Below, piece by piece: positions 1-64,000 of a stretch of 64,000 nucleotides of DNA. The notes under the pieces were generated by a model. The model searched no databases, was not told where the DNA came from, and worked only from the letters and a program-made list of their open reading frames with translations. This stretch comes from Terribacillus aidingensis (lineage in GTDB: Bacteria > Bacillota > Bacilli > Bacillales > Amphibacillaceae), in NCBI RefSeq assembly GCF_040703035.1, contig NZ_CP159996.1:468001-532000 (forward strand). Reading direction: 5' to 3'. Positions within the stretch are counted from its first letter, which is position 1. Each line of letters begins with the position of its first letter. The position numbers and the translations under genes were made by a program.

Positions 1-33
1 GGTTTCCAGCACCTTTAACGATAGGTTACTTGC

Positions 34-47
34 TGAAAACGATACCA
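34..47. promoter_or_regulatory. cre-like / LacI-type operator
   Basis: TGAAAACGATACCA matches the Gram-positive cre consensus TGWAANCGNTNWCA at all but one position and has the central CG typical of LacI-family operators. It lies about 70 bp before the LacI-type gene, so it could be a CcpA site or the regulator's own operator. The sequence does not tell these apart. Confidence 0.4.
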
Positions 48-114
48 GGTCAAGTTTTTTTTTCAAACACGGAGCGTTATACTGTAATCAAGTACATAGC
101 GAGAGGGAGTACAT

Positions 115-1071
115 ATGGCGACAATCAAGGATTTAGCCAGGATGGCTGGTGTCTCGGTGACGACTGTATCCCGGGTGCTCAATGATCATCCTTATGTGAG
201 TGAGGAGAAGCGGAAAGCTGTGCTGGAGGCGATCGGACAGACTGGATATGAAAAGAATGTAAATGCGGTACATCTGAAAACTGGAAAAACAGAGTTAATC
301 GGTGTAGTGCTGCCTTTTTCGGATCATCCTTACTTTGCACGTCTATTGAAAGGAATAGCGAGACAGGCATTCAAGCATAACTTCAAGCTCGTATTGATAC
401 AGACAGATTATCAAACAGAGAGGGAAAAAGAGGCATTGCAGATGCTCCGGCAAAAGCAGATCGATGGACTCATCATCTGTTCGCGCAGCTGTGAGCTGTC
501 CTTGATAAAGTCTTACAAACAGTATGGACCGATTGTTGTATGCGAGAAGGTACCGGAGGAATTGTCATCTTCGTATGTCGATCATTATCAGGCTTTCCAG
601 GACGCACTCTCCTATCTATATGAGGAAGGACATACTAAGATCGGCTATTCCGTGAGCAGGCTCGATGGGACGAGCAGTAAGAACCGCAATGCTGCTTACC
701 GGGATTTCTTTGCAGCAAGAAAACTGCCATATCGTTCAGATTATGTGTTCGATAGGATGCTATATTTTGAGGATGGCGAGACGATAGTAAAAAAGCTGCA
801 GCGGATGGAAGATCCGCCATCGGCGATGATTATAACAAGCGATCAAGTTGCTGCTGGCGTGATAACGTATGCAAATAAGGTTGGATTACGTATTCCGGAA
901 GAGCTGGCCATTATCGGATTCGATGACCTTCCAATGGCCCGAATGATGGGTATTACAAGTATGCATCTGCCGCTGGAGGAAATGGGAGAGCATCTATTCC
1001 AGCAAGTTATGGAGAAGGATGCGAACCAGAAGCTATTCCATACTAAACTAATCAAGCGGAAAACGGTGTGA
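115..1071 (+). CDS. LacI-family transcriptional regulator
   Basis: Predicted sugar-responsive DNA-binding repressor of 318 aa. Residues 3-23 form the LacI helix-turn-helix (IKDLARMAGVSVTTVSRVLN) with the usual hinge after it. From about residue 60 the protein has the periplasmic-binding-protein-like effector fold (IGVVLPFSDHPYFARLLKG, then IIGFDDLPMARM near residue 270). The length is slightly short for the family but has no obvious break. The ATG follows a GAGGGAG ribosome site. The gene it controls is not evident: the next gene is an unrelated DUF554 protein 27 bp downstream, and a target may lie left of the window. The effector sugar is unknown. Confidence 0.9.
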   Translation: MATIKDLARMAGVSVTTVSRVLNDHPYVSEEKRKAVLEAIGQTGYEKNVNAVHLKTGKTELIGVVLPFSDHPYFARLLKGIARQAFKHNFKLVLIQTDYQTEREKEALQMLRQKQIDGLIICSRSCELSLIKSYKQYGPIVVCEKVPEELSSSYVDHYQAFQDALSYLYEEGHTKIGYSVSRLDGTSSKNRNAAYRDFFAARKLPYRSDYVFDRMLYFEDGETIVKKLQRMEDPPSAMIITSDQVAAGVITYANKVGLRIPEELAIIGFDDLPMARMMGITSMHLPLEEMGEHLFQQVMEKDANQKLFHTKLIKRKTV

Positions 1072-1098
1072 AGTTCTTATGTTTTTGGAGGAGAAATT

Positions 1099-1776
1099 AT
1101 GTTTGGAACAATATTCAATGTAGCAATGATCATCATCGGCAGTACACTTGGGACTGTCTTTAAGAAAGGTATGAGAGATAGATATCAAACTATCCTCATG
1201 CAGGCAATGGGATTAGCTGCACTGGCATTAGGTGTCAACGCTATAGTTGGACATCTGCCGGACAGTAAATATTCTGTCCTATTCATTATCAGTTTGGCGA
1301 TCGGAGCGATAGTCGGTGAAAAACTGGATCTGGATGCAAGGTTTACGAACGTTGTAAAGAAGTTTACCAAGTCGAATTTGGCGGAAGGTCTGTCTACAGC
1401 AATTCTTCTGTTCTGCATTGGATCTCTTTCTATACTAGGCCCAGTAGAAGCCGCACTGCATGGTAATTATTCCTACTTGCTTGCAAACGGTATGCTGGAT
1501 TTTGTTACGTCTTTGGTCCTGGCGTCAACCTTTGGATTTGGAATAGCATTATCAGCAGGGGTTTTATTCGTATGGCAGGGTTCGATTTATTTAGTGGCAA
1601 AAGCATTGGAAAGTACGGTGAATGTGGATCTGCTGAATGAAGTAAGCATAGTCGGCGGCGTCTTGATCATGGCATCAGGTTTAAGCATATTAGGGATAAA
1701 GAAATTCAAGACAATGAACTTCCTGCCAGCGTTGCTTGTACCGCCTGTCTTCTTTTTGATATTAAAGATTTTTTAA
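1099..1776 (+). CDS. DUF554 integral membrane protein (YdfK/YqgA-like)
   Basis: Integral membrane protein of 225 aa with about six or seven hydrophobic segments. It opens with the family's typical glycine-rich start (MFGTIFNVAMIIIGSTLGT) and carries the GAIVGEKLDLD stretch near residue 72 that is conserved in DUF554 proteins such as B. subtilis YdfK and E. coli YqgA. A GGAGGAG ribosome site precedes the ATG. The biochemical function of the family is not established; a transporter role is often assumed. It may be cotranscribed with the LacI-type regulator upstream. Confidence 0.85.
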   Translation: MFGTIFNVAMIIIGSTLGTVFKKGMRDRYQTILMQAMGLAALALGVNAIVGHLPDSKYSVLFIISLAIGAIVGEKLDLDARFTNVVKKFTKSNLAEGLSTAILLFCIGSLSILGPVEAALHGNYSYLLANGMLDFVTSLVLASTFGFGIALSAGVLFVWQGSIYLVAKALESTVNVDLLNEVSIVGGVLIMASGLSILGIKKFKTMNFLPALLVPPVFFLILKIF

Positions 1777-1797
1777 TCAGGATTAAGGAGGAGTAGC

Positions 1798-2343
1798 ATG
1801 GATGGAGAGGTAAAAGAGGCATTTATAAAATCGAAATCCAAGGATAAGCAAGAAAGCTATGAAGCATATCTATACATAATGCAAGCGACAGAAAAACAAG
1901 TGGATTGGGCATATGAGGTCTGGGATGACTTGCTGGAAGGTTTGACGGATAAAGATAACCATCAACGTTCCCGTTCAGCTCAATATTTAGCTAATTTAGC
2001 AAAGAGTGATCCGGAGAATAGAATGCTTACAGATTTGCCTCAGCTTTGGGAAGTGACCAAGGATGAGAAGTTCGTTACTGCCAGACATAGCCTGCAATCA
2101 TTTTGGAAAGTCGGTCTTGCCGGTGCTGAACAAAAAGACTTGGTTATGGCATATATGATCGATCGTTTTAAAAATGCTACGAATGAAAAGAATTATACGT
2201 TAATTCGTTTTGATATTCTGCAGAATATGAAACATCTGTATGACCAGTTGGAAGATGAAGCTATTAAGCAAACGGCGATGGATTTGATTGAGACAGTCGA
2301 GGAAGAAAAGTATAAGAAAAAGTATAAAAGTGTGTGGAGATGA
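1798..2343 (+). CDS. hypothetical helical (HEAT-repeat-like) protein
   Basis: Soluble 181 aa protein, almost wholly alpha-helical by composition, with no signal peptide or membrane segment. The pattern of paired helices (YLANLAKSDPENRMLTDLPQLWEVTKDEKFVTARHSLQSFWKVG) resembles HEAT/armadillo-like proteins that respond to neighbours in operons, but I do not recognise a named family. It starts 21 bp after the DUF554 stop behind a strong AAGGAGGAG site, so the two genes are probably cotranscribed. The C-terminus is lysine-rich. Function unknown. Confidence 0.7.
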   Translation: MDGEVKEAFIKSKSKDKQESYEAYLYIMQATEKQVDWAYEVWDDLLEGLTDKDNHQRSRSAQYLANLAKSDPENRMLTDLPQLWEVTKDEKFVTARHSLQSFWKVGLAGAEQKDLVMAYMIDRFKNATNEKNYTLIRFDILQNMKHLYDQLEDEAIKQTAMDLIETVEEEKYKKKYKSVWR

Positions 2344-2407
2344 TGGACTACTAGCGGAATATAGGGCAACAGCCATACATGGTTTATTGAAGGAGTGGAG
2401 AAATACA

Positions 2408-2875
2408 ATGTATGAAACGCGACTGGCAAACCGAGAAGAATTGCCTTTGATAGGGAACTACTGGTTTCAAATGACAAGGGAAATGGGAGAGGTAGACGGT
2501 CTACCTGTGCCTAGTTCACAAAGAGTCTCGGAAGTCATAGCTATATTCGAGAAGGAATTCGATGCAGGAAATATAATGTTCAAGGTTGTCACAGACGAGA
2601 TAAATGAAATAGTTGCTTGTGCTGGCGGCCTGATTCGAGAAGAATATACATTTCCTTTGAGTGAAGAGAAATCGCTATTCGGATGGGTTATAGCAGTCTA
2701 TACACTACCCACTCATCGAAAAAATGGATTGGCTTCTCGTTTAGTAGAGGAAGTATGTGACTGGCTAAAAGATAAGGGAGCCGTACGGGCAAGATTATGG
2801 TCCAGCTCCAGTGCGAGACGGATGTACGAAGATCTGGGTTTCAGAAATATGATGGATATGGAGAAGACGTTGTAA
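2408..2875 (+). CDS. GNAT-family N-acetyltransferase
   Basis: Predicted acetyl-CoA-dependent acetyltransferase of 155 aa. The core acetyl-CoA-binding motif is seen at YTLPTHRKNGLASRLVEEV (about residues 98-116) and is followed by the C-terminal ARRMYEDLGF motif typical of GNAT enzymes. A longer frame reaches back into the preceding gene, but the ATG at 2408 has an AGGAG site about 12 nt upstream and gives the normal domain start. The substrate cannot be read from the sequence. A strong bidirectional terminator follows. Confidence 0.85.
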   Translation: MYETRLANREELPLIGNYWFQMTREMGEVDGLPVPSSQRVSEVIAIFEKEFDAGNIMFKVVTDEINEIVACAGGLIREEYTFPLSEEKSLFGWVIAVYTLPTHRKNGLASRLVEEVCDWLKDKGAVRARLWSSSSARRMYEDLGFRNMMDMEKTL

Positions 2876-2933
2876 TATAGTCCAGCTTAAACCTTGATCA
2901 AGTTCAGTCATTATTTTTTTCATTACATATAAA

Positions 2934-2966
2934 AAGCGTGCGCATTAACTTGCGCACGCTTCTTTT
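2934..2966. terminator. bidirectional intrinsic terminator
   Basis: An 11-bp perfect stem (AAGCGTGCGCA / TGCGCACGCTT) with a 6-nt loop, an A-rich left flank and a T-rich right flank. It separates the acetyltransferase from the convergent lctP and can serve both. Confidence 0.9.
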
Positions 2967-4587
2967 ACAAGAATAGAGATAAAACAAAGGTCAGCACACA
3001 TACGAATCCGGCCAGCAGCAAGCTGTACTTAATTGTCTGATTAAACAAAGTTGATTCATTCCCTGTCTCTTTTACAGCTGCTGTTGCGATCGCGATGGAC
3101 TGCGGTGAGATGAGTTTGGCCATGACACCGCCAGCTGTATTGGCGGATAGGAGCAGTGCTGAGCTTGTACCGATTTGGCTGCCGGTGACGACTTGCAGTG
3201 TACCGAACAGTGCGTTATTGCTAACCACAGAGCCAGTGATGAAAACGCCGATCCAGCCGAGTATCGGACTGAATAATGGAAACAGGCTGCCTGTTTTGGC
3301 TAAGGCCAAACCTATGGAAGCACTTAGTCCAGCATAGTTTGATAGATTTGCAAACGCCATGATAAAACAGATTGTAAGAACCGGAATCCAAAGCTCTTTG
3401 GCTGCTTCCTGTAGTCCGCTTGCTGCACATTTCCAGTTGATATTTCTACTGAACAGACTAGTCAAAATGACAGCCACGAGAATAGCAGTACCTGTTGCAG
3501 AAACGAAATCGAACTTCAAGATGGCATCCATCGGTGTATCCGTAACAGCGATTGGAGCAATCTTGACCACTTCCTGATGCAAATATGGCATTTTCAAGTA
3601 GGCTATCCAGCCTGCCAACGGACCTTCTGGTGCAAATAAATTCTTGAAGAATGGTGCACTCCAAAAGGCGATGACGATAGTCAGGATATAAAACGGTGAC
3701 CAAGCTTTGACCACTTGTCCCATTGTATACTTCTCGGGCTTTTCTTGAACCTCGGCACCTTTCTCCCGATAAATATGCTTTGGCTGCCATTTACGAAGGA
3801 AGAGGGACAGGACACCCATACTGATAAGTGCAGCACCGATATTAGCAAGTTCTGGTCCTATGAAAATCATTGTTGCTGTTTGGATGATTGTATATGTTCC
3901 GCTCAGTACAAGCAAAGCGGGAAGCGTTTCTTTAATTCCTTTGAATCCGTTCAGGATAAAAACGAGCAGAAACGGAATCAGAAAACTGATCGGAGGCAGG
4001 ATCAAGGCAAGTGTCCGGGAAAGCTCCAGACTGCTGATGCCGCCAAGCTGAGCCCCCGTAATGACAGGAATCCCGATGGCCCCGAATGCTCCGGATGCTG
4101 CATTGGCAATCAAGCAAAGACCAGCAGCTTTAAGCGGTTTAAAACCGAGCTGTGTAAGAAGGGCGGCGCTAATGGCAATCGGTACGCCGAAGCCGGCTGC
4201 TCCTTCTAGAAATGCATTGAAACTAAAACCAATTAATAAGAGCTGTAAACGATGGTCTTGCGAAATACTTGCGATGCTGCCGCGGATCACATCGAATTTT
4301 CCGGATTTGACAGCCAGCTTATACAGCCACACTGCCATGATGACGATATAGCCGATCGGCCATAAACCGTTTCCGATACCAAGAACAATAGCAGATAATG
4401 CTTTGAGTGCTGGCATCTGGAAGACCAATACCGCTACGGCGAAGCTGATAACCAGCGTCAGTCCCGCGGCAAGTATTCCTTTCATTTTGAATGCTGTCAA
4501 ACCAATCAAGAAAAACAGAATCGGTAAAAAGGCGATTAATGCACTAACATACTCATTGCCAAACGGATCATACGCTTGCATCCACAT
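2965..4587 (-). CDS. lctP: L-lactate permease
   Basis: Lactate/proton symporter of 540 aa in the LctP family, with about 12-14 membrane segments. Family hallmarks are visible: [30 protein letters not shown] split over residues 75-105, the [18 protein letters not shown] motif near 128-145, and the C-terminal [12 protein letters not shown] near residue 495. It starts 33 bp after the ldh stop on the same strand, the arrangement known from B. subtilis ldh-lctP. Transcription is probably from the ldh promoter and hence controlled by Rex. The RBS (AAGAGATGAG) is weak, which suits translation as a distal operon gene. Confidence 0.95.
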
Positions 4588-4620
4588 GTTATGCTCATCT
4601 CTTTTCTGCTGGGGTTTGGG

Positions 4621-5598
<978 letters not shown>

Positions 5599-5605
5599 TT
5601 ATATT

Positions 5606-5623
5606 ATGTGAATAACTTCACAT
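5606..5623. promoter_or_regulatory. Rex operator 1 (ldh-lctP)
   Basis: ATGTGAATAACTTCACAT has perfectly paired 7-bp arms around a 4-nt centre, matching the Rex consensus TTGTGAANNNNTTCACAA except at the outermost base of each arm. It lies about 30 bp before the ldh start, between the promoter and the RBS. Rex is the NADH/NAD+ sensor that represses fermentation genes. Confidence 0.85.
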
Positions 5624-5636
5624 TCTTTATATCTAT

Positions 5637-5665
5637 ATTGTGCAATACTTCACAAACTTTATCAA
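5637..5665 (-). promoter_or_regulatory. ldh promoter with Rex operator 2
   Basis: On the minus strand, TTGATA (5660-5665) and CACAAT (5637-5642) are 17 bp apart, a usable sigma-A promoter. The Rex site TTGTGCAATACTTCACAA (5638-5655, 17 of 18 to consensus) covers the -10 and spacer, so bound Rex would block RNA polymerase directly. A further half site TTGTGAA lies at 5685-5691. Confidence 0.75.
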
Positions 5666-5726
5666 GCCCTTTGTTTTGAATAAATTGTGAACGATTGGAA
5701 TACTCTTCGTTGAGGGGGTTTTTTGC

Positions 5727-5819
5727 ATGTTTACGATGCTGTTTGCTTTCGGTATTTTCATCTTGATCGTCTTCCTTGCAGCAGTACGTACGGTCATAGA
5801 AAGACGAAAAGGAGAATAA
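5727..5819 (+). CDS. 30-aa single-span membrane protein, divergent from ldh
   Basis: Small ORF encoding MFTMLFAFGIFILIVFLAAV followed by the basic tail RTVIERRKGE. It is one transmembrane helix with a positively charged C-terminus, so C-in topology is likely. It has a strong GAGGGGG ribosome site 8 nt before the ATG and sits back to back with ldh, within 150 bp of the two Rex operators. I do not recognise the family. The combination of a good RBS, hydrophobic coding content and clean stop favours a real gene, but its size keeps confidence moderate. Confidence 0.6.
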   Translation: MFTMLFAFGIFILIVFLAAVRTVIERRKGE

Positions 5820-5890
5820 CAGCTCTAGTATCTGCATGAGAAGAACGGCTTATCCGTTTTGGATAACAAAATGACAGGGGTGGGTGTGGT

Positions 5891-7321
5891 TTGGCTATCA
5901 GAACTGGAGATGCCTATCTAACCAGTATTGATGCGTTAGGCAACAAAGTATTGAATGGTAAATCAATTGTGAAGAAACCTCTTTCCAAGCATGGTGCATT
6001 TCGCGGAGTAATGCGTACACAAGCAGGATTGTACGATTTGCAGCATGATCCTGCTTACGCAGATGTTTTGACATATATGGACAGTGATACAGGAGAGCGT
6101 TATGGTCTTTCCTTTCTCAAACCTGAAACGAAGGACGATTTGAATAAGCGAAGTGCTATGATCAGATGCTGGGCGGAACAGACAAATGGTATGGTTGGCC
6201 GCAGCCCGGATTATATGAATACCGTACTGATGGCACTAGCATCTTCCGCTTCGTTATTGGAAGGAAAGGATAACTGCTTCCCTAATCACTTGCGAAGTTA
6301 TTATGAATATGTCAGACAGCATGATTTGACGATGACGCATACTTTCATTGATCCTCAGGTGAACAGAGCCGATTTCTATTTTGAGCAGAGTGATGAGCCG
6401 ATTGCTGCTAAAATCGTGGACCGTAATACTGAGGGGATAATTATTCAAGGAGCAAAGCTGTTGGCAACGCAAGGCGGTATTACGGATGAACTAGTAGTGT
6501 TGTCATCAGGCGGCTTTGAGCAGGATAGAGGGTTTGGATTCGCCATTCCGAGTAATGCAGACGGCCTGACGTTCGTGGCAAGAGAGTCATTTGCCGGAGG
6601 GAAGAGTACAGCCGATTATCCGCTGAGTGCCAGGTACGAAGAGATAGATACAATTGTATTGTTTGATAAAGTACTCATTCCATGGGAGCGCATTTTCTAT
6701 TATGATAATGTCGCAGTAGCAAGCAGCTTTAAAAACCAAAGCAATTTCGCAGCCTTCACCTTGCATCAAGTGTTGATCCGCCGGATTGTTAAGCTGGAAT
6801 TTGCCATTGGACTTGTCCAATCGATAATAGAAGAAATCAATATCTCAGAGTACCAGCATGTTCAGGAAAAAGCAGCTAATCTAGTCATTTTAGCAGAGGT
6901 ACTTCAATCACTTCTGCAGCAAGCAGAAGCAGGTGCAGCACCTGATCAATGGGGGACGTTCTGTCCTGATTTAAAGCCGCTGCAGGTGGCATCCAATCTA
7001 TTTGCACGTAAATATCCTGAAATTGCACCTACTATTCACCAGCTTGGAGCGAGCGGCATGATGAGTATCCCGCCGTTGCACGCGTTTAAATCAGAAAAAG
7101 GAACAGAATTGAATCATTATCTTCAGAGTAAGACGAAGCTAGGGAAGGATCGTGTGAAGCTGTTCCGGCTTGCTTGGGACTTTGTTATGTCTTCTTTTGG
7201 AACAAGGGAGACTTTATATGAATATTTCTTTTTTGGAGATCCGGTTCGGCTGATAGGTCAATTCTACGGCTCAGTTGATTTTAAGCCATATACGAAAAAG
7301 ATAGACGATTTGCTGTCATGA
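5891..7321 (+). CDS. 4-hydroxyphenylacetate 3-monooxygenase family (HpaB-like), large oxygenase component
   Basis: FADH2-dependent aromatic ortho-hydroxylase family of 476 aa, related to HpaB and B. subtilis YoaI. It is seen in the acyl-CoA-dehydrogenase-like fold: the N-terminal FRGVMRTQAGLYDL, central FYFEQSDEPIAAKIVDRNTEGIIIQGAKLLATQGG (split over residues 157-197), VLIPWERIFYY near 270 and the C-terminal GDPVRLIGQFYGSVD. The TTG start at 5891 follows a G-rich site (AGGGGTGGG). Such enzymes need a separate flavin reductase (HpaC type), which is not nearby, so FADH2 must come from elsewhere. The true phenolic substrate is unknown. Confidence 0.85.
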   Translation: MAIRTGDAYLTSIDALGNKVLNGKSIVKKPLSKHGAFRGVMRTQAGLYDLQHDPAYADVLTYMDSDTGERYGLSFLKPETKDDLNKRSAMIRCWAEQTNGMVGRSPDYMNTVLMALASSASLLEGKDNCFPNHLRSYYEYVRQHDLTMTHTFIDPQVNRADFYFEQSDEPIAAKIVDRNTEGIIIQGAKLLATQGGITDELVVLSSGGFEQDRGFGFAIPSNADGLTFVARESFAGGKSTADYPLSARYEEIDTIVLFDKVLIPWERIFYYDNVAVASSFKNQSNFAAFTLHQVLIRRIVKLEFAIGLVQSIIEEINISEYQHVQEKAANLVILAEVLQSLLQQAEAGAAPDQWGTFCPDLKPLQVASNLFARKYPEIAPTIHQLGASGMMSIPPLHAFKSEKGTELNHYLQSKTKLGKDRVKLFRLAWDFVMSSFGTRETLYEYFFFGDPVRLIGQFYGSVDFKPYTKKIDDLLS

Positions 7322-7325
7322 AGAG

Positions 7326-7353
7326 GGCCTTATCCTATGGATGAGGCCTTTTT
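7326..7353 (+). terminator. intrinsic terminator
   Basis: A 10-bp stem with one G-U pair (GGCCTTATCC / GGATGAGGCC), a 3-nt loop and a T-run, 4 bp after the hydroxylase stop. The convergent azlD ends just beyond it. Confidence 0.85.
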
Positions 7354-7356
7354 GAT

Positions 7357-7680
7357 TTACAGTATACTTCGGTAAATTGCCATCAGCAGCACACCGCTGA
7401 CTACTGTTATGGAAAGACTTCGCGATTTGTATGCAATAATGGCTGTCGGCAGCAGAATAAGCAATACTGGCCAATCAATAGTGAGTCCGTTTTCGGCTTG
7501 AATGAGCAGATTCTCAATAACCAATGCTGTCAAAATACAGACAGGAACGAAAGACAGCCATTTCATAACTGTATCAGGCAACTGCAAATTTCGCACAAGG
7601 ATAAACGGCAGTATTCTCGGGATGACAGTAACTAGGGCAGAAAGTGCAATGACTGCCAGCACAGTGCTGTTCACAATCAT
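7357..7680 (-). CDS. azlD: AzlD-type branched-chain amino acid export subunit
   Basis: Small membrane protein of 107 aa with four hydrophobic segments. The AzlD signature is present (VTVIPRILPFILVR near residues 17-30 and LPTAIIAYKSRSL near 76). It pairs with AzlC to form a LIV-E type exporter. Its ATG overlaps the azlC stop in an ATGA junction, so the two are translationally coupled. It is the last gene of the operon. Confidence 0.9.
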   Translation of the reverse strand: MIVNSTVLAVIALSALVTVIPRILPFILVRNLQLPDTVMKWLSFVPVCILTALVIENLLIQAENGLTIDWPVLLILLPTAIIAYKSRSLSITVVSGVLLMAIYRSIL

Positions 7681-8393
7681 TTATCCAGCACCACCCCAAG
7701 TGATGCGACAATAACGGTAGCAAGGATAACAGCGACATGAGTTGAAAACAGAAGCGATAATCCAAGCATGGCAGCAACCATGCAGATGATCAAGGTAGCA
7801 TACAGCTTCCATTTAGTTGAGGATACATGCTCGAGCTGTAAGAAGAGTAAACCTAAGAACATAGCAGGCAAAGCAAAATCCAATCCCCATGCTGCCGGAT
7901 CTGAAATCCACTGGCCGCTAACAGTACCGAATATACAGGATATGTTCCAGAACAGGTAGGCTGTCAGGTTTAGGCCATGCATCCAATTGGCAGAGAGACT
8001 GCCGGTATGCTTTAGCTTTGTAGCGGCAACGCCGAAGGATTCGTCTGTCATTAAAACGCCGACTCCTATGTTATGCAGTAACGATTCTTTGGTAAAATGA
8101 GGGGCAAGGGTGGCACTTAACAGGAAATTACGCAAATTGATAATGAAAACGGAAAAGACAATGGCAGACAAAGGACTGCCGGCAAGCAGCAAAGCACATA
8201 TTGCAAATTGAGCAGCACCAGCATAAACGCTAGCAGAAAGCAGCGTGATTTCCAGCATACTTAGATGAGAAGCCGTACCGACAATACCGAACGCGATACC
8301 AACGCTGATATAACCGAAGAGTGTGGGCAAACATTCTCTAAATCCTTGGACAAAAGACAGTGAATCATTCCTGCCGACTGAATCAGTAAGCAT
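7677..8393 (-). CDS. azlC: AzlC-type branched-chain amino acid exporter
   Basis: Membrane protein of 238 aa in the AzlC/YgaZ family with about seven hydrophobic segments. Typical stretches are FRECLPTLFGYISVGIAFGI, SVYAGAAQFAICALL and FIINLRNFLLSATLAPHF. The frame is open far upstream (to 8624), but the ATG at 8393 has a perfect AGGAGGGG site and gives the normal family start, so the upstream part is not coding. B. subtilis azlCD lies in an Lrp-like (AzlB) regulated operon; here the divergent neighbour is an XRE-cupin regulator instead. Confidence 0.92.
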   Translation of the reverse strand: MLTDSVGRNDSLSFVQGFRECLPTLFGYISVGIAFGIVGTASHLSMLEITLLSASVYAGAAQFAICALLLAGSPLSAIVFSVFIINLRNFLLSATLAPHFTKESLLHNIGVGVLMTDESFGVAATKLKHTGSLSANWMHGLNLTAYLFWNISCIFGTVSGQWISDPAAWGLDFALPAMFLGLLFLQLEHVSSTKWKLYATLIICMVAAMLGLSLLFSTHVAVILATVIVASLGVVLDK

Positions 8394-8406
8394 GATACCC
8401 CTCCTT

Positions 8407-8443
8407 TTCGTTATATTATACATGTGTTCGTTATATTGAACAA
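8407..8443. promoter_or_regulatory. shared operator/promoter between azlC and the XRE-cupin gene
   Basis: An 11-bp direct repeat TTCGTTATATT occurs at 8407 and 8427, exactly 20 bp apart. The second copy sits in a near-palindrome TGTTC-N8-GAACA (8425-8442). On the minus strand TTGTTC (8438-8443) and TATAAT (8415-8420) are 17 bp apart and make a good azlC promoter. A regulator bound here would control azlCD and its own gene together. Confidence 0.65.
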
Positions 8444-8472
8444 TAACTTTTGCTGAAGAAAGGAGGATCATA

Positions 8473-9030
8473 GTGGAGCATTTGAATAAAATGATTGCGA
8501 GAAATCTTGCTGGCTTGCGGAAAAGCCGCGGGCTTAGTCTTGATCGTACAGCTGAGCTGACAGGTGTGAGCAAAGCGATGCTTGCGCAAATCGAAAAGGG
8601 GAAATCCAATCCGACGGTATCCACGTTGTGGAAAATAGCTAATGGCTTGCAGGTTTCATTTTCGTATTTTATGAAAGACGATAAGGTCTCTTTTATTAAG
8701 ATTAATAAAGAGGATATTTCCGCTGTAGAGGATGAGGAAGGCGGCTATCGAGTATTTCCTTATTTTAAATTCCAGCCTGACAAGAAATTCGAGATTTACA
8801 CGGTGGAATTGGAGCCGGGATGCGTACACGGAGCGAAAACACATATTGGAGAGGAGTATTTGCTAATACGGGAAGGAGAACTGACAGTCTTTCTGGATGG
8901 GGAAGAACATCAGTTAAAAACTGGTGATGCACTGCAGTTCTCCGGCAATACGATGCATAGTTATGAAAACAAAACAGCCAGTACAGCCAGCTTTTTCTTA
9001 CTGATGTATTATCCTGAACCAGAAGTGTAA
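8473..9030 (+). CDS. XRE-family regulator with C-terminal cupin domain
   Basis: Transcription factor of 185 aa. Residues about 8-62 are a lambda-repressor-type HTH (IARNLAGLRKSRGLSLDRTA then VSKAMLAQIEKGKSNPTVSTLW). Residues about 105-180 are a cupin barrel (ELEPGCVHGAKTHIGEEYLL, GDALQFSGNTMHSYEN). The GTG start has an AAAGGAGGAT site. The divergent arrangement with azlCD and the palindrome between them suggest it controls amino-acid export and itself. A small ligand probably binds the cupin, but its identity is not visible. Confidence 0.9.
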   Translation: MEHLNKMIARNLAGLRKSRGLSLDRTAELTGVSKAMLAQIEKGKSNPTVSTLWKIANGLQVSFSYFMKDDKVSFIKINKEDISAVEDEEGGYRVFPYFKFQPDKKFEIYTVELEPGCVHGAKTHIGEEYLLIREGELTVFLDGEEHQLKTGDALQFSGNTMHSYENKTASTASFFLLMYYPEPEV

Positions 9031-9042
9031 GGAGGAATCTGT

Positions 9043-9507
9043 ATGATCTTGGTAAGTGCTTGTTTGGCAGGAAAACCAGTACGTTATAATGGAACCCCAG
9101 CCACCGATACGATTGTGGAGCAGCTGATTGCTCAGAAAAAAGCGATCAGCGTGTGCCCGGAATTATTAGGTGGATTCGTAACCCCAAGGGAACCAGCTGA
9201 GATCGTCGGGGGGAATGGGTATGACGTGTTGGATGGCAAAGCAAGGGTCATCGAGTACTCCGGAACAGATGTTACCAATATGTACATAGAAGGTGCAGCA
9301 CGTGCCCTAGCAATCGCTAATGAGCAGGATGTGGATTTGGTTGTATTAAAGGAAAACAGTCCATCTTGCGGAAGCAATATGATTTATGACGGTAATTTCC
9401 AAGGCGTGAAGCAGTCTGGAGCCGGTGTCACGACAGCTATGTTCAGACGAGCTGGAATTCGTGTAATTTCAGAATTGGAGCTGGAGAAGGAATTAGCAGG
9501 AGTGTAA
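9043..9507 (+). CDS. DUF523 family protein (TudS/YbbK-like), probable [4Fe-4S] protein
   Basis: Protein of 154 aa with the three conserved cysteine motifs of DUF523: SACLAGKPVRYNG (C7), VCPELLGGF (C38) and ENSPSCGS (C109). A characterised member, TudS, is a thiouracil desulfidase that holds a [4Fe-4S] cluster on three cysteines. By family the protein may remove sulfur from thio-nucleobases, but substrate specificity is inference. It starts 13 bp after the XRE-cupin gene with an AAGGAGGA site and probably shares its transcript. Confidence 0.85.
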   Translation: MILVSACLAGKPVRYNGTPATDTIVEQLIAQKKAISVCPELLGGFVTPREPAEIVGGNGYDVLDGKARVIEYSGTDVTNMYIEGAARALAIANEQDVDLVVLKENSPSCGSNMIYDGNFQGVKQSGAGVTTAMFRRAGIRVISELELEKELAGV

Positions 9508-9512
9508 GCAGC

Positions 9513-10028
9513 ATGCATACGATGAAGAGAATTGCATTAGTCGGTTCCAGTGGATCTGGCAAGTCCACTTTGGCTATGGATATGGGAAGGATACTGGATA
9601 TAGAAGTGTGGCATTTGGACGCTATTCTTTGGAAACCGAATTGGATACTTACACCGCGAGAAGAACAAAAGCAGATTCAATCACAATTAGTAAACCGGGA
9701 AAGCTGGATTATCGATGGCAACTACCAGAGCACGCTAGACATCCGGCTGGAAGCAGCCGATACCATCATTTTTCTGGATATGCCACGGACTCTTTGTCTG
9801 TACCGGGTCTTGAAAAGGCGCCTCATGTATCATAATCGATCACGTCCTGATATGCAGGCAGATTGTAAGGAGAAAATTGATTTTCAGTTCCTTAAATGGA
9901 TTTGGGAGTTCCCCAGTAAAAAACGTCCCCAGATGCAGCAAAAGCTTATGGACCTGAAAATGGACAAGCAAATCATTACATTGAAAAGTCCTCAAGAAGT
10001 AAAGAGGTTTTTAGCTAATATGCAATGA
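9513..10028 (+). CDS. P-loop nucleotide kinase-like protein (FlaR / topology-modulation type)
   Basis: Small AAA/adenylate-kinase-like ATPase of 171 aa. Walker A is GSSGSGKST (residues 11-19) after the beta strand KRIALV. EVWHLDAILWKPNW near residue 31 and WIIDGNYQSTLDIRLEAAD near residue 65 are typical of the FlaR/DNA topology modulation family, which probably phosphorylates a small molecule. It begins 6 bp after the DUF523 gene. Its stop codon lies inside a hairpin that doubles as an operator for the next gene. Confidence 0.8.
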   Translation: MHTMKRIALVGSSGSGKSTLAMDMGRILDIEVWHLDAILWKPNWILTPREEQKQIQSQLVNRESWIIDGNYQSTLDIRLEAADTIIFLDMPRTLCLYRVLKRRLMYHNRSRPDMQADCKEKIDFQFLKWIWEFPSKKRPQMQQKLMDLKMDKQIITLKSPQEVKRFLANMQ

Positions 10029-10064
10029 CCAGGTGTAAAGTGACCTTTACATTTGGTCTTTTTT
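10027..10064 (+). terminator. intrinsic terminator whose stem is also an XRE operator
   Basis: A 14-bp stem with two G-U pairs (left arm 10027-10040, loop TGAC, right arm 10045-10058) runs into six T residues. Its inner part TGTAAAGTGACCTTTACA (10034-10051) is the same palindrome as the perfect copy at 10079-10096. Termination of the kinase transcript and repressor binding therefore use the same bases. Confidence 0.8.
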
Positions 10065-10078
10065 GGTATATGTTGATT

Positions 10079-10096
10079 TGTAAAGGTACCTTTACA
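10079..10096. promoter_or_regulatory. perfect 18-bp palindrome, probable XRE operator
   Basis: TGTAAAGGTACCTTTACA is a perfect 18-bp inverted repeat 21 bp before the XRE start. A second copy with a changed 4-nt centre begins 45 bp upstream. Two spaced copies in front of a small XRE repressor gene suggest autoregulation, possibly with looping. Confidence 0.7.
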
Positions 10097-10117
10097 TGTG
10101 GATAGGATAGGTTGCAG

Positions 10118-10321
10118 ATGAAAGTTAATAACAAAGTAAGGGAAATGCGGCAAGCTCGTCATATTACCCAAGTAAAGATGGCAGAGGATCTAGGTATCAC
10201 ACGACAGACAATCAATGCTATCGAGAAAGGAAAATACAATCCAAGTTTAGAGTTGGTTTTTCGGCTGCTTGCGTATTTTGACGTTCCGTTTGAACAGCTT
10301 TTTAATGTGGAGGAGGAGTAA
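10118..10321 (+). CDS. small XRE-family repressor
   Basis: HTH-only protein of 67 aa (MKVNNKVREMRQARHITQVK then LGITRQTINAIEKGKYNPSL), like the short Cro/CI-type regulators that precede a membrane protein gene in many Firmicutes. A TTG six bases upstream is in frame, but the ATG at 10118 has better spacing to the GATAGG site. The next gene starts 4 bp after the stop, so they are cotranscribed. It probably binds the TGTAAAGG palindromes upstream. Confidence 0.88.
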   Translation: MKVNNKVREMRQARHITQVKMAEDLGITRQTINAIEKGKYNPSLELVFRLLAYFDVPFEQLFNVEEE

Positions 10322-10325
10322 GCAT

Positions 10326-10733
10326 ATGCGAAAGATGAAGAAGCGTTATGAATTACTGATATATGTAAGTATTACGTGCTGCTGTTTCCTAGGCTGCTGG
10401 CTCGGATTGAATCTTATTGGCGAAGACTTCCCGTCGGGCAAAGGATTGCTCCTGTTCATCCTGGTCGGCATGGCTGGCGGCATCTGCTTGCCTATGCTGA
10501 TCAGCTGGTTGAAGGACAGAAGACGACAGCCGGAAATGGATGAGCGCACAGTCAGGATGCTGAAAGATTATGTAGCAGCAGCTTCTATAGGAGTATGGCT
10601 GCTTTCAGGTATACTCCTGCTCATTCTTTTTGGAATAGGCTACGAAACGATTGAGCTCGGTATTGTTGCATTATATGGCGTGGGCATTGTATTTTTGATG
10701 ACAGCTGGATTATTTCTCGTAAAACGATTGTAA
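10326..10733 (+). CDS. four-span membrane protein paired with XRE regulator
   Basis: Protein of 135 aa with hydrophobic segments at about residues 8-28, 38-58, 82-102 and 112-132. A conserved-looking soluble motif, RRRQPEMDERTVRMLKDYV, lies between the second and third. This resembles the DUF2178/DUF3796-like partners of small XRE repressors. The ATG at 10326 has a GGAGGAG site; the longer open frame upstream overlaps the XRE gene and is not coding. The function of such pairs is unknown. Confidence 0.8.
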   Translation: MRKMKKRYELLIYVSITCCCFLGCWLGLNLIGEDFPSGKGLLLFILVGMAGGICLPMLISWLKDRRRQPEMDERTVRMLKDYVAAASIGVWLLSGILLLILFGIGYETIELGIVALYGVGIVFLMTAGLFLVKRL

Positions 10734-10762
10734 GTAAAGCGGCAAGAGAAGGAGTGTTTACG

Positions 10763-11233
10763 ATGGATTACAAAACGAATGTCATGCGTATGCTGGATCA
10801 AAAGAGGATCCCATACAAATCCTATAGCTACGCTGATACAGATGCAATAAGCGGAGCCGAGGTGGCAGAGGCATTAGGACAAAATCCAGCTCAGGTGTTT
10901 AAAACACTGGTCACTGTCAGCAAATCCAATCAGCATTTTGTATTTGTCATACCTGTGAAAAAAGAGTTGGACCTAAAGCGGGCTGCCGCGAGTGTTGGGG
11001 AGAAGTCGATCCGTATGCTGCCGGCGAAGGAATTGCTTCCGCTTACTGGATATGTTCACGGCGGCTGCTCACCAATTGGGATGAAAAAGGTTTTCCAGAC
11101 TGTCGTGGACGTCGCTGCTTCAACTTTCGAAAGCATTATTTTCAGTGCTGGCAAAATCGGTTATCAGGTAGAACTTACCTTGGCCGATTTGAACAAAATT
11201 TTGCTTTATAAAGTAGCATCGTTAACTGAGTAG
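10763..11233 (+). CDS. ybaK: YbaK/EbsC-type aminoacyl-tRNA deacylase
   Basis: Trans-editing enzyme of 156 aa that hydrolyses mischarged tRNA (YbaK acts on Cys-tRNA(Pro)). Family motifs are VFKTLVTVSKSNQHFVFVIP with the catalytic Lys near residue 47, KKELDLKRAAAS, and GYVHGGCSPIGMKK near residue 97, which shows the GGxSPxG signature. An upstream GTG overlaps the GAAGGAG ribosome site, so the ATG at 10763 is the start. It follows the membrane protein gene by 29 bp and ends at a terminator. Confidence 0.9.
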   Translation: MDYKTNVMRMLDQKRIPYKSYSYADTDAISGAEVAEALGQNPAQVFKTLVTVSKSNQHFVFVIPVKKELDLKRAAASVGEKSIRMLPAKELLPLTGYVHGGCSPIGMKKVFQTVVDVAASTFESIIFSAGKIGYQVELTLADLNKILLYKVASLTE

Positions 11234-11247
11234 AATAAGGTTCCAGC

Positions 11248-11271
11248 CTCCTCTAGGAGAGGAGCCTTTTT
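11248..11271 (+). terminator. intrinsic terminator
   Basis: A 7-bp stem CTCCTCT / AGAGGAG with a 3-nt loop, followed by CCTTTTTATTTT, just after the ybaK-like gene. Confidence 0.75.
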
Positions 11272-11297
11272 ATTTTCCCTGCTTGTCATTCGGTGTA

Positions 11298-11317
11298 TAG
11301 TTACCTTTTGGATACTA
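11298..11317. promoter_or_regulatory. imperfect palindrome upstream of ribA (possible HxlR/DUF24 site)
   Basis: TAGTTACCTTTTGGATACTA has 6 of 8 arm bases paired around TTTT and looks like operators of HxlR/DUF24-type regulators. No FMN riboswitch (RFN element) can be found in the 190 bp before ribA, so a protein regulator is the more likely control. Tentative. Confidence 0.3.
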
Positions 11318-11468
11318 AATAACCTTGATGTGCCTACTTCTAAGATCTTGACTGTCATACTATGATGGAAGAAGGAGAAACACCTCAATTTGAGAAGAAG
11401 GTATTGGCGGACTGGTGCCTACATAAATCCAGTTATTTAACGTACACTGATAAAAAAGGAGAAAAATG

Positions 11469-12224
11469 ATGACAGAAATGAAACTAGGATCGAAAGCCAT
11501 TCCGATCTTGAAAGATAAAATTGAACTTATTCCAACAGCAGAGGGAGCCATTTATCTTGTCGGCCCTATCAAGCTGCCTGTTAACCTTTACGGAGAAACA
11601 GTTACCTTCCAATGGTACTGCTGGCTGAATTGCGATGAAGTAGCCAAGGATTATGAAGAAATCATCGAAAAATTATCTGATATGAACCTGGCGGAAATGC
11701 AGCAGTCCAGTGTATTGGTTTATGGTGACTTTGCCGAAGGAGAAGATGCGCTGATCCGCATGCATTCCATCTGCCATACAGGCGATATTTTTGGCAGTAA
11801 ACGCTGTGATTGCGGCTTTCAGCTGAAGCAGTCCATGCAGCGAATTGTCGAGCATGGCACAGGAGCGTTGTTCTACTTGGCTAACCATGAAGGACGAGGA
11901 ATCGGCTTGTTCAGTAAAGCGATGGCCTACATCCTGCAGGAAAATGGGTATGACACAGTAGAAGCGAATGAAAGCCTTGGCTTCGTGGATGATTCCCGTG
12001 ACTATACGGATGCGATCCAAGTACTGAAAGCATTGCGCACGAAACCTGTTACGCTGATGACGAATAACCCGCGTAAGCTCGCAGCAATGGAACAGGCAGG
12101 TATGCAGCTTTCCGGACGCTCAGCGTTATGGGGAGATGTGTCAGAGTTCAACGAGAATTACCTGAAGACGAAGATCGTTCGTTCCGGCCACCTTGGGGAT
12201 GAGGAGATCTGCAGCAATGACTGA
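11469..12224 (+). CDS. ribA: GTP cyclohydrolase II (stand-alone)
   Basis: Opens GTP to 2,5-diamino-6-ribosylamino-pyrimidinone phosphate with loss of formate, the first step of riboflavin synthesis. The zinc site is CHTGDIFGSKRCDCG (C-x10-C-x-C, near residue 102). Catalytic-region motifs are HEGRGIGLFSKAMAYILQENG and the C-terminal TNNPRKLAAMEQAGM. It is not fused to RibB, unlike B. subtilis RibBA. Two tandem ATGs exist (11466, 11469); the second has better spacing to AAGGAG. ribD overlaps its 3' end by 8 bp, so the genes are coupled. Confidence 0.9.
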   Translation: MTEMKLGSKAIPILKDKIELIPTAEGAIYLVGPIKLPVNLYGETVTFQWYCWLNCDEVAKDYEEIIEKLSDMNLAEMQQSSVLVYGDFAEGEDALIRMHSICHTGDIFGSKRCDCGFQLKQSMQRIVEHGTGALFYLANHEGRGIGLFSKAMAYILQENGYDTVEANESLGFVDDSRDYTDAIQVLKALRTKPVTLMTNNPRKLAAMEQAGMQLSGRSALWGDVSEFNENYLKTKIVRSGHLGDEEICSND

Positions 12225-13323
12225 TCATACATTTTATATGGATTTGGCCTTGCAGATCGCCAAGGCAATGAAAGGGCAAACTGATCCAAATCCATTGGTA
12301 GGATCGGTCATTGTGAACGACAATCATATTGTCGGAATAGGTACCCATTTGAAAGCCGGTGAACCGCATGCCGAGATTCATGCTATCCGGATGGCGGGAG
12401 AAAAAGCAAAGGGCGGGACGATTTATGTCACGCTCGAGCCTTGTTCCCATCATGGACGCACAGGACCATGCGCTGTAGCTATTAAAGAGGCCGGCTTGAA
12501 AAAAGTAGTCATTGCCACGCTTGATCCGAATCCAGTTGTATCAGGAAACGGAGTGAAAATTCTCGAAGAAGCTGGTATTCAAGTGGTCATCGGTGTCCGG
12601 GAAGAAGAGGCCCGCAAGATGAATGAGGTATTCAATAAGTTCATCGTCGAGAAAAAACCGTTTATTACGTTAAAAGCAGGTACCACCTTAGACGGCAAAA
12701 TTGCCACCCACTCACTTGATAGTAAGTGGATTACATCTGCAGCTTCCAGGCAGGACGTCCATCAGCTACGCAATGAGAACATGGCAATCCTCGTTGGTGT
12801 TAATACAGTCATAGAAGATGATCCCGAACTGACTGCCAGAATACCGAATGGTCGGAATCCAATTCGAATTATATTGGACTCCACTCTGCGCATACCGATG
12901 GATAGCAAAGTGCTCACTGATAAATTAGCAGACACTTGGATTTTCACAAGCCAGCAGGCAAATGAGGAGAAAGAAAAAGCTTTATTGTCACAAGGGATAA
13001 AAATATTTCGGACAAGCGGATCAAGTCGTGCAGACGTGAAGGAAGTAGTCAAGACACTTGGAGAGCAGCTTATTTCTTCCGTTTTGATCGAAGGAGGAGG
13101 CAGTATTCATGCGTCCTTTTTGGAGAACCATCTCATTGATAAAGCTGTGCTGTACTTTGCTCCAAAATTGGTTGGCGGGAAAGATGCGCCAACTTTCCTG
13201 GAAGGAACAGGTTTCGCTAAAATGGCTGATGCAGTGGAATTGACTGATACAGACATCATTAAAATCGGACAAGATTTCAAATTTATTGGCTATCCGCGCT
13301 ACGATAAAGGGGATATGGAATAA
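12217..13323 (+). CDS. ribD: bifunctional riboflavin deaminase/reductase
   Basis: Deaminates and reduces the RibA product to 5-amino-6-ribitylaminouracil 5-phosphate. The N-terminal cytidine-deaminase-like zinc site is seen as PHAEIHAI and VTLEPCSHHGRTGPC (residues about 47-83). The C-terminal DHFR-like reductase domain begins near FITLKAGTTLDGKIAT (residue 147). The 368 aa length is normal. The start at 12217 has a GAGGAGAT site and overlaps ribA by 8 bp. The downstream HAD gene overlaps its stop by one base. Confidence 0.95.
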   Translation: MTDHTFYMDLALQIAKAMKGQTDPNPLVGSVIVNDNHIVGIGTHLKAGEPHAEIHAIRMAGEKAKGGTIYVTLEPCSHHGRTGPCAVAIKEAGLKKVVIATLDPNPVVSGNGVKILEEAGIQVVIGVREEEARKMNEVFNKFIVEKKPFITLKAGTTLDGKIATHSLDSKWITSAASRQDVHQLRNENMAILVGVNTVIEDDPELTARIPNGRNPIRIILDSTLRIPMDSKVLTDKLADTWIFTSQQANEEKEKALLSQGIKIFRTSGSSRADVKEVVKTLGEQLISSVLIEGGGSIHASFLENHLIDKAVLYFAPKLVGGKDAPTFLEGTGFAKMADAVELTDTDIIKIGQDFKFIGYPRYDKGDME

Positions 13324-13892
13324 TGAAATTTGGCTTTGATATCGATGATACGCTCATCAATCTGCGGGAGCATGCCTTTCATATTTATAATAAAAAACTG
13401 AATCAGAACATTCCGCTTGATGTGTTTTATCAGCTTGAACGTGTCGAAATCCATGAACCATTCGGATTGACGGATGAACAGGGTTTGGAGATGTGGAATT
13501 CCACCTTGGAGGAAATCTACTATACTACTTGTCCGCCTTTCCCAGGTGCGGTCGAGCTATTGCAGGAACTGGATCGGGAGGGACATGAGATTTATTATAT
13601 TACCTCAAGACCGAAGGAGCATGGAGAAAGGACAATGGAATGGATGCGTGCTCTTGGTTTTCCGATCAAGGATGAGCAATTCTGCTATGGCATGCAGGAT
13701 GAGGAAAAAGTACACATCATTAAAGAACTTCAGCTGGATTATTATTTTGATGACAAGCCGCATGTGTTGAACACCCTGCTGGAAGATTCATCAACAAAAG
13801 TGTTTGTTAAAGATCAATCATATAATCAGCGTGTAAAGCTGCCGAGAATAGTCGATTTATCAGAAATCAGAAGCATGGTACAAAATAAATAG
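13323..13892 (+). CDS. HAD-family 5'-nucleotidase-like phosphatase (YqfW/NT5C type)
   Basis: HAD hydrolase of 189 aa. Motif I is FGFDIDDTLI with nucleophile D6 and acid/base D8. Motif II lies in YYITSRPKEH, and DYYFDDKPHVL near residue 139 carries the acidic motif IV. The family is annotated as 5'(3')-deoxyribonucleotidase-like. Here it is coupled to ribD through a TAATG junction. The step after RibD, dephosphorylation of 5-amino-6-ribitylaminouracil phosphate, is done by HAD enzymes in B. subtilis (YcsE, YwtE), so this is a good candidate for that role by context. Confidence 0.85.
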   Translation: MKFGFDIDDTLINLREHAFHIYNKKLNQNIPLDVFYQLERVEIHEPFGLTDEQGLEMWNSTLEEIYYTTCPPFPGAVELLQELDREGHEIYYITSRPKEHGERTMEWMRALGFPIKDEQFCYGMQDEEKVHIIKELQLDYYFDDKPHVLNTLLEDSSTKVFVKDQSYNQRVKLPRIVDLSEIRSMVQNK

Positions 13893-13893
13893 G

Positions 13894-13929
13894 AGGATTG
13901 GCGGTGATTTACCGTCAATCCTTTTTTTG
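13894..13929 (+). terminator. intrinsic terminator of the ribA-ribD-HAD operon
   Basis: A 12-bp stem with one G-U pair (AGGATTGGCGGT / ACCGTCAATCCT) and a 5-nt loop, followed by a run of T residues. Confidence 0.9.
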
Positions 13930-14043
13930 TTTTTAGGAAATAGGCAGGAAATAAATATCGGATAGAGAAGTAAAATAAATAGCAAATTTCTAATATTAGG
14001 ATAGTAATAAACAGAATCATATAAATAAGGGGGAGGAGTAACT

Positions 14044-15096
14044 ATGAGCCTGGTTTTATCAGTCACAGATAAAGATTTTAGCGAGCTGCTGCAAGACTTC
14101 TATGATGTGATGAAACGGGAAGAACAAGAGGAAGCGGCAATGCTGGCAGATATAATTGATGCGATGAGGAAAGACATTGGATTAGAGGAAGTGTTAATTA
14201 CTGCAGATCTGCTCACTATTCGCTACCAGGTGATGCTGGGACAATTGCTGACTGCAGGTTATCTGTTGGATCAGTTCGAAGCGGGCGGTCATTCCCTTTC
14301 TCAACAAAATGAATATTTCTACCAATATTTTAAAGGGCAGGTTCATTTTAAAAATAAAAGATGGAAAGACGCAATAAAGTATTATGAGCATGCAGAGCTT
14401 TATCTAACAGAGGATGAAGAAAAAGCGGATTTCTATTATAAACTGGCTCATGCTTATTACCGCACTGGTATACCGGCACTATCAGTACTGAATGCGAATA
14501 AAGCTATGCGTTATGCAACATCTTACAAGCAGCAGTATCACCTTACGAAATGCAAGCTGCTGCTCGGACTGAATCACCTGGAGATACGAAACTTCGAACA
14601 AGCCGAGACCTATTTATACGATGCACTCGACTGTTATCATAATGCAGATGAAACATCTCTTGATTTGGCATCAATGGTCCATCACAATCTTGGATTGCTT
14701 TATTTTGTGCAGCAAAAATTCGATAAAGCAGCCGACTGCTTTGATCAAGCTGTACATGCCACTCCTTGCTCTCATTACTTGAAGAGCCTCTACTATCTGA
14801 CAGAATCCCTCTTCCGTGCTAATCACCACCAAGAAGCAATGAAATACTACCAGATTGGATTTACCAGGAGTAAGAAAGAGAAGGATAAGGACCACCAATG
14901 GGCGTTCGCCATGCTCCATAAGCAATTCGTCGACTGCGATAATTTTGAAGCAGTATGGACAGAAGGCATTGCCTATTATAAAGCAATTGAGGATAGAGAC
15001 AGTGTCCATTATTATAGCTTGCGTATGGCCGATTACTATACGCTAAAAGGAGAAGAAGAGAAGGCAAATTACTATTACCGCCTTGCGGTGCTGTAA
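14044..15096 (+). CDS. Rap-family TPR regulator, without adjacent Phr
   Basis: Protein of 350 aa with the N-terminal three-helix region and TPR array of Rap/RRNPP proteins (YYKLAHAYYRTGIPALSVLNANKAM near residue 130, LDLASMVHHNLGLLYFVQQKFDKA near 205). Such proteins dephosphorylate Spo0F or sequester response regulators such as ComA, and are inhibited by small secreted peptides. The GGGGGAGGAG site precedes the ATG. I looked through 235 bp downstream and found no Phr-like ORF, unlike the second Rap of this window. Its target and peptide are unknown. Confidence 0.85.
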   Translation: MSLVLSVTDKDFSELLQDFYDVMKREEQEEAAMLADIIDAMRKDIGLEEVLITADLLTIRYQVMLGQLLTAGYLLDQFEAGGHSLSQQNEYFYQYFKGQVHFKNKRWKDAIKYYEHAELYLTEDEEKADFYYKLAHAYYRTGIPALSVLNANKAMRYATSYKQQYHLTKCKLLLGLNHLEIRNFEQAETYLYDALDCYHNADETSLDLASMVHHNLGLLYFVQQKFDKAADCFDQAVHATPCSHYLKSLYYLTESLFRANHHQEAMKYYQIGFTRSKKEKDKDHQWAFAMLHKQFVDCDNFEAVWTEGIAYYKAIEDRDSVHYYSLRMADYYTLKGEEEKANYYYRLAVL

Positions 15097-15331
15097 AAAA
15101 CCAATTAATATGTCAGGACTTTCTACCTGTCACCTAAGAATCACGAAAAACCAGCATCTGTCTATATAGTGCCTATCTAGGAGATCTTTTTAAATTATTC
15201 TAAAATTATTACTATTTTATTAAATATTGCATATAAATATTCCATCTTATTTATTTCCTTTTATACTAAAGCTGTGGAAGTGCCGAACCACATCGGTTTA
15301 CAATTCTGGCAGCGATAGGAGAGGGAAACAT

Positions 15332-15835
15332 ATGATCAACGACTTACGGCAGAGTAAGGGAGCAGCAATCGTTTTTCTAGTGATCAGGTTATATCTTGGG
15401 TACATGTTCCTGTCAGCCGGCTTAGGTAAGCTGATGAGCGGAAACTTTGATGCCAGTGGATTTGTCCAAGGTACATTAGCGCGCTCGGACGCTGGTTTCA
15501 TTCAGAGCTGGTGGGGAAGTTTCCTGGAAGGAATAGTGCTTCCAAATGCAGAGGTTTTCAGCTTCCTTGTCATGTGGGGAGAGACTCTGGTCGGTTTGGC
15601 GCTGCTGCTTGGTGCCTTTACTGGATATGCAGCTCTTATGGGAATACTGATGAATATCTCATTCCTATTAAGCGGTGCGGTTCAGCAGAACTTGATATTG
15701 ATCATCCTGGGCTTAGTACTGCTCATTAGCGGCACGAATGCTGGCCGGTACGGCGTCGATCGCTGGATCATGCCATCCTTGAAAAACAGAGGGGATAGCA
15801 GGCCAGCCAGAAACAGCAAGAGACAGCTTATATAA
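15332..15835 (+). CDS. DoxX-family membrane protein, copy 1
   Basis: Integral membrane protein of 167 aa with four spans. DoxX/DoxD hallmarks are RLYLGYMFLSAGLGKLMSGNFDASGF near the N-terminus (positions about 21-46), FLVMWGETLVGLALLLGAFTG in the middle and NAGRYGVDRWI near the end. Members act near quinone redox chemistry or respiration, but the exact role is unclear. The ATG at 15332 has an AGGAGAGGG site; the open frame before it is not coding. A clear paralogue lies at 22805-23320. Confidence 0.88.
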   Translation: MINDLRQSKGAAIVFLVIRLYLGYMFLSAGLGKLMSGNFDASGFVQGTLARSDAGFIQSWWGSFLEGIVLPNAEVFSFLVMWGETLVGLALLLGAFTGYAALMGILMNISFLLSGAVQQNLILIILGLVLLISGTNAGRYGVDRWIMPSLKNRGDSRPARNSKRQLI

Positions 15836-15843
15836 AAGCGAAG

Positions 15844-15867
15844 ACACGTGCTTGCCGCGTGTTTTTT
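15844..15867 (+). terminator. short hairpin with T-run
   Basis: A 5-bp ACACG / CGTGT stem followed by TTTTTT, just after the DoxX gene. It is a weak stem but is correctly placed for a terminator. Confidence 0.55.
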
Positions 15868-15887
15868 ATCCAGGGAAAAAAATCCTG

Positions 15888-15916
15888 TTGAAATAAGTCG
15901 ATGTGTGTAGTACAGT
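15888..15916 (+). promoter_or_regulatory. sigma-A promoter of the lysine riboswitch
   Basis: TTGAAA and TACAGT are separated by 17 bp, about 40 bp before the riboswitch begins. Confidence 0.6.
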
Positions 15917-15957
15917 TAAAAAGGTTTTTTAATTGCATACAAATCCTCATCATTTGA

Positions 15958-16138
15958 TGAGGTAGAGGTTGCGGCTGTTATGAGTACAGACTGGAAGATC
16001 AGGAGATATCGTTGATCAGGATGGAAAGGAACAGCTGCCGAAGCCGGATGGATTCTCCAATCCTACTGGCTGGGCCTGCACTCGAATAGGGGCAGGACTG
16101 TCACGTCAGTCGCAAAGCTGGCGTGTTGCGCTATCTTT
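15958..16138 (+). promoter_or_regulatory. lysine riboswitch (L-box)
   Basis: The conserved L-box core is readable: GGTAGAGGTTGCGG at the 5' end, TATGAGTA, GGAACAGCTGCCGAAGCC, TACTGGCTGGGCCTGC and GACTGTCAC near the 3' end. The closing helix pairs AGGTAG (15960-15965) with CTATCT (16131-16136). A terminator hairpin follows, so high lysine should stop transcription before the permease gene. This supports a lysine substrate for the downstream transporter. Confidence 0.92.
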
Positions 16139-16164
16139 GTGAGAATGATGCTGTTTATAAGTAA

Positions 16165-16206
16165 AGGCCGTTCCGATAGAGCAAACTATCCGGGATGGCC
16201 TTTTTT
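16165..16206 (+). terminator. riboswitch-controlled terminator
   Basis: A long stem pairs AGGCCGTTCCGATAG with CTATCCGGGATGGCCT with a small bulge, then six T residues. It lies between the L-box and lysP. Confidence 0.88.
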
Positions 16207-16252
16207 CGTATCTATAGCGCAACGGACGAAAGAAACAGAGAGGGGAAAGAAA

Positions 16253-17713
16253 GTGAGTAACAACACGAAAAAACCGGGTTTACGCAGAGAACTGAAAGCC
16301 CGTCATTTAGGAATGATCTCCCTTGGAGGTACAATCGGTACAGGATTATTCCTTGCCAGCGGAGGAGCTATTAGCAGTGCAGGACCAGGAGGAGCATTGC
16401 TTGCATATGCGCTGATTGGCTGTATGGTCTTCTTCTTGATGACAAGCTTGGCGGAAATGGCAGCGTTCATGCCTGTATCCGGAAGCTTCAGCACATATGG
16501 ATCACGTTTTGTCGATGAATCATTCGGATTCGCTTTAGGATGGAACTATTGGTTCAACTGGGCCATCACAATTGCGGCTGAGCTCGTTGCCGTAACATTG
16601 ATCATGGGATTCTGGTTCCCGGATACACCATCTTGGATCTGGAGTGCTATCAGTCTAATCATCATGTTCTTATTGAATTATATTTCTGTTAAAGGGTTCG
16701 GTGAATCCGAATATTGGTTCGCCTTGATCAAAGTCGTTACTGTCATCATTTTCATCATTGTTGGTTTATTGATGATCATTGGAATCCTTGGCGGCGACTC
16801 ACCTGGATTCTCCAACTTCACTGTGGAAGACGCGCCATTCAATGGCGGATTCCTAGCATTGATCGGTGTCTTCATGGCAGCAGGCTTCTCTTTCCAGGGA
16901 ACAGAGCTGCTCGGAGCAGCTGCTGGAGAAGCAGACAATCCTAGAAAATCGATTCCAAAAGCGATTCGCTCTGTTTTCTGGCGTATCCTGCTGTTCTACA
17001 TTTTGGCGATTTTCATTATCGGGATGCTCATTCCGTACACAACAGAAAGCCTTGCAAGTGACGATGTCCGTTTGAGCCCATTCACGCTTGTGTTCGAAAA
17101 AGCGGGTATTGCGTTTGCTGCATCTGTCATGAACGCGGTAATCCTTACCGCTGTCCTGTCTGCCGGTAACTCCGGTATGTATGCAAGTACACGGATGCTT
17201 TGGAACTTGGCGAAAGAAGGAAAAGCGCCAGCTTTCCTTGGTAAGCTAAACAAGAACGGCGTTCCTGTGAACGCATTGATTGCAACAGCAGCAGTTGGCT
17301 GTGTTGCTTTCCTGACATCCTTCTTCGGAAATGGTGTCGTGTACACATGGCTATTGAACGTGTCAGGTATGGCCGGCTTCATCGTCTGGGTAGGTATTGC
17401 TGTCAGTCATTATCGATTCCGTAAAGCATATATTGCTCAAGGAAATGAGATCAAGGATTTACCATACACAGCGAAATTCTATCCGGCAGCGCCGATTCTT
17501 GCCTTCGTGCTATGTATCATCGTTATTGTCGGACAGAGCTTGTCTGCTTTCACAGCAGATGGAATTGAATGGGGCACTTTGATTGCGTCTTATATTGGTA
17601 TTCCAGTATTCCTGCTTTGCTGGATCATATTTAAAGTGAAAAAGAAAACAAAGGTGCATAAACTGGAGGAAGTCGATTTGACTACTCCGGCACATGAAAC
17701 AGCACCAGAATAA
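16253..17713 (+). CDS. lysP: lysine-specific permease
   Basis: APC-superfamily lysine/proton symporter of 486 aa with 12 membrane segments. The N-terminal signature LRRELKARHLGMISLGGTIG and the motif GLFLASGGAISSAGPGG are typical of LysP-type amino-acid transporters, as is FSFQGTELLGAAAGEADNP near residue 220. The GTG start at 16253 follows AGAGAGGGGAAAG; an upstream ATG in the same frame lies inside the riboswitch terminator. The lysine riboswitch directly upstream gives strong evidence for the substrate. An intrinsic terminator follows. Confidence 0.95.
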   Translation: MSNNTKKPGLRRELKARHLGMISLGGTIGTGLFLASGGAISSAGPGGALLAYALIGCMVFFLMTSLAEMAAFMPVSGSFSTYGSRFVDESFGFALGWNYWFNWAITIAAELVAVTLIMGFWFPDTPSWIWSAISLIIMFLLNYISVKGFGESEYWFALIKVVTVIIFIIVGLLMIIGILGGDSPGFSNFTVEDAPFNGGFLALIGVFMAAGFSFQGTELLGAAAGEADNPRKSIPKAIRSVFWRILLFYILAIFIIGMLIPYTTESLASDDVRLSPFTLVFEKAGIAFAASVMNAVILTAVLSAGNSGMYASTRMLWNLAKEGKAPAFLGKLNKNGVPVNALIATAAVGCVAFLTSFFGNGVVYTWLLNVSGMAGFIVWVGIAVSHYRFRKAYIAQGNEIKDLPYTAKFYPAAPILAFVLCIIVIVGQSLSAFTADGIEWGTLIASYIGIPVFLLCWIIFKVKKKTKVHKLEEVDLTTPAHETAPE

Positions 17714-17716
17714 GAA

Positions 17717-17743
17717 AAGCTGCCGGGAGACCGGCAGCTTTTT
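17717..17743 (+). terminator. intrinsic terminator of lysP
   Basis: A perfect 10-bp stem AAGCTGCCGG / CCGGCAGCTT with a GAGA tetraloop and following T residues. Confidence 0.92.
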
Positions 17744-17969
17744 CTATGGAAAATGATAATTAACCTTAGGAATTGGGTATTTTATATGTATACAACAGTA
17801 GTTAAATTCATACTGCTCATGTTAATTATCTTCCAGATTTATACATAGTAGCAGTAAACGGAAATATGTGATATTTATATGTATTTTTTTATCTGATTTT
17901 ATTACTTATTTCCTAATCTTCTTGTTTCTTTATTAGATTTACAAGTTATACTGAATTAGAGGTGAATAT

Positions 17970-18833
17970 ATGAAAATTGCAATTGTGACCGATAGTCTGA
18001 CGAATTTGAGAGAAGAGGATTTACAGAGATATCCTTTTATATACTACGCGCATTTAAATGTTGTCGTAGATGATAAGTCCTATATTGATTTAAAAGAGAT
18101 TACGAATGATCAGTTATTTCGTTTTATAGATGAGGGAGCTTCCTATTCTTCTTCCCTGCCTTCACCAGAAATATTTATGACGCTTTATGAAGAATTATTG
18201 GCTAGTTATGATGCTATTATCAGCCTGCATTGTACAGAAAATGTAAGCGGTACCGTCAATTCGGCTCGTATAGCAAGGGATTCAATCGAGGGTGCCGAAG
18301 ATAAAATCACCGTCATTGATACGAATACAGCTTCTATTGGAGTAGAAAATATCGTCATTAAAGTATGTGAACTAATGGAGCAAGGTAAGTCAATCCATGA
18401 ATTGTTAGATGCAATTGAATATTACCGAACGCATGGGGAGCTGTATCTTACGATTAATGACCTTACTACACTAGTACGTACTGGGCGTATTTCAAAGACT
18501 GCATCAAGGATCGGAAATTTATTGCATATCAAGCCGATTATCGGTTTTGAAAATGCGAAATTAGAGGTTATGGGCAAAGTCCGTACGAAGAAGCGTCTGC
18601 TGAAATGGATGCTGGAAAGATTACGACACGATATAGAACAATCAGGAAAACAAGTTGTTCGCATTACACATGTGAATTCCATTGATCTTGCTACTGAGCT
18701 AAAGCATGCATTGGAAATATGCGGAGATAAGGTTGAAGTTTTTATCAGCAATGAAATCAGTTCCGTTATGGCAATTCATTTTGGCAGAGGCGGGGTTGGG
18801 GCAAGCTGGATGCCCGCTAATTATTCTGTTTAG
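17970..18833 (+). CDS. DegV-family fatty-acid-binding protein
   Basis: Protein of 287 aa in the DegV family, which binds one long-chain fatty acid and, in FakB members, delivers it to the FakA kinase. Motifs are AIVTDSLTNLREEDL at the N-terminus, SGTVNSARIARDSIEG near residue 92, IDTNTASIGVENI near 115, and LVRTGRISKTASRIGNLLHIKPI near 172. A GAGGTGA site precedes the ATG. It is monocistronic, with a strong terminator shared with the opposite gene. The fatty acid preference is unknown. Confidence 0.9.
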   Translation: MKIAIVTDSLTNLREEDLQRYPFIYYAHLNVVVDDKSYIDLKEITNDQLFRFIDEGASYSSSLPSPEIFMTLYEELLASYDAIISLHCTENVSGTVNSARIARDSIEGAEDKITVIDTNTASIGVENIVIKVCELMEQGKSIHELLDAIEYYRTHGELYLTINDLTTLVRTGRISKTASRIGNLLHIKPIIGFENAKLEVMGKVRTKKRLLKWMLERLRHDIEQSGKQVVRITHVNSIDLATELKHALEICGDKVEVFISNEISSVMAIHFGRGGVGASWMPANYSV

Positions 18834-18867
18834 CAAATTGCTTGTGATATTAATCAGTCGTATATAT

Positions 18868-18903
18868 AAACCCTCGAACAATTTAATTGTTCGAGGGTTT
18901 TGT
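18868..18903. terminator. bidirectional intrinsic terminator
   Basis: A near-perfect 15-bp stem (AAACCCTCGAACAAT / ATTGTTCGAGGGTTT) with a 3-nt loop, between convergent genes. Confidence 0.92.
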
Positions 18904-18925
18904 TATGCTGAATGAAGTTTTAGTA

Positions 18926-19144
18926 TTAAGGCTGCTTTTCTGCACTCTTAAAAATAAAGAAGCCTATCTTCGTGAAAAGATAAAGTGTAAAGATGATTAT
19001 TAGAGTCCTGCCTATAACATCACCATCAGTCATGTCAAAGCTATTTTGAAATAATAAACGACTATTAAAACAAAGATAAATTGCGATTAAAAGAGGAATA
19101 GCAATAAACAAAACAGCAATGACACGTCTGGCTTCCCAACTCAT
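18926..19144 (-). CDS. small two-span membrane protein
   Basis: Protein of 72 aa with hydrophobic segments at about residues 9-25 and 45-64 (VIAVLFIAIPLLIAIYLCF; IGRTLIIIFTLYLFTKIGFF). I do not recognise the family. An ATG 18 bp further upstream is in frame, but it lies within the GGGAGGAC ribosome site, so the start at 19144 (MSWEARR) is chosen. It follows the transglutaminase-like gene by 36 bp on the same strand and may be cotranscribed. Confidence 0.65.
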   Translation of the reverse strand: MSWEARRVIAVLFIAIPLLIAIYLCFNSRLLFQNSFDMTDGDVIGRTLIIIFTLYLFTKIGFFIFKSAEKQP

Positions 19145-19180
19145 TATAATCAGTCCTCCCATATATGATCCTTTTCAATA

Positions 19181-19789
19181 TCATAAAAAATCAGGTAAGT
19201 GATTCTTATACATAATCAGAGCATCTTTACTGGTTTTTAGAGTGTGTATTGTCTTAGTATTGGGTGTTGCGTAGATAATAGGATAATCTATTTCACCATA
19301 TTCTTCATTAATTCGGAATGCTAATTGCTCTGCGCCCAGAGAAAATTCAGATTGTATACCGGGTTTGTTTCCGCGTGCATCCAAACGCAACCATCTATTT
19401 AAGTCTTTGATATACACTCCATTAAGTGCATGTATGCAATATCCTTTATCAGGTGTATCAAATAGCATCAATCTTTGGTAGCAAAATCCAGTGGGAACTC
19501 CTACTGATCTTAACATGGCAGCAAGCAAATTAGATTTTGCATAACAGATACCTTCTTTGTATGTAAGTACTTCTGATGCTCTGCAAGTCACCCGCTTGCT
19601 TTGAATATCCCATGAGTGCGCTATACTATCACGAACATAATGGAATACTGCTCTGACTTTTTCTATTTCGGACATTTGAGATGAAATCAGCTCACTAATC
19701 TTCTCTTTGATCAGAGGATGTGAGAAGTCTATTACATCTGATTCATTCAAGTAATCATTGTAAGAATGTTTCTCTGGTATAAGATTCAA
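19181..19789 (-). CDS. transglutaminase-like cysteine protease-fold protein
   Basis: Soluble protein of 202 aa with the full transglutaminase-like triad: Cys in YKEGICYAKSNLLAAMLRS, His in CIHALNGVYI and Asp in WLRLDARGNKPG. The central EKVRAVFHYVRDSIAHSWDI is also typical of this superfamily. Members act as peptidases or amidases, or are non-enzymatic; nothing here identifies a substrate. The best start is the TTG at 19789, just behind GGAGGGAG; the TTG at 19807 precedes that ribosome site. Confidence 0.82.
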   Translation of the reverse strand: MNLIPEKHSYNDYLNESDVIDFSHPLIKEKISELISSQMSEIEKVRAVFHYVRDSIAHSWDIQSKRVTCRASEVLTYKEGICYAKSNLLAAMLRSVGVPTGFCYQRLMLFDTPDKGYCIHALNGVYIKDLNRWLRLDARGNKPGIQSEFSLGAEQLAFRINEEYGEIDYPIIYATPNTKTIHTLKTSKDALIMYKNHLPDFL

Positions 19790-19943
19790 GTATCTCCCTC
19801 CTGCCAATACATATGTATAAATATACCAATAAAATCAATTAGGTGGTTCATTAATTTTAATTGTGCTAAATCATTCTTATGCACATATTATGGTTCTCTA
19901 AAGCAATTTACATTTGTTAATCCGAGTAACCCGATAAGTTATA

Positions 19944-19972
19944 TTGACAATCTAATCGTTGTCTGGTAAACT
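19944..19972 (+). promoter_or_regulatory. sigma-A promoter of the SAM riboswitch
   Basis: A perfect -35 TTGACA and a -10 TAAACT are separated by 17 bp, 22 bp before the S-box. Confidence 0.8.
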
Positions 19973-19993
19973 TTCTGAAAACTGTATATGTTT

Positions 19994-20094
19994 CTTATCT
20001 AGAGAGGTGGAGGGATATGGCCCTGTGAAACCTCAGCAGCAGGTCTGACAACAGATACTGTGCTAATTCCATCGGTTCATAGCCGGCAGATAAG
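19994..20094 (+). promoter_or_regulatory. SAM-I riboswitch (S-box)
   Basis: The P1 helix pairs CTTATCT with AGATAAG. The conserved S-box blocks are present in order: AGAGGTGGAGGGA, GGCCCTGTGAAACCTC, GTGCTAATTCCA and the P4 arm. The internal GGCAACC segment of the consensus is altered to CAGCAGCAGGT. A terminator follows at 20106. High S-adenosylmethionine should turn the downstream gene off. Confidence 0.9.
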
Positions 20095-20105
20095 ATGAAT
20101 AGAGG

Positions 20106-20139
20106 AAGCCTCTCGACGCATCTTGCACGAGAGGCTTTT
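20106..20139 (+). terminator. S-box-controlled terminator
   Basis: A 10-bp stem AAGCCTCTCG / CGAGAGGCTT with a T-run, between the S-box and the start of the M42-like gene. Confidence 0.85.
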
Positions 20140-20174
20140 GTATTTGTCCCTGCCTACAGAAAGGGGAAGGCAAC

Positions 20175-21140
20175 ATGTTTGAATTGATTCGGGAACTGTC
20201 CAAGTACAAAGGGTACAATCAGTCATTTGTTTCACAGATCGTCGATAAGATTACACCGTTCGCAGACGAGATGCACTTTGACAGTCGGGGGAACCTTATT
20301 GTCCGTAAATATGGAGAAAAGTATTCGCCGAAGATAACCTTGCTCGCTGAGGTAAAGGAAGAGATTTACGTGGTGACGTCGATAACGGAATCAGGTGCGC
20401 TTGTAGCGGATGCAAACTACTTCTCGCTCACCTATGCTCAGGGGCAGACTGTACAAGTGGAGACAAAGTATGGATTAGTGCAGGGCGTGATCATGGCAGG
20501 TGAAGCAGAGCAGCATGCAGCTGTGATCGACATCGGTGCGAACTCAGAAAATGATGCGCGTGAGATGGGCGTTGAGCCTGGTGATCATGTAACGCTTTTT
20601 GATGATTTTCTATATCTTGGGGACGAGGTAAGCGGAAGAGTCGTCGGGAAAGGGCTGGATAATAAAGTGGCGCCGGCAATTGCAATCAATCTTCTGCAGC
20701 AATGGAATACAGCTGAAGGGGAAATCACCATCATCTTCTTTCCGTTTCATAACAAAAAGCAACTTACCTATCAGCTCGAAGGAGAAGCAGCCTTTTTTAT
20801 CGGATCCGTCCCTCGCCAAAGAATTGCCCATAAAAGCCGAGGAGCCATCGAATTAGGAAGCGGCGTTGCGATCAAAGTGGCAGACAAAACAATTCCAATC
20901 AATCAGACTTTGAAAAATCAGCTCGTCGATTTGGCCATTGCTCATGACATTCCATTTCAGTTGGAATTCCTATTCAGACATCGTTACAAAAAGCTATCCA
21001 CTAAAATTCCGGTAGGCGTTTTGAATATCCCGATCGAGCATCTTGACCAGACAACTCAGGTCGTATCGGTAAAGGATCTTGAGGATACGAATCAGCTGAT
21101 TCAAACCTATCTATGGAGAAGTAAAGAACTGCAATTTTAA
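20175..21140 (+). CDS. M42 peptidase-like protein lacking most metal ligands
   Basis: Protein of 321 aa that aligns along the M42 (YsdC/glutamyl aminopeptidase) fold: VDKITPFADEMHFDSRGNLI, the inserted beta-barrel domain with VIDIGANSENDAREMGVEPGD, and VVGKGLDNKVAPAIAINLL. Of the expected residues, only the Asp of the LDNK motif is clearly kept. The GHLDE block reads LLAEVKEE, the QEEVG catalytic glutamates read FHNKKQ, and the later GVDVG Asp is missing. It is therefore probably not a zinc peptidase. The SAM riboswitch upstream ties it to methionine/SAM metabolism; its role is unknown. Confidence 0.8.
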   Translation: MFELIRELSKYKGYNQSFVSQIVDKITPFADEMHFDSRGNLIVRKYGEKYSPKITLLAEVKEEIYVVTSITESGALVADANYFSLTYAQGQTVQVETKYGLVQGVIMAGEAEQHAAVIDIGANSENDAREMGVEPGDHVTLFDDFLYLGDEVSGRVVGKGLDNKVAPAIAINLLQQWNTAEGEITIIFFPFHNKKQLTYQLEGEAAFFIGSVPRQRIAHKSRGAIELGSGVAIKVADKTIPINQTLKNQLVDLAIAHDIPFQLEFLFRHRYKKLSTKIPVGVLNIPIEHLDQTTQVVSVKDLEDTNQLIQTYLWRSKELQF

Positions 21141-21148
21141 TAAATAAA

Positions 21149-21183
21149 AAACCTCGTACAGCGCCCTGGCAGTACGAGGTTTA
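21149..21183. terminator. bidirectional intrinsic terminator
   Basis: An 11-bp stem AAACCTCGTAC / GTACGAGGTTT with a 12-nt loop between the convergent M42-like and coat protein genes. Confidence 0.88.
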
Positions 21184-21185
21184 TT

Positions 21186-21479
21186 TTATTTCACTAATTC
21201 GAGAGACTTCTCGATTTTTTCTTTATCATGTTTCAATTGTTTGTCCACATCATGCGCATAGTACATGTCATTTTTGATCATGTAATCTGCGATTTTAGCG
21301 TGATTATCAATTGCTTGATCCAATTGTTTCTTCAAAACCTTTCGTACATCGGGAGATGCAGTTTCTGTCAGTGCAACCGCATAGGTTCTGACAGTGGCTT
21401 TAGCTGAAACCAGTAGTTCCGTCGCAATTAACTCATCACGCATTTTTCCTGCTGTCTTCAATTTTTCCGTGATACTCAT
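21186..21479 (-). CDS. CotF-family spore coat protein
   Basis: Protein of 97 aa with the coat protein F domain: DELIATELLVSAKATVRTYA and KKQLDQAIDNHAKIADYMIK with MYYAHD near residue 76. Members are four-helix ferritin-like proteins of the spore coat, as B. subtilis CotF and the YraF/YraG set. The ATG at 21479 has a GGAAGGTGAT site; a GTG 9 bp upstream overlaps it. It lies 18 bp after a second small coat-like gene, so the two form an operon expressed presumably late in sporulation. Confidence 0.85.
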   Translation of the reverse strand: MSITEKLKTAGKMRDELIATELLVSAKATVRTYAVALTETASPDVRKVLKKQLDQAIDNHAKIADYMIKNDMYYAHDVDKQLKHDKEKIEKSLELVK

Positions 21480-21497
21480 TCCAATCACCTTCCTTTA

Positions 21498-21689
21498 TTA
21501 AGATAGGACTTCCTGCAATTCCTTGATTGCTTTCTCTGAACTAGTTACATCATTATCCAGAATCATTCTCAAAGTGTCATCTTCGGCCAGGGATTGTAAT
21601 GCATAGGATTTCACCAGGCAGCTCTGTTTCAGAGTAAGTACTTCGTGTACTTCCAACGTTTCATGAAGTGCTAATTTATTCTTTGCCAT
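21498..21689 (-). CDS. small CotF-associated coat-like protein
   Basis: Protein of 63 aa, helical (LALHETLEVHEVLTLKQSCL then KSYALQSLAEDDTLRMILDN). It resembles the short proteins that pair with CotF-type proteins in Bacillus spore operons (YraD/YraE-like). The ATG at 21689 has a perfect GAGGAGGAT site; the open frame before it runs through the promoter region. It is the first gene of the two-gene coat operon. Confidence 0.75.
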   Translation of the reverse strand: MAKNKLALHETLEVHEVLTLKQSCLVKSYALQSLAEDDTLRMILDNDVTSSEKAIKELQEVLS

Positions 21690-21832
21690 GTTAATCCTCC
21701 TCACGTGTTCTCTTACACGGTATAGATAGCCGGATTGAGCAGACAATAAACATCTTTTGATTGGAAAATGACACCATTTTACTAGGAAGTGGTGTATACT
21801 ACAGTTAATTTTCAAGTAGGAGGCGGTTCAGT

Positions 21833-21892
21833 ATGAAACATACTAAGACAGCATACAAGTCGCAAAGCAGGAGAGTCATAGCAATCAGCTAA
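21833..21892 (+). CDS. 19-aa basic leader ORF before the isochorismatase gene
   Basis: MKHTKTAYKSQSRRVIAIS is preceded by a strong TAGGAGGCGG ribosome site and ends 13 bp before the TTG start of the isochorismatase gene. The strong RBS on the leader contrasts with the TTG start of the real gene, so the ORF may couple or meter translation. It could be fortuitous. Confidence 0.4.
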   Translation: MKHTKTAYKSQSRRVIAIS

Positions 21893-21905
21893 AGGGGAGC
21901 TTTTA

Positions 21906-22463
21906 TTGAAGCAAGCATTATTGATTATCGATGCACAGCAAGCACTAATTGAAGGAGGAGCAGGAGAGAGACCTGTTTATCGCAAAGAGAACCTGATTGA
22001 AAAAATCAACCTAGTCATCGACAAAGCGCAAACGGCAGACGCAGCCATTCTTTTCGTCCGTGATACAGATGTCTCCGAAGGGAAGGGCGCTGGATTCCAG
22101 ATTCATCCGGATATTCAAGCACCGCCGGAAGCGCCCATCTTTGACAAGCAGGCAACAAATGCATTTTACGGAACAGGATTACTGGAGTTTGTAAAAGGTG
22201 AAGGATTTACCCATGTTGTTATCATGGGCTGTGAAACCCAGCATTGTATCGACACGGCAGTTCGTACTGCAACTGTACAAGGCATGGATGTAACACTCGT
22301 AGCAGATGGTCACTCAACAGCCGGTTCTGATGTTCTGACAGCAGAGCAAATCATCCAGCATCACAATCAGATTCTGCACGGTCACTATAATGTAGATCAT
22401 TTCTCTGTCGTCCGGCAGGCTGAGGAAGATCTGTTCGTGCCGACACATGATACGTATCGGTAA
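21906..22463 (+). CDS. isochorismatase-family cysteine hydrolase
   Basis: Hydrolase of 185 aa with the family triad: D9 (ALLIIDAQQAL), K81 (IFDKQATNAFYGT) and C114 in MGCETQHCIDTAVRTA. Members cleave amides such as nicotinamide or N-carbamoyl compounds, or isochorismate itself; the substrate here is not evident. The TTG start follows AAAGGGGAGC. It is monocistronic apart from a 19-codon leader ORF and ends at a clear terminator. Confidence 0.9.
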   Translation: MKQALLIIDAQQALIEGGAGERPVYRKENLIEKINLVIDKAQTADAAILFVRDTDVSEGKGAGFQIHPDIQAPPEAPIFDKQATNAFYGTGLLEFVKGEGFTHVVIMGCETQHCIDTAVRTATVQGMDVTLVADGHSTAGSDVLTAEQIIQHHNQILHGHYNVDHFSVVRQAEEDLFVPTHDTYR

Positions 22464-22483
22464 GGACATATACGAATAAAAGA

Positions 22484-22507
22484 ACGAGGCTATGCCTCGT
22501 TTCTTTT
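22484..22507 (+). terminator. intrinsic terminator
   Basis: A 7-bp stem ACGAGGC / GCCTCGT with a TAT loop, followed by TTCTTTT. Confidence 0.8.
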
Positions 22508-22664
22508 ATTATAACTATAGGTTTGTCGGAAGAATGAGTTCTGCCCATAGCTACATTAGATTAACTCCAAGTCAGAGAATGATATGGCAAGTGAAAGGAA
22601 AAGAAAACCATTTAAAACAGCATTTTGTCTACGTTCACAAAACTGTAAAAGGAATATTGCGAAT

Positions 22665-22682
22665 TTGTGAAAACGTTCACAA
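22665..22682. promoter_or_regulatory. Rex operator of the second DoxX gene
   Basis: TTGTGAAAACGTTCACAA is an exact match to the Rex consensus TTGTGAANNNNTTCACAA. A further half site TTCACAA lies at 22634-22640. The site is 123 bp before the DoxX start, in a 340-bp intergenic region with no other gene. Confidence 0.88.
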
Positions 22683-22804
22683 AAGTGAGCGCAATCTGAT
22701 CTTTTCGCTTATACTACAAGTGTAGAAGGAAAAGCGCTAATCCATCTCAACATTATATGTGAAATGTTTAACAAACTATTTTCATGGATGGAGTGTGTAA
22801 GAAA

Positions 22805-23320
22805 ATGATCATACAGTGGATTCGAAATAGTAAAGCAGCAGCGGCACTTTGGGCAGTAATCCGGATTTATCTAGGCTATAGCTGGTTAACAGGCGGACTT
22901 GGCAAACTGACCGGCGGCGGTTTTGATGCAAGTGGCTTCCTGCAAGGCGCTGTCGCGCAAGCCGGCGGAGATCATCCAGCGGTACAAGGCTGGTGGGCGG
23001 TCTTCCTAGAACAAGTCGCATTGCCTAACGCAGGGTTGTTCAGCTTCCTCGTCATGTGGGGAGAAATACTTGTCGGAATCGCACTTATTCTCGGCGTCTT
23101 TACCAACTTTGCAGCTCTAATGGGAATAACAATGAACTTCGCCTTCCTGTTCAGCGGAACCGTCAGCACAAACGCACAAATGGTCTTGCTTACTGTCTTC
23201 CTGCTAGTCGCAGGAGCTAATGCTGGACGGTACGGGCTCGATCGCTGGGTAATAGCATACCTAAGAAATCACTACCCAAAACATGCACCGAAAACGCCGA
23301 CGAAGCCGATTGCTTCTTAA
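22805..23320 (+). CDS. DoxX-family membrane protein, copy 2 (Rex-linked)
   Basis: Membrane protein of 171 aa with four spans. It is about half identical to the DoxX protein at 15332, sharing FDASGF, WWxxFLE, LPNAxxFSFLVMWGE and NAGRYGxDRW. An ATG seven codons upstream (22784) is also possible, but 22805 follows GGAGTGTG at a workable distance. The perfect Rex operator upstream suggests it is made when NADH/NAD+ is high, together with ldh-lctP. The molecular function of the family is poorly defined. Confidence 0.88.
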   Translation: MIIQWIRNSKAAAALWAVIRIYLGYSWLTGGLGKLTGGGFDASGFLQGAVAQAGGDHPAVQGWWAVFLEQVALPNAGLFSFLVMWGEILVGIALILGVFTNFAALMGITMNFAFLFSGTVSTNAQMVLLTVFLLVAGANAGRYGLDRWVIAYLRNHYPKHAPKTPTKPIAS

Positions 23321-23328
23321 ATATATAG

Positions 23329-23359
23329 AACCTACTGCAATAGGCAGTAGGTTTTTTCT
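23329..23359 (+). terminator. intrinsic terminator
   Basis: A 10-bp stem AACCTACTGC / GCAGTAGGTT followed by six T residues. Confidence 0.9.
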
Positions 23360-23501
23360 ATGGCATCTAAGCTGTCAGAGAATCCGGTACACCATTCATT
23401 GGAGTACGTATTAAGACATGAACAGTCTTGCATGGAAGTGATGGCTGTTAAGCTGTTCGGGATCTAAATAAACAATCTTGAAACTGCTTGAGATATAACT
23501 G

Positions 23502-23774
23502 TTATTCGTCATACGAAGATAGAGCTTGATTAATAGCTGTGTACGCTTGTCCGAACGATGCCGATGAAGAGATGTCACCCGCGTACTCCAACTGGTTTTT
23601 GGCATTTTGTGCGTGTGTTAAAGAACGAATCGCGTCTTGCAGCATAGTCCCTTTATCACCATATTGTTCTATAGCTGTTTCCAGCAATGTAATACTGCTA
23701 GTTAAATCATTTGAATCAGGATAGTCAAACGTTCTTTCTAAGTTGTCTTTTACTTGCTGCAGTATTTCTTTCAT
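23502..23774 (-). CDS. hypothetical helical protein
   Basis: Soluble protein of 90 aa, predicted mostly helical (MKEILQQVKDNLERTFDYPD, then SITLLETAIEQYGDKGTMLQ and ALSSYDE at the end). No known motif is recognised. The ATG at 23774 follows AAAGGAGTG; the 14 codons upstream in the same frame are not coding. It stands alone between two genes on the other strand. Confidence 0.65.
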   Translation of the reverse strand: MKEILQQVKDNLERTFDYPDSNDLTSSITLLETAIEQYGDKGTMLQDAIRSLTHAQNAKNQLEYAGDISSSASFGQAYTAINQALSSYDE

Positions 23775-23900
23775 TCTGGACACTCCTTTATGATTAATCG
23801 AGGTTATTCTGCGCATAAATGCAAGGGTTATCCGAAGATAAAGAAATCCTGATCATTATCTGTTAGAGACATAAACGACTAATCTTGCCGTTGTGATGTA

Positions 23901-23929
23901 TTGCCAAGACTTCCATTCTTGTATATTCT
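23901..23929 (+). promoter_or_regulatory. promoter of leader ORF and FusB-type gene
   Basis: TTGCCA and TATTCT are separated by 17 bp. The expected transcript would begin only a few bases before the GGAGGTGA site of the leader ORF. Confidence 0.5.
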
Positions 23930-23949
23930 GGAAGTGGAGGTGATACCTG

Positions 23950-24048
23950 ATGGCAAATGAGAGGAATGCTCATGCGTCAGAATTTGTAACAGCTCATGCA
24001 AAGCCTATTAGGAAAGGCGATACTTTGTGTGAGGAGTCTGTTTACTAA
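23950..24048 (+). CDS. 32-aa leader peptide ORF
   Basis: Short ORF reading MANERNAHASEFVTAHAKPI and then RKGDTLCEESVY, with a near-perfect GGAGGTGATA ribosome site. Its codons include the left arm (23997-24005) of the long hairpin, so a ribosome on the leader would open that structure. Staphylococcal fusB is known to be inducible through such a leader, so this fits the downstream gene. Confidence 0.65.
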   Translation: MANERNAHASEFVTAHAKPIRKGDTLCEESVY

Positions 24049-24112
24049 TCGCCATTGTATCCTTTTCTGTCCGGGCTTTGCACTTATCTAAGCAATGAAA
24101 AAGATAAGGGAG
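23997..24112 (+). promoter_or_regulatory. translational attenuator hairpins before the FusB-type gene
   Basis: Stem 1 pairs TGCAAAGCC (23997-24005) with GGCTTTGCA (24074-24082) and is extended inside by GGAAAGGCGATAC against GTATCCTTTTC. Stem 2 pairs CTTATCT (24083-24089) with AGATAAG (24102-24108), which masks the AAGGGAG ribosome site of the downstream gene. A stalled ribosome on the leader would disturb stem 1 and could refold the region. Confidence 0.65.
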
Positions 24113-24122
24113 CGAACAGAAA

Positions 24123-24779
24123 ATGGATAAACGAAAAACTACAGAACAAGCATTCATCCGGAATGACCAATATAACTTCATCGCGCGGCAGGTGTCTCAT
24201 ATTATCAATGCCTATGCTACGGTAAACCATAGAGATACACTGGACGGGGTGAAACTCCACGCCTTCTCAAAAGTAGAAGCGATGCTGCCGGATATGACAA
24301 AAGCTCAACAAGTACTTCTTAACCGTCTCCTCGAATTGGAAGATGATCAAGCAGCAGAAGCATTTCTATCCGAGCTGAAGCAGTATGTCACTCCATTTCG
24401 GAAGGTATCGAAGAAAACGGTGGAGAAGCTATTTCCGAAAGCGAAAAAGCTCCAGATGCCTGATCTGGATGCACTGGATTATCAAAGATTGTCGTATATC
24501 GGATGGTTCGACACGCGAGCACATAAGCAGCACTTGATCGTAGAATATCAAGGCAAGCTCAAAGGCATTTCCGGTGTCTTTAATGAAAGCAGCACACAGG
24601 GCATCTGTGCATTATGTAACAGCCTTGATGATGTTGCCTTGTTCGTCACAAGGGTCAAGAGCGGGAAAGAGACCTATGTGAATAGAGGAAACTATATATG
24701 CAAGGACAGTCAAGCATGTAATGAAAAGCTGACGGATTTAAGGAAAGTAGATGCTTTTCTAGACAATCTGTTTCAGTAA
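24123..24779 (+). CDS. FusB/FusC-type elongation factor G-binding protein
   Basis: Protein of 218 aa: a helical N-terminal EF-G-binding domain (residues about 5-125) and a C-terminal treble-clef zinc finger with C162-x2-C165 (GICALCNSL) and C193-x5-C199 (YICKDSQACN). This is the FusB/FBP architecture, whose members free EF-G from fusidic-acid-stalled ribosomes. Whether this chromosomal homologue gives resistance is not shown by sequence. The RBS is AAGGGAG and is buried in a hairpin, which supports inducible translation. A bidirectional terminator follows. Confidence 0.88.
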   Translation: MDKRKTTEQAFIRNDQYNFIARQVSHIINAYATVNHRDTLDGVKLHAFSKVEAMLPDMTKAQQVLLNRLLELEDDQAAEAFLSELKQYVTPFRKVSKKTVEKLFPKAKKLQMPDLDALDYQRLSYIGWFDTRAHKQHLIVEYQGKLKGISGVFNESSTQGICALCNSLDDVALFVTRVKSGKETYVNRGNYICKDSQACNEKLTDLRKVDAFLDNLFQ

Positions 24780-24784
24780 TAGAA

Positions 24785-24813
24785 AAGAGCAGACTTATCG
24801 GTCTGCTCTTTTT
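24785..24813. terminator. bidirectional intrinsic terminator
   Basis: A perfect 10-bp stem AAGAGCAGAC / GTCTGCTCTT with a 6-nt loop. It overlaps the last codons of the convergent Lrp gene. Confidence 0.9.
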
Positions 24814-25235
24814 GCGTTGACATCTATCTGTGAAAAGATGAAGTGTGTAACAGTCATAGCATAGGAAGCGATTGAATCAATGAATTCCTCCACCTGAGCA
24901 AAATTCTCAAAACGCATCTTCAGGATAAAGCAGGCATTGCCGGCAATCCGGTAACAGAAATCCACATTATCCATTGTCTCGATAAGGGCTTTGAAACCCT
25001 TATAATTACCATTCTTCATCGTTGCTTCAATGATGCACTGGACAGGTTGGCCCAGCTTCTCATAATCAATTTCCAGTGTGTACTTCTTTATTACCCCGAA
25101 GGACTCCATCTGTTGCACACGTTCCTTTACAGAAGGTGAGGATAAATTAACCCGGCGTCCAAGTTCGCTCATGGATAGTCGGCTATTTGCCGTTAACTCC
25201 ACAAGAATTCTTCTATCTGTATCATCTATTTTCAT
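24795..25235 (-). CDS. Lrp/AsnC-family transcriptional regulator
   Basis: Regulator of 146 aa. The N-terminal winged HTH is clear (DDTDRRILVELTANSRLSMSEL, VNLSSPSVKERVQQMESFGVI). The C-terminal RAM ligand-binding domain follows (CIIEATMKNGNYKGF, YRIAGNACFILKM). The ATG follows GAGGGTG. It is divergent from a carboxymuconolactone-decarboxylase-like gene across a 123-bp AT-rich region, so it may control that gene and itself. The amino-acid effector is unknown. Confidence 0.92.
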   Translation of the reverse strand: MKIDDTDRRILVELTANSRLSMSELGRRVNLSSPSVKERVQQMESFGVIKKYTLEIDYEKLGQPVQCIIEATMKNGNYKGFKALIETMDNVDFCYRIAGNACFILKMRFENFAQVEEFIDSIASYAMTVTHFIFSQIDVNAKRADR

Positions 25236-25358
25236 TATTTAAAGCACCCTCACTAAAGTCGTTAAGAAAAATAAGTTATAGTCGTTGATCGCGTTAATTT
25301 TTATATGTAAACAAGCGAAACGAATGCTTATATTTAATATACCTAAGGAGGTTAAGAC

Positions 25359-25775
25359 ATGGCAAGAATATCAAAGTCAAAATTCGGAAGAACAAGCTTT
25401 TCGAAATTATTAGGACATAACCTGGGAATCATGACAGCCTGGTCAGAACTAGCCGATATTTTAGAGAAAGATGCTAAGCTATCTAAAAACTTGAAGGAAC
25501 AAGTAAGGCGTACTCTTGCTCAAAACAACGGATGCGATTATTGCAAAGCGAAAGGAAAACCGGATACAGATTTGTTTGATGAGAAGACATCTGTTGCAGT
25601 AGGGTTTGCTACAGTCTTTCAAGCCTGCGATAAAAGAGATGTTCCTGATTCGTCCTTTGCAATACTGAAAGAATATTTTTCTGAGGCCGAGATCAGTGAA
25701 CTTTGTGCGTTCATCTGTTTTACGACTGCTCAGCAGTATTTTGGAGCGTTGATGAATCTGGAAGCGGAGGAGTAA
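25359..25775 (+). CDS. AhpD/carboxymuconolactone decarboxylase-family protein
   Basis: Helical protein of 138 aa with the CxxC motif of the AhpD-like fold (NGCDYCKAKG, C59 and C62). The family includes alkylhydroperoxidase partner AhpD, and many members are disulfide-active enzymes of unknown substrate. A strong TAAGGAGGT site precedes the ATG. It is transcribed away from the Lrp gene, which suggests control by it. Confidence 0.82.
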   Translation: MARISKSKFGRTSFSKLLGHNLGIMTAWSELADILEKDAKLSKNLKEQVRRTLAQNNGCDYCKAKGKPDTDLFDEKTSVAVGFATVFQACDKRDVPDSSFAILKEYFSEAEISELCAFICFTTAQQYFGALMNLEAEE

Positions 25776-25849
25776 TGAAAAGACAATAGCCTATAATCTA
25801 TCAAAATATTGCTATAATTTAATTGTTAAAACCTATGAAGGGGGCAATT

Positions 25850-26359
25850 ATGATACAAATAACACTGGCAAATCCAGACCATGTAGCGGGTATATCCAAA
25901 GTGTGTAGCGAAGGCTATTGGGCCACGTACAAAGAAACACATTCGGAGAAGTACATTCAAGGGATAATCAATGAGTTTTATAATCACGACAGGATCTTAA
26001 AAGAAGTATCGGAGACGAGCAGAGATTGGGGCGGATACTTTGTTGCGATCGAAGATGGAGAAGTGCTGGGAGCTATCGGTGGTGGAATGATCAGTGAAGG
26101 TGTCGGAGAGGTGTTCGTTTTATATCTTGATCCTGATCGACGCAATGAGGGGATAGGGACGAAATTGCTAGATGCCCTCACTAAACAGCAAAAGGAACAA
26201 TTTAACGCTACTGAACAGTGGGTATCTGTAGCAAAGGGAAATCAGAAGGGAATACCCTTTTATGAAGCAAGAGGGTTTGTCGTCCAGCATGAGCGACCTG
26301 GGTATCATGATATAGATGGAGAAAGATATCCTGCCTTGAGATATTATCGGAAAATATAG
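25850..26359 (+). CDS. GNAT-family N-acetyltransferase
   Basis: Acetyltransferase of 169 aa. The acetyl-CoA motif is LYLDPDRRNEGIGTKLLDAL (about residues 95-114) and the C-terminal part has GIPFYEARGFVVQ. The start at 25850 follows GAAGGGGGC; a TTG nine codons upstream is less likely. It resembles acetyltransferases annotated as spermidine or ribosomal-protein enzymes, but the substrate is not visible. A hairpin terminator lies 60 bp downstream. Confidence 0.87.
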   Translation: MIQITLANPDHVAGISKVCSEGYWATYKETHSEKYIQGIINEFYNHDRILKEVSETSRDWGGYFVAIEDGEVLGAIGGGMISEGVGEVFVLYLDPDRRNEGIGTKLLDALTKQQKEQFNATEQWVSVAKGNQKGIPFYEARGFVVQHERPGYHDIDGERYPALRYYRKI

Positions 26360-26417
26360 CATATCCTGAATCTGTGGAGTGGCAAGCTTACATAAGATAC
26401 AGGGATGAGGGAACGAA

Positions 26418-26443
26418 AAAACCAGCCTCGATTGGCTGGTTTT
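26418..26443. terminator. bidirectional intrinsic terminator
   Basis: A perfect 10-bp stem AAAACCAGCC / GGCTGGTTTT between convergent genes. Confidence 0.88.
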
Positions 26444-26445
26444 CC

Positions 26446-26652
26446 TCATTTCTTGTTGTTCATTTTCTTGATTTTGAAGTAAAGGCTGAAATAACGGAAC
26501 GACGTGTAAAAATCAAATGCAGCGAACACTGCAAGTAAGATACTGAAAATCGTCCAGTCTTTCGCTGCCTGTACGTCATGAATGGCCCAATAGACGAAGA
26601 AGACACCTATTACAAGGTAGAGTATCGCGGCGGGCAATGGTGAACGTATCAT
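26446..26652 (-). CDS. ydiK: YdiK-like small membrane protein
   Basis: Protein of 68 aa with two hydrophobic segments (PAAILYLVIGVFFVYWAIHD and FSILLAVFAAFDFYTSF). Size, topology and position next to the CPBP protease gene and groESL match B. subtilis YdiK (DUF4305). Its ribosome site GGAGGATAAG overlaps the last codons of ydiL and the genes are 6 bp apart, so translation is probably coupled. Function unknown. Confidence 0.85.
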   Translation of the reverse strand: MIRSPLPAAILYLVIGVFFVYWAIHDVQAAKDWTIFSILLAVFAAFDFYTSFRYFSLYFKIKKMNNKK

Positions 26653-26658
26653 AAATTC

Positions 26659-27387
26659 TTATCCTCCAAAGATGATCATTTGCATATTTTCTAGTTGTTT
26701 CTGCATTCTTTCCATTTCTTCCATTCTTTCAGGGGTGAGATAGAGCTGGATGATGACAACCATCAGGTTCATTAAGCTGTGTGTGATGATGGGTACGATG
26801 ATTCGTTTTGTCTGTACATATAGAGCTGCAAAAACGACACCCATGACAAAGTATTGCAATAGGTGCAAGAAATCTCCATGTACGGCACCGAATACGAGTG
26901 CGGAGATAAGTACTGCTACGAAGAAGTTTGTTCGCTTGTAGATTTCGCCGAATAGTATCTTACGGAAAATGATTTCCTCCAATATTGGTGCGAAGACAAC
27001 GACAATTAGTACGAACGCTGGAACCTCTCTGACAGCATCCAAGATGTTGGACGTATTTTCTGAGCCTTGTGTGATTCCAAAAGCATACATCTCGATCAAA
27101 CCTGCAATCACCTGTCCGGCATAAGCGCCAAAGAATCCGATGATAATCCAGACAATCGTCATTCCAGGACCAGTAGCGCTCCGTACTGCAGGTGTGCGCA
27201 TGTCCTTGCGCAGCAAAATGCAGACGATAACGACAGCAAGAAGGAAGCTGATCACACTCCACCAATACGATACAGTTGCCATATCCAATCCTCGATCTTC
27301 CATCCAAGGAACGAAAGGCAAGAGCAGTATGGAGGAAAGCTGCATCACAATATATGTCAATATGACGAACCAATAACGAGCTGGCAA
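26659..27387 (-). CDS. ydiL: CPBP-family intramembrane metalloprotease (YdiL)
   Basis: Membrane protein of 242 aa with eight hydrophobic segments. The CPBP/Abi motifs are intact: EExxxR (E137, E138, R142 in PILEEIIFRKIL), FGAVHGD with H170, and the third motif THSLMNL with H203. Related proteases process prenylated or peptide substrates and some serve in bacteriocin immunity. The TTG start follows GGAAGGAG. It forms an operon with ydiK and is divergent from groESL, exactly as in B. subtilis. Confidence 0.9.
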   Translation of the reverse strand: MPARYWFVILTYIVMQLSSILLLPFVPWMEDRGLDMATVSYWWSVISFLLAVVIVCILLRKDMRTPAVRSATGPGMTIVWIIIGFFGAYAGQVIAGLIEMYAFGITQGSENTSNILDAVREVPAFVLIVVVFAPILEEIIFRKILFGEIYKRTNFFVAVLISALVFGAVHGDFLHLLQYFVMGVVFAALYVQTKRIIVPIITHSLMNLMVVIIQLYLTPERMEEMERMQKQLENMQMIIFGG

Positions 27388-27551
27388 TATAACGACTCCT
27401 TCCGCCTTACTTATGTAGTTGGCATCTTACGTATTTTAACATAAGAAGCAGGGAAGTATGTAGCGGTGCGCTTTGTAATTGCCATGTTAAATTGTCCATA
27501 CTCTGGCAGGACAAACGAGAAATTAGTCGAACAACTATCAGAGTGTCAGGC

Positions 27552-27580
27552 TTGCATTCCGTATTCGTTTTGATTATTAT
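27552..27580 (+). promoter_or_regulatory. groESL sigma-A promoter
   Basis: TTGCAT and TATTAT are separated by 17 bp; the expected transcription start falls at the edge of the CIRCE element. Confidence 0.7.
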
Positions 27581-27590
27581 AATAACTGTG

Positions 27591-27617
27591 TTAGCACTCA
27601 ACTAACTCGAGTGCTAA
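27591..27617. promoter_or_regulatory. CIRCE operator (HrcA site)
   Basis: TTAGCACTC-N9-GAGTGCTAA is a perfect match to the CIRCE inverted repeat. HrcA repression of groESL, relieved on heat shock, is expected. Confidence 0.98.
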
Positions 27618-27654
27618 AAATCAAATTATCGATTATATAAGGAGGGTTTCTCAC

Positions 27655-29623
<1,969 letters not shown>

Positions 29624-29710
29624 GACCGTCCACAACCCCTTTGCTACACAAGGATTTGAACCTAAAATAAATTTTAATTGGATTATTTAAATAATCTAAT
29701 TAAATCTAAG

Positions 29711-29749
29711 AAGCCTCTCAATTGTCAATGGACTTTTGGGAGGCTTTTT
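29711..29749 (+). terminator. groESL terminator
   Basis: A 10-bp stem with one G-U pair (AAGCCTCTCA / TGGGAGGCTT), a 17-nt loop and a T-run. Confidence 0.85.
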
Positions 29750-29833
29750 CTTTTCTATCTTCATTGCTGCTGAAACATAAGCATTATCATTCTTTTTTAC
29801 AGCTCACTACCAACCAACAAGGGAGAGAAAAAC

Positions 29834-30810
29834 ATGACACTCAAAATTGGAATGATTGGGACGGGTTGGTTTAGCCGTAAGCATGCGGACATTCTATCAA
29901 AGATGGATGGTGTTCAGATCCAGGCTATTTGCGGAACTAGCAAAGAGAAAGCAGCAGATATGGCGTCCAATTATGAGGGTGCAAATGGGTATGATCAGTA
30001 TGTGGAAATGCTGGATGCAGAGGAGCTTGATGCGGTTTATATCGTTACACCGCCAATGATTCGGGGAGAAATCGAATTAGAGCTTATTGGGCGCGGTATT
30101 CCTTTCTTCATCGAAAAGCCGTTGGGGACAGAGGACAAGATCCCAGCCAAGGTGTTAGAGCGTATGAATGAGAGTTCTCTGATTACGTCTGTTGGGTATC
30201 ATTTTCGATATAGTGATTCGGTTCAGTATCTAAAGGAAAACGTAAATGGCCAAATGCTTGGTATGGTATTAGGTAAATGGATGGGCGAGATGCCCATGGT
30301 GGGTTGGTGGAGAGATCAAGAGAATCTGGCGGTCAATTTATCGAACAAACAACGCATATTGTAGATTTACTGAGATACGTCTGCGGTGAGGTTGAAGAAG
30401 TATACGCGATGTATGGTAATCAAGTACAGCATAATAAGCATGATAATGTTACGGTGCCTGACATTGGAACGGTAAGTTTACGGCTGCAAAATGGCGTGAT
30501 AGCTAACCTGTCGAATACATGTGTCCTTCCTAGTGGCATGGGAGATGTTGGGCTCAAGTTTTATACAGATAAAGGAACACTGGATTGGCAGGGCGATAAA
30601 CTAGAAATAGACCAAGAAGGCATAAAGACGGTGTATAAGGATACGGACAATCCATACGTTCGGGAAAATGAGGCATTTATTCATGCCGTTCGTACTGGCG
30701 ACACTTCGCACATCCGCTCTGATTATCGTGATGCATATCTAACTCATGAGGTGACGTATGCTGCTTTGGAATCAGCGAGAAGTGGTGTACCTGTTAAGCT
30801 TAAAAAATAA
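29834..30810 (+). pseudogene. Gfo/Idh/MocA-family oxidoreductase, broken by a frameshift
   Basis: NAD(P)-dependent sugar-type dehydrogenase of about 325 codons in two frames. The first part (29834 on) has the Rossmann start IGMIGTGWFSRKHADIL, TPPMIRGEIELELI and FFIEKPLG, and runs to WWRDQEN. The second frame resumes with SGGQFIEQTTHIVDLLRYVC and ends normally at SARSGVPVKLKK. The shift lies in the A-rich stretch near 30322-30325, where one missing A would restore the expected EKSGGQ reading. It may be a true pseudogene or a sequencing error. An RBS and terminator are intact, so the damage is recent. Confidence 0.85.
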
Positions 30811-30822
30811 AGGTAATAAAAG

Positions 30823-30854
30823 AAGGAGCACTGATTTGGGTCAGGGCTCCTTTC
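30823..30854 (+). terminator. intrinsic terminator
   Basis: An interrupted stem AAGGAGC-A-CTGA / TCAG-G-GCTCCTT followed by TCTT. Confidence 0.65.
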
Positions 30855-31023
30855 TTAAGTATGCTCGGCATCTGTTAACCAAGAATTCTCACTAAATATT
30901 TAAATAACACACATTATTTGGTAAAAACACGCCTTTAGTCATGGTATGATAGTAGGGGAACAAAGGTTGATAAACATGTACTAGAAAGCTGTTTTTTTAT
31001 AGGGGATAAGGGGAGAACTAACA

Positions 31024-31929
31024 TTGGAATCATTCTTAGTCATTTTAACGTTACTAGCTTTAGCCGGTATGGTATTCTTTTTTGTCTTAGCCTTAGTAAA
31101 AGGAAAAGGGAACAGGCGTAGGAACTTTGCGAAATCAGGTGGCTGTCTGATTGCACTTATAGTCGTATCGATTATTGGGGGATCAATAATTGAAGAGGCG
31201 CCCGCTTCTGAAGATGTTAAAGCAAAAGATTCCTCAGCGGCTGAAGAAACGGCTGTAAAGGAAGAAGAAGCAGAGGAAGAAGCGCAGAAAGAAAAAGAAG
31301 CTAAGGAAGCAGAAGAACAAGCGCAGAAAGAACAAGAAGCAAAGGAAGCAGAGGAACAAGCGCAGAAAGAACAAGAAGCCAAGGAAGCAGAGGAACAAGC
31401 GCAGAAAGAGAAAGAAGAACAAGAAGCAAAGGAAGCTGAGGAACAAGCACAGAAAGAGAAAGAAGAACAGGAAGCTAAAGAAGCTAAAGAAGCCAGCGTA
31501 ACTGTTTCTCAAGAACAGGCGGTAAATAGCGCTGAAAGCTATGTGAATTATACTGCATTCTCTAAGTCGGGATTGATTGAACAATTAGAGTTTGAGGGTT
31601 TCAGCACAGAAGATGCAACATACGGTGTAGAAAATATCACGGTTGATTGGCAAGAGCAAGCGGTTAAGTCAGCTCAAGACTATATTAGTTATACTGCATT
31701 CTCTAAATCAGGATTGATTGAACAATTAAAGTTTGAGGGTTTCAGCACAGAAGATGCAACATACGGTGCAGAAAACATCACAGTTGATTGGCAAGAACAA
31801 GCAGCTAAGGCTGCTCAAAACTACCTTGATTATACTTCTTTTTCCAGACAGGGTTTAATTGATCAATTGATTTTTGAAGGATTCAGCACAGAGCACGCGA
31901 CATACGGTGCCGATCAGGTTGGTTTGTAG
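31024..31929 (+). CDS. membrane-anchored protein with charged helix and three Ltp domains
   Basis: Protein of 301 aa. Two N-terminal hydrophobic segments (residues about 4-26 and 40-56) are followed by a 70-residue E/A/K/Q-rich coiled-coil-type helix with 13- and 16-residue repeats (87-157), then three tandem Ltp/PF07553 repeats (about 164-210, 211-257, 258-301) with the motif FSKSGLIEQLKFEGFSTEDA. Ltp of phage TP-J34 is a lipoprotein with such repeats that blocks DNA injection by related phages. Here there is no lipobox; the anchor is transmembrane. The TTG start follows AAGGGGAGAA. A role in phage exclusion is inference. Confidence 0.8.
   Translation: MESFLVILTLLALAGMVFFFVLALVKGKGNRRRNFAKSGGCLIALIVVSIIGGSIIEEAPASEDVKAKDSSAAEETAVKEEEAEEEAQKEKEAKEAEEQAQKEQEAKEAEEQAQKEQEAKEAEEQAQKEKEEQEAKEAEEQAQKEKEEQEAKEAKEASVTVSQEQAVNSAESYVNYTAFSKSGLIEQLEFEGFSTEDATYGVENITVDWQEQAVKSAQDYISYTAFSKSGLIEQLKFEGFSTEDATYGAENITVDWQEQAAKAAQNYLDYTSFSRQGLIDQLIFEGFSTEHATYGADQVGL
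31282..31494 (+). repeat. in-frame tandem repeat coding the charged helix
   Basis: Three 39-bp and two 48-bp units encode AQKEKEAKEAEEQ-type repeats. The units differ by a few bases and by an inserted three-codon block, so copy number probably changes by slippage while keeping frame. Confidence 0.85.
31513..31926 (+). repeat. three tandem Ltp-domain repeats, first two nearly identical in DNA
   Basis: Units of 141 bp. The first two share almost all bases from TATACTGCATTC (31549 and 31690) to the end of the unit, showing a recent duplication. The third is clearly older. Confidence 0.85.
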
Positions 31930-31944
31930 TAGATATATTATTGG

Positions 31945-31977
31945 GGGAGTAGCTAATAGCTACTCCCTTTAATTTTT
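31945..31977 (+). terminator. intrinsic terminator
   Basis: A perfect 10-bp stem GGGAGTAGCT / AGCTACTCCC followed by TTTAATTTTT. Confidence 0.88.
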
Positions 31978-32044
31978 ACTACTTCGCTTATCCTATGAAA
32001 AAATGGCATAATAAAAGAAATCATAAAAAATTAAGGATGACTAG

Positions 32045-33241
32045 ATGAGACAGTTAGTAGAAGTAAAAGTAAAACCGAAATCGGTTAAAGATATAAAGAA
32101 TGGCTATCCGCTGCTCACAAAAGAAGCAATTGAAACTTCAGGATTGAAGGTAGATGAGGGTAGCATCTTGCGTTTAGTTGACTCCAACCGCAAGTACATT
32201 GCTACAGCCTACTATGGTCTGCAAAATAAAGGGATAGGTTGGGTTTTAACTAGTAAGGAACAAGAGAAAATCAATATAAAGTTTTTTGTTAAGAGAATGA
32301 GTGAAGCTATTGCAAAGCGGAAGAACTTATACGATACCGAAGATACAACTGCTTTCCGTGTGTTTAATGGGGAAGGAGACGGTATCGGCGGATTGATCAT
32401 TGATTTCTATGACGGCTTTTATATGGTGAGTTGGTATAGTGAAGGTATTTATTCTTTCCGTGAAGATATATATCAAGCATTGAATGAAGTGGCAGAAGTT
32501 CGGGGTCTATATGAAAAGTTACGCTTTAACACCAATGGCCAATACGTGGAGCAAGATGATTATGTGTCAGGTGAAAAGGGAGAATTTCCTTTAATCGTTT
32601 TGGAAAACGGGATGAAATATGCGGTAGATCTAAATGATGGAGCAATGACAGGGATATTCTTAGATCAACGTAATGTACGAAAAGCATTACGTGACCATTA
32701 TTCAGAAGGAAAAACGGTTTTAAATACATTCTCTTATACAGGTGCGTTCTCTGTAGCAGCAGTTCTTGGTGGTGCAACAAAGACAACAAGCGTGGATGTA
32801 GCAAAACGAAGCTTGCCTAAGACTATTGAGCAATTTTCAGCCAACGAAATTGATTATGAAGCGCAGGATATTAAGGTGATGGATGTCTTTGATTACTTTC
32901 GATATGCAGACCGTCATGAATTGAAGTTTGATGTTGTCGTATTGGATCCGCCAAGCTTTGCGCGGACAAAGAAAATAACTTTCAGTACTGCAAAGGATTA
33001 TCCGAAGCTGCTAAAAGACACCTTGAAAATCACCAATCAAGGTGGAATTATTATTGCGTCCACAAATAACGCAAGATTCAATATGAAAAAGTTCAAATCA
33101 TTTATCGATAAAGCATTTACGGAAACTAACACACGCTACAAAATCCTAGAAGAACACCAATTGCCAGAAGATTTTACTGTACCACATGACTATCCTGAAT
33201 TTAACTATTTAAAAGTCGTGTTTATAAAGGTAATGAATTAA
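32045..33241 (+). CDS. RlmI-like class I rRNA methyltransferase (PUA domain)
   Basis: SAM-dependent RNA cytosine-C5 methyltransferase of the RlmI/YwbD family, 398 aa. An N-terminal PUA-like domain (residues about 3-75) precedes a central domain and the Rossmann methylase, with SAM motif VLNTFSYTGAFSVAAVLGGA near 235, VDVAKRSL, and motif IV VVLDPPSFARTKK near 302. The start context has a modest AAGGATGA site. It is followed 15 bp later by a small gene in the same transcript. Confidence 0.9.
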   Translation: MRQLVEVKVKPKSVKDIKNGYPLLTKEAIETSGLKVDEGSILRLVDSNRKYIATAYYGLQNKGIGWVLTSKEQEKINIKFFVKRMSEAIAKRKNLYDTEDTTAFRVFNGEGDGIGGLIIDFYDGFYMVSWYSEGIYSFREDIYQALNEVAEVRGLYEKLRFNTNGQYVEQDDYVSGEKGEFPLIVLENGMKYAVDLNDGAMTGIFLDQRNVRKALRDHYSEGKTVLNTFSYTGAFSVAAVLGGATKTTSVDVAKRSLPKTIEQFSANEIDYEAQDIKVMDVFDYFRYADRHELKFDVVVLDPPSFARTKKITFSTAKDYPKLLKDTLKITNQGGIIIASTNNARFNMKKFKSFIDKAFTETNTRYKILEEHQLPEDFTVPHDYPEFNYLKVVFIKVMN

Positions 33242-33256
33242 GGAGGATGTGGACAA

Positions 33257-33445
33257 TTGAAATACAATAAAACAACGATGACGAAATTAATTAATCAACA
33301 GAGTGAGTTACATGAGGAGTTAAAAAGGCTGAAAGCTGAAATGGGCTTAGAGAAAAATTTAGCAATTAAAGCACTTTACCATTCATTTGTAGCTAATAGC
33401 GGTAAATACATGAACGAATATAAAGAGTTAGAACGTCCGAGATAG
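33257..33445 (+). CDS. small helical hypothetical protein
   Basis: Protein of 62 aa with heptad-like helical content (LINQQSELHEELKRLKAEMG), no membrane segment and no recognised motif. The TTG start has an excellent AAGGAGG site that overlaps the methyltransferase stop region. It is likely cotranscribed with that gene and ends at a terminator. Confidence 0.6.
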   Translation: MKYNKTTMTKLINQQSELHEELKRLKAEMGLEKNLAIKALYHSFVANSGKYMNEYKELERPR

Positions 33446-33458
33446 GACTAAAAAAGGC

Positions 33459-33494
33459 AAAGGTTCCTCAGGTGATTTCTGAGGGACCTTTTTT
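33459..33494 (+). terminator. intrinsic terminator
   Basis: A 13-bp stem with one wobble (AAAGGTTCCTCAG / CTGAGGGACCTTT) followed by T residues. It abuts the chemoreceptor relic on the other strand. Confidence 0.88.
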
Positions 33495-33585
33495 CAATAC
33501 TTAAACCGTTAACAACTGCCTGCAACTCCTGCGCCAAATCCGAGAGAAAAACAGTCGGATTTGATATATCTTCCAATTCAACGAC
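33494..33585 (-). pseudogene. relic of a chemoreceptor C-terminus
   Basis: Minus-strand reading LEDISNPTVFLSDLAQELQA then VVN closely matches the last residues of the intact chemoreceptor at 41653 ([23 protein letters not shown]). One base is missing after the AAC codon; restoring it gives the expected FKY and TGA stop at 33494. About 30 codons survive and nothing upstream matches. It is the tail of a deleted mcp gene. Confidence 0.8.
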
Positions 33586-33661
33586 CGCACAATAATATAC
33601 CGTAAATTGCTTGTTTTTTCTGTCTTGATTTGTATTTAAAGAATGTATGTAATTAATGAAA

Positions 33662-34276
33662 TTACTTCTCTTCAACATTTAGAATATTTCCGGTCCGTTC
33701 CATATATGTGAACCGGTATGTTGTGCCTTCTTCTATCTGATAATTGTTGATCAGCAGCGTAAGATCTCGTTCATCCGTTGTGATTAGTGCAATAGTTGAG
33801 TGGCCACCAGTATATACATCCACAACTTTAAAGTCATCTACATGCATCACGCCATCTGCGTAATCCTTCATATCTCCCACACTATTAATTGTTAAAGAAC
33901 TTAATTGTGGAACAATGAAAACACCTATGGTAAAACAAATTACCCCTGTTAAACCAAAATAAAATAATTGTCTTTTGCCAACTTTCTGTGGGTTTTTTAT
34001 TGTAATAACAAGACTTGTATAAACAAAAAAGGCAATAAGGGTCAAGGCAGCCAAGTACAACAAAGCAGTTCCTATCCAATCATAGATGAATGCATGATAA
34101 AGGCTCGAAGCAAAAAATGTTCTTAAAACCATAAAAGATACACCTAAAATAACAAAAGCAACCATTACCATGATGAAGCTATATATAATTCTTGTAATTC
34201 TTGCCCTCTTGCTATTAGCAACCTCACGTTTCAATTGAGCTGAGCTTTGTAAATGCCTTCGTTTTTTCCTGCCCAT
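33662..34276 (-). CDS. three-span membrane protein with C-terminal soluble domain
   Basis: Protein of 204 aa. A basic N-terminus (MGRKKRRHLQSSAQLKREVA) is followed by membrane segments at about 29-52, 68-92 and 105-123. The remaining 80 residues are polar and beta-rich (DFKVVDVYTGGHSTIALITT, TYRFTYMERTGNILNV) and probably sit outside the membrane. No family is recognised. The ATG has an AAAGGGGAGA site. The base composition is AT-rich like the surrounding accessory region. Confidence 0.7.
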   Translation of the reverse strand: MGRKKRRHLQSSAQLKREVANSKRARITRIIYSFIMVMVAFVILGVSFMVLRTFFASSLYHAFIYDWIGTALLYLAALTLIAFFVYTSLVITIKNPQKVGKRQLFYFGLTGVICFTIGVFIVPQLSSLTINSVGDMKDYADGVMHVDDFKVVDVYTGGHSTIALITTDERDLTLLINNYQIEEGTTYRFTYMERTGNILNVEEK

Positions 34277-34625
34277 TAAATCTCCCCTTTAACATATCTA
34301 TATCTTTTTTTATATATAATCTAGTTCTTGTTTGCCTCTCATAAGATTTGTGAGAGGCAATTTAACTTGTAATATCATTACTTTAAACTTATGTTTTGAA
34401 ATACCTAGTGTCAAGATTTACCACATTAGTTAAAGTATCTTTCCCTTAAAAATCCAGCATCCTTCATCAATTGCCAATTCACTAAAATAAGGCTGAAGGC
34501 GTATTAATTAATCAGCCTTAATCAGGTTCTTCAAATAAATTCCATTTTATATGATTACTGTATTACAACCAATATGCTTACTGAGCAGCCAGTTATTAAT
34601 AATTGAAGTAGGAAGGAGAAAAAAC
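34277..34625. other. non-coding stretch with two hairpins
   Basis: A 10-bp inverted repeat TTGCCTCTCA / TGAGAGGCAA lies at 34332-34360, and an 8-bp repeat AAGGCTGA / TCAGCCTT at 34489-34519. Neither has a strong T-run. No ORF with a ribosome site is present until the ABC permease fragment. Confidence 0.5.
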
Positions 34626-35156
34626 ATGTTTTTGTTGAAAATGCTAAAGAACGATTTCACAAGGAACAAAGTTGTAACGATTACAGTGTTTGTATTTATC
34701 ACTATGGCTGTTATCTTGGCAGCGAGTGCTATAAACAACATTGCCAACTTAATGCAGGGAATCTCAAATTTTCAAGAAAGTGCAGCACCATCCGACATTA
34801 CGGTGATGCATGCCGGAGAGTATGACCAGGCGGAGATCGACCGATTTTCAGAACAACATCATGACCATATAGCGATGCAGGAGACGATGGTCCTCCAGAA
34901 TATTGATGGAAGCAATATTCATTTTGGTCAAAATCAAACGATGGCGGGAACGATACAGGATATTTCATTCGTGGTCCAGAATAAGAATTTTGATTTTATT
35001 TTGGATCTGGATAATGAAAAGCTTGATATAAAAAAAGATTTCGTAGCTGTTCCCATCTATTTCATGGAACAACATGATTTAAAAATAGGTGATACGATCA
35101 AAGTAAAAAGTGGATGGTATGAGAAGCAAAAACGGAAAGAATACTGTTTATGGTAG
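34626..35156 (+). pseudogene. truncated FtsX-type ABC transporter permease
   Basis: N-terminal about 176 residues of a macrolide-export/FtsX-like permease. The basic start MFLLKMLKNDFTRNKV and one transmembrane helix (about 17-40) are followed by an extracellular domain (ITVMHAGEYDQAEIDRF, FVAVPIYFMEQHDLKIGDTI). The family is about 700-800 aa with later membrane spans that are absent here. The reading frame ends shortly after KVKSG, where homology stops. The RBS GGAAGGAG is intact. Confidence 0.75.
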
Positions 35157-35266
35157 ATGGAAATATTATTTCACAGAAGAAAATGCGTAAATACGATGCA
35201 CAGCGGGACGATAGTAAGGAAAGAGAAGAAAGCATTATGAAATGGTTAATGGAAAATGGGTTGTGA
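35123..35266 (+). pseudogene. relic resembling an ABC ATPase C-terminus
   Basis: Directly joined to the permease fragment, in another frame, is EAKTERILFMVDGNIISQKK followed by MRKYDAQRDDSKEREESIMK and WLMENGL. It has the look of the end of an FtsX-linked ABC ATPase (RILFMVDGxI). It suggests that a deletion fused the two genes of one exporter. The match is from memory of the family and short, so this is tentative. Confidence 0.45.
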
Positions 35267-35338
35267 TTCTTCACTTGCAGTTGGATATTGAAAATGAGGC
35301 TTTGGTAAAATTACACTATGACAGCTTATCAGACTGGA

Positions 35339-35368
35339 CGTCAAACCTAAGGGTTTGGCGCTTTTTTT
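35339..35368 (+). terminator. intrinsic terminator
   Basis: A 9-bp stem CGTCAAACC / GGTTTGGCG with one wobble and seven T residues, marking the end of the former exporter transcript. Confidence 0.8.
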
Positions 35369-35676
35369 ATAGTACATTAGTGTCTTAATCAATTAAAGGA
35401 GGTTAAGCTCGATATTCAAAGTTACACTAAGTATCAAATTAGCTCACTGGCAAGTAGGTACGATGAATTTTGCCCTAAAGTGCATACCCCTTTGTACGTT
35501 CTTTTATTTTTGAAAGCTTTATAATTCTAAGTACATAGAAAAAATTAAATCGCATCCAAAAGAAAGATGATGGAAAAAAATACCGTAAATGATTTTATAG
35601 AACTAAGTGTTAATCCTATCTAAAGCTCATACGAGGTTAAGTAGTTACAATAGATAGTACAAAGGGGAAAATGATA
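35369..35676. other. non-coding stretch
   Basis: An AAAGGAGGT sequence at about 35397 is followed by an open frame of about 30 codons without a start codon (FKVTLSIKLAHWQVG), so no gene can be supported. The rest is AT-rich without recognisable signals. Confidence 0.45.
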
Positions 35677-35793
35677 ATGAAAAACAAAGTGATTTATGGA
35701 ATTGTGTATATAGGCTCTATATTAGCCAGCGTTATTTTATTCTTTGTGGAAAGAAGATATAAAATGAAAAAACGTAATGAAAGAAGTCTGTGA
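35677..35793 (+). CDS. 38-aa single-span membrane protein
   Basis: MKNKVIYGIVYIGSILASVI then LFFVERRYKMKKRNERSL: one transmembrane helix and a strongly basic C-terminal tail. An AAAGGGG site is 9 nt before the ATG (a second ATG two codons upstream is too close). It is 48 bp before the sigma factor gene and may share its transcript. No family is recognised. Confidence 0.55.
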   Translation: MKNKVIYGIVYIGSILASVILFFVERRYKMKKRNERSL

Positions 35794-35841
35794 ATAAGAT
35801 TATGTTCACGTTCAAATCAGGAATAGTCTTTAGGGAGCGGT

Positions 35842-36369
35842 GTGGATAATTTGCAGGTAAAACAGTCGCATGTTGAGAGTTGGTATATTAAATATCGGGC
35901 TGATGTTTATAAATATATATATTCACTTGTTAAGGAACACAATCTGGCTGAGGATTTGATGCAGGATACTTTTGTGAAGGCTTATACAAGAGCAGACATG
36001 TATAATGGCAGTTCCAGTGTGAGGACGTGGTTATACAGTATTGCTCATAATACAACGATGGATCTGTTCAGGAAGCAAAAAACATTTCATAAATGGAAAG
36101 ATAAATATATAAAGAATCAAACTTGGTTTGATGGATCGTGGGATATTAGAATAAGTGAAAACAAAAAAGGGCTGTATGGATTCTTGAATAAATTAGATAA
36201 TTCTTTTAGAAAAGTGATTCTTTTGCGGAAAATTCAAGGGTATTCCGTTAAAGAAACGAGCGAGCTATTAAATTGGTCGGAAAGTAAAGTAAAGGTGACA
36301 TTGTACAGAGCTTTACGTTTTCTGCAAAGACAACTGATAAAAGATGAATACTATGTCGAGGTATATTAA
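35842..36369 (+). CDS. ECF-type RNA polymerase sigma factor
   Basis: Sigma-70-family factor of 175 aa with only regions 2 and 4. Region 2: HNLAEDLMQDTFVKAYTRAD and VRTWLYSIAHNTTMDLFRKQ. Region 4: FRKVILLRKIQGYSVKETSE and WSESKVKVTLYRALRFLQRQ. The GTG start has AGGGAG only 4 nt upstream; a TTG three codons later is an alternative. No anti-sigma gene is adjacent, unlike most ECF loci, though the 38-aa membrane protein upstream is a distant candidate. The YdfJ-type exporter follows after a terminator. Confidence 0.9.
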   Translation: MDNLQVKQSHVESWYIKYRADVYKYIYSLVKEHNLAEDLMQDTFVKAYTRADMYNGSSSVRTWLYSIAHNTTMDLFRKQKTFHKWKDKYIKNQTWFDGSWDIRISENKKGLYGFLNKLDNSFRKVILLRKIQGYSVKETSELLNWSESKVKVTLYRALRFLQRQLIKDEYYVEVY

Positions 36370-36418
36370 TAAATCGATTTCAAAATAAGAACCCATAATA
36401 AAATTGTTATATCTGCCC

Positions 36419-36452
36419 AAACGTACATGTCCAAATGTACGTTTATTTTTTT
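36419..36452 (+). terminator. intrinsic terminator
   Basis: A perfect 10-bp stem AAACGTACAT / ATGTACGTTT with a 6-nt loop and a T-run after the sigma factor gene. Confidence 0.88.
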
Positions 36453-36502
36453 CCCAAACCCTCTATTATAGATAAAGTAAAATGAAACGAAGGGAGATTA
36501 TT

Positions 36503-38656
36503 ATGTCAAAGTTTTTATATTCAATTGGTAAATGGTCAGCATTGAATAAGAAAAAAATGATCAGTATATGGGTTTTGCTTCTAGTTGCGATAGGAGCAAT
36601 TGGAGTTATTCTAAAACCTACTTTCACGGAAAGTATGACTATACCAAATACACCTTCTGAGAAGGCATTGGATGTCATTGGTGAGGAGTTTCCTTCCGGT
36701 CCTGACAGGGCAAAGATTCGCATGATATTTGGAGATGAAGATACGTTGACTTCTGAAACGGGTCAAAAGATTGTTTCGGATACTCTGAATGAAATTAAGC
36801 AGGACAAAAATGTTGAAAGTATTGCAAATCCATTTGAGAGAGGTACAGTTTCTGAGGATGGATCAGTAGCTTATGCGGATATCACATTCAAGCTGGGAGC
36901 TGACGATGTACCGGAATCCTCCATCGATCATTTGAAAGATAGCCTAAAGACTGCTCAAAGTGATGGTGTGCAAACAGAGCTTAGTGGCGATATTACACTA
37001 TCATCATTAGAAATTGGAGGTACCTCCGAAGTTATCGGTGTCATTATTGCTTTTGTGATTCTGGCTGTAACATTTGGTTCATTAATCATTGCGGGGCTAC
37101 CTATTGTCACTGCGCTTATCGGTCTAGGTGTAAGTACTTCTGTAACATTGATAGGAACACAATTCTTCGATCTTGCGTCTACGAGTCTATCCATGGCCGG
37201 TATGATTGGATTGGCAGTTGGAATTGATTACGCATTGTTCATTTTTATGAAATATCGAGAGTTTTTAAGAACTGGTATGGAGAAATATGAGGCCATAGGT
37301 AGAGCGAATGGAACTGCCGGAAGTGCGGTTGTATTTGCAGGACTTACTGTAATTGTTGCTCTATGTGGTTTAATGGTAGTGGGTATTCCGTTCTTGTCTG
37401 TAATGGGAATCACAGCAGCAATCAGCGTTTTGTTCGGAGTTTTGGTATCCATTACTTTGGTGCCTGCCATTATGTCTATTGCAGGTAAGAAAATGTACCC
37501 TAAAATCAACAAGAAAAAAGAACAAACTGACACCAGCTTCTGGGGAAGGTTTGTCACGAAGAATCCAATTAAGCTAAGCGTTATCAGTATTCTAGTCTTA
37601 GTAATCATCAGTATACCTGTATTGCATTTGGAACTTGGATTACCCGATAATGGGATGAAAGCGGAAGATTCACCTGAAAGACAGGCATACGACTTATTGG
37701 CAGATGGTTTTGGTGAAGGATTCAATGGACAGCTAACGATCGTTGCTGATGCTAGCAACGTAGATGGTGATAAGGCTGCTGCTTTTGAAAGTAGTGTAGA
37801 AGATCTTAAACAGTTAGACCATGTAGCTAATGTGTCTGCTCCAATGCCGAATGAAAATGGTGATTTCGCTATCATCACAATCACACCTGAGAAAGGTCCA
37901 AATGATCTTACCACCAAGGAATTGGTAAAAGATGTACGCGACCTAACAGATAATAATATGGAAATGCTCGTTACAGGATCGACAGCGGTAAATATTGATA
38001 TATCCGACAGATTGAATGAAGCAATTCCAGTGTTTGCGATTTTGATTGTTAGTTTTGCTTTTGTTTTGCTTGTCGTAGTATTCCGCTCACTTCTTGTCCC
38101 TCTAGTAGCTGTACTGGGCTTTGTGTTAACATTAACAGCTACACTTGGACTTTGTGTATGGATATTGCAAGACGGTAATATGATAAACTTATTCCAAATC
38201 CCTGAAGAAGGCCCAATACTAGCCTTCCTTCCTATACTAGCCATTGGTATTCTCTTTGGCTTAGCTATGGATTATCAAGTCTTTCTTGTAAGCAGAATGC
38301 GGGAAGAATATATGCAGACTAAAGATCCAACGTTGGCTATCCAAGCAGGATTGAAACATAGCGGTCCTGTAGTTACATCTGCAGCATTAATAATGATTGC
38401 AGTATTTGGGGGCGCGATCTTTGCACCGGACGCAACCATAAAAGGAATGGGTATTGCCCAAGCCTTTGGCGTATTATTCGATGCCTTCCTTGTAAGACTA
38501 GTTATAGTCCCGAGCATAATGAAGTTAATGGGGAATGCAGCTTGGTATTTGCCAAAATGGCTTGATCGGATTATACCTAATGTAGATATTGAAGGTCATC
38601 AGCTTACAAAAGATATTGAGTCAGAAAAAAGTGAAAAAAAATCAATGATTAACTAA
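36503..38656 (+). CDS. MMPL-family RND exporter (YdfJ-like)
   Basis: RND-type membrane transporter of 717 aa with two halves, each with one N-terminal span, a large extracytoplasmic loop and a five-span block. MMPL hallmarks are AGMIGLAVGIDYALFIFMKYREF near residue 230 and GILFGLAMDYQVFLVSRMREEY near 580, each with the GxDY/MDY motif of proton-coupled members. The ATG at 36503 has a GAAGGGAGAT site. B. subtilis ydfJ is controlled by the YdfHI two-component system, whose likely counterpart lies directly downstream here. Confidence 0.9.
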   Translation: MSKFLYSIGKWSALNKKKMISIWVLLLVAIGAIGVILKPTFTESMTIPNTPSEKALDVIGEEFPSGPDRAKIRMIFGDEDTLTSETGQKIVSDTLNEIKQDKNVESIANPFERGTVSEDGSVAYADITFKLGADDVPESSIDHLKDSLKTAQSDGVQTELSGDITLSSLEIGGTSEVIGVIIAFVILAVTFGSLIIAGLPIVTALIGLGVSTSVTLIGTQFFDLASTSLSMAGMIGLAVGIDYALFIFMKYREFLRTGMEKYEAIGRANGTAGSAVVFAGLTVIVALCGLMVVGIPFLSVMGITAAISVLFGVLVSITLVPAIMSIAGKKMYPKINKKKEQTDTSFWGRFVTKNPIKLSVISILVLVIISIPVLHLELGLPDNGMKAEDSPERQAYDLLADGFGEGFNGQLTIVADASNVDGDKAAAFESSVEDLKQLDHVANVSAPMPNENGDFAIITITPEKGPNDLTTKELVKDVRDLTDNNMEMLVTGSTAVNIDISDRLNEAIPVFAILIVSFAFVLLVVVFRSLLVPLVAVLGFVLTLTATLGLCVWILQDGNMINLFQIPEEGPILAFLPILAIGILFGLAMDYQVFLVSRMREEYMQTKDPTLAIQAGLKHSGPVVTSAALIMIAVFGGAIFAPDATIKGMGIAQAFGVLFDAFLVRLVIVPSIMKLMGNAAWYLPKWLDRIIPNVDIEGHQLTKDIESEKSEKKSMIN

Positions 38657-39011
38657 AACTTGCTATCTGATCAATAGGGGGAAACATAAATATACAGCCA
38701 ATTGATATCGTCAATCGGCTGTATATTTTTATGGGAAAATATAATTTTCTGAACAGATTACTGTTTGCAGGGGGGATTAGCGGAAATACTCCCTAATGGT
38801 TTCTTGCAGACAACAGGATAATCAGCATAAGCCAAAATCTTTATCAGCTATTACATAAGAATTGTTGATAATGCAGACATACATAAAAAATATTCATTTT
38901 TATTAACAGCAGCGGAAAAATAAGTGAAACTGCCCAAAAGGGTAGTACAAATGTGCATTTGAAAAAAATGCAGCTGTTATATAATGATCTGTAAAGGAGG
39001 CGTTGAAATTA
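38657..39011. other. intergenic region with terminator and kinase promoter
   Basis: A hairpin at 38690-38730 (ATATACAGCC and ATTGA arms, then T-run) ends the exporter transcript. Near the kinase gene a TATAAT at 38980-38985 with TTGA about 16-17 bp upstream can act as a promoter. Nothing else is recognised. Confidence 0.55.
38690..38730 (+). terminator. intrinsic terminator of the MMPL gene
   Basis: Long stem ATATACAGCC-A-ATTGA / TCAAT-C-GGCTGTATAT with a 5-nt loop and five T residues. Confidence 0.88.
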
Positions 39012-40220
39012 ATGCCAAATCAAGATAATTTAATTAATGAGTTGGAATCCAATTACAAATATAGTGTCGAAAACAATAACTTGGTTGCAGCGCGAATTCC
39101 AGGGCTGTTTTTTATATTAATGTCATTAGCAGTTGCGTGCGCCATGGAAATTCACGGAAGTTCTGTTCATGTGGGTATATTAATATATACCATACTGTTC
39201 GGCTTGTTTGCAGTGTTGTATTGGTATTCCAATAAACTCTTGCTGAAAAGAGCATGGTTATATTTTATTATACAAGGATCTCTTGTATATATAAGTGGGA
39301 TTTTTATGGGGATTTATCCTGTTTCCTTAATAACACTGTACCCTTTACTACTTAGCCAAACTATGGGGATGATTGGGCAAAGGAAGCGCTATTACGTTAT
39401 TTTTATTTTGCTGTTATTCTGCAGTAGTTCATTAGTTTTGGTGGATATGGACATTATTGTCTCATATTCCGCAGTTGCGATACCTAATATGATTGTCTTG
39501 ATTGCTTATGCTCGTATCTTCTTTAATCAAGTCAATGCTAAAATACGATCGGAGAGATTGGTGGAAGAATTAGAAGAAGCGTACAAACAAGTACAGCGTC
39601 TTACTTTACACAATGAACGTCAGCGAATGGCTCGCGATTTGCATGATACTTTAGCGCAGGGATTAGTTGGTTTGAAAATGCAATTAGATGCAACGAAAGG
39701 TTATTTATCTTTAGGGAATACAGACAAAGCAACAGAGTTAATTGATACAGCCATCACAAGAGTAAGTGAATCATTAGCAGAAGCCCGGCGCGTTATCGAT
39801 GATATAAGGTCACATACGAATATCAGTTTTTCGCAGCAGGTTGAGGACCAAATGAATAACTTCGAAATGACTACTGGTATCCAGTATGTCTTAGAAGATA
39901 GACTTAATGAGGAAATCTCAACTTCCATAGCTGAACAAAGTTTAAGAATTCTATCTGAATGTCTCACAAATACCGCAAAGCATGCTAATGCTAACACAGT
40001 ATGGGTGCATATATATAAAGAAAAAAATGCTATGAACATGGAAATTAAGGATGATGGAATTGGGTTTCAGGCTATGAATAAGTTAGGTAGGAAAGGACAT
40101 TATGGATTGCTTGGTATACAGGAAAGAGTCCGAAATTTAGATGGTGATATCCGCATTATCAGCAAAGAAGGAACCGGAACTGAAATAATCATTACTATAC
40201 CGTTAGAAGGAGCTTTGTAA
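39012..40220 (+). CDS. NarL-type sensor histidine kinase (YdfH/DesK-like)
   Basis: Membrane histidine kinase of 402 aa. Five to six membrane segments (residues about 30-170) form the sensor. They are followed by a coiled coil, the HisKA_3 dimerisation motif ERQRMARDLHDTLAQGL with H211, and the HATPase domain (LTNTAKHANANTVWVHI, GHYGLLGIQERVRNLDGDI). An upstream TTG at 39003 is too close to the AAAGGAGG site; the ATG at 39012 fits. It overlaps the response regulator by one base (TAATG), and probably senses a membrane-active compound exported by the adjacent MMPL protein. Confidence 0.9.
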   Translation: MPNQDNLINELESNYKYSVENNNLVAARIPGLFFILMSLAVACAMEIHGSSVHVGILIYTILFGLFAVLYWYSNKLLLKRAWLYFIIQGSLVYISGIFMGIYPVSLITLYPLLLSQTMGMIGQRKRYYVIFILLLFCSSSLVLVDMDIIVSYSAVAIPNMIVLIAYARIFFNQVNAKIRSERLVEELEEAYKQVQRLTLHNERQRMARDLHDTLAQGLVGLKMQLDATKGYLSLGNTDKATELIDTAITRVSESLAEARRVIDDIRSHTNISFSQQVEDQMNNFEMTTGIQYVLEDRLNEEISTSIAEQSLRILSECLTNTAKHANANTVWVHIYKEKNAMNMEIKDDGIGFQAMNKLGRKGHYGLLGIQERVRNLDGDIRIISKEGTGTEIIITIPLEGAL

Positions 40221-40870
40221 TGCCACACAAAATACTGATTGTTGATGATCATTTAGTAGTAAGAGAAGGATTGAAACTTCTTGTTGGTTTGAATCCTGAG
40301 TTTGTAGTTGCAGGAGAAGCGGAAAATGGAAGAGAAGCAGTTGAATTAACGGGAGAACTGAATCCTGATGTCATATTGATGGATTTATATATGCCTGTAA
40401 TGACGGGCCTCGATGCTATCAAGGAAATCAGTGAAAGACATCCAGCTATTCCGGTTATTATTCTGACAACATACAATGAAGATAAGCTGATGGCAGAGGG
40501 AATGGAATTTGGCGCAAAAGGTTATCTGTTAAAAGATACAAGCCCAGACAATTTGTTTAGGACATTGGATGCTGCGATCAGAGGAGATACACTTATCAAT
40601 TCTGAGATGATGACCAGAATCCAAGCCTATAAGAGAGAAGAAGAAAAACAAAGAGTAAATCCAAAGATTTATTTGTCGCGTAAAGAAATTGATGTATTGG
40701 AAGCTGTAGCAAGGGGTGCAAAGAGTAAAGAAATCGCGATTGATCTTAAAATCTCTGAAAGAACTGTTAAAGCAAGGCTTACTGATATTTACAATAAATT
40801 AGGAGTCAGTTCCCGTGCGGAAGCTGCAGCTCTGGCAATCCAAGCTGGAATCATATCTTTACAGGATTAG
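40220..40870 (+). CDS. NarL/FixJ-type response regulator (YdfI-like)
   Basis: Response regulator of 216 aa. The receiver has the acidic pair in LIVDDH, phospho-acceptor D55 (VILMDLYMPVMTG) and KGYLLKDTSP near residue 106. The C-terminal LuxR-type HTH is YLSRKEIDVLEAVARGAKSK and ISERTVKARLTDIYNKLGVS. It is translationally coupled to the kinase gene. By analogy with YdfHI-YdfJ it should control the MMPL exporter upstream. Confidence 0.93.
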   Translation: MPHKILIVDDHLVVREGLKLLVGLNPEFVVAGEAENGREAVELTGELNPDVILMDLYMPVMTGLDAIKEISERHPAIPVIILTTYNEDKLMAEGMEFGAKGYLLKDTSPDNLFRTLDAAIRGDTLINSEMMTRIQAYKREEEKQRVNPKIYLSRKEIDVLEAVARGAKSKEIAIDLKISERTVKARLTDIYNKLGVSSRAEAAALAIQAGIISLQD

Positions 40871-41082
40871 CTAACAGCATGTATGTTTGCCTTAAAATAA
40901 AGCATGACAAAATAGAGCTTGATTGTTGAGCAGGAATATGGAACACAAGAGAGAACAGTTAACATAGTGAGGTTTTCGGATAAGCTAAAAAAAGTGGAGA
41001 GTACCTCGCAGTATGTGAAGTTAATAAATAAAAGGGTATAGCGAAAAAGATAGTGTGATAGTGAGCTGATGATGGAAGATGG

Positions 41083-41429
41083 TTGAAATGGAAGATTTAC
41101 CTGTCTAGTCCTCGTTATGCTATGAAAGATCTCGAACTTGGCGGAAAGCAGATTAAGAAAGGAGATTTGCTCCTTCCCTTAATGAAATCAGCGAATCAAG
41201 ATGAGCAACATTTTACAAACGCGCAAGAGCTTGATATTACACGTCAAATTAAACGTATGTCGCCTTTGGAAACGGTGTTATATGTGTTTAGGTGCACCTC
41301 TAGCCAGTATGGAAGGAGATATAGCGTTTACAACCCTGCTAAAGCGCATGCCACATCACTAGGGAGAGCGTCAAATGGCAATTTAAGCTTGCAGCTCAAG
41401 CCCTGCCTTCACTTCCGGTTTCTTTTTAA
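41083..41429 (+). pseudogene. cytochrome P450 relic (CYP107-like C-terminus)
   Basis: Three frames must be combined. First: LSSPRYAMKDLELGGKQIKK then [15 protein letters not shown] and [10 protein letters not shown], the conserved P450 stretch after the K helix. Second: VAFGNGVIC followed by [20 protein letters not shown], the heme-binding loop (FGxGxxxCLGAPLA). Third: the terminal part VKWQFKLAAQALPSLPVSF with a stop at 41427. At least two frameshifts and a missing N-terminal half show that the gene is dead. Confidence 0.82.
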
Positions 41430-41489
41430 GGAGCGGCTCTGTTTGCAGAGTGAATGCAACTTAATACTTAATCATCAAGTGGATTTGAT

Positions 41490-41536
41490 TAAAAGAGGCG
41501 AAGCATGCTTTTACAAAACAGCTTGCTTCTTTTGTT
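41490..41536 (+). terminator. imperfect hairpin downstream of the P450 relic
   Basis: AAAAGAGGCGAAGC faces GCTTGCTTCTTTT across a loop, and a T-rich tail follows. It is probably the old terminator of the P450 gene. Confidence 0.5.
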
Positions 41537-41607
41537 TATAACTCCAGAGGTAGTCATGCTGCTAGTAGCATGAAAGGTGTAAAATATGTTACAAAGCCTA
41601 CATAAAA

Positions 41608-41639
41608 GATCTCTCAGATTTTTCTGAGAGATTTTTTAT
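41608..41639. terminator. intrinsic terminator of the chemoreceptor gene
   Basis: A perfect 9-bp stem ATCTCTCAG / CTGAGAGAT with A- and T-rich flanks, just beyond the 3' end of the minus-strand chemoreceptor. Confidence 0.8.
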
Positions 41640-41652
41640 GGTGAAGTGCTGT

Positions 41653-43338
41653 TTAATATTTGAACCGGTTCACAATAATTTGCAATTCCTCAGCTAAATC
41701 CGAAAGAGAAACAGCAGCATTCGAAATATCTTCCATAGAACTTAATTGTTCGTCTGTTGCTGAAGCAACAGCCTTGGAGCTGGATGATGTTTCTTTTGTT
41801 CCTGTTTCAAGAGTTGAAAGACTATGCTGCACTACTTCTACACCTGCAGTTAATTGCTGGGTGGCAGCTGCAACTTCTTGAATCTGGGCTGTTATCTGTC
41901 CAACAAGATTTAATATCTCGTTAAACTGCTGCTGGCTTTCGTTAGCGTAATTCATGCCTGAATCCACATTTTTCTGCACATTATGGATATTGACTACGGT
42001 ATCTTTTGAGTCCGTTTCTATTGTGGAAACTAAGTGCTTAATATGGCTGGCAGATTGGTTTGTTTCATCAGCCAGCTTTCGGACTTCTTCGGCTACAACG
42101 GCAAAACCTTTTCCTTGTTCACCGGCTCGTGCAGCTTCAATGGCTGCATTTAATGCAAGGAGATTGGTTTGTTCCGAGATGTCTGTGATGAGAGAGGACA
42201 TGTGACTTATTTCTGTTGTGCTTCTCACTAATGACTCTAATCCGCTCCCAGCTTCTTGGACAGAGTGATTGATTACAGTCATTTGTTCTGACATCATATT
42301 TACAGAAGAGACACCCAGCTCTGCTTTATCCTTCATAAAGGAGGAATTTTCAGCAATGCGGTTTGTGTTGTCAGCTACATTGGAAAGGCTCTCTAAAATC
42401 TCTGTTATGGATCCAGAGCTCTGTTCTGTCATGTTACTTTGATTTGTACTAGTTAAAGCAATTTCCTTCATGGATTGTGAGATTTGGTCTGAAGTAGCTC
42501 TAGACTGTTCAGAGCTTGCCGATAATTCTTCTGAAGCGGCCGCGACCTGTTGGGATGAACTGCTGATCTGCTTTACGATACCTGCCAGTGAGTGAACAAA
42601 AGCATTAAAGGATGCGGCAAGCTGACCAAATTCATCCTTACTTTTGACTGCGACTTTTTGAGTCAGGTCCGCATCTCCCTGTGCAATATCCTCAAGCTGC
42701 CTATTTAAACTTCTAAGAGGCACCAGGATGGATTTCAGAAGCAGCATACTCAAAAGGATACCTAATATAATGGAAATTATTGTAACTAAACTAATGAACC
42801 ATCCACTTACAGTTCCATATCTATGAATATCTGCTTCTAAATCATTCACATCATTATTCAATTGATCGACTAACTCATTTACGGATGGATCTAGTAATTC
42901 CTTCCGTAATGTTCTTTCCTCTCCTAAGTGAAGTGATTCTGCTTGTTCGGGATTGGAGGCAAATTGAGTTACTACTTCCTGATTCATACTCCAAAACTCT
43001 GAAAAGTTATCCCGAATATCATTTACGTTCGTCAAATAATCCTTATTGTGGATGAGTGATTCCAATTCATCTAAAGTTGAGAAGATATCCTCGGATTTCT
43101 CTTCCATTCCATCAGAGAAATCCTGTTCGCCAGTGATGAGAAAACCTCTTTCATCATTCGATAAGCCAGCTAGTCTATACTGGACATGTTTGATTTTGTT
43201 TTGAAACTCCATTTTATCCTTTAGGATATCATTCTTCTCTGTAATGGAAGAATTGATGAAGATGGAGGAAACCCCAATTAGTAATAAGGAAAATATTAAA
43301 ATTGAAATTATACCAAGAAGTTTTGTTTTGATTTTCAC
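41653..43338 (-). CDS. methyl-accepting chemotaxis protein with extracellular sensor
   Basis: Chemoreceptor of 561 aa. Membrane helices at about 7-29 and 180-205 flank a helical extracellular sensor of the CHASE3/4HB type ([20 protein letters not shown] is typical of CHASE3). A HAMP domain follows ([20 protein letters not shown]), then the signalling coiled coil with the conserved tip [20 protein letters not shown]. The GTG start has AAAGGAAT upstream. A sigma-D-like promoter is seen about 110 bp upstream. The ligand is unknown. Its last residues are the closest match to the relic at 33494. Confidence 0.93.
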
Positions 43339-43450
43339 GATTAAATTCCTTTCTAATAAAAAAAGCTCTACATATTAATTAGCTGCTTAAAACTATTAAG
43401 GCTCCCAAACCAAGATATTTCTTTCTGATTAATTAATATGCACGGTATAT

Positions 43451-43476
43451 ATATCGACCAACCTAGGCAATCTTAA
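43451..43476 (-). promoter_or_regulatory. sigma-D-like promoter of the chemoreceptor
   Basis: On the minus strand TTAA-N14-GTCGATAT approximates the motility sigma factor consensus TAAA-N15-GCCGATAT (10 of 12 bases). Its place before an mcp gene is what one expects, but the match is imperfect. Confidence 0.45.
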
Positions 43477-43702
43477 AGGCTCTTACGAGATATAACAAGA
43501 GAGCTAGGTGTTTCAGTTGAATTAAAAAGCTACAGATTAATCTGTAGCTCACTAAAATTGTTAAATAACTGCCTCTTTCATGTCGATTAGCGTCAATAAT
43601 GATCGTTCTCATTAACAGCCTGTTTACAATGAATTGACCTCTTCTTAACAGTCCTCTGGTATCTTACTTATGTACCTTAATTTTCTAAAGGGAGAGGTTT
43701 CA

Positions 43703-43891
43703 ATGCTGAAAAAATGGATGGTAGCATTGGGAATGGTTTCAGTTCTTATGTTGGCGGCATGTAATGATGGTGACGATGAAGATCCAGCTGATGATGAGCA
43801 AATGGAGGAACAAGAGCAAGAACAGGAACAAGATCAAGATCAAGAGCAAGATACTGATGATAGAGAAGAAGATACAGATCAATCTGAATAA
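43703..43891 (+). CDS. small acidic lipoprotein
   Basis: Protein of 62 aa. The signal peptide LKKWMVALGMVSVLMLAAC ends in a lipobox (LAAC), so the mature protein starts at C21 and is membrane-anchored. The mature 42 residues are almost entirely D, E and Q (EEQEQEQEQDQDQEQDTDDR), so it is highly negative and unfolded. The ATG at 43703 has GGGAGAGG upstream. Such short acidic lipoproteins are common in halotolerant Bacillaceae; function unknown. Confidence 0.75.
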   Translation: MLKKWMVALGMVSVLMLAACNDGDDEDPADDEQMEEQEQEQEQDQDQEQDTDDREEDTDQSE

Positions 43892-43904
43892 TATATAGTG
43901 GCTG

Positions 43905-43935
43905 AAAGGCGTTCCTTTGTGGTTCGCCTTTTTTA
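43905..43935 (+). terminator. intrinsic terminator
   Basis: AAAGGCG / CGCCTTT stem with a 13-nt loop and a T-run after the lipoprotein gene. Confidence 0.78.
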
Positions 43936-44490
43936 AATTCAGTACTACATGAACACCCATTTAGAATTAAAGTGGTGCACTATAAAAACATTCTTTTATT
44001 AGTGAAAGTAATGAGTGGTAGGAATAAGACATATAGGCAGTTACTAGCCTCTCAAGTGTACAGCTTTACAAGAGGCAATTTTTTCCGTTTTGAAAAAAGC
44101 TAATCGAGTAGTACCCAGCCAATTGAGATTGAGAAACAGAGGTGAGATTTTTTGGTTAACAATTATATTTGGAATATTGATTAAATGTTTGTATGGGGAC
44201 TCTCTTATTCTTTTGAACTAGCTGGAACGATACTATATCGTGAACATCTTTAAACATTTAACAATTTCTATTTAAATTGTCTGTAGTTGACCGATATAAG
44301 GGAGGCAGGTGGTTTTAATGCATAGTAAATAAGACCTTCGAAAACATCCTTTAAGTGGTGGTTGATGAATTAATATACCTATAAATAGGGGAATTAGTTA
44401 TAATTAGACAAGAAAATATGAGTAATTTATAATGCGAAAGGGAACGTGAAGTTGTGGCGTGGTGTATTTAGAACTATAAATCAAAATTAT
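43936..44490. other. long leader region before the c-di-GMP riboswitch
   Basis: No ORF of note. A hairpin GCCTCT / AGAGGC with a T-run lies at 44047-44084. A sigma-D-like -10 element ACCGATAT stands at 44290-44297, with TAAA 13 bp upstream. It is followed by AAGGGAGG and a four-codon ORF (MHSK). A TATAAT at 44399-44404 is a second possible promoter. The true start of the riboswitch transcript is not clear. Confidence 0.45.
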
Positions 44491-44568
44491 TAGGCAAACT
44501 TATCGAAAGATAGGGACGCAAAGCTACGAGTCTAATATCCGTATGGATAATGATAGTCGGGTTGCCAA
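44491..44568 (+). promoter_or_regulatory. cyclic-di-GMP-I riboswitch (GEMM)
   Basis: The GEMM-I core is clear. P1 pairs GGCAA with TTGCC. P2 is CTTATC-GAAA-GATAGG with the docking GAAA tetraloop. Next comes the invariant GGGACGCAAAGC, then the P3 arm and ATAGTCGGGTTGCC at the 3' side. A terminator follows 20 bp later, so the switch acts on transcription of the three downstream genes. Whether c-di-GMP turns them on or off is not decided by reading. Confidence 0.9.
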
Positions 44569-44587
44569 GTATGAAATTATATCATTG

Positions 44588-44619
44588 GCTATCCTTGTCT
44601 ATATTAGGATAGCTTTTTT
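44588..44619 (+). terminator. riboswitch-controlled terminator
   Basis: A perfect 8-bp stem GCTATCCT / AGGATAGC followed by six T residues, between the c-di-GMP aptamer and the first gene of the operon. Confidence 0.88.
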
Positions 44620-44675
44620 CACACTTAAGCGGTAATTATAGTTTTACCAGGCCTATAGAAAAAGGAGCGAACGAA

Positions 44676-45044
44676 ATGATAGTAGTAGATAAAAAGAAGT
44701 ATAAGATGGCGATTGATGAAAATTCCAAAGAAGTACATGTCCAGGTGCATGGATTAATGAGGGAGGAAGATGCAGAAGGATATATGGTCGATTTGCAGGA
44801 TACGATCAATAAAGTATCTAGAAAGGATTATACTTTTGTTGTCGATGGAACTCATCAAACACCTGTACCTTCGAAGGTTGTACCGCAGTTGGAACAAACA
44901 ATGCAATTCTATTCTACTTTAGGTTTTAAAGATACAATTGTAATAAAACCTTCTTCTAAAATCGCTCAAGTGCAAATTAGGAACGCCCTTGAAAGAATTG
45001 AATTCACGGGAAGGTTTATGGATAAAGTAAATCATTCTATGTAA
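44676..45044 (+). CDS. STAS-like small protein, first gene of the c-di-GMP-switched operon
   Basis: Soluble protein of 122 aa with alternating beta strands and helices (YKMAIDENSKEVHVQVHGLM, then DYTFVVDGTHQTPVPSKVVP and GFKDTIVIKPSSKIAQVQIR). The pattern is like STAS/SpoIIAA folds that mediate protein-protein switching, but the assignment is by topology only. The RBS is AAAGGAGCG. It is first after the riboswitch terminator and lies 42 bp before the GNAT-like gene. A partner-binding role for the chemoreceptor downstream is inference. Confidence 0.65.
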   Translation: MIVVDKKKYKMAIDENSKEVHVQVHGLMREEDAEGYMVDLQDTINKVSRKDYTFVVDGTHQTPVPSKVVPQLEQTMQFYSTLGFKDTIVIKPSSKIAQVQIRNALERIEFTGRFMDKVNHSM

Positions 45045-45086
45045 CATCCGGTTCGCCAAATTTGCAGTGAAAAGGGAGATTAAAAC

Positions 45087-45797
45087 ATGCAAGCAACACA
45101 GGAATTGTATACATATGAAATTTTAACAAAGAATCAAACAGAAATGATTCAAAAAGCTGCCGAATGTCTTGCCCGTACATTTATTGGTGTAGATGTTGCA
45201 GGGAAATGGGTTCAGGAACCGATGGTTGGACAATTAAGTATAGCGTATGAAGATTTCTATGCTTTTACCAAGGATTATTTGGATTCAACTGTAGACCAAG
45301 GATATTGCGCAGTCGCTCTAGACACTGATAATCATGTTGTAGGTGTACTTGCCGGTGATACCAATGCACCCGAAATTATCGGAGAGGATGTATTCGAAGG
45401 TTCTTTCTATGATATGAATGTTATTCTTCACGTACTGGAAGACGTAGATAAACGCTTTATCGAAGACTATAAAAGACGTAGCGGAAAAGATATTTCCGAT
45501 GGGGATATGTTGCACCTATTTATGTTGGGCGTGATAGCTGAACAAGAGCGTCATGAAGTAATTAAGCAATTAGGAAATAGATTGATTACAAAAGCAGCGA
45601 AGCAGGGGCTGAAGGCAGTAGTGGGCGAAGCGACAAACCCTAAATCGATTCGTGTGATGGAAAAATATCACAACATGAAAAAATACCAAGATATCGAAGG
45701 TAATCATATTGTTCATATGTATAAAGACAATAGCAAACTGCAAGCCATTCCTGCGAATGTAGCTGATGGAACATACATTATTATAAGAGAACTATAA
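45087..45797 (+). CDS. GNAT-like acetyltransferase, second gene of the c-di-GMP-switched operon
   Basis: Protein of 236 aa with the GNAT fold layout: N-terminal YEILTKNQTEMIQKAAECLA, a beta strand YCAVALDTDNHVVGVLAGDT near residue 73, and MLGVIAEQERHEVIKQLGNR near 146, where the acetyl-CoA loop (Q/RxxGxG/A) is degenerate as HEVIKQLG. The C-terminal ATNPKSIRVMEKYHNMKKYQ matches the usual last helix. It could be an enzyme or a GNAT-derived ligand sensor. It sits between the STAS-like and chemoreceptor genes in one transcript. Confidence 0.7.
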   Translation: MQATQELYTYEILTKNQTEMIQKAAECLARTFIGVDVAGKWVQEPMVGQLSIAYEDFYAFTKDYLDSTVDQGYCAVALDTDNHVVGVLAGDTNAPEIIGEDVFEGSFYDMNVILHVLEDVDKRFIEDYKRRSGKDISDGDMLHLFMLGVIAEQERHEVIKQLGNRLITKAAKQGLKAVVGEATNPKSIRVMEKYHNMKKYQDIEGNHIVHMYKDNSKLQAIPANVADGTYIIIREL

Positions 45798-45841
45798 AAA
45801 TATAATTCTGATTGAAACAGAAAGTAGGAGTTTAATTTATC

Positions 45842-46966
45842 ATGGAATTTTACTTGATAGGAATAATAGTCATTCTATTGATAGCTTTAGGTTATTTTGC
45901 TTATCAATATGTTGCACTGAAACGTCGTGCACAATTTAACACTTCAGGCAGTGGCGATGAAATTATTTTAAATCGCACTGGGAATGAGCAGCAGCTTGAG
46001 AACTTCAGCCATATAGAAAAGAAACTACTATCGTTATCAAAAGATGTGAATGAAAAAGGCGTAAATCTTGCGGAAACAGGTGAATATGCTTCTGAACAAG
46101 CTGATATTGTCAGAGCAGCAATTGACGAGGTAGGCAGAGGATTAGAGAAACAATTAGTAGCCACAGAAGAAAGTGCTGCCTCCATGGAAGAAATGACACA
46201 AGCGATAGAAAATTTATCAGTTAGATCTAATCAGATTTCAGAACAATCCATTACTACGCTAGAATTAACGCAGCAAGGAAATGAGAAACTAAAAGATTCC
46301 TTGGTAAAGATGGATCAATTTAATCAAACAGTAAATACAACCTCTAATGCCATAAACAAACTTGGAGAAAAATCTTATGAAATCAGCAGTATTGTTAAGG
46401 TGATTACAGAGATCTCTGAACAAATTAATCTGCTGGCGCTGAATGCAGCGATAGAAGCTGCTCGAGCAGGCGAAAATGGTAAAGGATTTGCTGTTGTTGC
46501 AGATGAGGTAAGAAAATTAGCGGAACAAACTCGCCAATCTACTTCAGAAGTATCACATATCGTGAAAAATATACAAGAAGAAACAGCTATAGTGGTTAAG
46601 TCAATGAACCAGGGGACCGAAGAATTTAAAGATACGAATGCAGACATTTTAGAGGTTGGAAATATGTTCGAAAAGATACTATCTACTACAAAAATTATTG
46701 CTGAAAACAACGAGAACTCTTCTGCAAACACAGAAGAATTATCTACTGCTTCACAACAGATCATGACAACAATCGTTGAGATTGCATCTATCTCACGAGA
46801 ATCGGTGGAGATGTTTGAGGAACTAATTGAGATTAATGATGAGGAACTTCATACGATACAAAACCTGGTTGAGAAAGCAAGAAATCTTATAAACCACAAA
46901 AACGTAGTAGGCGAACTACTAAAAGAGAATGATGATGTTAAAGCAGAGGAAGTAAAAGCGAGTTAA
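45842..46966 (+). CDS. chemoreceptor without sensor domain, third gene of the c-di-GMP-switched operon
   Basis: Methyl-accepting chemotaxis protein of 374 aa. A single N-terminal membrane helix (residues about 3-24) is followed directly by a cytoplasmic coiled coil with the conserved signalling tip [20 protein letters not shown] and [18 protein letters not shown]. There is no extracellular or HAMP domain, so any signal must come through partners or the membrane. The two small genes upstream are natural candidates for such partners. A long terminator hairpin follows at 47062. Confidence 0.9.
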
Positions 46967-47061
46967 AAATGCCAGAATAAAAGGTCAAGGTAGCAGTTTG
47001 ACAATATTCGCCTTACCGAATGAAAATATAAGGCTTCTCCATAATTTATCTAATATGGGAT

Positions 47062-47127
47062 GATCCCCTTTTAGTAAACAGATTAAAGAGAGCATTCTGA
47101 TCTGTTTATTAAGGAGGGGATCTTTTT
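47062..47127 (+). terminator. long hairpin terminator of the c-di-GMP-switched operon
   Basis: GATCCCC and AAACAGAT arms pair with ATCTGTTT and GGGGATC, followed by TTTTT. The right arm also contains an AAGGAGGGG sequence followed by a 14-codon ORF (MRKLLALVLICSYS at 47131), which is probably fortuitous. Confidence 0.85.
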
Positions 47128-47252
47128 CTTATGAGAAAATTACTTGCGCTTGTCTTAATTTGTTCTTATAGCTAACAATCCCCTTTTCTACCTAATACAT
47201 AAAATCGCAATCAGTAATTTCTATAATTATTTAGACATTAGGAGGTAAAATA

Positions 47253-48887
47253 ATGAAGGAAATTCAAAAATTATATCCTAGTATGGACGGGAATGACTTT
47301 CAAAGAGAGGAATTATTGTCCTTTTTTAAGTCGATTTTAACAAAAATAGATGAATTAAAAGATCCTAACAAACTAACGCTAGGAGAAATGCCTGAGTACA
47401 CGGAGGATTACTATAATCGCGTTATTCAAAAGGCGTCTGTTCCAAATACAGGAGTGTCGATGGAGGAAGTGGTTCAGGAGCTTCTAAAATTAGTAGAAGG
47501 GCACCGGTTCGTCAATCGAAACTATGTAGCCAATGCAGCTCCCCTTCCCAATATTGCTAGTATCCTTGGTAATCTGGTAATGGTTTTAGTTAATGGTAAT
47601 AATCTATGGGATGTGGAGGGACCAGCAGCAGCAAAAGCAGAAGTCGAAGTAGCTGCAATGCTATCCAAACTTATCGGATACGATGAAAGCATCAGCGCAG
47701 GATATACAACATGGGGAGGACAAGGGGCTGTCTTTAACTCTTTACGTCTTGCCATTGCCCGTTACGAGCCGTTCTCTAATCAAAATGGTGTACCGCAAAA
47801 TCTCTATTGTTTCTGTTCAGAGCTATCACACTACAGTCTGCTTAAATCTGTAGAAGCAACTGGGATTGGCATAGAAAACATGATTCGAGTGAAAGTTAAT
47901 GCTGATCATTCAATCAATCTAGAAGATTTAAAAGAAAAAATGGAGCATATTATTGCAAAAGGCGGTGTTCCGCTTTATGTCCTTGCCACAATGGGAACTA
48001 CTGATACATTTGGGGTTGATGACATTAAGGGGATTAAGCATATAGCGGTAGAAATGGAACGCACCTATGGCATAGATCCAATTTATATCCATGCAGACTC
48101 TGCTATGGGGGGCATGTATACTTTCTTTAATAATTACAGCTTTGAAAGCAATACTTTGCAATTTACAGACAACGTTATTGAGGTATTGAAATCCTATCAA
48201 CAAAAATTTAAAAATATAAATCTTGCAGATAGTATGGTCTTTGATTTCCATAAGCTTGGACAAACGCCATATATCACAAGTTTATTTTTAATCAAAAACA
48301 AAGAGTATCTTAAGAATGTTGATTTAGATGCAGTAGAAACGCCGTATGTTGGGAATCGCGGTTATGGTAGTTATCATACAGGTTACACGCTCGAATGCTC
48401 GCGAATGGGAAGTGCTTTGGCGATTTATGCATCTTTACTAGCATTTGGAATTGAAGGCTATCAAAAGCTTTTAGCCAATTATATTCATGTTAATATTGCA
48501 TTTAGAGAGACACTAAAAAGGGAATTTCCGAATGTGGCAATCACGAATGAGGTTTCTCCTATTACAACATTCCGTTTTTATCCTGAGAAGAATAAATGGA
48601 ATGGTGAATTGAATGGACTGTTAACTATAGAAGAAATGACGGAAATTAATCAATTTAATGACGGGTTTGCAGAGATGATTGGAGCCGAACGAGATACCGT
48701 CTACTTTGGATTTACAAAAAAGCAGCGTCTCGTGGAAGCAGCAAACTCAAACAATCGAATATCCATATATGCGCATAAATTTTTTGCAATCTCGCCATAC
48801 TCGACAATAGAAGAAGTCGACCGTTATGTTGGATTCTTAAAAGAACACTTAGACTTATTTATGAAGACGACAGTAGTACAAGTATAA
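47253..48887 (+). CDS. group II PLP-dependent amino acid decarboxylase
   Basis: Decarboxylase of 544 aa with the fold of glutamate/tyrosine/2,4-diaminobutyrate decarboxylases. Visible are GYTTWGGQGAVFNSLRLAIA near residue 150, the PLP-contact HADSAMGG (D282), and the Schiff-base lysine K334 in MVFDFHKLGQTPY. An N-terminal extension and a C-terminal small domain complete it. The substrate cannot be told from sequence; the family makes amines such as tyramine or diaminopropane. The RBS is TTAGGAGGT. It stands alone, with no amino-acid antiporter nearby. Confidence 0.85.
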   Translation: MKEIQKLYPSMDGNDFQREELLSFFKSILTKIDELKDPNKLTLGEMPEYTEDYYNRVIQKASVPNTGVSMEEVVQELLKLVEGHRFVNRNYVANAAPLPNIASILGNLVMVLVNGNNLWDVEGPAAAKAEVEVAAMLSKLIGYDESISAGYTTWGGQGAVFNSLRLAIARYEPFSNQNGVPQNLYCFCSELSHYSLLKSVEATGIGIENMIRVKVNADHSINLEDLKEKMEHIIAKGGVPLYVLATMGTTDTFGVDDIKGIKHIAVEMERTYGIDPIYIHADSAMGGMYTFFNNYSFESNTLQFTDNVIEVLKSYQQKFKNINLADSMVFDFHKLGQTPYITSLFLIKNKEYLKNVDLDAVETPYVGNRGYGSYHTGYTLECSRMGSALAIYASLLAFGIEGYQKLLANYIHVNIAFRETLKREFPNVAITNEVSPITTFRFYPEKNKWNGELNGLLTIEEMTEINQFNDGFAEMIGAERDTVYFGFTKKQRLVEAANSNNRISIYAHKFFAISPYSTIEEVDRYVGFLKEHLDLFMKTTVVQV

Positions 48888-49238
48888 TTGTAAGATTCTG
48901 TTCCACTCTCTAACCATTTCTCCTGGTTTATAGGAGAGGGGATCTTTATATTAGGACGTACTATGAAGTAGCTGACAAGTCAGAAGAAACAGCTGGCAGC
49001 AGTCCTTACCTTACGTAATATCATTTCTCAAAAAAACATCAAACCTTGACACACTAGGTTTGATGTTTTTTTATCGGAATATGTTATAGATGTATTTAAA
49101 TTGTTAAATTCAATCGTCCTTATCCCAAACCAAGCTACTACTATTAATCGCATCACTTACGGTACAACATCTTCAAACAGCTCTAATAAATTCTGTATTA
49201 TATAATTTGGTTCTATTTTTTAAAAACATAGTGCAGGC
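48888..49238. other. non-coding stretch with terminators
   Basis: A weak CTCC / GGAG hairpin lies at about 48927 and a strong bidirectional terminator at 49033-49072. The rest holds no supported gene and leads into the HAD relic on the minus strand. Confidence 0.5.
49033..49072. terminator. bidirectional intrinsic terminator
   Basis: A 12-bp perfect stem AACATCAAACCT / AGGTTTGATGTT with a 9-nt loop and A/T flanks. Confidence 0.9.
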
Positions 49239-49412
49239 AGATATACCAGTCAAGACAAGGCAGGTAGGTATGTTATAGCTTTTGCCCATCAAGATATTCG
49301 TTTCTAACCGGTCGCTAATGATTAAGCATTTTTCCTTTGAAACATTTAAGTGTTCCAGGATTTTTTGAATGTAATAAGCTGATGGTTTACCGATCACATT
49401 ATCAACTGTATT
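49239..49412 (-). pseudogene. HAD phosphatase relic (NagD/AraL type C-terminus)
   Basis: Minus-strand frame NVIGKPSAYYIQKILEHLNV then CLIISDRLETNILMGKSYNI and CLVLTGIS matches the C-terminal part of NagD/AraL-type sugar phosphatases (IGKPxxxM, VGDRLxTDIxxG, TxLVLTG). The nucleophile domain is absent and no start codon fits. The fragment lies immediately after the 3' end of the hypothetical gene at 49411. Confidence 0.7.
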
Positions 49413-49905
49413 ATAGACTCTTGCACAGAACAATGACCCAATAAGGAGTGGTTTGAGCAGGGATGCTTTTCGTAGTTGGTCCATAAACAACGATTAAATC
49501 ACGGTTCGCTGGATTGCCTGTAAAAGCTTGCCCGTTCGTTAATAGAAGCGGCGTAAATTGGGATACATTCAACTTCAATTGCCCATCACTGCTCAACAGC
49601 TGATTATCGAAGAAGCTGACCTTTACATTCTGATTCTGGTTTTCCTTCACCATAACTAGCGCTGGAAACTGGGGAGGATAAATAAGAATCGCAGGTGCAT
49701 CTCCGTCATAATAGCCAGTCACGCGATCGCCTACGGATACCATTGCATGATCCACAAAGTAGGTGGTAGGTAATACAACAAAATTCACGATTGATCCTGA
49801 TTCATTTTCTAAGGTGAAGAATTTATAACAGCCATCCGCTCGGCCATTTCCCTGGAAATCACTAATCATCGTTACAGTTCCATGGAAGGAATAGAAATTG
49901 GTCAT
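49411..49905 (-). CDS. conserved hypothetical protein (beta-rich, YxxFHGTVTxI family)
   Basis: Protein of 164 aa, beta-strand-rich, without signal peptide. Stretches such as FHGTVTMISDFQ, GSIVNFVVLPTTYFVDHAMV, PAILIYPPQFPALVM and DLIVVYGPTTKSIPAQTTPY look like a family of uncharacterised Firmicutes proteins that I recall without a name or function. The frame extends to 49947, but the ATG at 49905 has GGAGGTATCT directly upstream. The last codons border the HAD relic, so the C-terminus may be altered. Confidence 0.7.
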   Translation of the reverse strand: MTNFYSFHGTVTMISDFQGNGRADGCYKFFTLENESGSIVNFVVLPTTYFVDHAMVSVGDRVTGYYDGDAPAILIYPPQFPALVMVKENQNQNVKVSFFDNQLLSSDGQLKLNVSQFTPLLLTNGQAFTGNPANRDLIVVYGPTTKSIPAQTTPYWVIVLCKSL

Positions 49906-50084
49906 ATAGATACCTCCATTGTTTTCCATGTACAATATGTAGGTCATTGCCTAATGGATTGTGCGAATGCCTAGAGGAAGATGCTAGCTTCCTTAAATTT
50001 AATAACTGTTGCATAAACTTCTTCTTCCGATTGAAAATATTTGTTATGATTAGTTATTGCATCTACTTAGGAAGGATATTTTAT

Positions 50085-51311
50085 GTGAACAGATCTGCAA
50101 CAAATACGCAAAAACGTTATTATACATTTTTATTGATTCTAGCAATTCTTTTCATTGCTGCTACATTACGTTCACCGCTCACTTCTGTCGGGCCGCTTAT
50201 ACCATTCTTCCGAGAAGAACTGGACGTATCCAACTCCATGATAGGTCTGGTGAATACATTGCCGCTGCTTGCTTTTGGTGTTTTTTCTTCGCTGGTGCCT
50301 AAAATATCAAGTAAGTTCGGTATGGAGCTAACGCTGTTAGCAGCGATGTGCATGCTGACTGTAGGTATTTTTATTCGGGCTTTGAGCGGTTTGCCGCTAT
50401 TGCTATTCGGAACCATTTTACTTGGCATGGCGATCGCTTTTGGGAATGTGCTGATGCCGGGTTTGATCAAGTCTAGTTTCCCTTATCAAATCGGGCTCAT
50501 GACCGGTATATATTCTGTTTCCATGAATATTTTCGGTGCGCTTGCTTCGGGTATTTCTGTTCCGATTGCCTCTATCCCAAGCTTTGGCTGGCGGAATGCA
50601 ATGCAAATATGGAGTGTTCTCTCCTTAATAGCAATATTTATCTTATTGCTTCGACTGCCGGCAGCACGTTCGGAGAAAAAGGTATTTGTAAAAGTAGAGA
50701 ACAAAGCCTCTCGGGGGATATTCAAATCTAAGATTGCGTGGGCCGTAACGCTATTTATGGGTTTGCAATCCTTCATACCGTATAGCTTGTTTACCTGGCT
50801 GCCGGATATATTAATGACCAAAGGATTCGATGAAAGTGAAGCAGGCTGGCTCATTGCCATTTATCAGCTAGGGCTGATTCCGACTACATTCATTGCACCT
50901 ATCATTGCTGGAAGAATGCAAAGCCAGCGGCTAATAGGCTGTATTGCAGGTTTATTATTCTTCTTTGGCTTGTTAGGGGTTACGTTCATTTCGTCTCATC
51001 TTATCATCGCACCTCTTATATTAACGGGGGTTGGAGCAGGAACTGCATTCAGCTTAGCTATGATGTTCTTTGTTCTCAGAACCAATTCCATCGCAGAATC
51101 TTCCCAGCTATCAAGTATGGCTCAATCGGTCGGCTACTTGGTTGCCAGCATGGGGCCGCTTCTTCTTGGTACAATCGCTGAAAAGACAAATGGATGGATG
51201 GTACCGCTGATTATTCTTATGATCGCGGCCTTATGCATTGCCTTTTTAGGGACGATTGCGGGTAGAAATCAAAAAATCTACTTTGGTGCACAATCTACGG
51301 GTGAAAAATAA
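50085..51311 (+). CDS. MFS transporter, CynX/NimT (YycB) family
   Basis: Major facilitator of 408 aa with 12 spans. Family features are AATLRSPLTSVGPLIPFFRE at the N-terminus, MAIAFGNVLMPGLIKSSFPY near residue 112 and PYSLFTWLPDILMTKGFDES near 225. Relatives include the cyanate transporter CynX and 2-nitroimidazole exporter NimT. An ATG-TGA occurs at the expected place, so the GTG at 50085, behind AGGAAGGA, is the start; the frame upstream is not coding. The substrate is unknown. Confidence 0.87.
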   Translation: MNRSATNTQKRYYTFLLILAILFIAATLRSPLTSVGPLIPFFREELDVSNSMIGLVNTLPLLAFGVFSSLVPKISSKFGMELTLLAAMCMLTVGIFIRALSGLPLLLFGTILLGMAIAFGNVLMPGLIKSSFPYQIGLMTGIYSVSMNIFGALASGISVPIASIPSFGWRNAMQIWSVLSLIAIFILLLRLPAARSEKKVFVKVENKASRGIFKSKIAWAVTLFMGLQSFIPYSLFTWLPDILMTKGFDESEAGWLIAIYQLGLIPTTFIAPIIAGRMQSQRLIGCIAGLLFFFGLLGVTFISSHLIIAPLILTGVGAGTAFSLAMMFFVLRTNSIAESSQLSSMAQSVGYLVASMGPLLLGTIAEKTNGWMVPLIILMIAALCIAFLGTIAGRNQKIYFGAQSTGEK

Positions 51312-51340
51312 GTCGTCATCAGGCTATTATACAAACAAAA

Positions 51341-51366
51341 AAGAAGATCACTCGGTGATCTTCTTT
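51341..51366. terminator. bidirectional intrinsic terminator
   Basis: A perfect 11-bp stem AAGAAGATCAC / GTGATCTTCTT with a TCG loop between the convergent MFS and phr genes. Confidence 0.92.
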
Positions 51367-51373
51367 TTTGTGC

Positions 51374-51514
51374 TTATTTATCTAAGATGATGGAAAAACC
51401 GCCACCACCCGGATCGTTTTTGTTACTTGCGGTAGAGCCATGGTCAGCGTATCCTGTTAACCCACTTACAATAATCGTGATAGCCAGAATCAAAGTAAAA
51501 GTTACTTTTTTCAT
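51374..51514 (-). CDS. Phr-type peptide pheromone precursor
   Basis: Short ORF of 46 aa that reads MKKVTFTLILAITIIVSGLT then GYADHGSTASNKNDPGGGGF and SIILDK. It has a basic start, a hydrophobic export signal and a polar C-terminal part, the layout of Phr pro-peptides. It lies 15 bp after the rap stop with a strong AGGAGGG ribosome site. The mature peptide would come from the C-terminal region, but which five to seven residues act is not known. The glycine-rich run is unusual for Phr. Confidence 0.8.
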   Translation of the reverse strand: MKKVTFTLILAITIIVSGLTGYADHGSTASNKNDPGGGGFSIILDK

Positions 51515-51529
51515 ATAAAGCCCTCCTTT

Positions 51530-52582
51530 TTATTGTAGAGCAAGAGCATAGTACCGATTTGCAAGTTCGTAATTCTTCTTGGATGAATAGTAGTCTGCTA
51601 ACTCTTTTGCATAATGTCTTACATTGTAATTATCGTTGATTCTTTGGAAGTAGTCTATACCTTCTTGCCATACGCTTTCAAAATTTAATCTATCTTCATA
51701 TTTCTTATGAAGCATGGCAAATTCCCAATTCATTTTCATGTTGTCTTCTTCCATGCTAGCTTGGAATCCTTCTTTATATGCTTTTATAGCCTTTGATCGT
51801 TGATTCGTCTTCCAATAGCAATCTGCTAACAAAAATAAGACTTTTAACTTTGTACGCTGTTGTTTATTATTATAGGCTTCCTCCAAATACCGAATTGCTG
51901 CAGCTGGTAAGTTTCGTCTTGCATAAAGGCCGCCTAAATTGTGATGAATGTAGGAAATCAATGCTTGTTCTTCTGTTTTTCTAGCATGTGTTAGGGCGTT
52001 ATGAAGATATTCTTCTGCTAAATCAAAATTAGAGAGCTCTATAAAATTTAACCCCTGCAGCACTTCTGAACGAGCAAGTAAAAAATGAAACGGTTGATGC
52101 GGTTTAAATAATTGAATGGCTTTTTCTGTATGTACAACTGATAGGGCAATGATCTCTAGGAAGAAATAAGCCATGGCCTTCCGAAAATGAAACTCGCCAA
52201 CATATACAGGGTCACGCAGCTTATGTAGATATTTTTCGGCTTTTTCAAAACAATCCAGTGCTTCTTGATAATGTTCTTCTTCATAAAAAATCATAGCTTC
52301 TGCTAAATGAAGGTGATAGCGGTGGGTGTCTGAGAAGTATTCATAGAGATTTTTGGCTTGTTCTAATGATGCAATACTTTTCATCAAGTCATTCTGAATG
52401 ATGTAATGTCGGCTTTCCAGCAGGAAGTACGAAAGCCTCGAATCATGATTGTATTCGTCGATGTGGTTTTGCAGTTCTTTATGGATACTGGCAGCAGCTT
52501 CTTTCTTATCCAGTCGAATGCTGACAGACCAGTTTTCCAAGCGAGCTGCAATGTCGATAAGTTCAGTACTGTTTCGACTCAT
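51530..52582 (-). CDS. Rap-family TPR response-regulator phosphatase or inhibitor
   Basis: Protein of 350 aa with a TPR array like Rap proteins (YVGEFHFRKAMAYFFLEIIA, ALISYIHHNLGGLYARRNLP, LADCYWKTNQRSKAIKAYKE). It is the same length as the orphan Rap at 14044 and resembles it along the whole chain, including the ending (WEFAMLHKKYEDRLNFESVW versus WAFAMLHKQFVDCDNFEAVW). The ATG follows AAGGAGCC. With the phr gene it forms a classical Rap-Phr quorum-sensing cassette. The target regulator is unknown. Confidence 0.88.
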   Translation of the reverse strand: MSRNSTELIDIAARLENWSVSIRLDKKEAAASIHKELQNHIDEYNHDSRLSYFLLESRHYIIQNDLMKSIASLEQAKNLYEYFSDTHRYHLHLAEAMIFYEEEHYQEALDCFEKAEKYLHKLRDPVYVGEFHFRKAMAYFFLEIIALSVVHTEKAIQLFKPHQPFHFLLARSEVLQGLNFIELSNFDLAEEYLHNALTHARKTEEQALISYIHHNLGGLYARRNLPAAAIRYLEEAYNNKQQRTKLKVLFLLADCYWKTNQRSKAIKAYKEGFQASMEEDNMKMNWEFAMLHKKYEDRLNFESVWQEGIDYFQRINDNYNVRHYAKELADYYSSKKNYELANRYYALALQ

Positions 52583-52899
52583 AGTGCAGGGCTCCTTAAA
52601 TTAATATAATTCCATTTTACCAACTATTGTCGGGTTGTGTGTTGGGAATTATTTACACTATTAAGGCATCTTTATGTGAAATAATATCAGTAGATTTCCT
52701 GAGATAGGACATAGGCTTCTATATAAGGTTTAACTAATAAAGATAGGAATGCAGAAGGGGAGAAATCAAAGTATATTGAGGGAATAGGGAGATATAGCTG
52801 CAAAATCGAGGAAAGGCAAGAAAAGTGTCTCAATGAATTTTGCACGCATATCTCCTTTATTTTTTCCATTTTCTATTTCTATGAATTAGCCTTTTTTCT
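52583..52899. other. intergenic region
   Basis: This holds the rap promoter region and the tail of the rhodanese transcript. I see no clear ComA box, hairpin or small ORF with a ribosome site. Confidence 0.4.
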
Positions 52900-53289
52900 T
52901 TAACATCCGCAATTATCAGCTACATTATCTTGGACCGCTGTTGTGACGGGAAAGTTCATTTCCTTCCAGGCAGCAATTCCTCCGGTTAATTCCTTCACAT
53001 TATATCCTTTCTCAAGTAGCGATTTTGCTGCTTTGGCCGCTGTATTACACCATACATCCCAGCAAAAAAGTATGATTTCTTTATCTTTTGGTATTTCATT
53101 TATACGGTTTACTATTTCTTGTTCAGGGATTACAGCAGTACCCTGGATCGTTACATTCCTTAGATGTTCTGGACCATTCCGTACATCGATTAGAAAGTAT
53201 TTTTCCGGATTGGCTTGATTTGATCTCATGTAATCCATTGGGCTTATTGTAGCTTCCAGACGTGCATTGAAATATTCTAGTGCATTCAT
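52900..53289 (-). CDS. rhodanese-domain protein
   Basis: Single-domain rhodanese of 129 aa. The CH2A-like KYFLIDVRNGPEHLRNVTIQ and the active-site loop LFCWDVWCNTAAKA (C76 the expected sulfur carrier, C81 nearby) are clear. GGIAAWKEMNFPV is the usual ending. An additional C-terminal DNCGC gives two more cysteines. The gene follows a MarR regulator by 15 bp and ends the operon, so MarR-controlled sulfur or electrophile stress handling is plausible. Confidence 0.88.
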   Translation of the reverse strand: MNALEYFNARLEATISPMDYMRSNQANPEKYFLIDVRNGPEHLRNVTIQGTAVIPEQEIVNRINEIPKDKEIILFCWDVWCNTAAKAAKSLLEKGYNVKELTGGIAAWKEMNFPVTTAVQDNVADNCGC

Positions 53290-53304
53290 TTATATACTCT
53301 CCTT

Positions 53305-53724
53305 TTATAATGACTTCCAAATTTTAATGAGATAATCTTTCAATAATTGTCTTTCCTGCTGGTTTAAAGGGTTTAAAACTTCTGATTCTATATCAGTCAG
53401 GAATTCCCAGCGCGAAGTTAAAACCTCGTTGCCTTTTTCCGTAATGAGAAGACTATAGGATCTTCTATCATTCGGATTTCTTGTCCGTTCCACGAATCCC
53501 AACCCTTCCAAGTGATCAATATGACTAACCATTGTTGTACGATCGATTTGGAGATTTTCTGAAATATCTTTTTGCGCGGTATAAGGGTTTTCCTGCACAT
53601 ATAAAAGAACACCATATTGTCTGGCATTAATGTGGAAGGGGACAAGACCTTCTGCAAATTTATTTTCCATTTGCTGCAAAACCTTCCCAAGTAAGAAGCC
53701 ATAAGATTGATTCCATTTATTCAT
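53305..53724 (-). CDS. MarR-family transcriptional regulator
   Basis: Winged-helix regulator of 139 aa: INARQYGVLLYVQENPYTAQ, the recognition helix in NLQIDRTTMVSHIDHLEGLG and the wing VERTRNPNDRRSYSLLITEK are standard MarR. There is no conserved redox cysteine. The ATG has a GGAGGTGAG site. Its own operator is likely the palindrome just upstream. It is cotranscribed with the rhodanese gene, which is its probable target together with itself. Confidence 0.92.
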   Translation of the reverse strand: MNKWNQSYGFLLGKVLQQMENKFAEGLVPFHINARQYGVLLYVQENPYTAQKDISENLQIDRTTMVSHIDHLEGLGFVERTRNPNDRRSYSLLITEKGNEVLTSRWEFLTDIESEVLNPLNQQERQLLKDYLIKIWKSL

Positions 53725-53742
53725 TGTTACTCACCTCCGATA

Positions 53743-53782
53743 ATTAATCAGTTAATTATATAATCAGTTTAACTGATTAATT
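53743..53782. promoter_or_regulatory. MarR operator pair
   Basis: AATCAGTTTAACTGATT (53762-53778) is a perfect palindrome with a single central base. A partial copy TTAATCAGTTAATTA lies just beside it at 53744. Both cover the expected promoter of the marR-rhodanese operon. Confidence 0.8.
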
Positions 53783-53918
53783 TATAAAAAGCAATTGTTA
53801 AAGAAAATGTGTATTATGCATTGCACGAGATCGATGGAAACATTGTGAAAAGTATCAAGAAATATAGAAAGCAATATTTTACCCTTTTTTCGATTTTATT
53901 TACCATTGCCTCCTGGAG

Positions 53919-53932
53919 TGAAAGCGCTATAT
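53919..53932. promoter_or_regulatory. cre-like site before melA
   Basis: TGAAAGCGCTATAT keeps the TGAAAGCGCT half of the catabolite responsive element but diverges at the end. It is 59 bp before the melA start. Confidence 0.45.
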
Positions 53933-53990
53933 TATCGACTAAAGTAATAATCTCAACATGGAATCCGTTGATTATCCAGGAGGTTGTCAA

Positions 53991-55322
53991 ATGAAAAAAA
54001 TTACGTTTATTGGAGCAGGAAGTACAATTTTCACAAAGAATGTACTGGGAGACTGCATGTTGTCACCTGCACTGCAGGAATTTGAATTTGCTTTATTCGA
54101 TATCAATGAGGAGCGGTTAGAGGAGTCGGAGCTGCTGTTAAACGCCTTAAAGCTTTCTTTGCAGGCAGATGTCACCATCAATACGTATACAAATCGCAAA
54201 GAAGCATTAAAGGATGCAAGTTACGTTATAAATGCCATTCAGGTGGGCGGCTATAAGCCAAGTACTGTGATTGACTTTGAAATCCCGAAGAAGTATGGGC
54301 TCCGGCAGACGATTGCCGATACGGTTGGGATAGGTGGTATCTTCCGGTCGCTGCGGACGATTCCGGTTATGCTGGATATAGCCAAGGATATCGAGGAAGT
54401 CTGTCCTGATGCGTGGCTGTTAAATTACACGAATCCGATGGCCTCTCTTACTGGTGCAGTTTCCCGCTATACGAAAGTGAAAATGGTTGGGTTATGTCAT
54501 AGTGTACAGGTATGTACGAGGGACCTGCTGAAGGATTTGAATATCCCGCATGAGAATATTGAGGAGCGGATTGCTGGTATCAACCATATGGCTTGGCTGC
54601 TTGAGATCAAATCAAATGGCAAGGACTTGTACCCTGAGATCAAAAAGCGTGCTAAAGCAAAACAAAAAGAAAAGCATCATGATATGGTTCGCTATGAGTT
54701 AATGGACAAATTCGGCTATTACGTGACGGAATCCTCGGAGCATAATGCGGAATACCATCCGTATTTTATCAAAGATAAGTATCCGGAATTGATAGATCAT
54801 TTAAATATTCCGCTGGATGAGTATCCCCGTCGCTGTGAGGCACAGATTAACAATTGGCAGAAAATCAAAAGCGAGCTGATGAACAATCAAGGTTTAACCC
54901 ATAAGCGTTCTCGAGAATATGGGTCGCGGATCATTGAAGCCATGGAAACAAATGAACCGTTTGTATTTGGCGGAAATGTCGTGAATACGGGAGGGCTGAT
55001 TAGCAACTTACCTGAAAAAGCCGTTGTCGAAGTGCCTTGTATAGCGAATCGAAATGGAATTACACCAGCATATATGGGCGAATTGCCGGAACAGCTGGCT
55101 GCTTTAAACCGCACGAATATTAATACGCAGCTCCTGACTATTGAAGCTGCCATAACGAAATCAAAAGAAAAAATCTACCAAGCTGCTTTGCTTGATCCGC
55201 ACACCGCTGCTGAGCTTTCCATGGAGGACATCATCAGCATGTGTGATGATTTGATTGAGGCACATGGGGAGATGCTTCCCGTGTATTATTCTGAAGAGGA
55301 AACGGTCAGCCTTAGAAATTAA
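53991..55322 (+). CDS. melA: alpha-galactosidase, glycoside hydrolase family 4
   Basis: NAD+- and Mn2+-dependent alpha-galactosidase of 443 aa, for melibiose and raffinose. The Rossmann start ITFIGAGSTIFTKNVLGD binds NAD. Metal and catalytic-site motifs include NYTNPMASLTGA, GLCHSVQ (Cys-His) and AGINHMAWLL. The ATG at 53991 has CCAGGAGGT. It is the first gene of a mel operon with an ABC importer downstream, as in B. subtilis melA and its melEDC transporter, but in a different order. Confidence 0.94.
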   Translation: MKKITFIGAGSTIFTKNVLGDCMLSPALQEFEFALFDINEERLEESELLLNALKLSLQADVTINTYTNRKEALKDASYVINAIQVGGYKPSTVIDFEIPKKYGLRQTIADTVGIGGIFRSLRTIPVMLDIAKDIEEVCPDAWLLNYTNPMASLTGAVSRYTKVKMVGLCHSVQVCTRDLLKDLNIPHENIEERIAGINHMAWLLEIKSNGKDLYPEIKKRAKAKQKEKHHDMVRYELMDKFGYYVTESSEHNAEYHPYFIKDKYPELIDHLNIPLDEYPRRCEAQINNWQKIKSELMNNQGLTHKRSREYGSRIIEAMETNEPFVFGGNVVNTGGLISNLPEKAVVEVPCIANRNGITPAYMGELPEQLAALNRTNINTQLLTIEAAITKSKEKIYQAALLDPHTAAELSMEDIISMCDDLIEAHGEMLPVYYSEEETVSLRN

Positions 55323-55346
55323 AGGCTGTTAGTTTCTGAACATCAA

Positions 55347-55360
55347 TGTAAGCGCTTTAA
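55347..55360. promoter_or_regulatory. cre site between melA and melE
   Basis: TGTAAGCGCTTTAA matches the cre consensus at 13 of 14 positions and lies 41 bp before the binding-protein gene. It could block an internal promoter or act as a roadblock under glucose. Confidence 0.65.
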
Positions 55361-55400
55361 TTAGTTGTGGTCTATCAAAAATAGAAATGTGAGGGATATC

Positions 55401-56648
55401 ATGAATAAGAAAATGACATTGCTTCTAGTTTCTTTATCAGCGGCTCTTGTACTTTCAGCGTGTGGAAACGGCGCCAGCGGTGATGGACAAACAAAATTAA
55501 CGCTCATGTCAACAGCAACGAATAAGGCAGACCAAGAAATCTTCAAGGAAATCGTAACTGAATTTGAAGAAGAAAATCCGGATATCGATATTGAAGATAC
55601 GTATCCGACTGATGGGTATGAGGAAATGGCACGCGTTAAAATGGCCGCAAACGATATGCCAGATTTATTTGATACACATGGCTGGTCAACTACTCGGTAT
55701 GCCGAATATACCGAGGATCTAAGTGATATGGAATGGACAGAAAATCTGGATGAAGCGATGGCGGATATTTTAACAGATGAGACTGGAAAGCTGAATGCTT
55801 ACCCAATAAACCAAGCACTGGATGGGCTGACCTACAACAAAAATCTGTTGGATGAGTATGGAATCGAGCCGCCTGAAACGTTTGATGAGTTCATGACGGC
55901 GCTTGAAACAGTGAAAGAAAAGAGTAACGGAGAGGTTGTACCTTTCTGGCTGGGAGGTTCCGACAAGAGTCAATTTGGTCAGTACTTTGACCAGTTCGCC
56001 ACGCCGCTGTTAATTACGTCACCTTCCAACAGTCATGGTGATGCATTATTAGATGGATCCTTTGACTGGTCAAATTACACGTATTTGCCGGAAAAGCTGA
56101 AAGAGATGAATGATAAAGGATTGCTTAATAAGGATGCGGTTACCGCTCAGATTACACAGGTTGCGGAGCTGCTCGCTCAGAACAAAGTGGCATTTATTAT
56201 GATGAGTGGTTCGATTGGACGTGAGGTATCCGAGCTAAACCCAGAAGTACAGCTGGGCACGATGCCGGTTCCTGCTATACATGAAGACGATAAGCCAAGC
56301 TGGATTGGCGGCGAACGCTTTACTTTAGCTATTTCAAAGGACTCTGAGCATAAGGAAGAAGCCAAGAAATTCATCGAATATATCGCACAGCCGGAAGTCG
56401 CGAAAAAGTTTGCAGAAGGAACGTCACTGCCAGATGCGTTAACGAATGTTGATGCTGAGAATTATTTTGCTGATTTCTACAGCCAGTATGAAGGTACACG
56501 GATTGAGCCTTATTTTGACCGTGCTTACTTGCCGAGCGGAATGTGGGATCCAATGGGAGCAACAGGTCAGGAGCTTATCTCAGGAGCAATGACACCGGAA
56601 CAAGTATCAAAGAAAATGAGCGAAGAATATAGTCGCTTAGTGAAATAA
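55401..56648 (+). CDS. melE: sugar-binding lipoprotein of the melibiose/raffinose ABC importer
   Basis: Extracellular solute-binding lipoprotein of 415 aa (MsmE/RafE type). The signal peptide ends in LSAC, so C21 is lipidated. The mature chain shows LTLMSTATNKADQEIFKEIV, YPINQALDGLTYNKNLLDEY and KDSEHKEEAKKFIEYIAQPE, typical of the family. It captures alpha-galactosides and hands them to the two permeases downstream. The frame opens 12 codons earlier, but ATG 55401 with GAGGG fits. The ATPase is not encoded here and is probably a shared MsmX-type subunit. Confidence 0.92.
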   Translation: MNKKMTLLLVSLSAALVLSACGNGASGDGQTKLTLMSTATNKADQEIFKEIVTEFEEENPDIDIEDTYPTDGYEEMARVKMAANDMPDLFDTHGWSTTRYAEYTEDLSDMEWTENLDEAMADILTDETGKLNAYPINQALDGLTYNKNLLDEYGIEPPETFDEFMTALETVKEKSNGEVVPFWLGGSDKSQFGQYFDQFATPLLITSPSNSHGDALLDGSFDWSNYTYLPEKLKEMNDKGLLNKDAVTAQITQVAELLAQNKVAFIMMSGSIGREVSELNPEVQLGTMPVPAIHEDDKPSWIGGERFTLAISKDSEHKEEAKKFIEYIAQPEVAKKFAEGTSLPDALTNVDAENYFADFYSQYEGTRIEPYFDRAYLPSGMWDPMGATGQELISGAMTPEQVSKKMSEEYSRLVK

Positions 56649-56656
56649 CAAACCGG

Positions 56657-56675
56657 GGGAGCGGATGCTCCCTTT
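56657..56675 (+). promoter_or_regulatory. intercistronic hairpin melE-melD
   Basis: A 6-bp GGGAGC / GCTCCC stem with TTT after it lies 9 bp behind melE. It may act as a partial terminator or 3'-end stabiliser and so keep the binding protein more abundant than the permeases. Confidence 0.55.
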
Positions 56676-56699
56676 GTTTACTAAAAGGAGATGAAGAGA

Positions 56700-57614
56700 A
56701 TGGATCAGCCTTTATCATCGACTGCACAAGCGAAAAAAACGAAAAAACGCAGAAAAGAATCCTCTCTTTGGTGGATGTACCTGCCAAGTGTCTTGCTCGT
56801 CCTGCTTTTTATTGTGTATCCCTTTTTAGATGGCATCCGAATATCATTAACGAATTGGAATGGATTTTCACAAGTCTATGATTATATTGGGCTTGAGCAA
56901 TATAAGCGAATGTTTGCAGATCCGGACACATGGCTTGTTGTAAAGAACACCCTGCTGTACGGAATTGGGAGTACATTACTGCAAAATATTATCGGGCTGG
57001 GCTATGCATTATTGCTTAATCAACAACTGAAGGTACGGACCTTAACGCGCACGATCATTTACTTACCTGTTATTATCAGCCCGCTTGTTATGGGTTACAT
57101 CTGGTACTTCTTCTTTGCCTATCAAGGAGGAGCGCTGAACGATATTTATAACTGGCTTGGTTTGAATCCAGTCAATGCGCTTGGGAACCCAGAGGTGAAC
57201 CCATACATTATCGTTTTCGTTAATACATTTCAGTTTGTAGGTGTTGCGATGATCATCTATCTAGCGGGTTTGCAGAGTATTTCCAAGGAATATTATGAAG
57301 CAGCGAATATAGATGGTGCGTCAAGCTGGTCTAAATTCAAAAATATCACGCTGCCATTGCTGGCACCTGCGATCACCATCAATGTGGTCATCAACATTAT
57401 TGGTGGATTGAAATTATTCGATGTAATTGTCTCGCTGACAAATGGCGGGCCGGGAAATGCCTCTCAATCGATGTCGACATTTATGTATTCCCTTTATTTT
57501 GCGCGGCAGGATGCTGGTTACGCAGCAACGCAAGGGGTATTAATGGCACTGATTATCCTAGTGCTTAGTTTGGGAGCACTTCTCTACTTAAAACGAAAAG
57601 AGGTGGAAGCATAA
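56700..57614 (+). CDS. melD: ABC sugar permease, MalF type
   Basis: Membrane permease of 304 aa with six spans. The EAA loop that contacts the ATPase is [20 protein letters not shown] near residue 200. An ATG nine bases upstream overlaps the AAAAGGAG site, so 56700 is the start. The next permease overlaps its stop by one base (TAATG), so they are coupled. Role: import of melibiose/raffinose-type alpha-galactosides. Confidence 0.92.
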
Positions 57615-58444
57615 TGAATCAAGTGTCTAAAAGAGCCAAATGGTTTTTAACAGCTGTGGCTTTAGTGATAACTTTGCTCCACTTAATTCCTTACTACATT
57701 TTATTAACAACCTCGTTTAAACGAGCCGGCGATTTTTCATCAAAATGGCTATTCCCGGATTACTTTAGCTTCGAAAACTTTACAAATGCTTGGGAACAGG
57801 CGAATTTGTCTAATGCGTTCATGAATACCTTTGTCATTACCTTCTTTGCGGCAGCAATGCTCATATTGTTCGGTTCCTTGGCAGCCTATGCGCTGGCAAG
57901 ACGCCAAACAAGGCTGAATAAGTATGTGTATATGCTGTTTGTTGCAGTGATGGTCATCCCGCCGCTGACAGCACTTGTTCCGTTGTATCAGCTCGTCGTA
58001 GACGTTGGTCTTATGAATACACGCCTGGTTGCAGTACTCAATAACGTGGCCGCATTTTTACCATTAACCATCTTCCTGTACGCAGGGTTTATTCGTTCCA
58101 CAGTACCGAAAGAATTGGAGGAAGCCGCGAAAATGGATGGTGCCAGCACGATTGGAATCTTCTTTCGCGTAGTCTTCCCGCTGCTGAAGCCAATTACGGC
58201 AACAGTATTAATCCTGTCCTGTGTATATATTTGGAACGACTATCAATTTGCTATTTTCTTCTTACAAGATTCCGATATGCATACATTGACTGTAGCCCTG
58301 TCAAGCTTCTTCGGGCAAAACACCAGCCAGCTCGGCCTTGTGGGAGCAGCTGCACTGATTGCATCGCTGCCAATGGTTTTCTTGTTTCTGTTCCTGCAGC
58401 GCTTCTTTATTGAAGGACTTGCAGCGGGAAGTGTCAAAGGGTAA
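57614..58444 (+). CDS. melC: ABC sugar permease, MalG type
   Basis: Membrane permease of 276 aa with six spans. Its EAA loop is KELEEAAKMDGASTIGIFFR near residue 172, and the ending FLQRFFIEGLAAGSVKG is the usual end of MalG-type permeases. It pairs with the MalF-type protein encoded just upstream. A hairpin terminator follows at 58481 before the regulator gene. Confidence 0.93.
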   Translation: MNQVSKRAKWFLTAVALVITLLHLIPYYILLTTSFKRAGDFSSKWLFPDYFSFENFTNAWEQANLSNAFMNTFVITFFAAAMLILFGSLAAYALARRQTRLNKYVYMLFVAVMVIPPLTALVPLYQLVVDVGLMNTRLVAVLNNVAAFLPLTIFLYAGFIRSTVPKELEEAAKMDGASTIGIFFRVVFPLLKPITATVLILSCVYIWNDYQFAIFFLQDSDMHTLTVALSSFFGQNTSQLGLVGAAALIASLPMVFLFLFLQRFFIEGLAAGSVKG

Positions 58445-58480
58445 GGAAGAGTCTTATCAAAAGCATAAGCAAGCAAAGTT

Positions 58481-58511
58481 AAAGCGGCTATTTTCCAGTC
58501 GCTTTGTTTGT
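58481..58511 (+). terminator. intrinsic terminator of the mel operon
   Basis: A 9-bp stem with one wobble, AAAGCGGCT / AGTCGCTTT, followed by GTTTGTATTT. Confidence 0.7.
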
Positions 58512-58537
58512 ATTTATTGTTAGATCGGAGGAGGATT

Positions 58538-59434
58538 ATGTCTGTTAATCGGCGTGAGGAAGGGTACGGTGTATATGGTTTTCACTTTTACGACGCACTC
58601 TTTAATGAGATGGCAAACATTTTACTGCTTGGAAAAGATAAAAAAGTGCCTGGCGCTGATTATGATTGGTACGGAATGCAGCGAGAGGACGTAGGAACTT
58701 ACGTATTCCAATATACATTATCAGGAACAGGACAAATTCAGCTTGAAGGAACTACCTACACGTTGGAGCCAGGAGAAGCATTTATGGTGGAAATACCAAG
58801 TGATCATCGTTATTATCTGCCAAAGGACAGTGACGGATGGGAATTCATTTTTATTACTTTAGTAGGCAGCAAAGCAGCCGAATGCTGGAGATTTGCTAAA
58901 GCGCAAAGCGGTTCTGTGTTAAAAATTTCTCCTGATTCAAAATTGATTCATCTGTTGTTTCGTATTTATCAGGATACGGCAGATCAGAAGATTACCGATG
59001 TCTATCATGCCTCGGCAAAAGCCTATGAGTTTATGATGGAAGTGTACCGGTTTATTAGAAACATCGAAAAATCACCAAACGATCTTTCTTTCCAAATCGC
59101 TAAAACACTCTCCTATATCCAAACACAATATGCTGACCCACTTACACTGAATGATATTGCAGCTGTTTCTGGCTACTCACGTTATTACTTTCTGAAGCAG
59201 TTTCAGAATGAGCTGCATATGACGCCAATTCAGTATTTAACCAAGATCAGAGTGCAGAAAGCAGCCGATCTCCTGCTTGCGACAACTTATTCTGTGAATG
59301 AAATCGCAGTGAAAGTAGGCTACGCAAACGCTAATTATTTTAATAAAGTCTTCCGGAAAGCAGTGGGGATGTCTGCCGGTAAGTTCAGAAGGAGCAAGGA
59401 TGCATCGAAGATTGATCATTTGATTATTGATTAG
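58538..59434 (+). CDS. AraC-family regulator with cupin sensor (MsmR/RafR-like)
   Basis: Transcription factor of 298 aa. The N-terminal AraC-type cupin (YTLSGTGQIQLEGTTYTLEP) should bind the inducing sugar, and the C-terminal double HTH (LTLNDIAAVSGYSRYYFLKQ, MTPIQYLTKIRVQKAADLLL, VNEIAVKVGYANANYFNKVF) binds DNA. Start 58538 has a GGAGGAGG site. Its position at the end of the mel operon suggests activation of melA-melEDC by alpha-galactosides, unlike B. subtilis, which uses LacI-type MelR. Confidence 0.92.
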   Translation: MSVNRREEGYGVYGFHFYDALFNEMANILLLGKDKKVPGADYDWYGMQREDVGTYVFQYTLSGTGQIQLEGTTYTLEPGEAFMVEIPSDHRYYLPKDSDGWEFIFITLVGSKAAECWRFAKAQSGSVLKISPDSKLIHLLFRIYQDTADQKITDVYHASAKAYEFMMEVYRFIRNIEKSPNDLSFQIAKTLSYIQTQYADPLTLNDIAAVSGYSRYYFLKQFQNELHMTPIQYLTKIRVQKAADLLLATTYSVNEIAVKVGYANANYFNKVFRKAVGMSAGKFRRSKDASKIDHLIID

Positions 59435-59531
59435 ATAATATGTTGAAAATCTAATGAACTCAAAGTGTAGCTAAAGGTAGAAAAGTTAAAGAACCATTAA
59501 ATTCAGCCGATAGATAGAGCGGAGGGGTTTT

Positions 59532-59753
59532 ATGGATAAATTGGATTTTTCAAGTGTTGATAATTCTATAATTAATGAGATGGCTGGTAGACTGGGGATT
59601 TTTATGGGAGCGTTGCTAGGGGTAGGAATAATATTAATTATACTTTTTAAGTTATTAAGAGTTCCTAATAAGCTAGCTTCTTTTCTATCTACTTGTATAA
59701 TGCTTTATACTGCATATCTATTACTTACTAAATTTAACGTTTTTACACTTTGA
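59532..59753 (+). CDS. small two-span membrane protein
   Basis: Protein of 73 aa. A polar N-terminus (MDKLDFSSVDNSIINEMAG) is followed by membrane segments at about 22-42 and 49-66. No family is recognised. The RBS is GCGGAGGGG. It is alone between the AraC gene and fbp, and AT-rich. Confidence 0.65.
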   Translation: MDKLDFSSVDNSIINEMAGRLGIFMGALLGVGIILIILFKLLRVPNKLASFLSTCIMLYTAYLLLTKFNVFTL

Positions 59754-59812
59754 GAAGTGGATCTCTATTTGGAGTGATTAATTGTATAAACGGTCATTAA
59801 TTTTGGAATATC

Positions 59813-59842
59813 AAAGGCCCCTATGTCCAATAGGGGCCTTTG
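59813..59842. terminator. bidirectional hairpin terminator
   Basis: A perfect 11-bp stem AAAGGCCCCTA / TAGGGGCCTTT with an 8-nt loop between convergent genes; T-runs are short. Confidence 0.8.
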
Positions 59843-59851
59843 AATCATGTC

Positions 59852-61783
59852 TTACTTCATATACCGATATTCCATCAAATCCTTAAGAATATTAATCTCC
59901 TGGCATAATTCCTCTCCAACATTCGTCTCCAGAACCTTTTTCCGCTCCAGTTCTTTATCGACCAATCGCTTAACGGATAATACATCCGTACCGTCATGCA
60001 GCACTTCGTTCTTGGAGTTGAAATGCTTATGGGCGACGAGCTTCATGCCGTAGGAGTTATACAATAATGTGTATCCGGCGATGCCTGTTTTCGATTGATA
60101 GGCTTTGGAGAATCCGCCATCGATAACGATGATTTTCCCGTTCGCTTTGATCGGATTTTCTCCTTCAATCTCTTTTACAGGTGTATGACCATTAATGATG
60201 TGGCCATGCTCCGGATCTAGATCAAATTCTATCAGGATCTTTTCGCAGGTTTCCTCGTTTTCTCGCAGGTGGTAATAATGGTTTTTGATTTCTTTATGGG
60301 TCACTTTATCGCTGATAAAATAACGCTCAAAGGTTGTCATCGCTCTTTTACCGAAAAGAGAAGAGTATTCACCTGTCCATAAGTACCAGACCATATCGGT
60401 TGCCAAGTCATCTGTTTCTTCTGGATGAGCAAATGAGTGACGAAGATATTGCTCGAATCTATCCAGCAGCTCGCGGCCTGCGTAGCTCTTACCATCAATC
60501 TCCATTTTCTCCATGTTGCCATTTTCATCTACCGGTATGCATCCATGAATCAATAGGTTGCCGTTATATCGCAGATAAAGACTGCCTTTCCTCATAAGGA
60601 AGTTCATATGACGAGCCAGCTTTTCGGAATGCTGCACAGAGAATAGCAGCTTGTCGATCACTTGCTGTTCTTCTTCCAGCAGCATGTCAGGCTGCTTAGG
60701 ATTGATTGTGGAGAAGCATGTATTTTCTAATGGGTAAGCTTTGCCATTCAATGTAATCTCATTTGAGTCAAAATCGATTTTCTCAAGCAGCAATCGTTCT
60801 TCCATATTAAAAAACTTTCTTCTTTTGATAATTGGGCTTTCCAGCTTGAATTGAATCATGGAAATGGCCTGATGCATTTTAGTTATTTGTATAATTTCTT
60901 CTTCAGATGTTTTCTTATCTGCTTGCGTTTTAGGACGAAACGCAGGGTTATCGTCATAATACTTCTCTGCCAGATTCAACAGCGGGCGCAGGTTGATGCC
61001 ATACACATCTTCGATAATGTCCAAGTTGTCATAGCGCGCACAAATACGAAGGATATTCGCCAGGCAAACCTTTGATCCGGCAAAGGCGCCTATCCAGAGC
61101 ACATCATGATTCCCCCATTGTATATCTACAGAGTGATAGTTGATAAGTTCTTCCATGATTTTATCCGGTTCAGGTCCTCGGTCATAAATATCACCAACGA
61201 CATGCAGATGATCCACTACCAGCTGATGCGTACTGTAGGCAAGTCCTGTAATAAGCTTGTCAGCTTGTCCTAGCGAGATAACTTGCTCGAGAATCTCGTG
61301 ATAATATTGCTCCTTATTTCCGGATTCCTCTGTTTTATATAGAAGTTCTTCAATAATATAAGCAAATTGATTAGGTAACGCCTTGCGCAGTTTCGAGCGT
61401 GTATATTTGGAAGAGGCATACGAGATGAGCTTAATCATTCGTTTGATCGTCTTTTTGTACCACTCGTTTAGATCTTCTTCCTGATTAAAGTCATTTTTAA
61501 TGATTTGCAGTTTCTCTTCTGGATAATAAACCAAAGTAGCCAGCTCATCGATTTCTTTTTCAAAGATAACGCCGCTGAAGATATCTCTGATTTTTTCTTT
61601 TACTCTTCCAGAGCCGTTTCGCAGCACATGCTGGAAGGCTTGATATTCTCCATGTAAGTCACTGACAAAGTGCTCCGTACCCTTAGGGAGATTGAGAATT
61701 GCTTTTAGATTGATGATTTCAGTGACTACTTTTTCTTCCGTGTCATATTTCTGAGCTAGTAAGTCTAAGTATTTGGTGTTCAA
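59852..61783 (-). CDS. fbp: class III fructose-1,6-bisphosphatase
   Basis: Gluconeogenic phosphatase of 643 aa, the Firmicutes-type Fbp. Metallophosphatase motifs are [18 protein letters not shown] near residue 37, [16 protein letters not shown] near 195 and [18 protein letters not shown] near 217, with a late GHTPVKE near 555. It allows growth on gluconeogenic carbon and is usually stimulated by PEP in this class. The start is the TTG at 61783 with AAAGGAGA upstream. It is monocistronic. Confidence 0.95.
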
Positions 61784-62356
61784 GATTATGTATCTCCTTT
61801 CAGAATTACTAACTTTTACATAATTTTACTTCTTCTATTATAAAATAAATTTGCAAGTATAGGTGGAATTTGTGCTATTGTATCGAATTTTAATAGTTAC
61901 ATAATTGATAGTATCTTATTTTTCCCTTTCTGACTAAGCTGTGAAACAGGATAAGATTGGCAGTTCATATTTTTGAAATATAAAATGTTTGTTGTTAGAT
62001 AAAATTAGGGCTCATATATGAGAATGTCTTAATTACGGGCATCCGGAAGAATATTCAAACTAACATAAAAATGTTAGCCATCTGTTCCACTTCGCTTTTT
62101 TCCCTTTACAGAGCCGTCGGAAAGCACTAATAATCTATCTGGAAATGTCTATAGTGCTTTTGAATCATGGGGATATTTACCTGTTTAACAAGAAATGATA
62201 TTCCATATTTTCGGTAATATACTATCTATTTCACGAAGAGGCAAATATATGTATTTTAGATACTACTTTATGTAGTAAAATACTTTTGCATCGAAGTTTA
62301 TACATCTTTGTCATTTTCTGCTATCTGATGTAATCAAATTAAAGAGGAGGTACAGA
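61784..62356. other. 573-bp non-coding region before the surface protein
   Basis: It contains the fbp promoter on the left. A 9-bp inverted repeat AAAGCACTA / TAGTGCTTT at 62121-62160 with a T-rich end could be a terminator or attenuator. No riboswitch consensus or supported ORF was found. The length suggests a long 5' leader for the surface protein gene. Confidence 0.45.
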
Positions 62357-64000
62357 GTGAAAAATAACATGTCATCTACTAGCATAAGAGAGTTTTTTAA
62401 CAAGATTTTGATTGGCGCTATGATTATGCTATTAGCAATCAATGGAGTAATGCCGTATTTTTCTAATTATTCTGTTTATGCTGCAGAAACTTTTACCATC
62501 AATGATACTGATTCTTATGGTTCAACTACTAATGGAATCATCTATCAATTTGATGGAACACAGCCGAGCTCTACGCCTAAAGCTAGTCTTACAGTAACAG
62601 GCGAACTAGCTGGGAAGATATTGAACGGCTTAGCAGTTGATAAAAACAATGGTGTTTTTTATGTGAATTATGGGCAGAACCTTTATACTATCAACCCAGA
62701 TGGTTCGAGCCAGCTTGTTACTACATTAACAAGTGCTGCAGCAAATGCAGCTATCTCAGCGGATGGTACGAAATATCTCTATAATTACGGAGTCAATGGA
62801 AAATACTATATTGGCTCTTACGATTTGAATACGAAGGAACTAACTTCCGCAGAAATTAAAGGTTCCTACAGTAATGGAGATTCTGCCAGTTGGGGCGGTG
62901 ATTTACTCGTAGATAACGAAGGTTATATATGGGTTAGCCGTGCTCTAGGTGGTGGAGTGACCGATTTATTACAAATTGATCCCAACACCTACACAGTTTT
63001 AAAAGAAGTGGAAATCACCTCGGACGATCCAATAGAATTCGGTGCCAGGGGATTGAGCTTCCTGCCCAGCGGACAAATATTAATGGTAGCCGGCAATACC
63101 AACCCAACCTTATATTTACTTGATAAGGATACGGTTAAAGCTACCTATCTAGGTGCCATGACAGGGCCCATCATTTCAGACTTGGCGTCTGGTGTAACCC
63201 CTTCTTTCAACCCTAGCCCAGATAGCCCTATATTGGAATCGGAGAAGACATCTAGCATCGCAGAAAAAGCCGATGGAAATACGGATGCGGAACATCCGGA
63301 AGTTGGAGATACGCTTTCATATGTTATCCAGGCTCGAAATACTGTCGAGAACTCTCCTATCACAAACTTAAGCATCAAGGACTCAATTCCGGATGGATTA
63401 GAATATATATCTGGAAGTTTGAAGCTGGATGGACAGGCAGTTTCTGATGCTGCGGGCGATGATGGTGGACAGGTAAGTGATAGAGATATCATTGGTCAAT
63501 TCGGCGATGTCACCGATACAGAGTGGCATAAAGTTGAGTTCCAGGTGAAAGTCCAGACCGGCCAAGCCGGTAGTACCATCCAGAATACTGCTACTGTGAG
63601 TGGGGACAATATTGATCCACAGGAACCAAGTAATACTGTCGAGGTTGTCGAGAATCCGAATCCAGAAATTCCAGACAACCCGAATCCAGAAATTCCAGAT
63701 GCCTGTGCTGCGCCAGTAGCATTGATTAATGGTGGTTTTGAAGAACCCACTGCAAGAAATCCAGGGGATACAGGTTCTCCAGGAGCAGAGCACGCATGGA
63801 TGTATTTTTACGAGGATGAAGTTCCAGGTTGGGAAACAAATGCCTCTGATGATTTTATTCAAATTATGAATTCAGAGTATCCCTATAATGGGACGAAGGT
63901 TAACCCACCTGATGGAGATCAATACGCTGAATTGAACGCCAATCAAGTATCTGCATTATATCAAGATGTTGAGACTAATCCCGGACAAACAATTTATTGG
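62357..64000 (+). CDS. large secreted surface protein, 5' part (cut by window end)
   Basis: Open for 548 codons to the edge of the window. The GTG start has a GAGGAGGTACAGA site. A signal peptide (helix FFNKILIGAMIMLLAINGVM, cleavage probably after VYAAE) leads into a beta-propeller-like domain (LAVDKNNGVFYVNYGQNLYT, YDLNTKELTSAEIKGSY; DUF6923-like). A DUF11-type domain follows (VGDTLSYVIQARNTV, LSIKDSIPDGLEYISGSLKL), then a short Pro-rich linker of two NPNPEIPD units. Last comes a carbohydrate-binding-like domain (VALINGGFEEPTARNPGD, VPGWETNASDD). It is probably wall-anchored or shed; the anchor lies outside. Confidence 0.85.
   Translation, partial: MKNNMSSTSIREFFNKILIGAMIMLLAINGVMPYFSNYSVYAAETFTINDTDSYGSTTNGIIYQFDGTQPSSTPKASLTVTGELAGKILNGLAVDKNNGVFYVNYGQNLYTINPDGSSQLVTTLTSAAANAAISADGTKYLYNYGVNGKYYIGSYDLNTKELTSAEIKGSYSNGDSASWGGDLLVDNEGYIWVSRALGGGVTDLLQIDPNTYTVLKEVEITSDDPIEFGARGLSFLPSGQILMVAGNTNPTLYLLDKDTVKATYLGAMTGPIISDLASGVTPSFNPSPDSPILESEKTSSIAEKADGNTDAEHPEVGDTLSYVIQARNTVENSPITNLSIKDSIPDGLEYISGSLKLDGQAVSDAAGDDGGQVSDRDIIGQFGDVTDTEWHKVEFQVKVQTGQAGSTIQNTATVSGDNIDPQEPSNTVEVVENPNPEIPDNPNPEIPDACAAPVALINGGFEEPTARNPGDTGSPGAEHAWMYFYEDEVPGWETNASDDFIQIMNSEYPYNGTKVNPPDGDQYAELNANQVSALYQDVETNPGQTIYW
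63653..63700 (+). repeat. 24-bp tandem duplication coding NPNPEIPD
   Basis: Two in-frame copies of an eight-codon unit link the DUF11-type domain to the next domain. The copies differ at two bases. Confidence 0.85.

Follow-up and report, generated by a model that had tools for sequence, protein, structure and literature searches.

The locus and its leader

We have analysed a window of 64,000 nucleotides from Terribacillus aidingensis (contig NZ_CP159996.1; "window" refers to this whole stretch), in which a c-di-GMP-I riboswitch is followed by three tandem genes on one strand and then by a decarboxylase gene (Table 1). The encoded proteins are called P1, P2 and P3 below, and the basal helix of the aptamer is always called helix P1. 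An earlier note on this DNA, made from the letters alone, had described three tandem same-strand genes, and these are indeed present as open reading frames of 122, 236 and 374 aa, separated in the ORF list by gaps of 42 bp (P1–P2) and 44 bp (P2–P3).

Table 1 Features of the locus in window coordinates.
Feature	Position	Strand	Support
Promoter-like site TAGACA-17-TATAAT	44405..44433	+	consensus matches 11/12
c-di-GMP-I (GEMM-I) riboswitch aptamer, GNRA loop	44483..44569	+	RF01051, 83.3 bits, E 6.3e-15
GCCAA, 3' strand of aptamer helix P1 and neighbour; one side of the predicted antiterminator	44564..44568	+	
TTGGC, partner strand in the predicted antiterminator; overlaps the terminator's 5' strand	44585..44589	+	
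Intrinsic terminator of the expression platform: GGCTATCCT / AGGATAGCT, T run	44587..44619	+	
P1, predicted STAS/SpoIIAA-fold protein, 122 aa	44676..45044	+	
P2, predicted amine N-acetyltransferase (aaNAT)-fold protein, degenerate acetyl-CoA loop, 236 aa	45087..45797	+	
P3, methyl-accepting chemotaxis protein (MCP), 374 aa; a single N-terminal membrane helix, no sensor and no HAMP match	45842..46966	+	
Long hairpin and T run separating the MCP and decarboxylase genes	47062..47127	+	
Group II PLP-dependent amino acid decarboxylase, 544 aa, recurrent neighbour	47253..48887	+	PF00282, E 4.3e-27

The aptamer matches RF01051 with 83.3 bits, where the gathering score is 35, and carries the GAAA loop. 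The riboswitch with GAAA loop and terminator that had been read by eye is thus real, except that its left end, placed at 44491, cuts off eight bases of the aptamer. For the promoter-like site upstream, position is the main argument, because such sites are no commoner in this region than in shuffled sequence (9 found, 13.1 expected). At the other end, the "single long terminator" of the earlier note exists as a hairpin with a T run, and its role is less certain. Since a promoter-like site (46998–47027, again of a kind no commoner there than in shuffles) precedes this hairpin and the decarboxylase gene comes after it, the hairpin may be the leader of the decarboxylase gene rather than the end of the trio. 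The scan of the window has found no further known riboswitch at gathering score in the gap between the MCP and decarboxylase genes (46967–47252).

We have compared the leader with those of 29 related loci (n = 30; the window, L023 and L024 are nearly identical). In 26 of the 30 leaders, an uninterrupted run of five or more base pairs is possible between the 3' strand of helix P1 (GCCAAG and variants) and a hexamer overlapping the start of the terminator; the exceptions are L036, L040, L044 and L059. For folded intermediates without ligand and without the 3' half of the terminator, the median antiterminator probability over the 30 leaders is 0.98. Low values (0 to 0.39) are confined to L036, L040, L044, L046, L058 and L059; among these, L046 and L058 have at least five pairs and yet reach only 0.17 and 0.05. 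A terminator-like hairpin was located by script in all 30 leaders, with the wrong hairpin chosen in at least L058.

When the window leader is folded at full length, helix P1 and the terminator form side by side. By computation, the leader therefore has the features of an OFF-type transcriptional riboswitch, in which the antiterminator excludes helix P1 and the terminator coexists with it. In the available portion of one published study, the aptamer and terminator of the OFF switch Cd1 of C. difficile coexist, while those of the ON switch pilM are mutually exclusive (PMC9262584). Helix P1 and the terminator coexist in the window leader as in Cd1, and it is therefore predicted to be an OFF switch by that rule. 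In Cd1 the antiterminator likewise takes the 3' strand of the aptamer (same portion of PMC9262584), although its setting is a different one, and the direction of the window leader is a predicted one.

Conservation of the three-gene order

Scanning the GTDB genomes with the STAS alignment has yielded 37 loci, titled Terribacillus, Niallia, Cytobacillus, Psychrobacillus, Lysinibacillus, Ureibacillus, Heyndrickxia, Oceanobacillus and other Bacillus-like genera, with one Paenibacillus sp. The STAS, GNAT and MCP genes are complete, in order and on one strand in 34 of them, so that an accident of one genome can be rejected as the origin of the trio. The earlier note had named a gene order not conserved in relatives as a finding that would speak against its proposal; the order is clearly kept. 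Loci L056 and L057 have STAS and MCP genes and lack the GNAT gene, and the MCP frame of L044 (Halalkalibacterium halodurans) spans no more than 83 aa, with an IstB-like ORF seen nearby by eye.

A c-di-GMP-I-type aptamer lies upstream of the STAS gene in 29 of the 37 loci (12/12, 11/12, 5/12 and 1/1) and is absent there in eight; the L035 aptamer is assigned to RF03167, the GGC variant, and that of L044 scores 48.5 bits only. Within the genus the distribution is patchy, with a close STAS relative in three of nine genomes. The STAS protein of the Terribacillus saccharophilus locus is identical to P1, and a homologue of P2 at 98% occurs in a Terribacillus sp.

Predicted folds of the three proteins

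The predicted structure of P1 shows a STAS/SpoIIAA fold, in line with the STAS-like topology proposed earlier. This assignment comes from the model: P1 has no Pfam match above cut-off and matches no STAS profile of Pfam or NCBIfam, its sequence profile finds nothing credible in the PDB, and Foldseek returns no match with E < 0.001 (best 1.2e-3). P1 thus differs from the SpoIIAA/RsbS proteins in lacking any such profile match, and also in its neighbours, which are an enzyme fold and an MCP.

For P2, the model clearly has a GNAT fold, and within it the fold of the amine N-acetyltransferase branch is predicted; the closest folds include the condensation domain of Ebony. At the sequence level, the Acetyltransf_1 match stays below cut-off (Pfam, E 0.0047), and the profile search against the PDB gives only E 0.048 and 0.43. 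We have examined 120 listed homologues of 159 found, so that the residue counts are given over 121. Among these, E44 and P45 are kept in 121/121 and S187 in 120/121. That is, the Glu-Pro pair and the Ser of aaNATs are retained, which we take to be the catalytic positions; the titles of PDB entries name mutated residues of aaNATs. S187 aligns with Ser171 of the Drosophila polyamine/agmatine N-acetyltransferase chain (counted along the alignment), and Glu-Pro was mapped on the known enzyme 3qb8 through a weak stretch of 3.4 bits.

On the other hand, the acetyl-CoA loop, with the motif (Q/R)xxGx(G/A), is not preserved. Two of its glycines, both present in the aligned 5k9n chain (the Drosophila enzyme), are replaced by Arg at position 155 and by Ile or Val at position 159 in 121/121 of the matches listed, which bears out the degenerate loop noticed before. 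The amine N-acetyltransferases DmDAT (5gi5), AgmNAT (7civ) and the viral polyamine enzyme (3qb8) share 17–20% identity with P2, which differs from them in the lost acetyl-CoA loop and in sharing an operon with a chemoreceptor.

P3 carries the MCP signalling domain (PF00015, E 1.2e-39), whereas the Pfam scan has found no HAMP or sensor domain match, so it departs from the classical MCP layout. Hydropathy and the alignment of 37 sequences agree on a single hydrophobic N-terminal helix. The receptor had been described as having one membrane helix and no sensor, and both hold. Residues 61–110 are conserved at 0.83, against 0.83–0.93 for residues 111–330, and, judged from sequence, could serve as a docking site.

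Decarboxylase and transporter neighbours

The neighbouring enzyme is a group II PLP-dependent decarboxylase. Its best NCBIfam match is far below the cut-off of that family, and its PDB matches spread across many substrates. An ortholog occurs in 26 of the 37 loci, and a conserved unit that ends at the MCP gene has accordingly been rejected. In 24 of these the gene lies downstream on the same strand, with a transporter gene intervening in three; the ortholog is absent from 11 of the 37 within the locus sequence examined, several loci ending early. Among 397 genomes of the order, the GNAT gene occurs in 12, the decarboxylase (>500 bits) in 28 and both in 10 (hypergeometric P 3e-11, a value that assumes independent genomes, which related genomes are not).

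In L032, L046, L049 and L054, a sodium:neurotransmitter symporter (NSS) gene with its own c-di-GMP-I riboswitch adjoins the decarboxylase gene, and L027 and L029 retain symporter remnants (read partly by eye). The L032 protein, the one analysed, matches PF00209 (2.6e-55), and its nearest solved relative is MhsT (342 bits, against 128 bits for LeuT). MhsT carries hydrophobic and aromatic amino acids. Since a decarboxylase and, in some genomes, an MhsT-like transporter adjoin the trio, we infer that an aromatic or other small amine is the first ligand class to consider.

The riboswitch is also found with these neighbours alone. In genomes without the trio (n = 18), it precedes the decarboxylase gene in at least four loci (L090, L096, L098, L099), where the flanks covered are 1.5 kb and the counts are lower bounds. 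Among symporter–decarboxylase pairs, it is present in L176 and seen in neither L177 nor L178. The earlier note was silent on the neighbouring decarboxylase and transporter genes, on the amine N-acetyltransferase subtype of P2 and on the OFF logic predicted here.

A sister cassette with FabH-like partners

Distant relatives of the STAS protein are found in other genomes of the order. They also occur in five genomes of another family of the class (f48) and, as weak matches, in two genomes of the phylum. The family f48 is putatively Paenibacillaceae, as Paenibacillus names appear among the similar FabH-like proteins in the matches listed. We have considered 33 distant STAS regions, in which L130 is counted though no STAS ORF is shown for it, and from which L174 (the genome of L057) and the marginal matches G271, G090, G313 and G374 (E 4e-4 to 6e-4) are left out.

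A gene for a FabH-like protein adjoins the STAS gene in 22 of the 33 regions, in 21 of them on the same strand. Five of these proteins were scanned and match PF08541/PF08545. In the 120 homologues listed of 211, mapped on FabH chains of the PDB, the catalytic His is replaced by Ser and the Asn by Tyr in 120/120, while the active-site Cys is kept in 119/119 ungapped sequences. That is, the Cys-His-Asn triad of FabH/KASIII is incomplete in these STAS partners. In set A4 (n = 11), the His position holds Ser or Thr.

In four of the 33 regions (L132, L135, L136, L137), STAS, FabH-like and MCP genes follow in this order on one strand. A c-di-GMP-I riboswitch precedes the STAS gene in L132 and L136 and is absent in L135 and L137; in the two leaders, the antiterminator complementarity is kept in other letters (TACCGAT/ATCGGTA, by eye). 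The MCP of L132, the one scanned among the four, shows a HAMP match just under cut-off and no sensor match.

The other 18 of the 22 STAS-FabH pairs have no MCP gene directly after them on the same strand. Elsewhere nearby, an MCP gene lies on the opposite strand in L138, L139 and L169, upstream in L142, and before a TPP enzyme gene in L160 and L163. In the three f48 regions scanned, genes for a TPP enzyme and a CMD-family protein precede the STAS-FabH pair; a c-di-GMP-I riboswitch starts this row in L160, and none is seen in L164. A partner-switching kinase or phosphatase had been considered beside the STAS gene in f48, and the two genes examined proved to be those of the TPP enzyme and the CMD-family protein. 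Because 18 of the 22 pairs lack an MCP right after them and one family has them beside a TPP enzyme, the combination of STAS and enzyme fold is not tied to chemotaxis. Overall, judged from sequence, this STAS family is repeatedly paired with putative acyl-transfer folds, and in two branches with an MCP as well.

A possible cytosolic input for a chemoreceptor

Based on the above analyses, we tentatively read the locus as a c-di-GMP-controlled operon whose chemoreceptor would receive a cytosolic input in trans, with P2 as amine binder and P1 as relay, and would be off at high c-di-GMP; we give this reading somewhat less than an even chance. In a motile cell with low c-di-GMP, the 3' strand of the aptamer would form an antiterminator with TTGGC, allowing transcription of the operon. 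At high c-di-GMP, the aptamer helix would retain this strand, the terminator would form and the operon would be off. P2, with its predicted aaNAT fold, its retained amine-side residues and its lost acetyl-CoA loop, would serve as a small-amine-binding protein, P1 would pass the state of P2 to the membrane-anchored, sensor-less P3, and P3 would feed CheA. The neighbouring decarboxylase, in some genomes together with the MhsT-like transporter, would produce or use up either the amine that is sensed or the amino acid from which it derives. The trio and its riboswitch thus suggest cell-internal chemosensing that is switched off in a cell that has settled.

The idea of the earlier note that the two small proteins form the sensory input of the receptor is partly supported, as it gains from the STAS-FabH-MCP cassette and from the STAS-MCP loci L056 and L057. 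Since the latter keep STAS and MCP without GNAT, they suggest that STAS would be the part that touches the MCP.

The retained Glu and Ser of P2 speak against a pure sensor, being also compatible with an enzyme that uses another acyl donor. P2, and likewise the sister FabH-like protein, could then be an active enzyme with an unusual donor, and an N-acyl amine made from the decarboxylase product would signal to the MCP or STAS protein. The adjoining decarboxylase fits this possibility, as do the conserved active-site Cys of the FabH-like homologues listed, the occurrence, in one family, of the STAS-FabH pair next to a TPP enzyme, and the Ebony condensation domain among the closest folds of P2, since that domain takes its acyl group from a carrier protein. 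We nevertheless consider it unlikely, because both loop glycines of P2 are gone in all listed matches and the FabH-like proteins have lost their catalytic His and Asn throughout the homologues listed.

Two further explanations have been considered. It is rather unlikely that c-di-GMP simply represses motile-state genes, such as those for a receptor and amino acid metabolism, which share an operon or neighbourhood and build no sensory complex. The riboswitches before decarboxylase or transporter genes in the trio-less L090, L096, L098, L099 and L176 would agree with this, as would the Bc1-mcpE pair of riboswitch and MCP, for which the accessible part of the report presents no such partners (PMC11218506). 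Mere co-regulation, however, accounts poorly for a one-strand order kept in 34 of 37 loci, for the way in which two distinct enzyme folds accompany one STAS family and sensor-less MCPs, and for a receptor without any input domain match. Quite improbable is direct sensing by P3 through its membrane or cytoplasmic helices, comparable to ethanol and cytoplasmic sensing in B. subtilis, with P1 and P2 modulating adaptation or localisation. Unconventional cytoplasmic sensing by Bacillus receptors has precedent (PMC7542364, as far as the source was available), and the conservation of residues 61–110 of P3 would agree with it, but the conserved linkage of P1 and P2 is left unexplained.

If the reading of a cytosolic input in trans is extended to both branches, a general design can be imagined, which we regard as doubtful. 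Enzymes of acyl-transfer fold (amine N-acetyltransferase, FabH-type ketosynthase) that have lost cofactor or catalytic residues would be cytosolic sensors driving sensor-less MCPs through a dedicated STAS protein, timed by c-di-GMP-I riboswitches, and the ligand of the GNAT branch would be a biogenic amine tied to the decarboxylase and the MhsT-like transporter.

Relation to known systems

Periplasmic binding proteins feed MCPs in trans, and P2 as read here resembles them in that a separate protein would detect the ligand. The candidate binder, by contrast, would be a cytosolic protein derived from an enzyme, with a STAS protein as its partner.

Riboswitches of the c-di-GMP-I class in front of MCP genes are not new. 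According to the portion of the report available, Bc1-mcpE is present in 98.7% of 155 genomes of the B. cereus group and resembles the window locus in that an MCP gene follows a c-di-GMP-I riboswitch and its terminators; in B. thuringiensis the riboswitch barely altered expression (PMC11218506), which counts against the main reading given above. The two differ in several respects, within the same portion of that source: McpE is of ~68.6 kDa in doubly tagged form, whereas P3 has 374 aa; Bc1 lies in the 5' UTR of mcpE itself and has two terminators; and no STAS or GNAT partner is seen and the cellular response to c-di-GMP is weak (PMC11218506). Among the matches listed from the open PMC literature, none describes a riboswitch-MCP combination with a decarboxylase, STAS, FabH, aaNAT or pseudoenzyme. 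It is conceivable, albeit doubtful, that sensing by STAS, pseudoenzyme and MCP is a general design not described so far.

Most chemoreceptor ligands are unknown, and sensor-less receptors are hard to explain. The repeated cassette of STAS, putative pseudoenzyme and MCP would offer such receptors a testable input, place chemotactic input under RNA-level control by c-di-GMP, and point to a ligand class, the small amines, that is open to direct screening. If this holds, enzymes would have been converted into chemotaxis sensors. In the genome of the window itself, CheA is matched once and GGDEF 10 times, two of the GGDEF matches being adjacent pieces.

Altered loci of the trio

In Halalkalibacterium halodurans (STAS locus L044; L146:1660-2745), the MCP reading frame is short and an IstB-like ORF lies close by, as judged by eye, the riboswitch has a low score of 48.5 bits, and the decarboxylase was not found within the locus. 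It seems that the whole unit is decaying together here. For another STAS locus, L043, Rfam matches are absent within the 330 bases before the STAS gene, and the same stretch keeps the expression platform letters GGTTGCCAAG and TTTGGCTACCC. It looks as if the aptamer had been partly deleted.

Related genes in other settings

STAS relatives also occur with other partners. In the region L160, a c-di-GMP-I riboswitch, a TPP enzyme, a CMD-family protein, a STAS protein and a FabH-like pseudo-ketosynthase follow one another on one strand (3577-7453). In the own genome, a distant STAS paralog adjoins a PAS-containing MCP of 279 aa (L128:4964-6338, near position 3010484 of G000:C1), and L168 carries a 305-aa MCP at the place matching the latter. 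Moreover, in genomes without the trio, the pair of symporter and decarboxylase is adjoined by other MCP-type genes (L177:6178-7188, minus strand; L178:17-1189, plus strand).

Surroundings of the trio and other riboswitches

The stretch ahead of the decarboxylase gene (Table) could be an attenuator leader of this gene rather than the operon end. The second c-di-GMP-I riboswitch of the genome is followed by a 342-aa gene (L144:6132-7160), whose product reads like a putative HD-GYP phosphodiesterase, with HDIGK and HHERLNRQGYP stretches read by eye. Lysine and SAM riboswitches are also present in the window (15955-16141 and 19992-20096).

Table. Features around the trio and elsewhere in the genome
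Feature	Position	Strand	Remark
CHASE3-HAMP chemoreceptor, ordinary type, 561 aa	window 41653-43338	-	just upstream of trio operon, opposite strand
Small, very acidic protein, 73 aa, lipoprotein-like start	window 43670-43891	+	
Promoter-like site, then very stable hairpin with T run	window 46998-47127		ahead of decarboxylase gene
Second c-di-GMP-I riboswitch of own genome	G000:C1:934497-934582 (= L144:5998-6083)		61.3 bits
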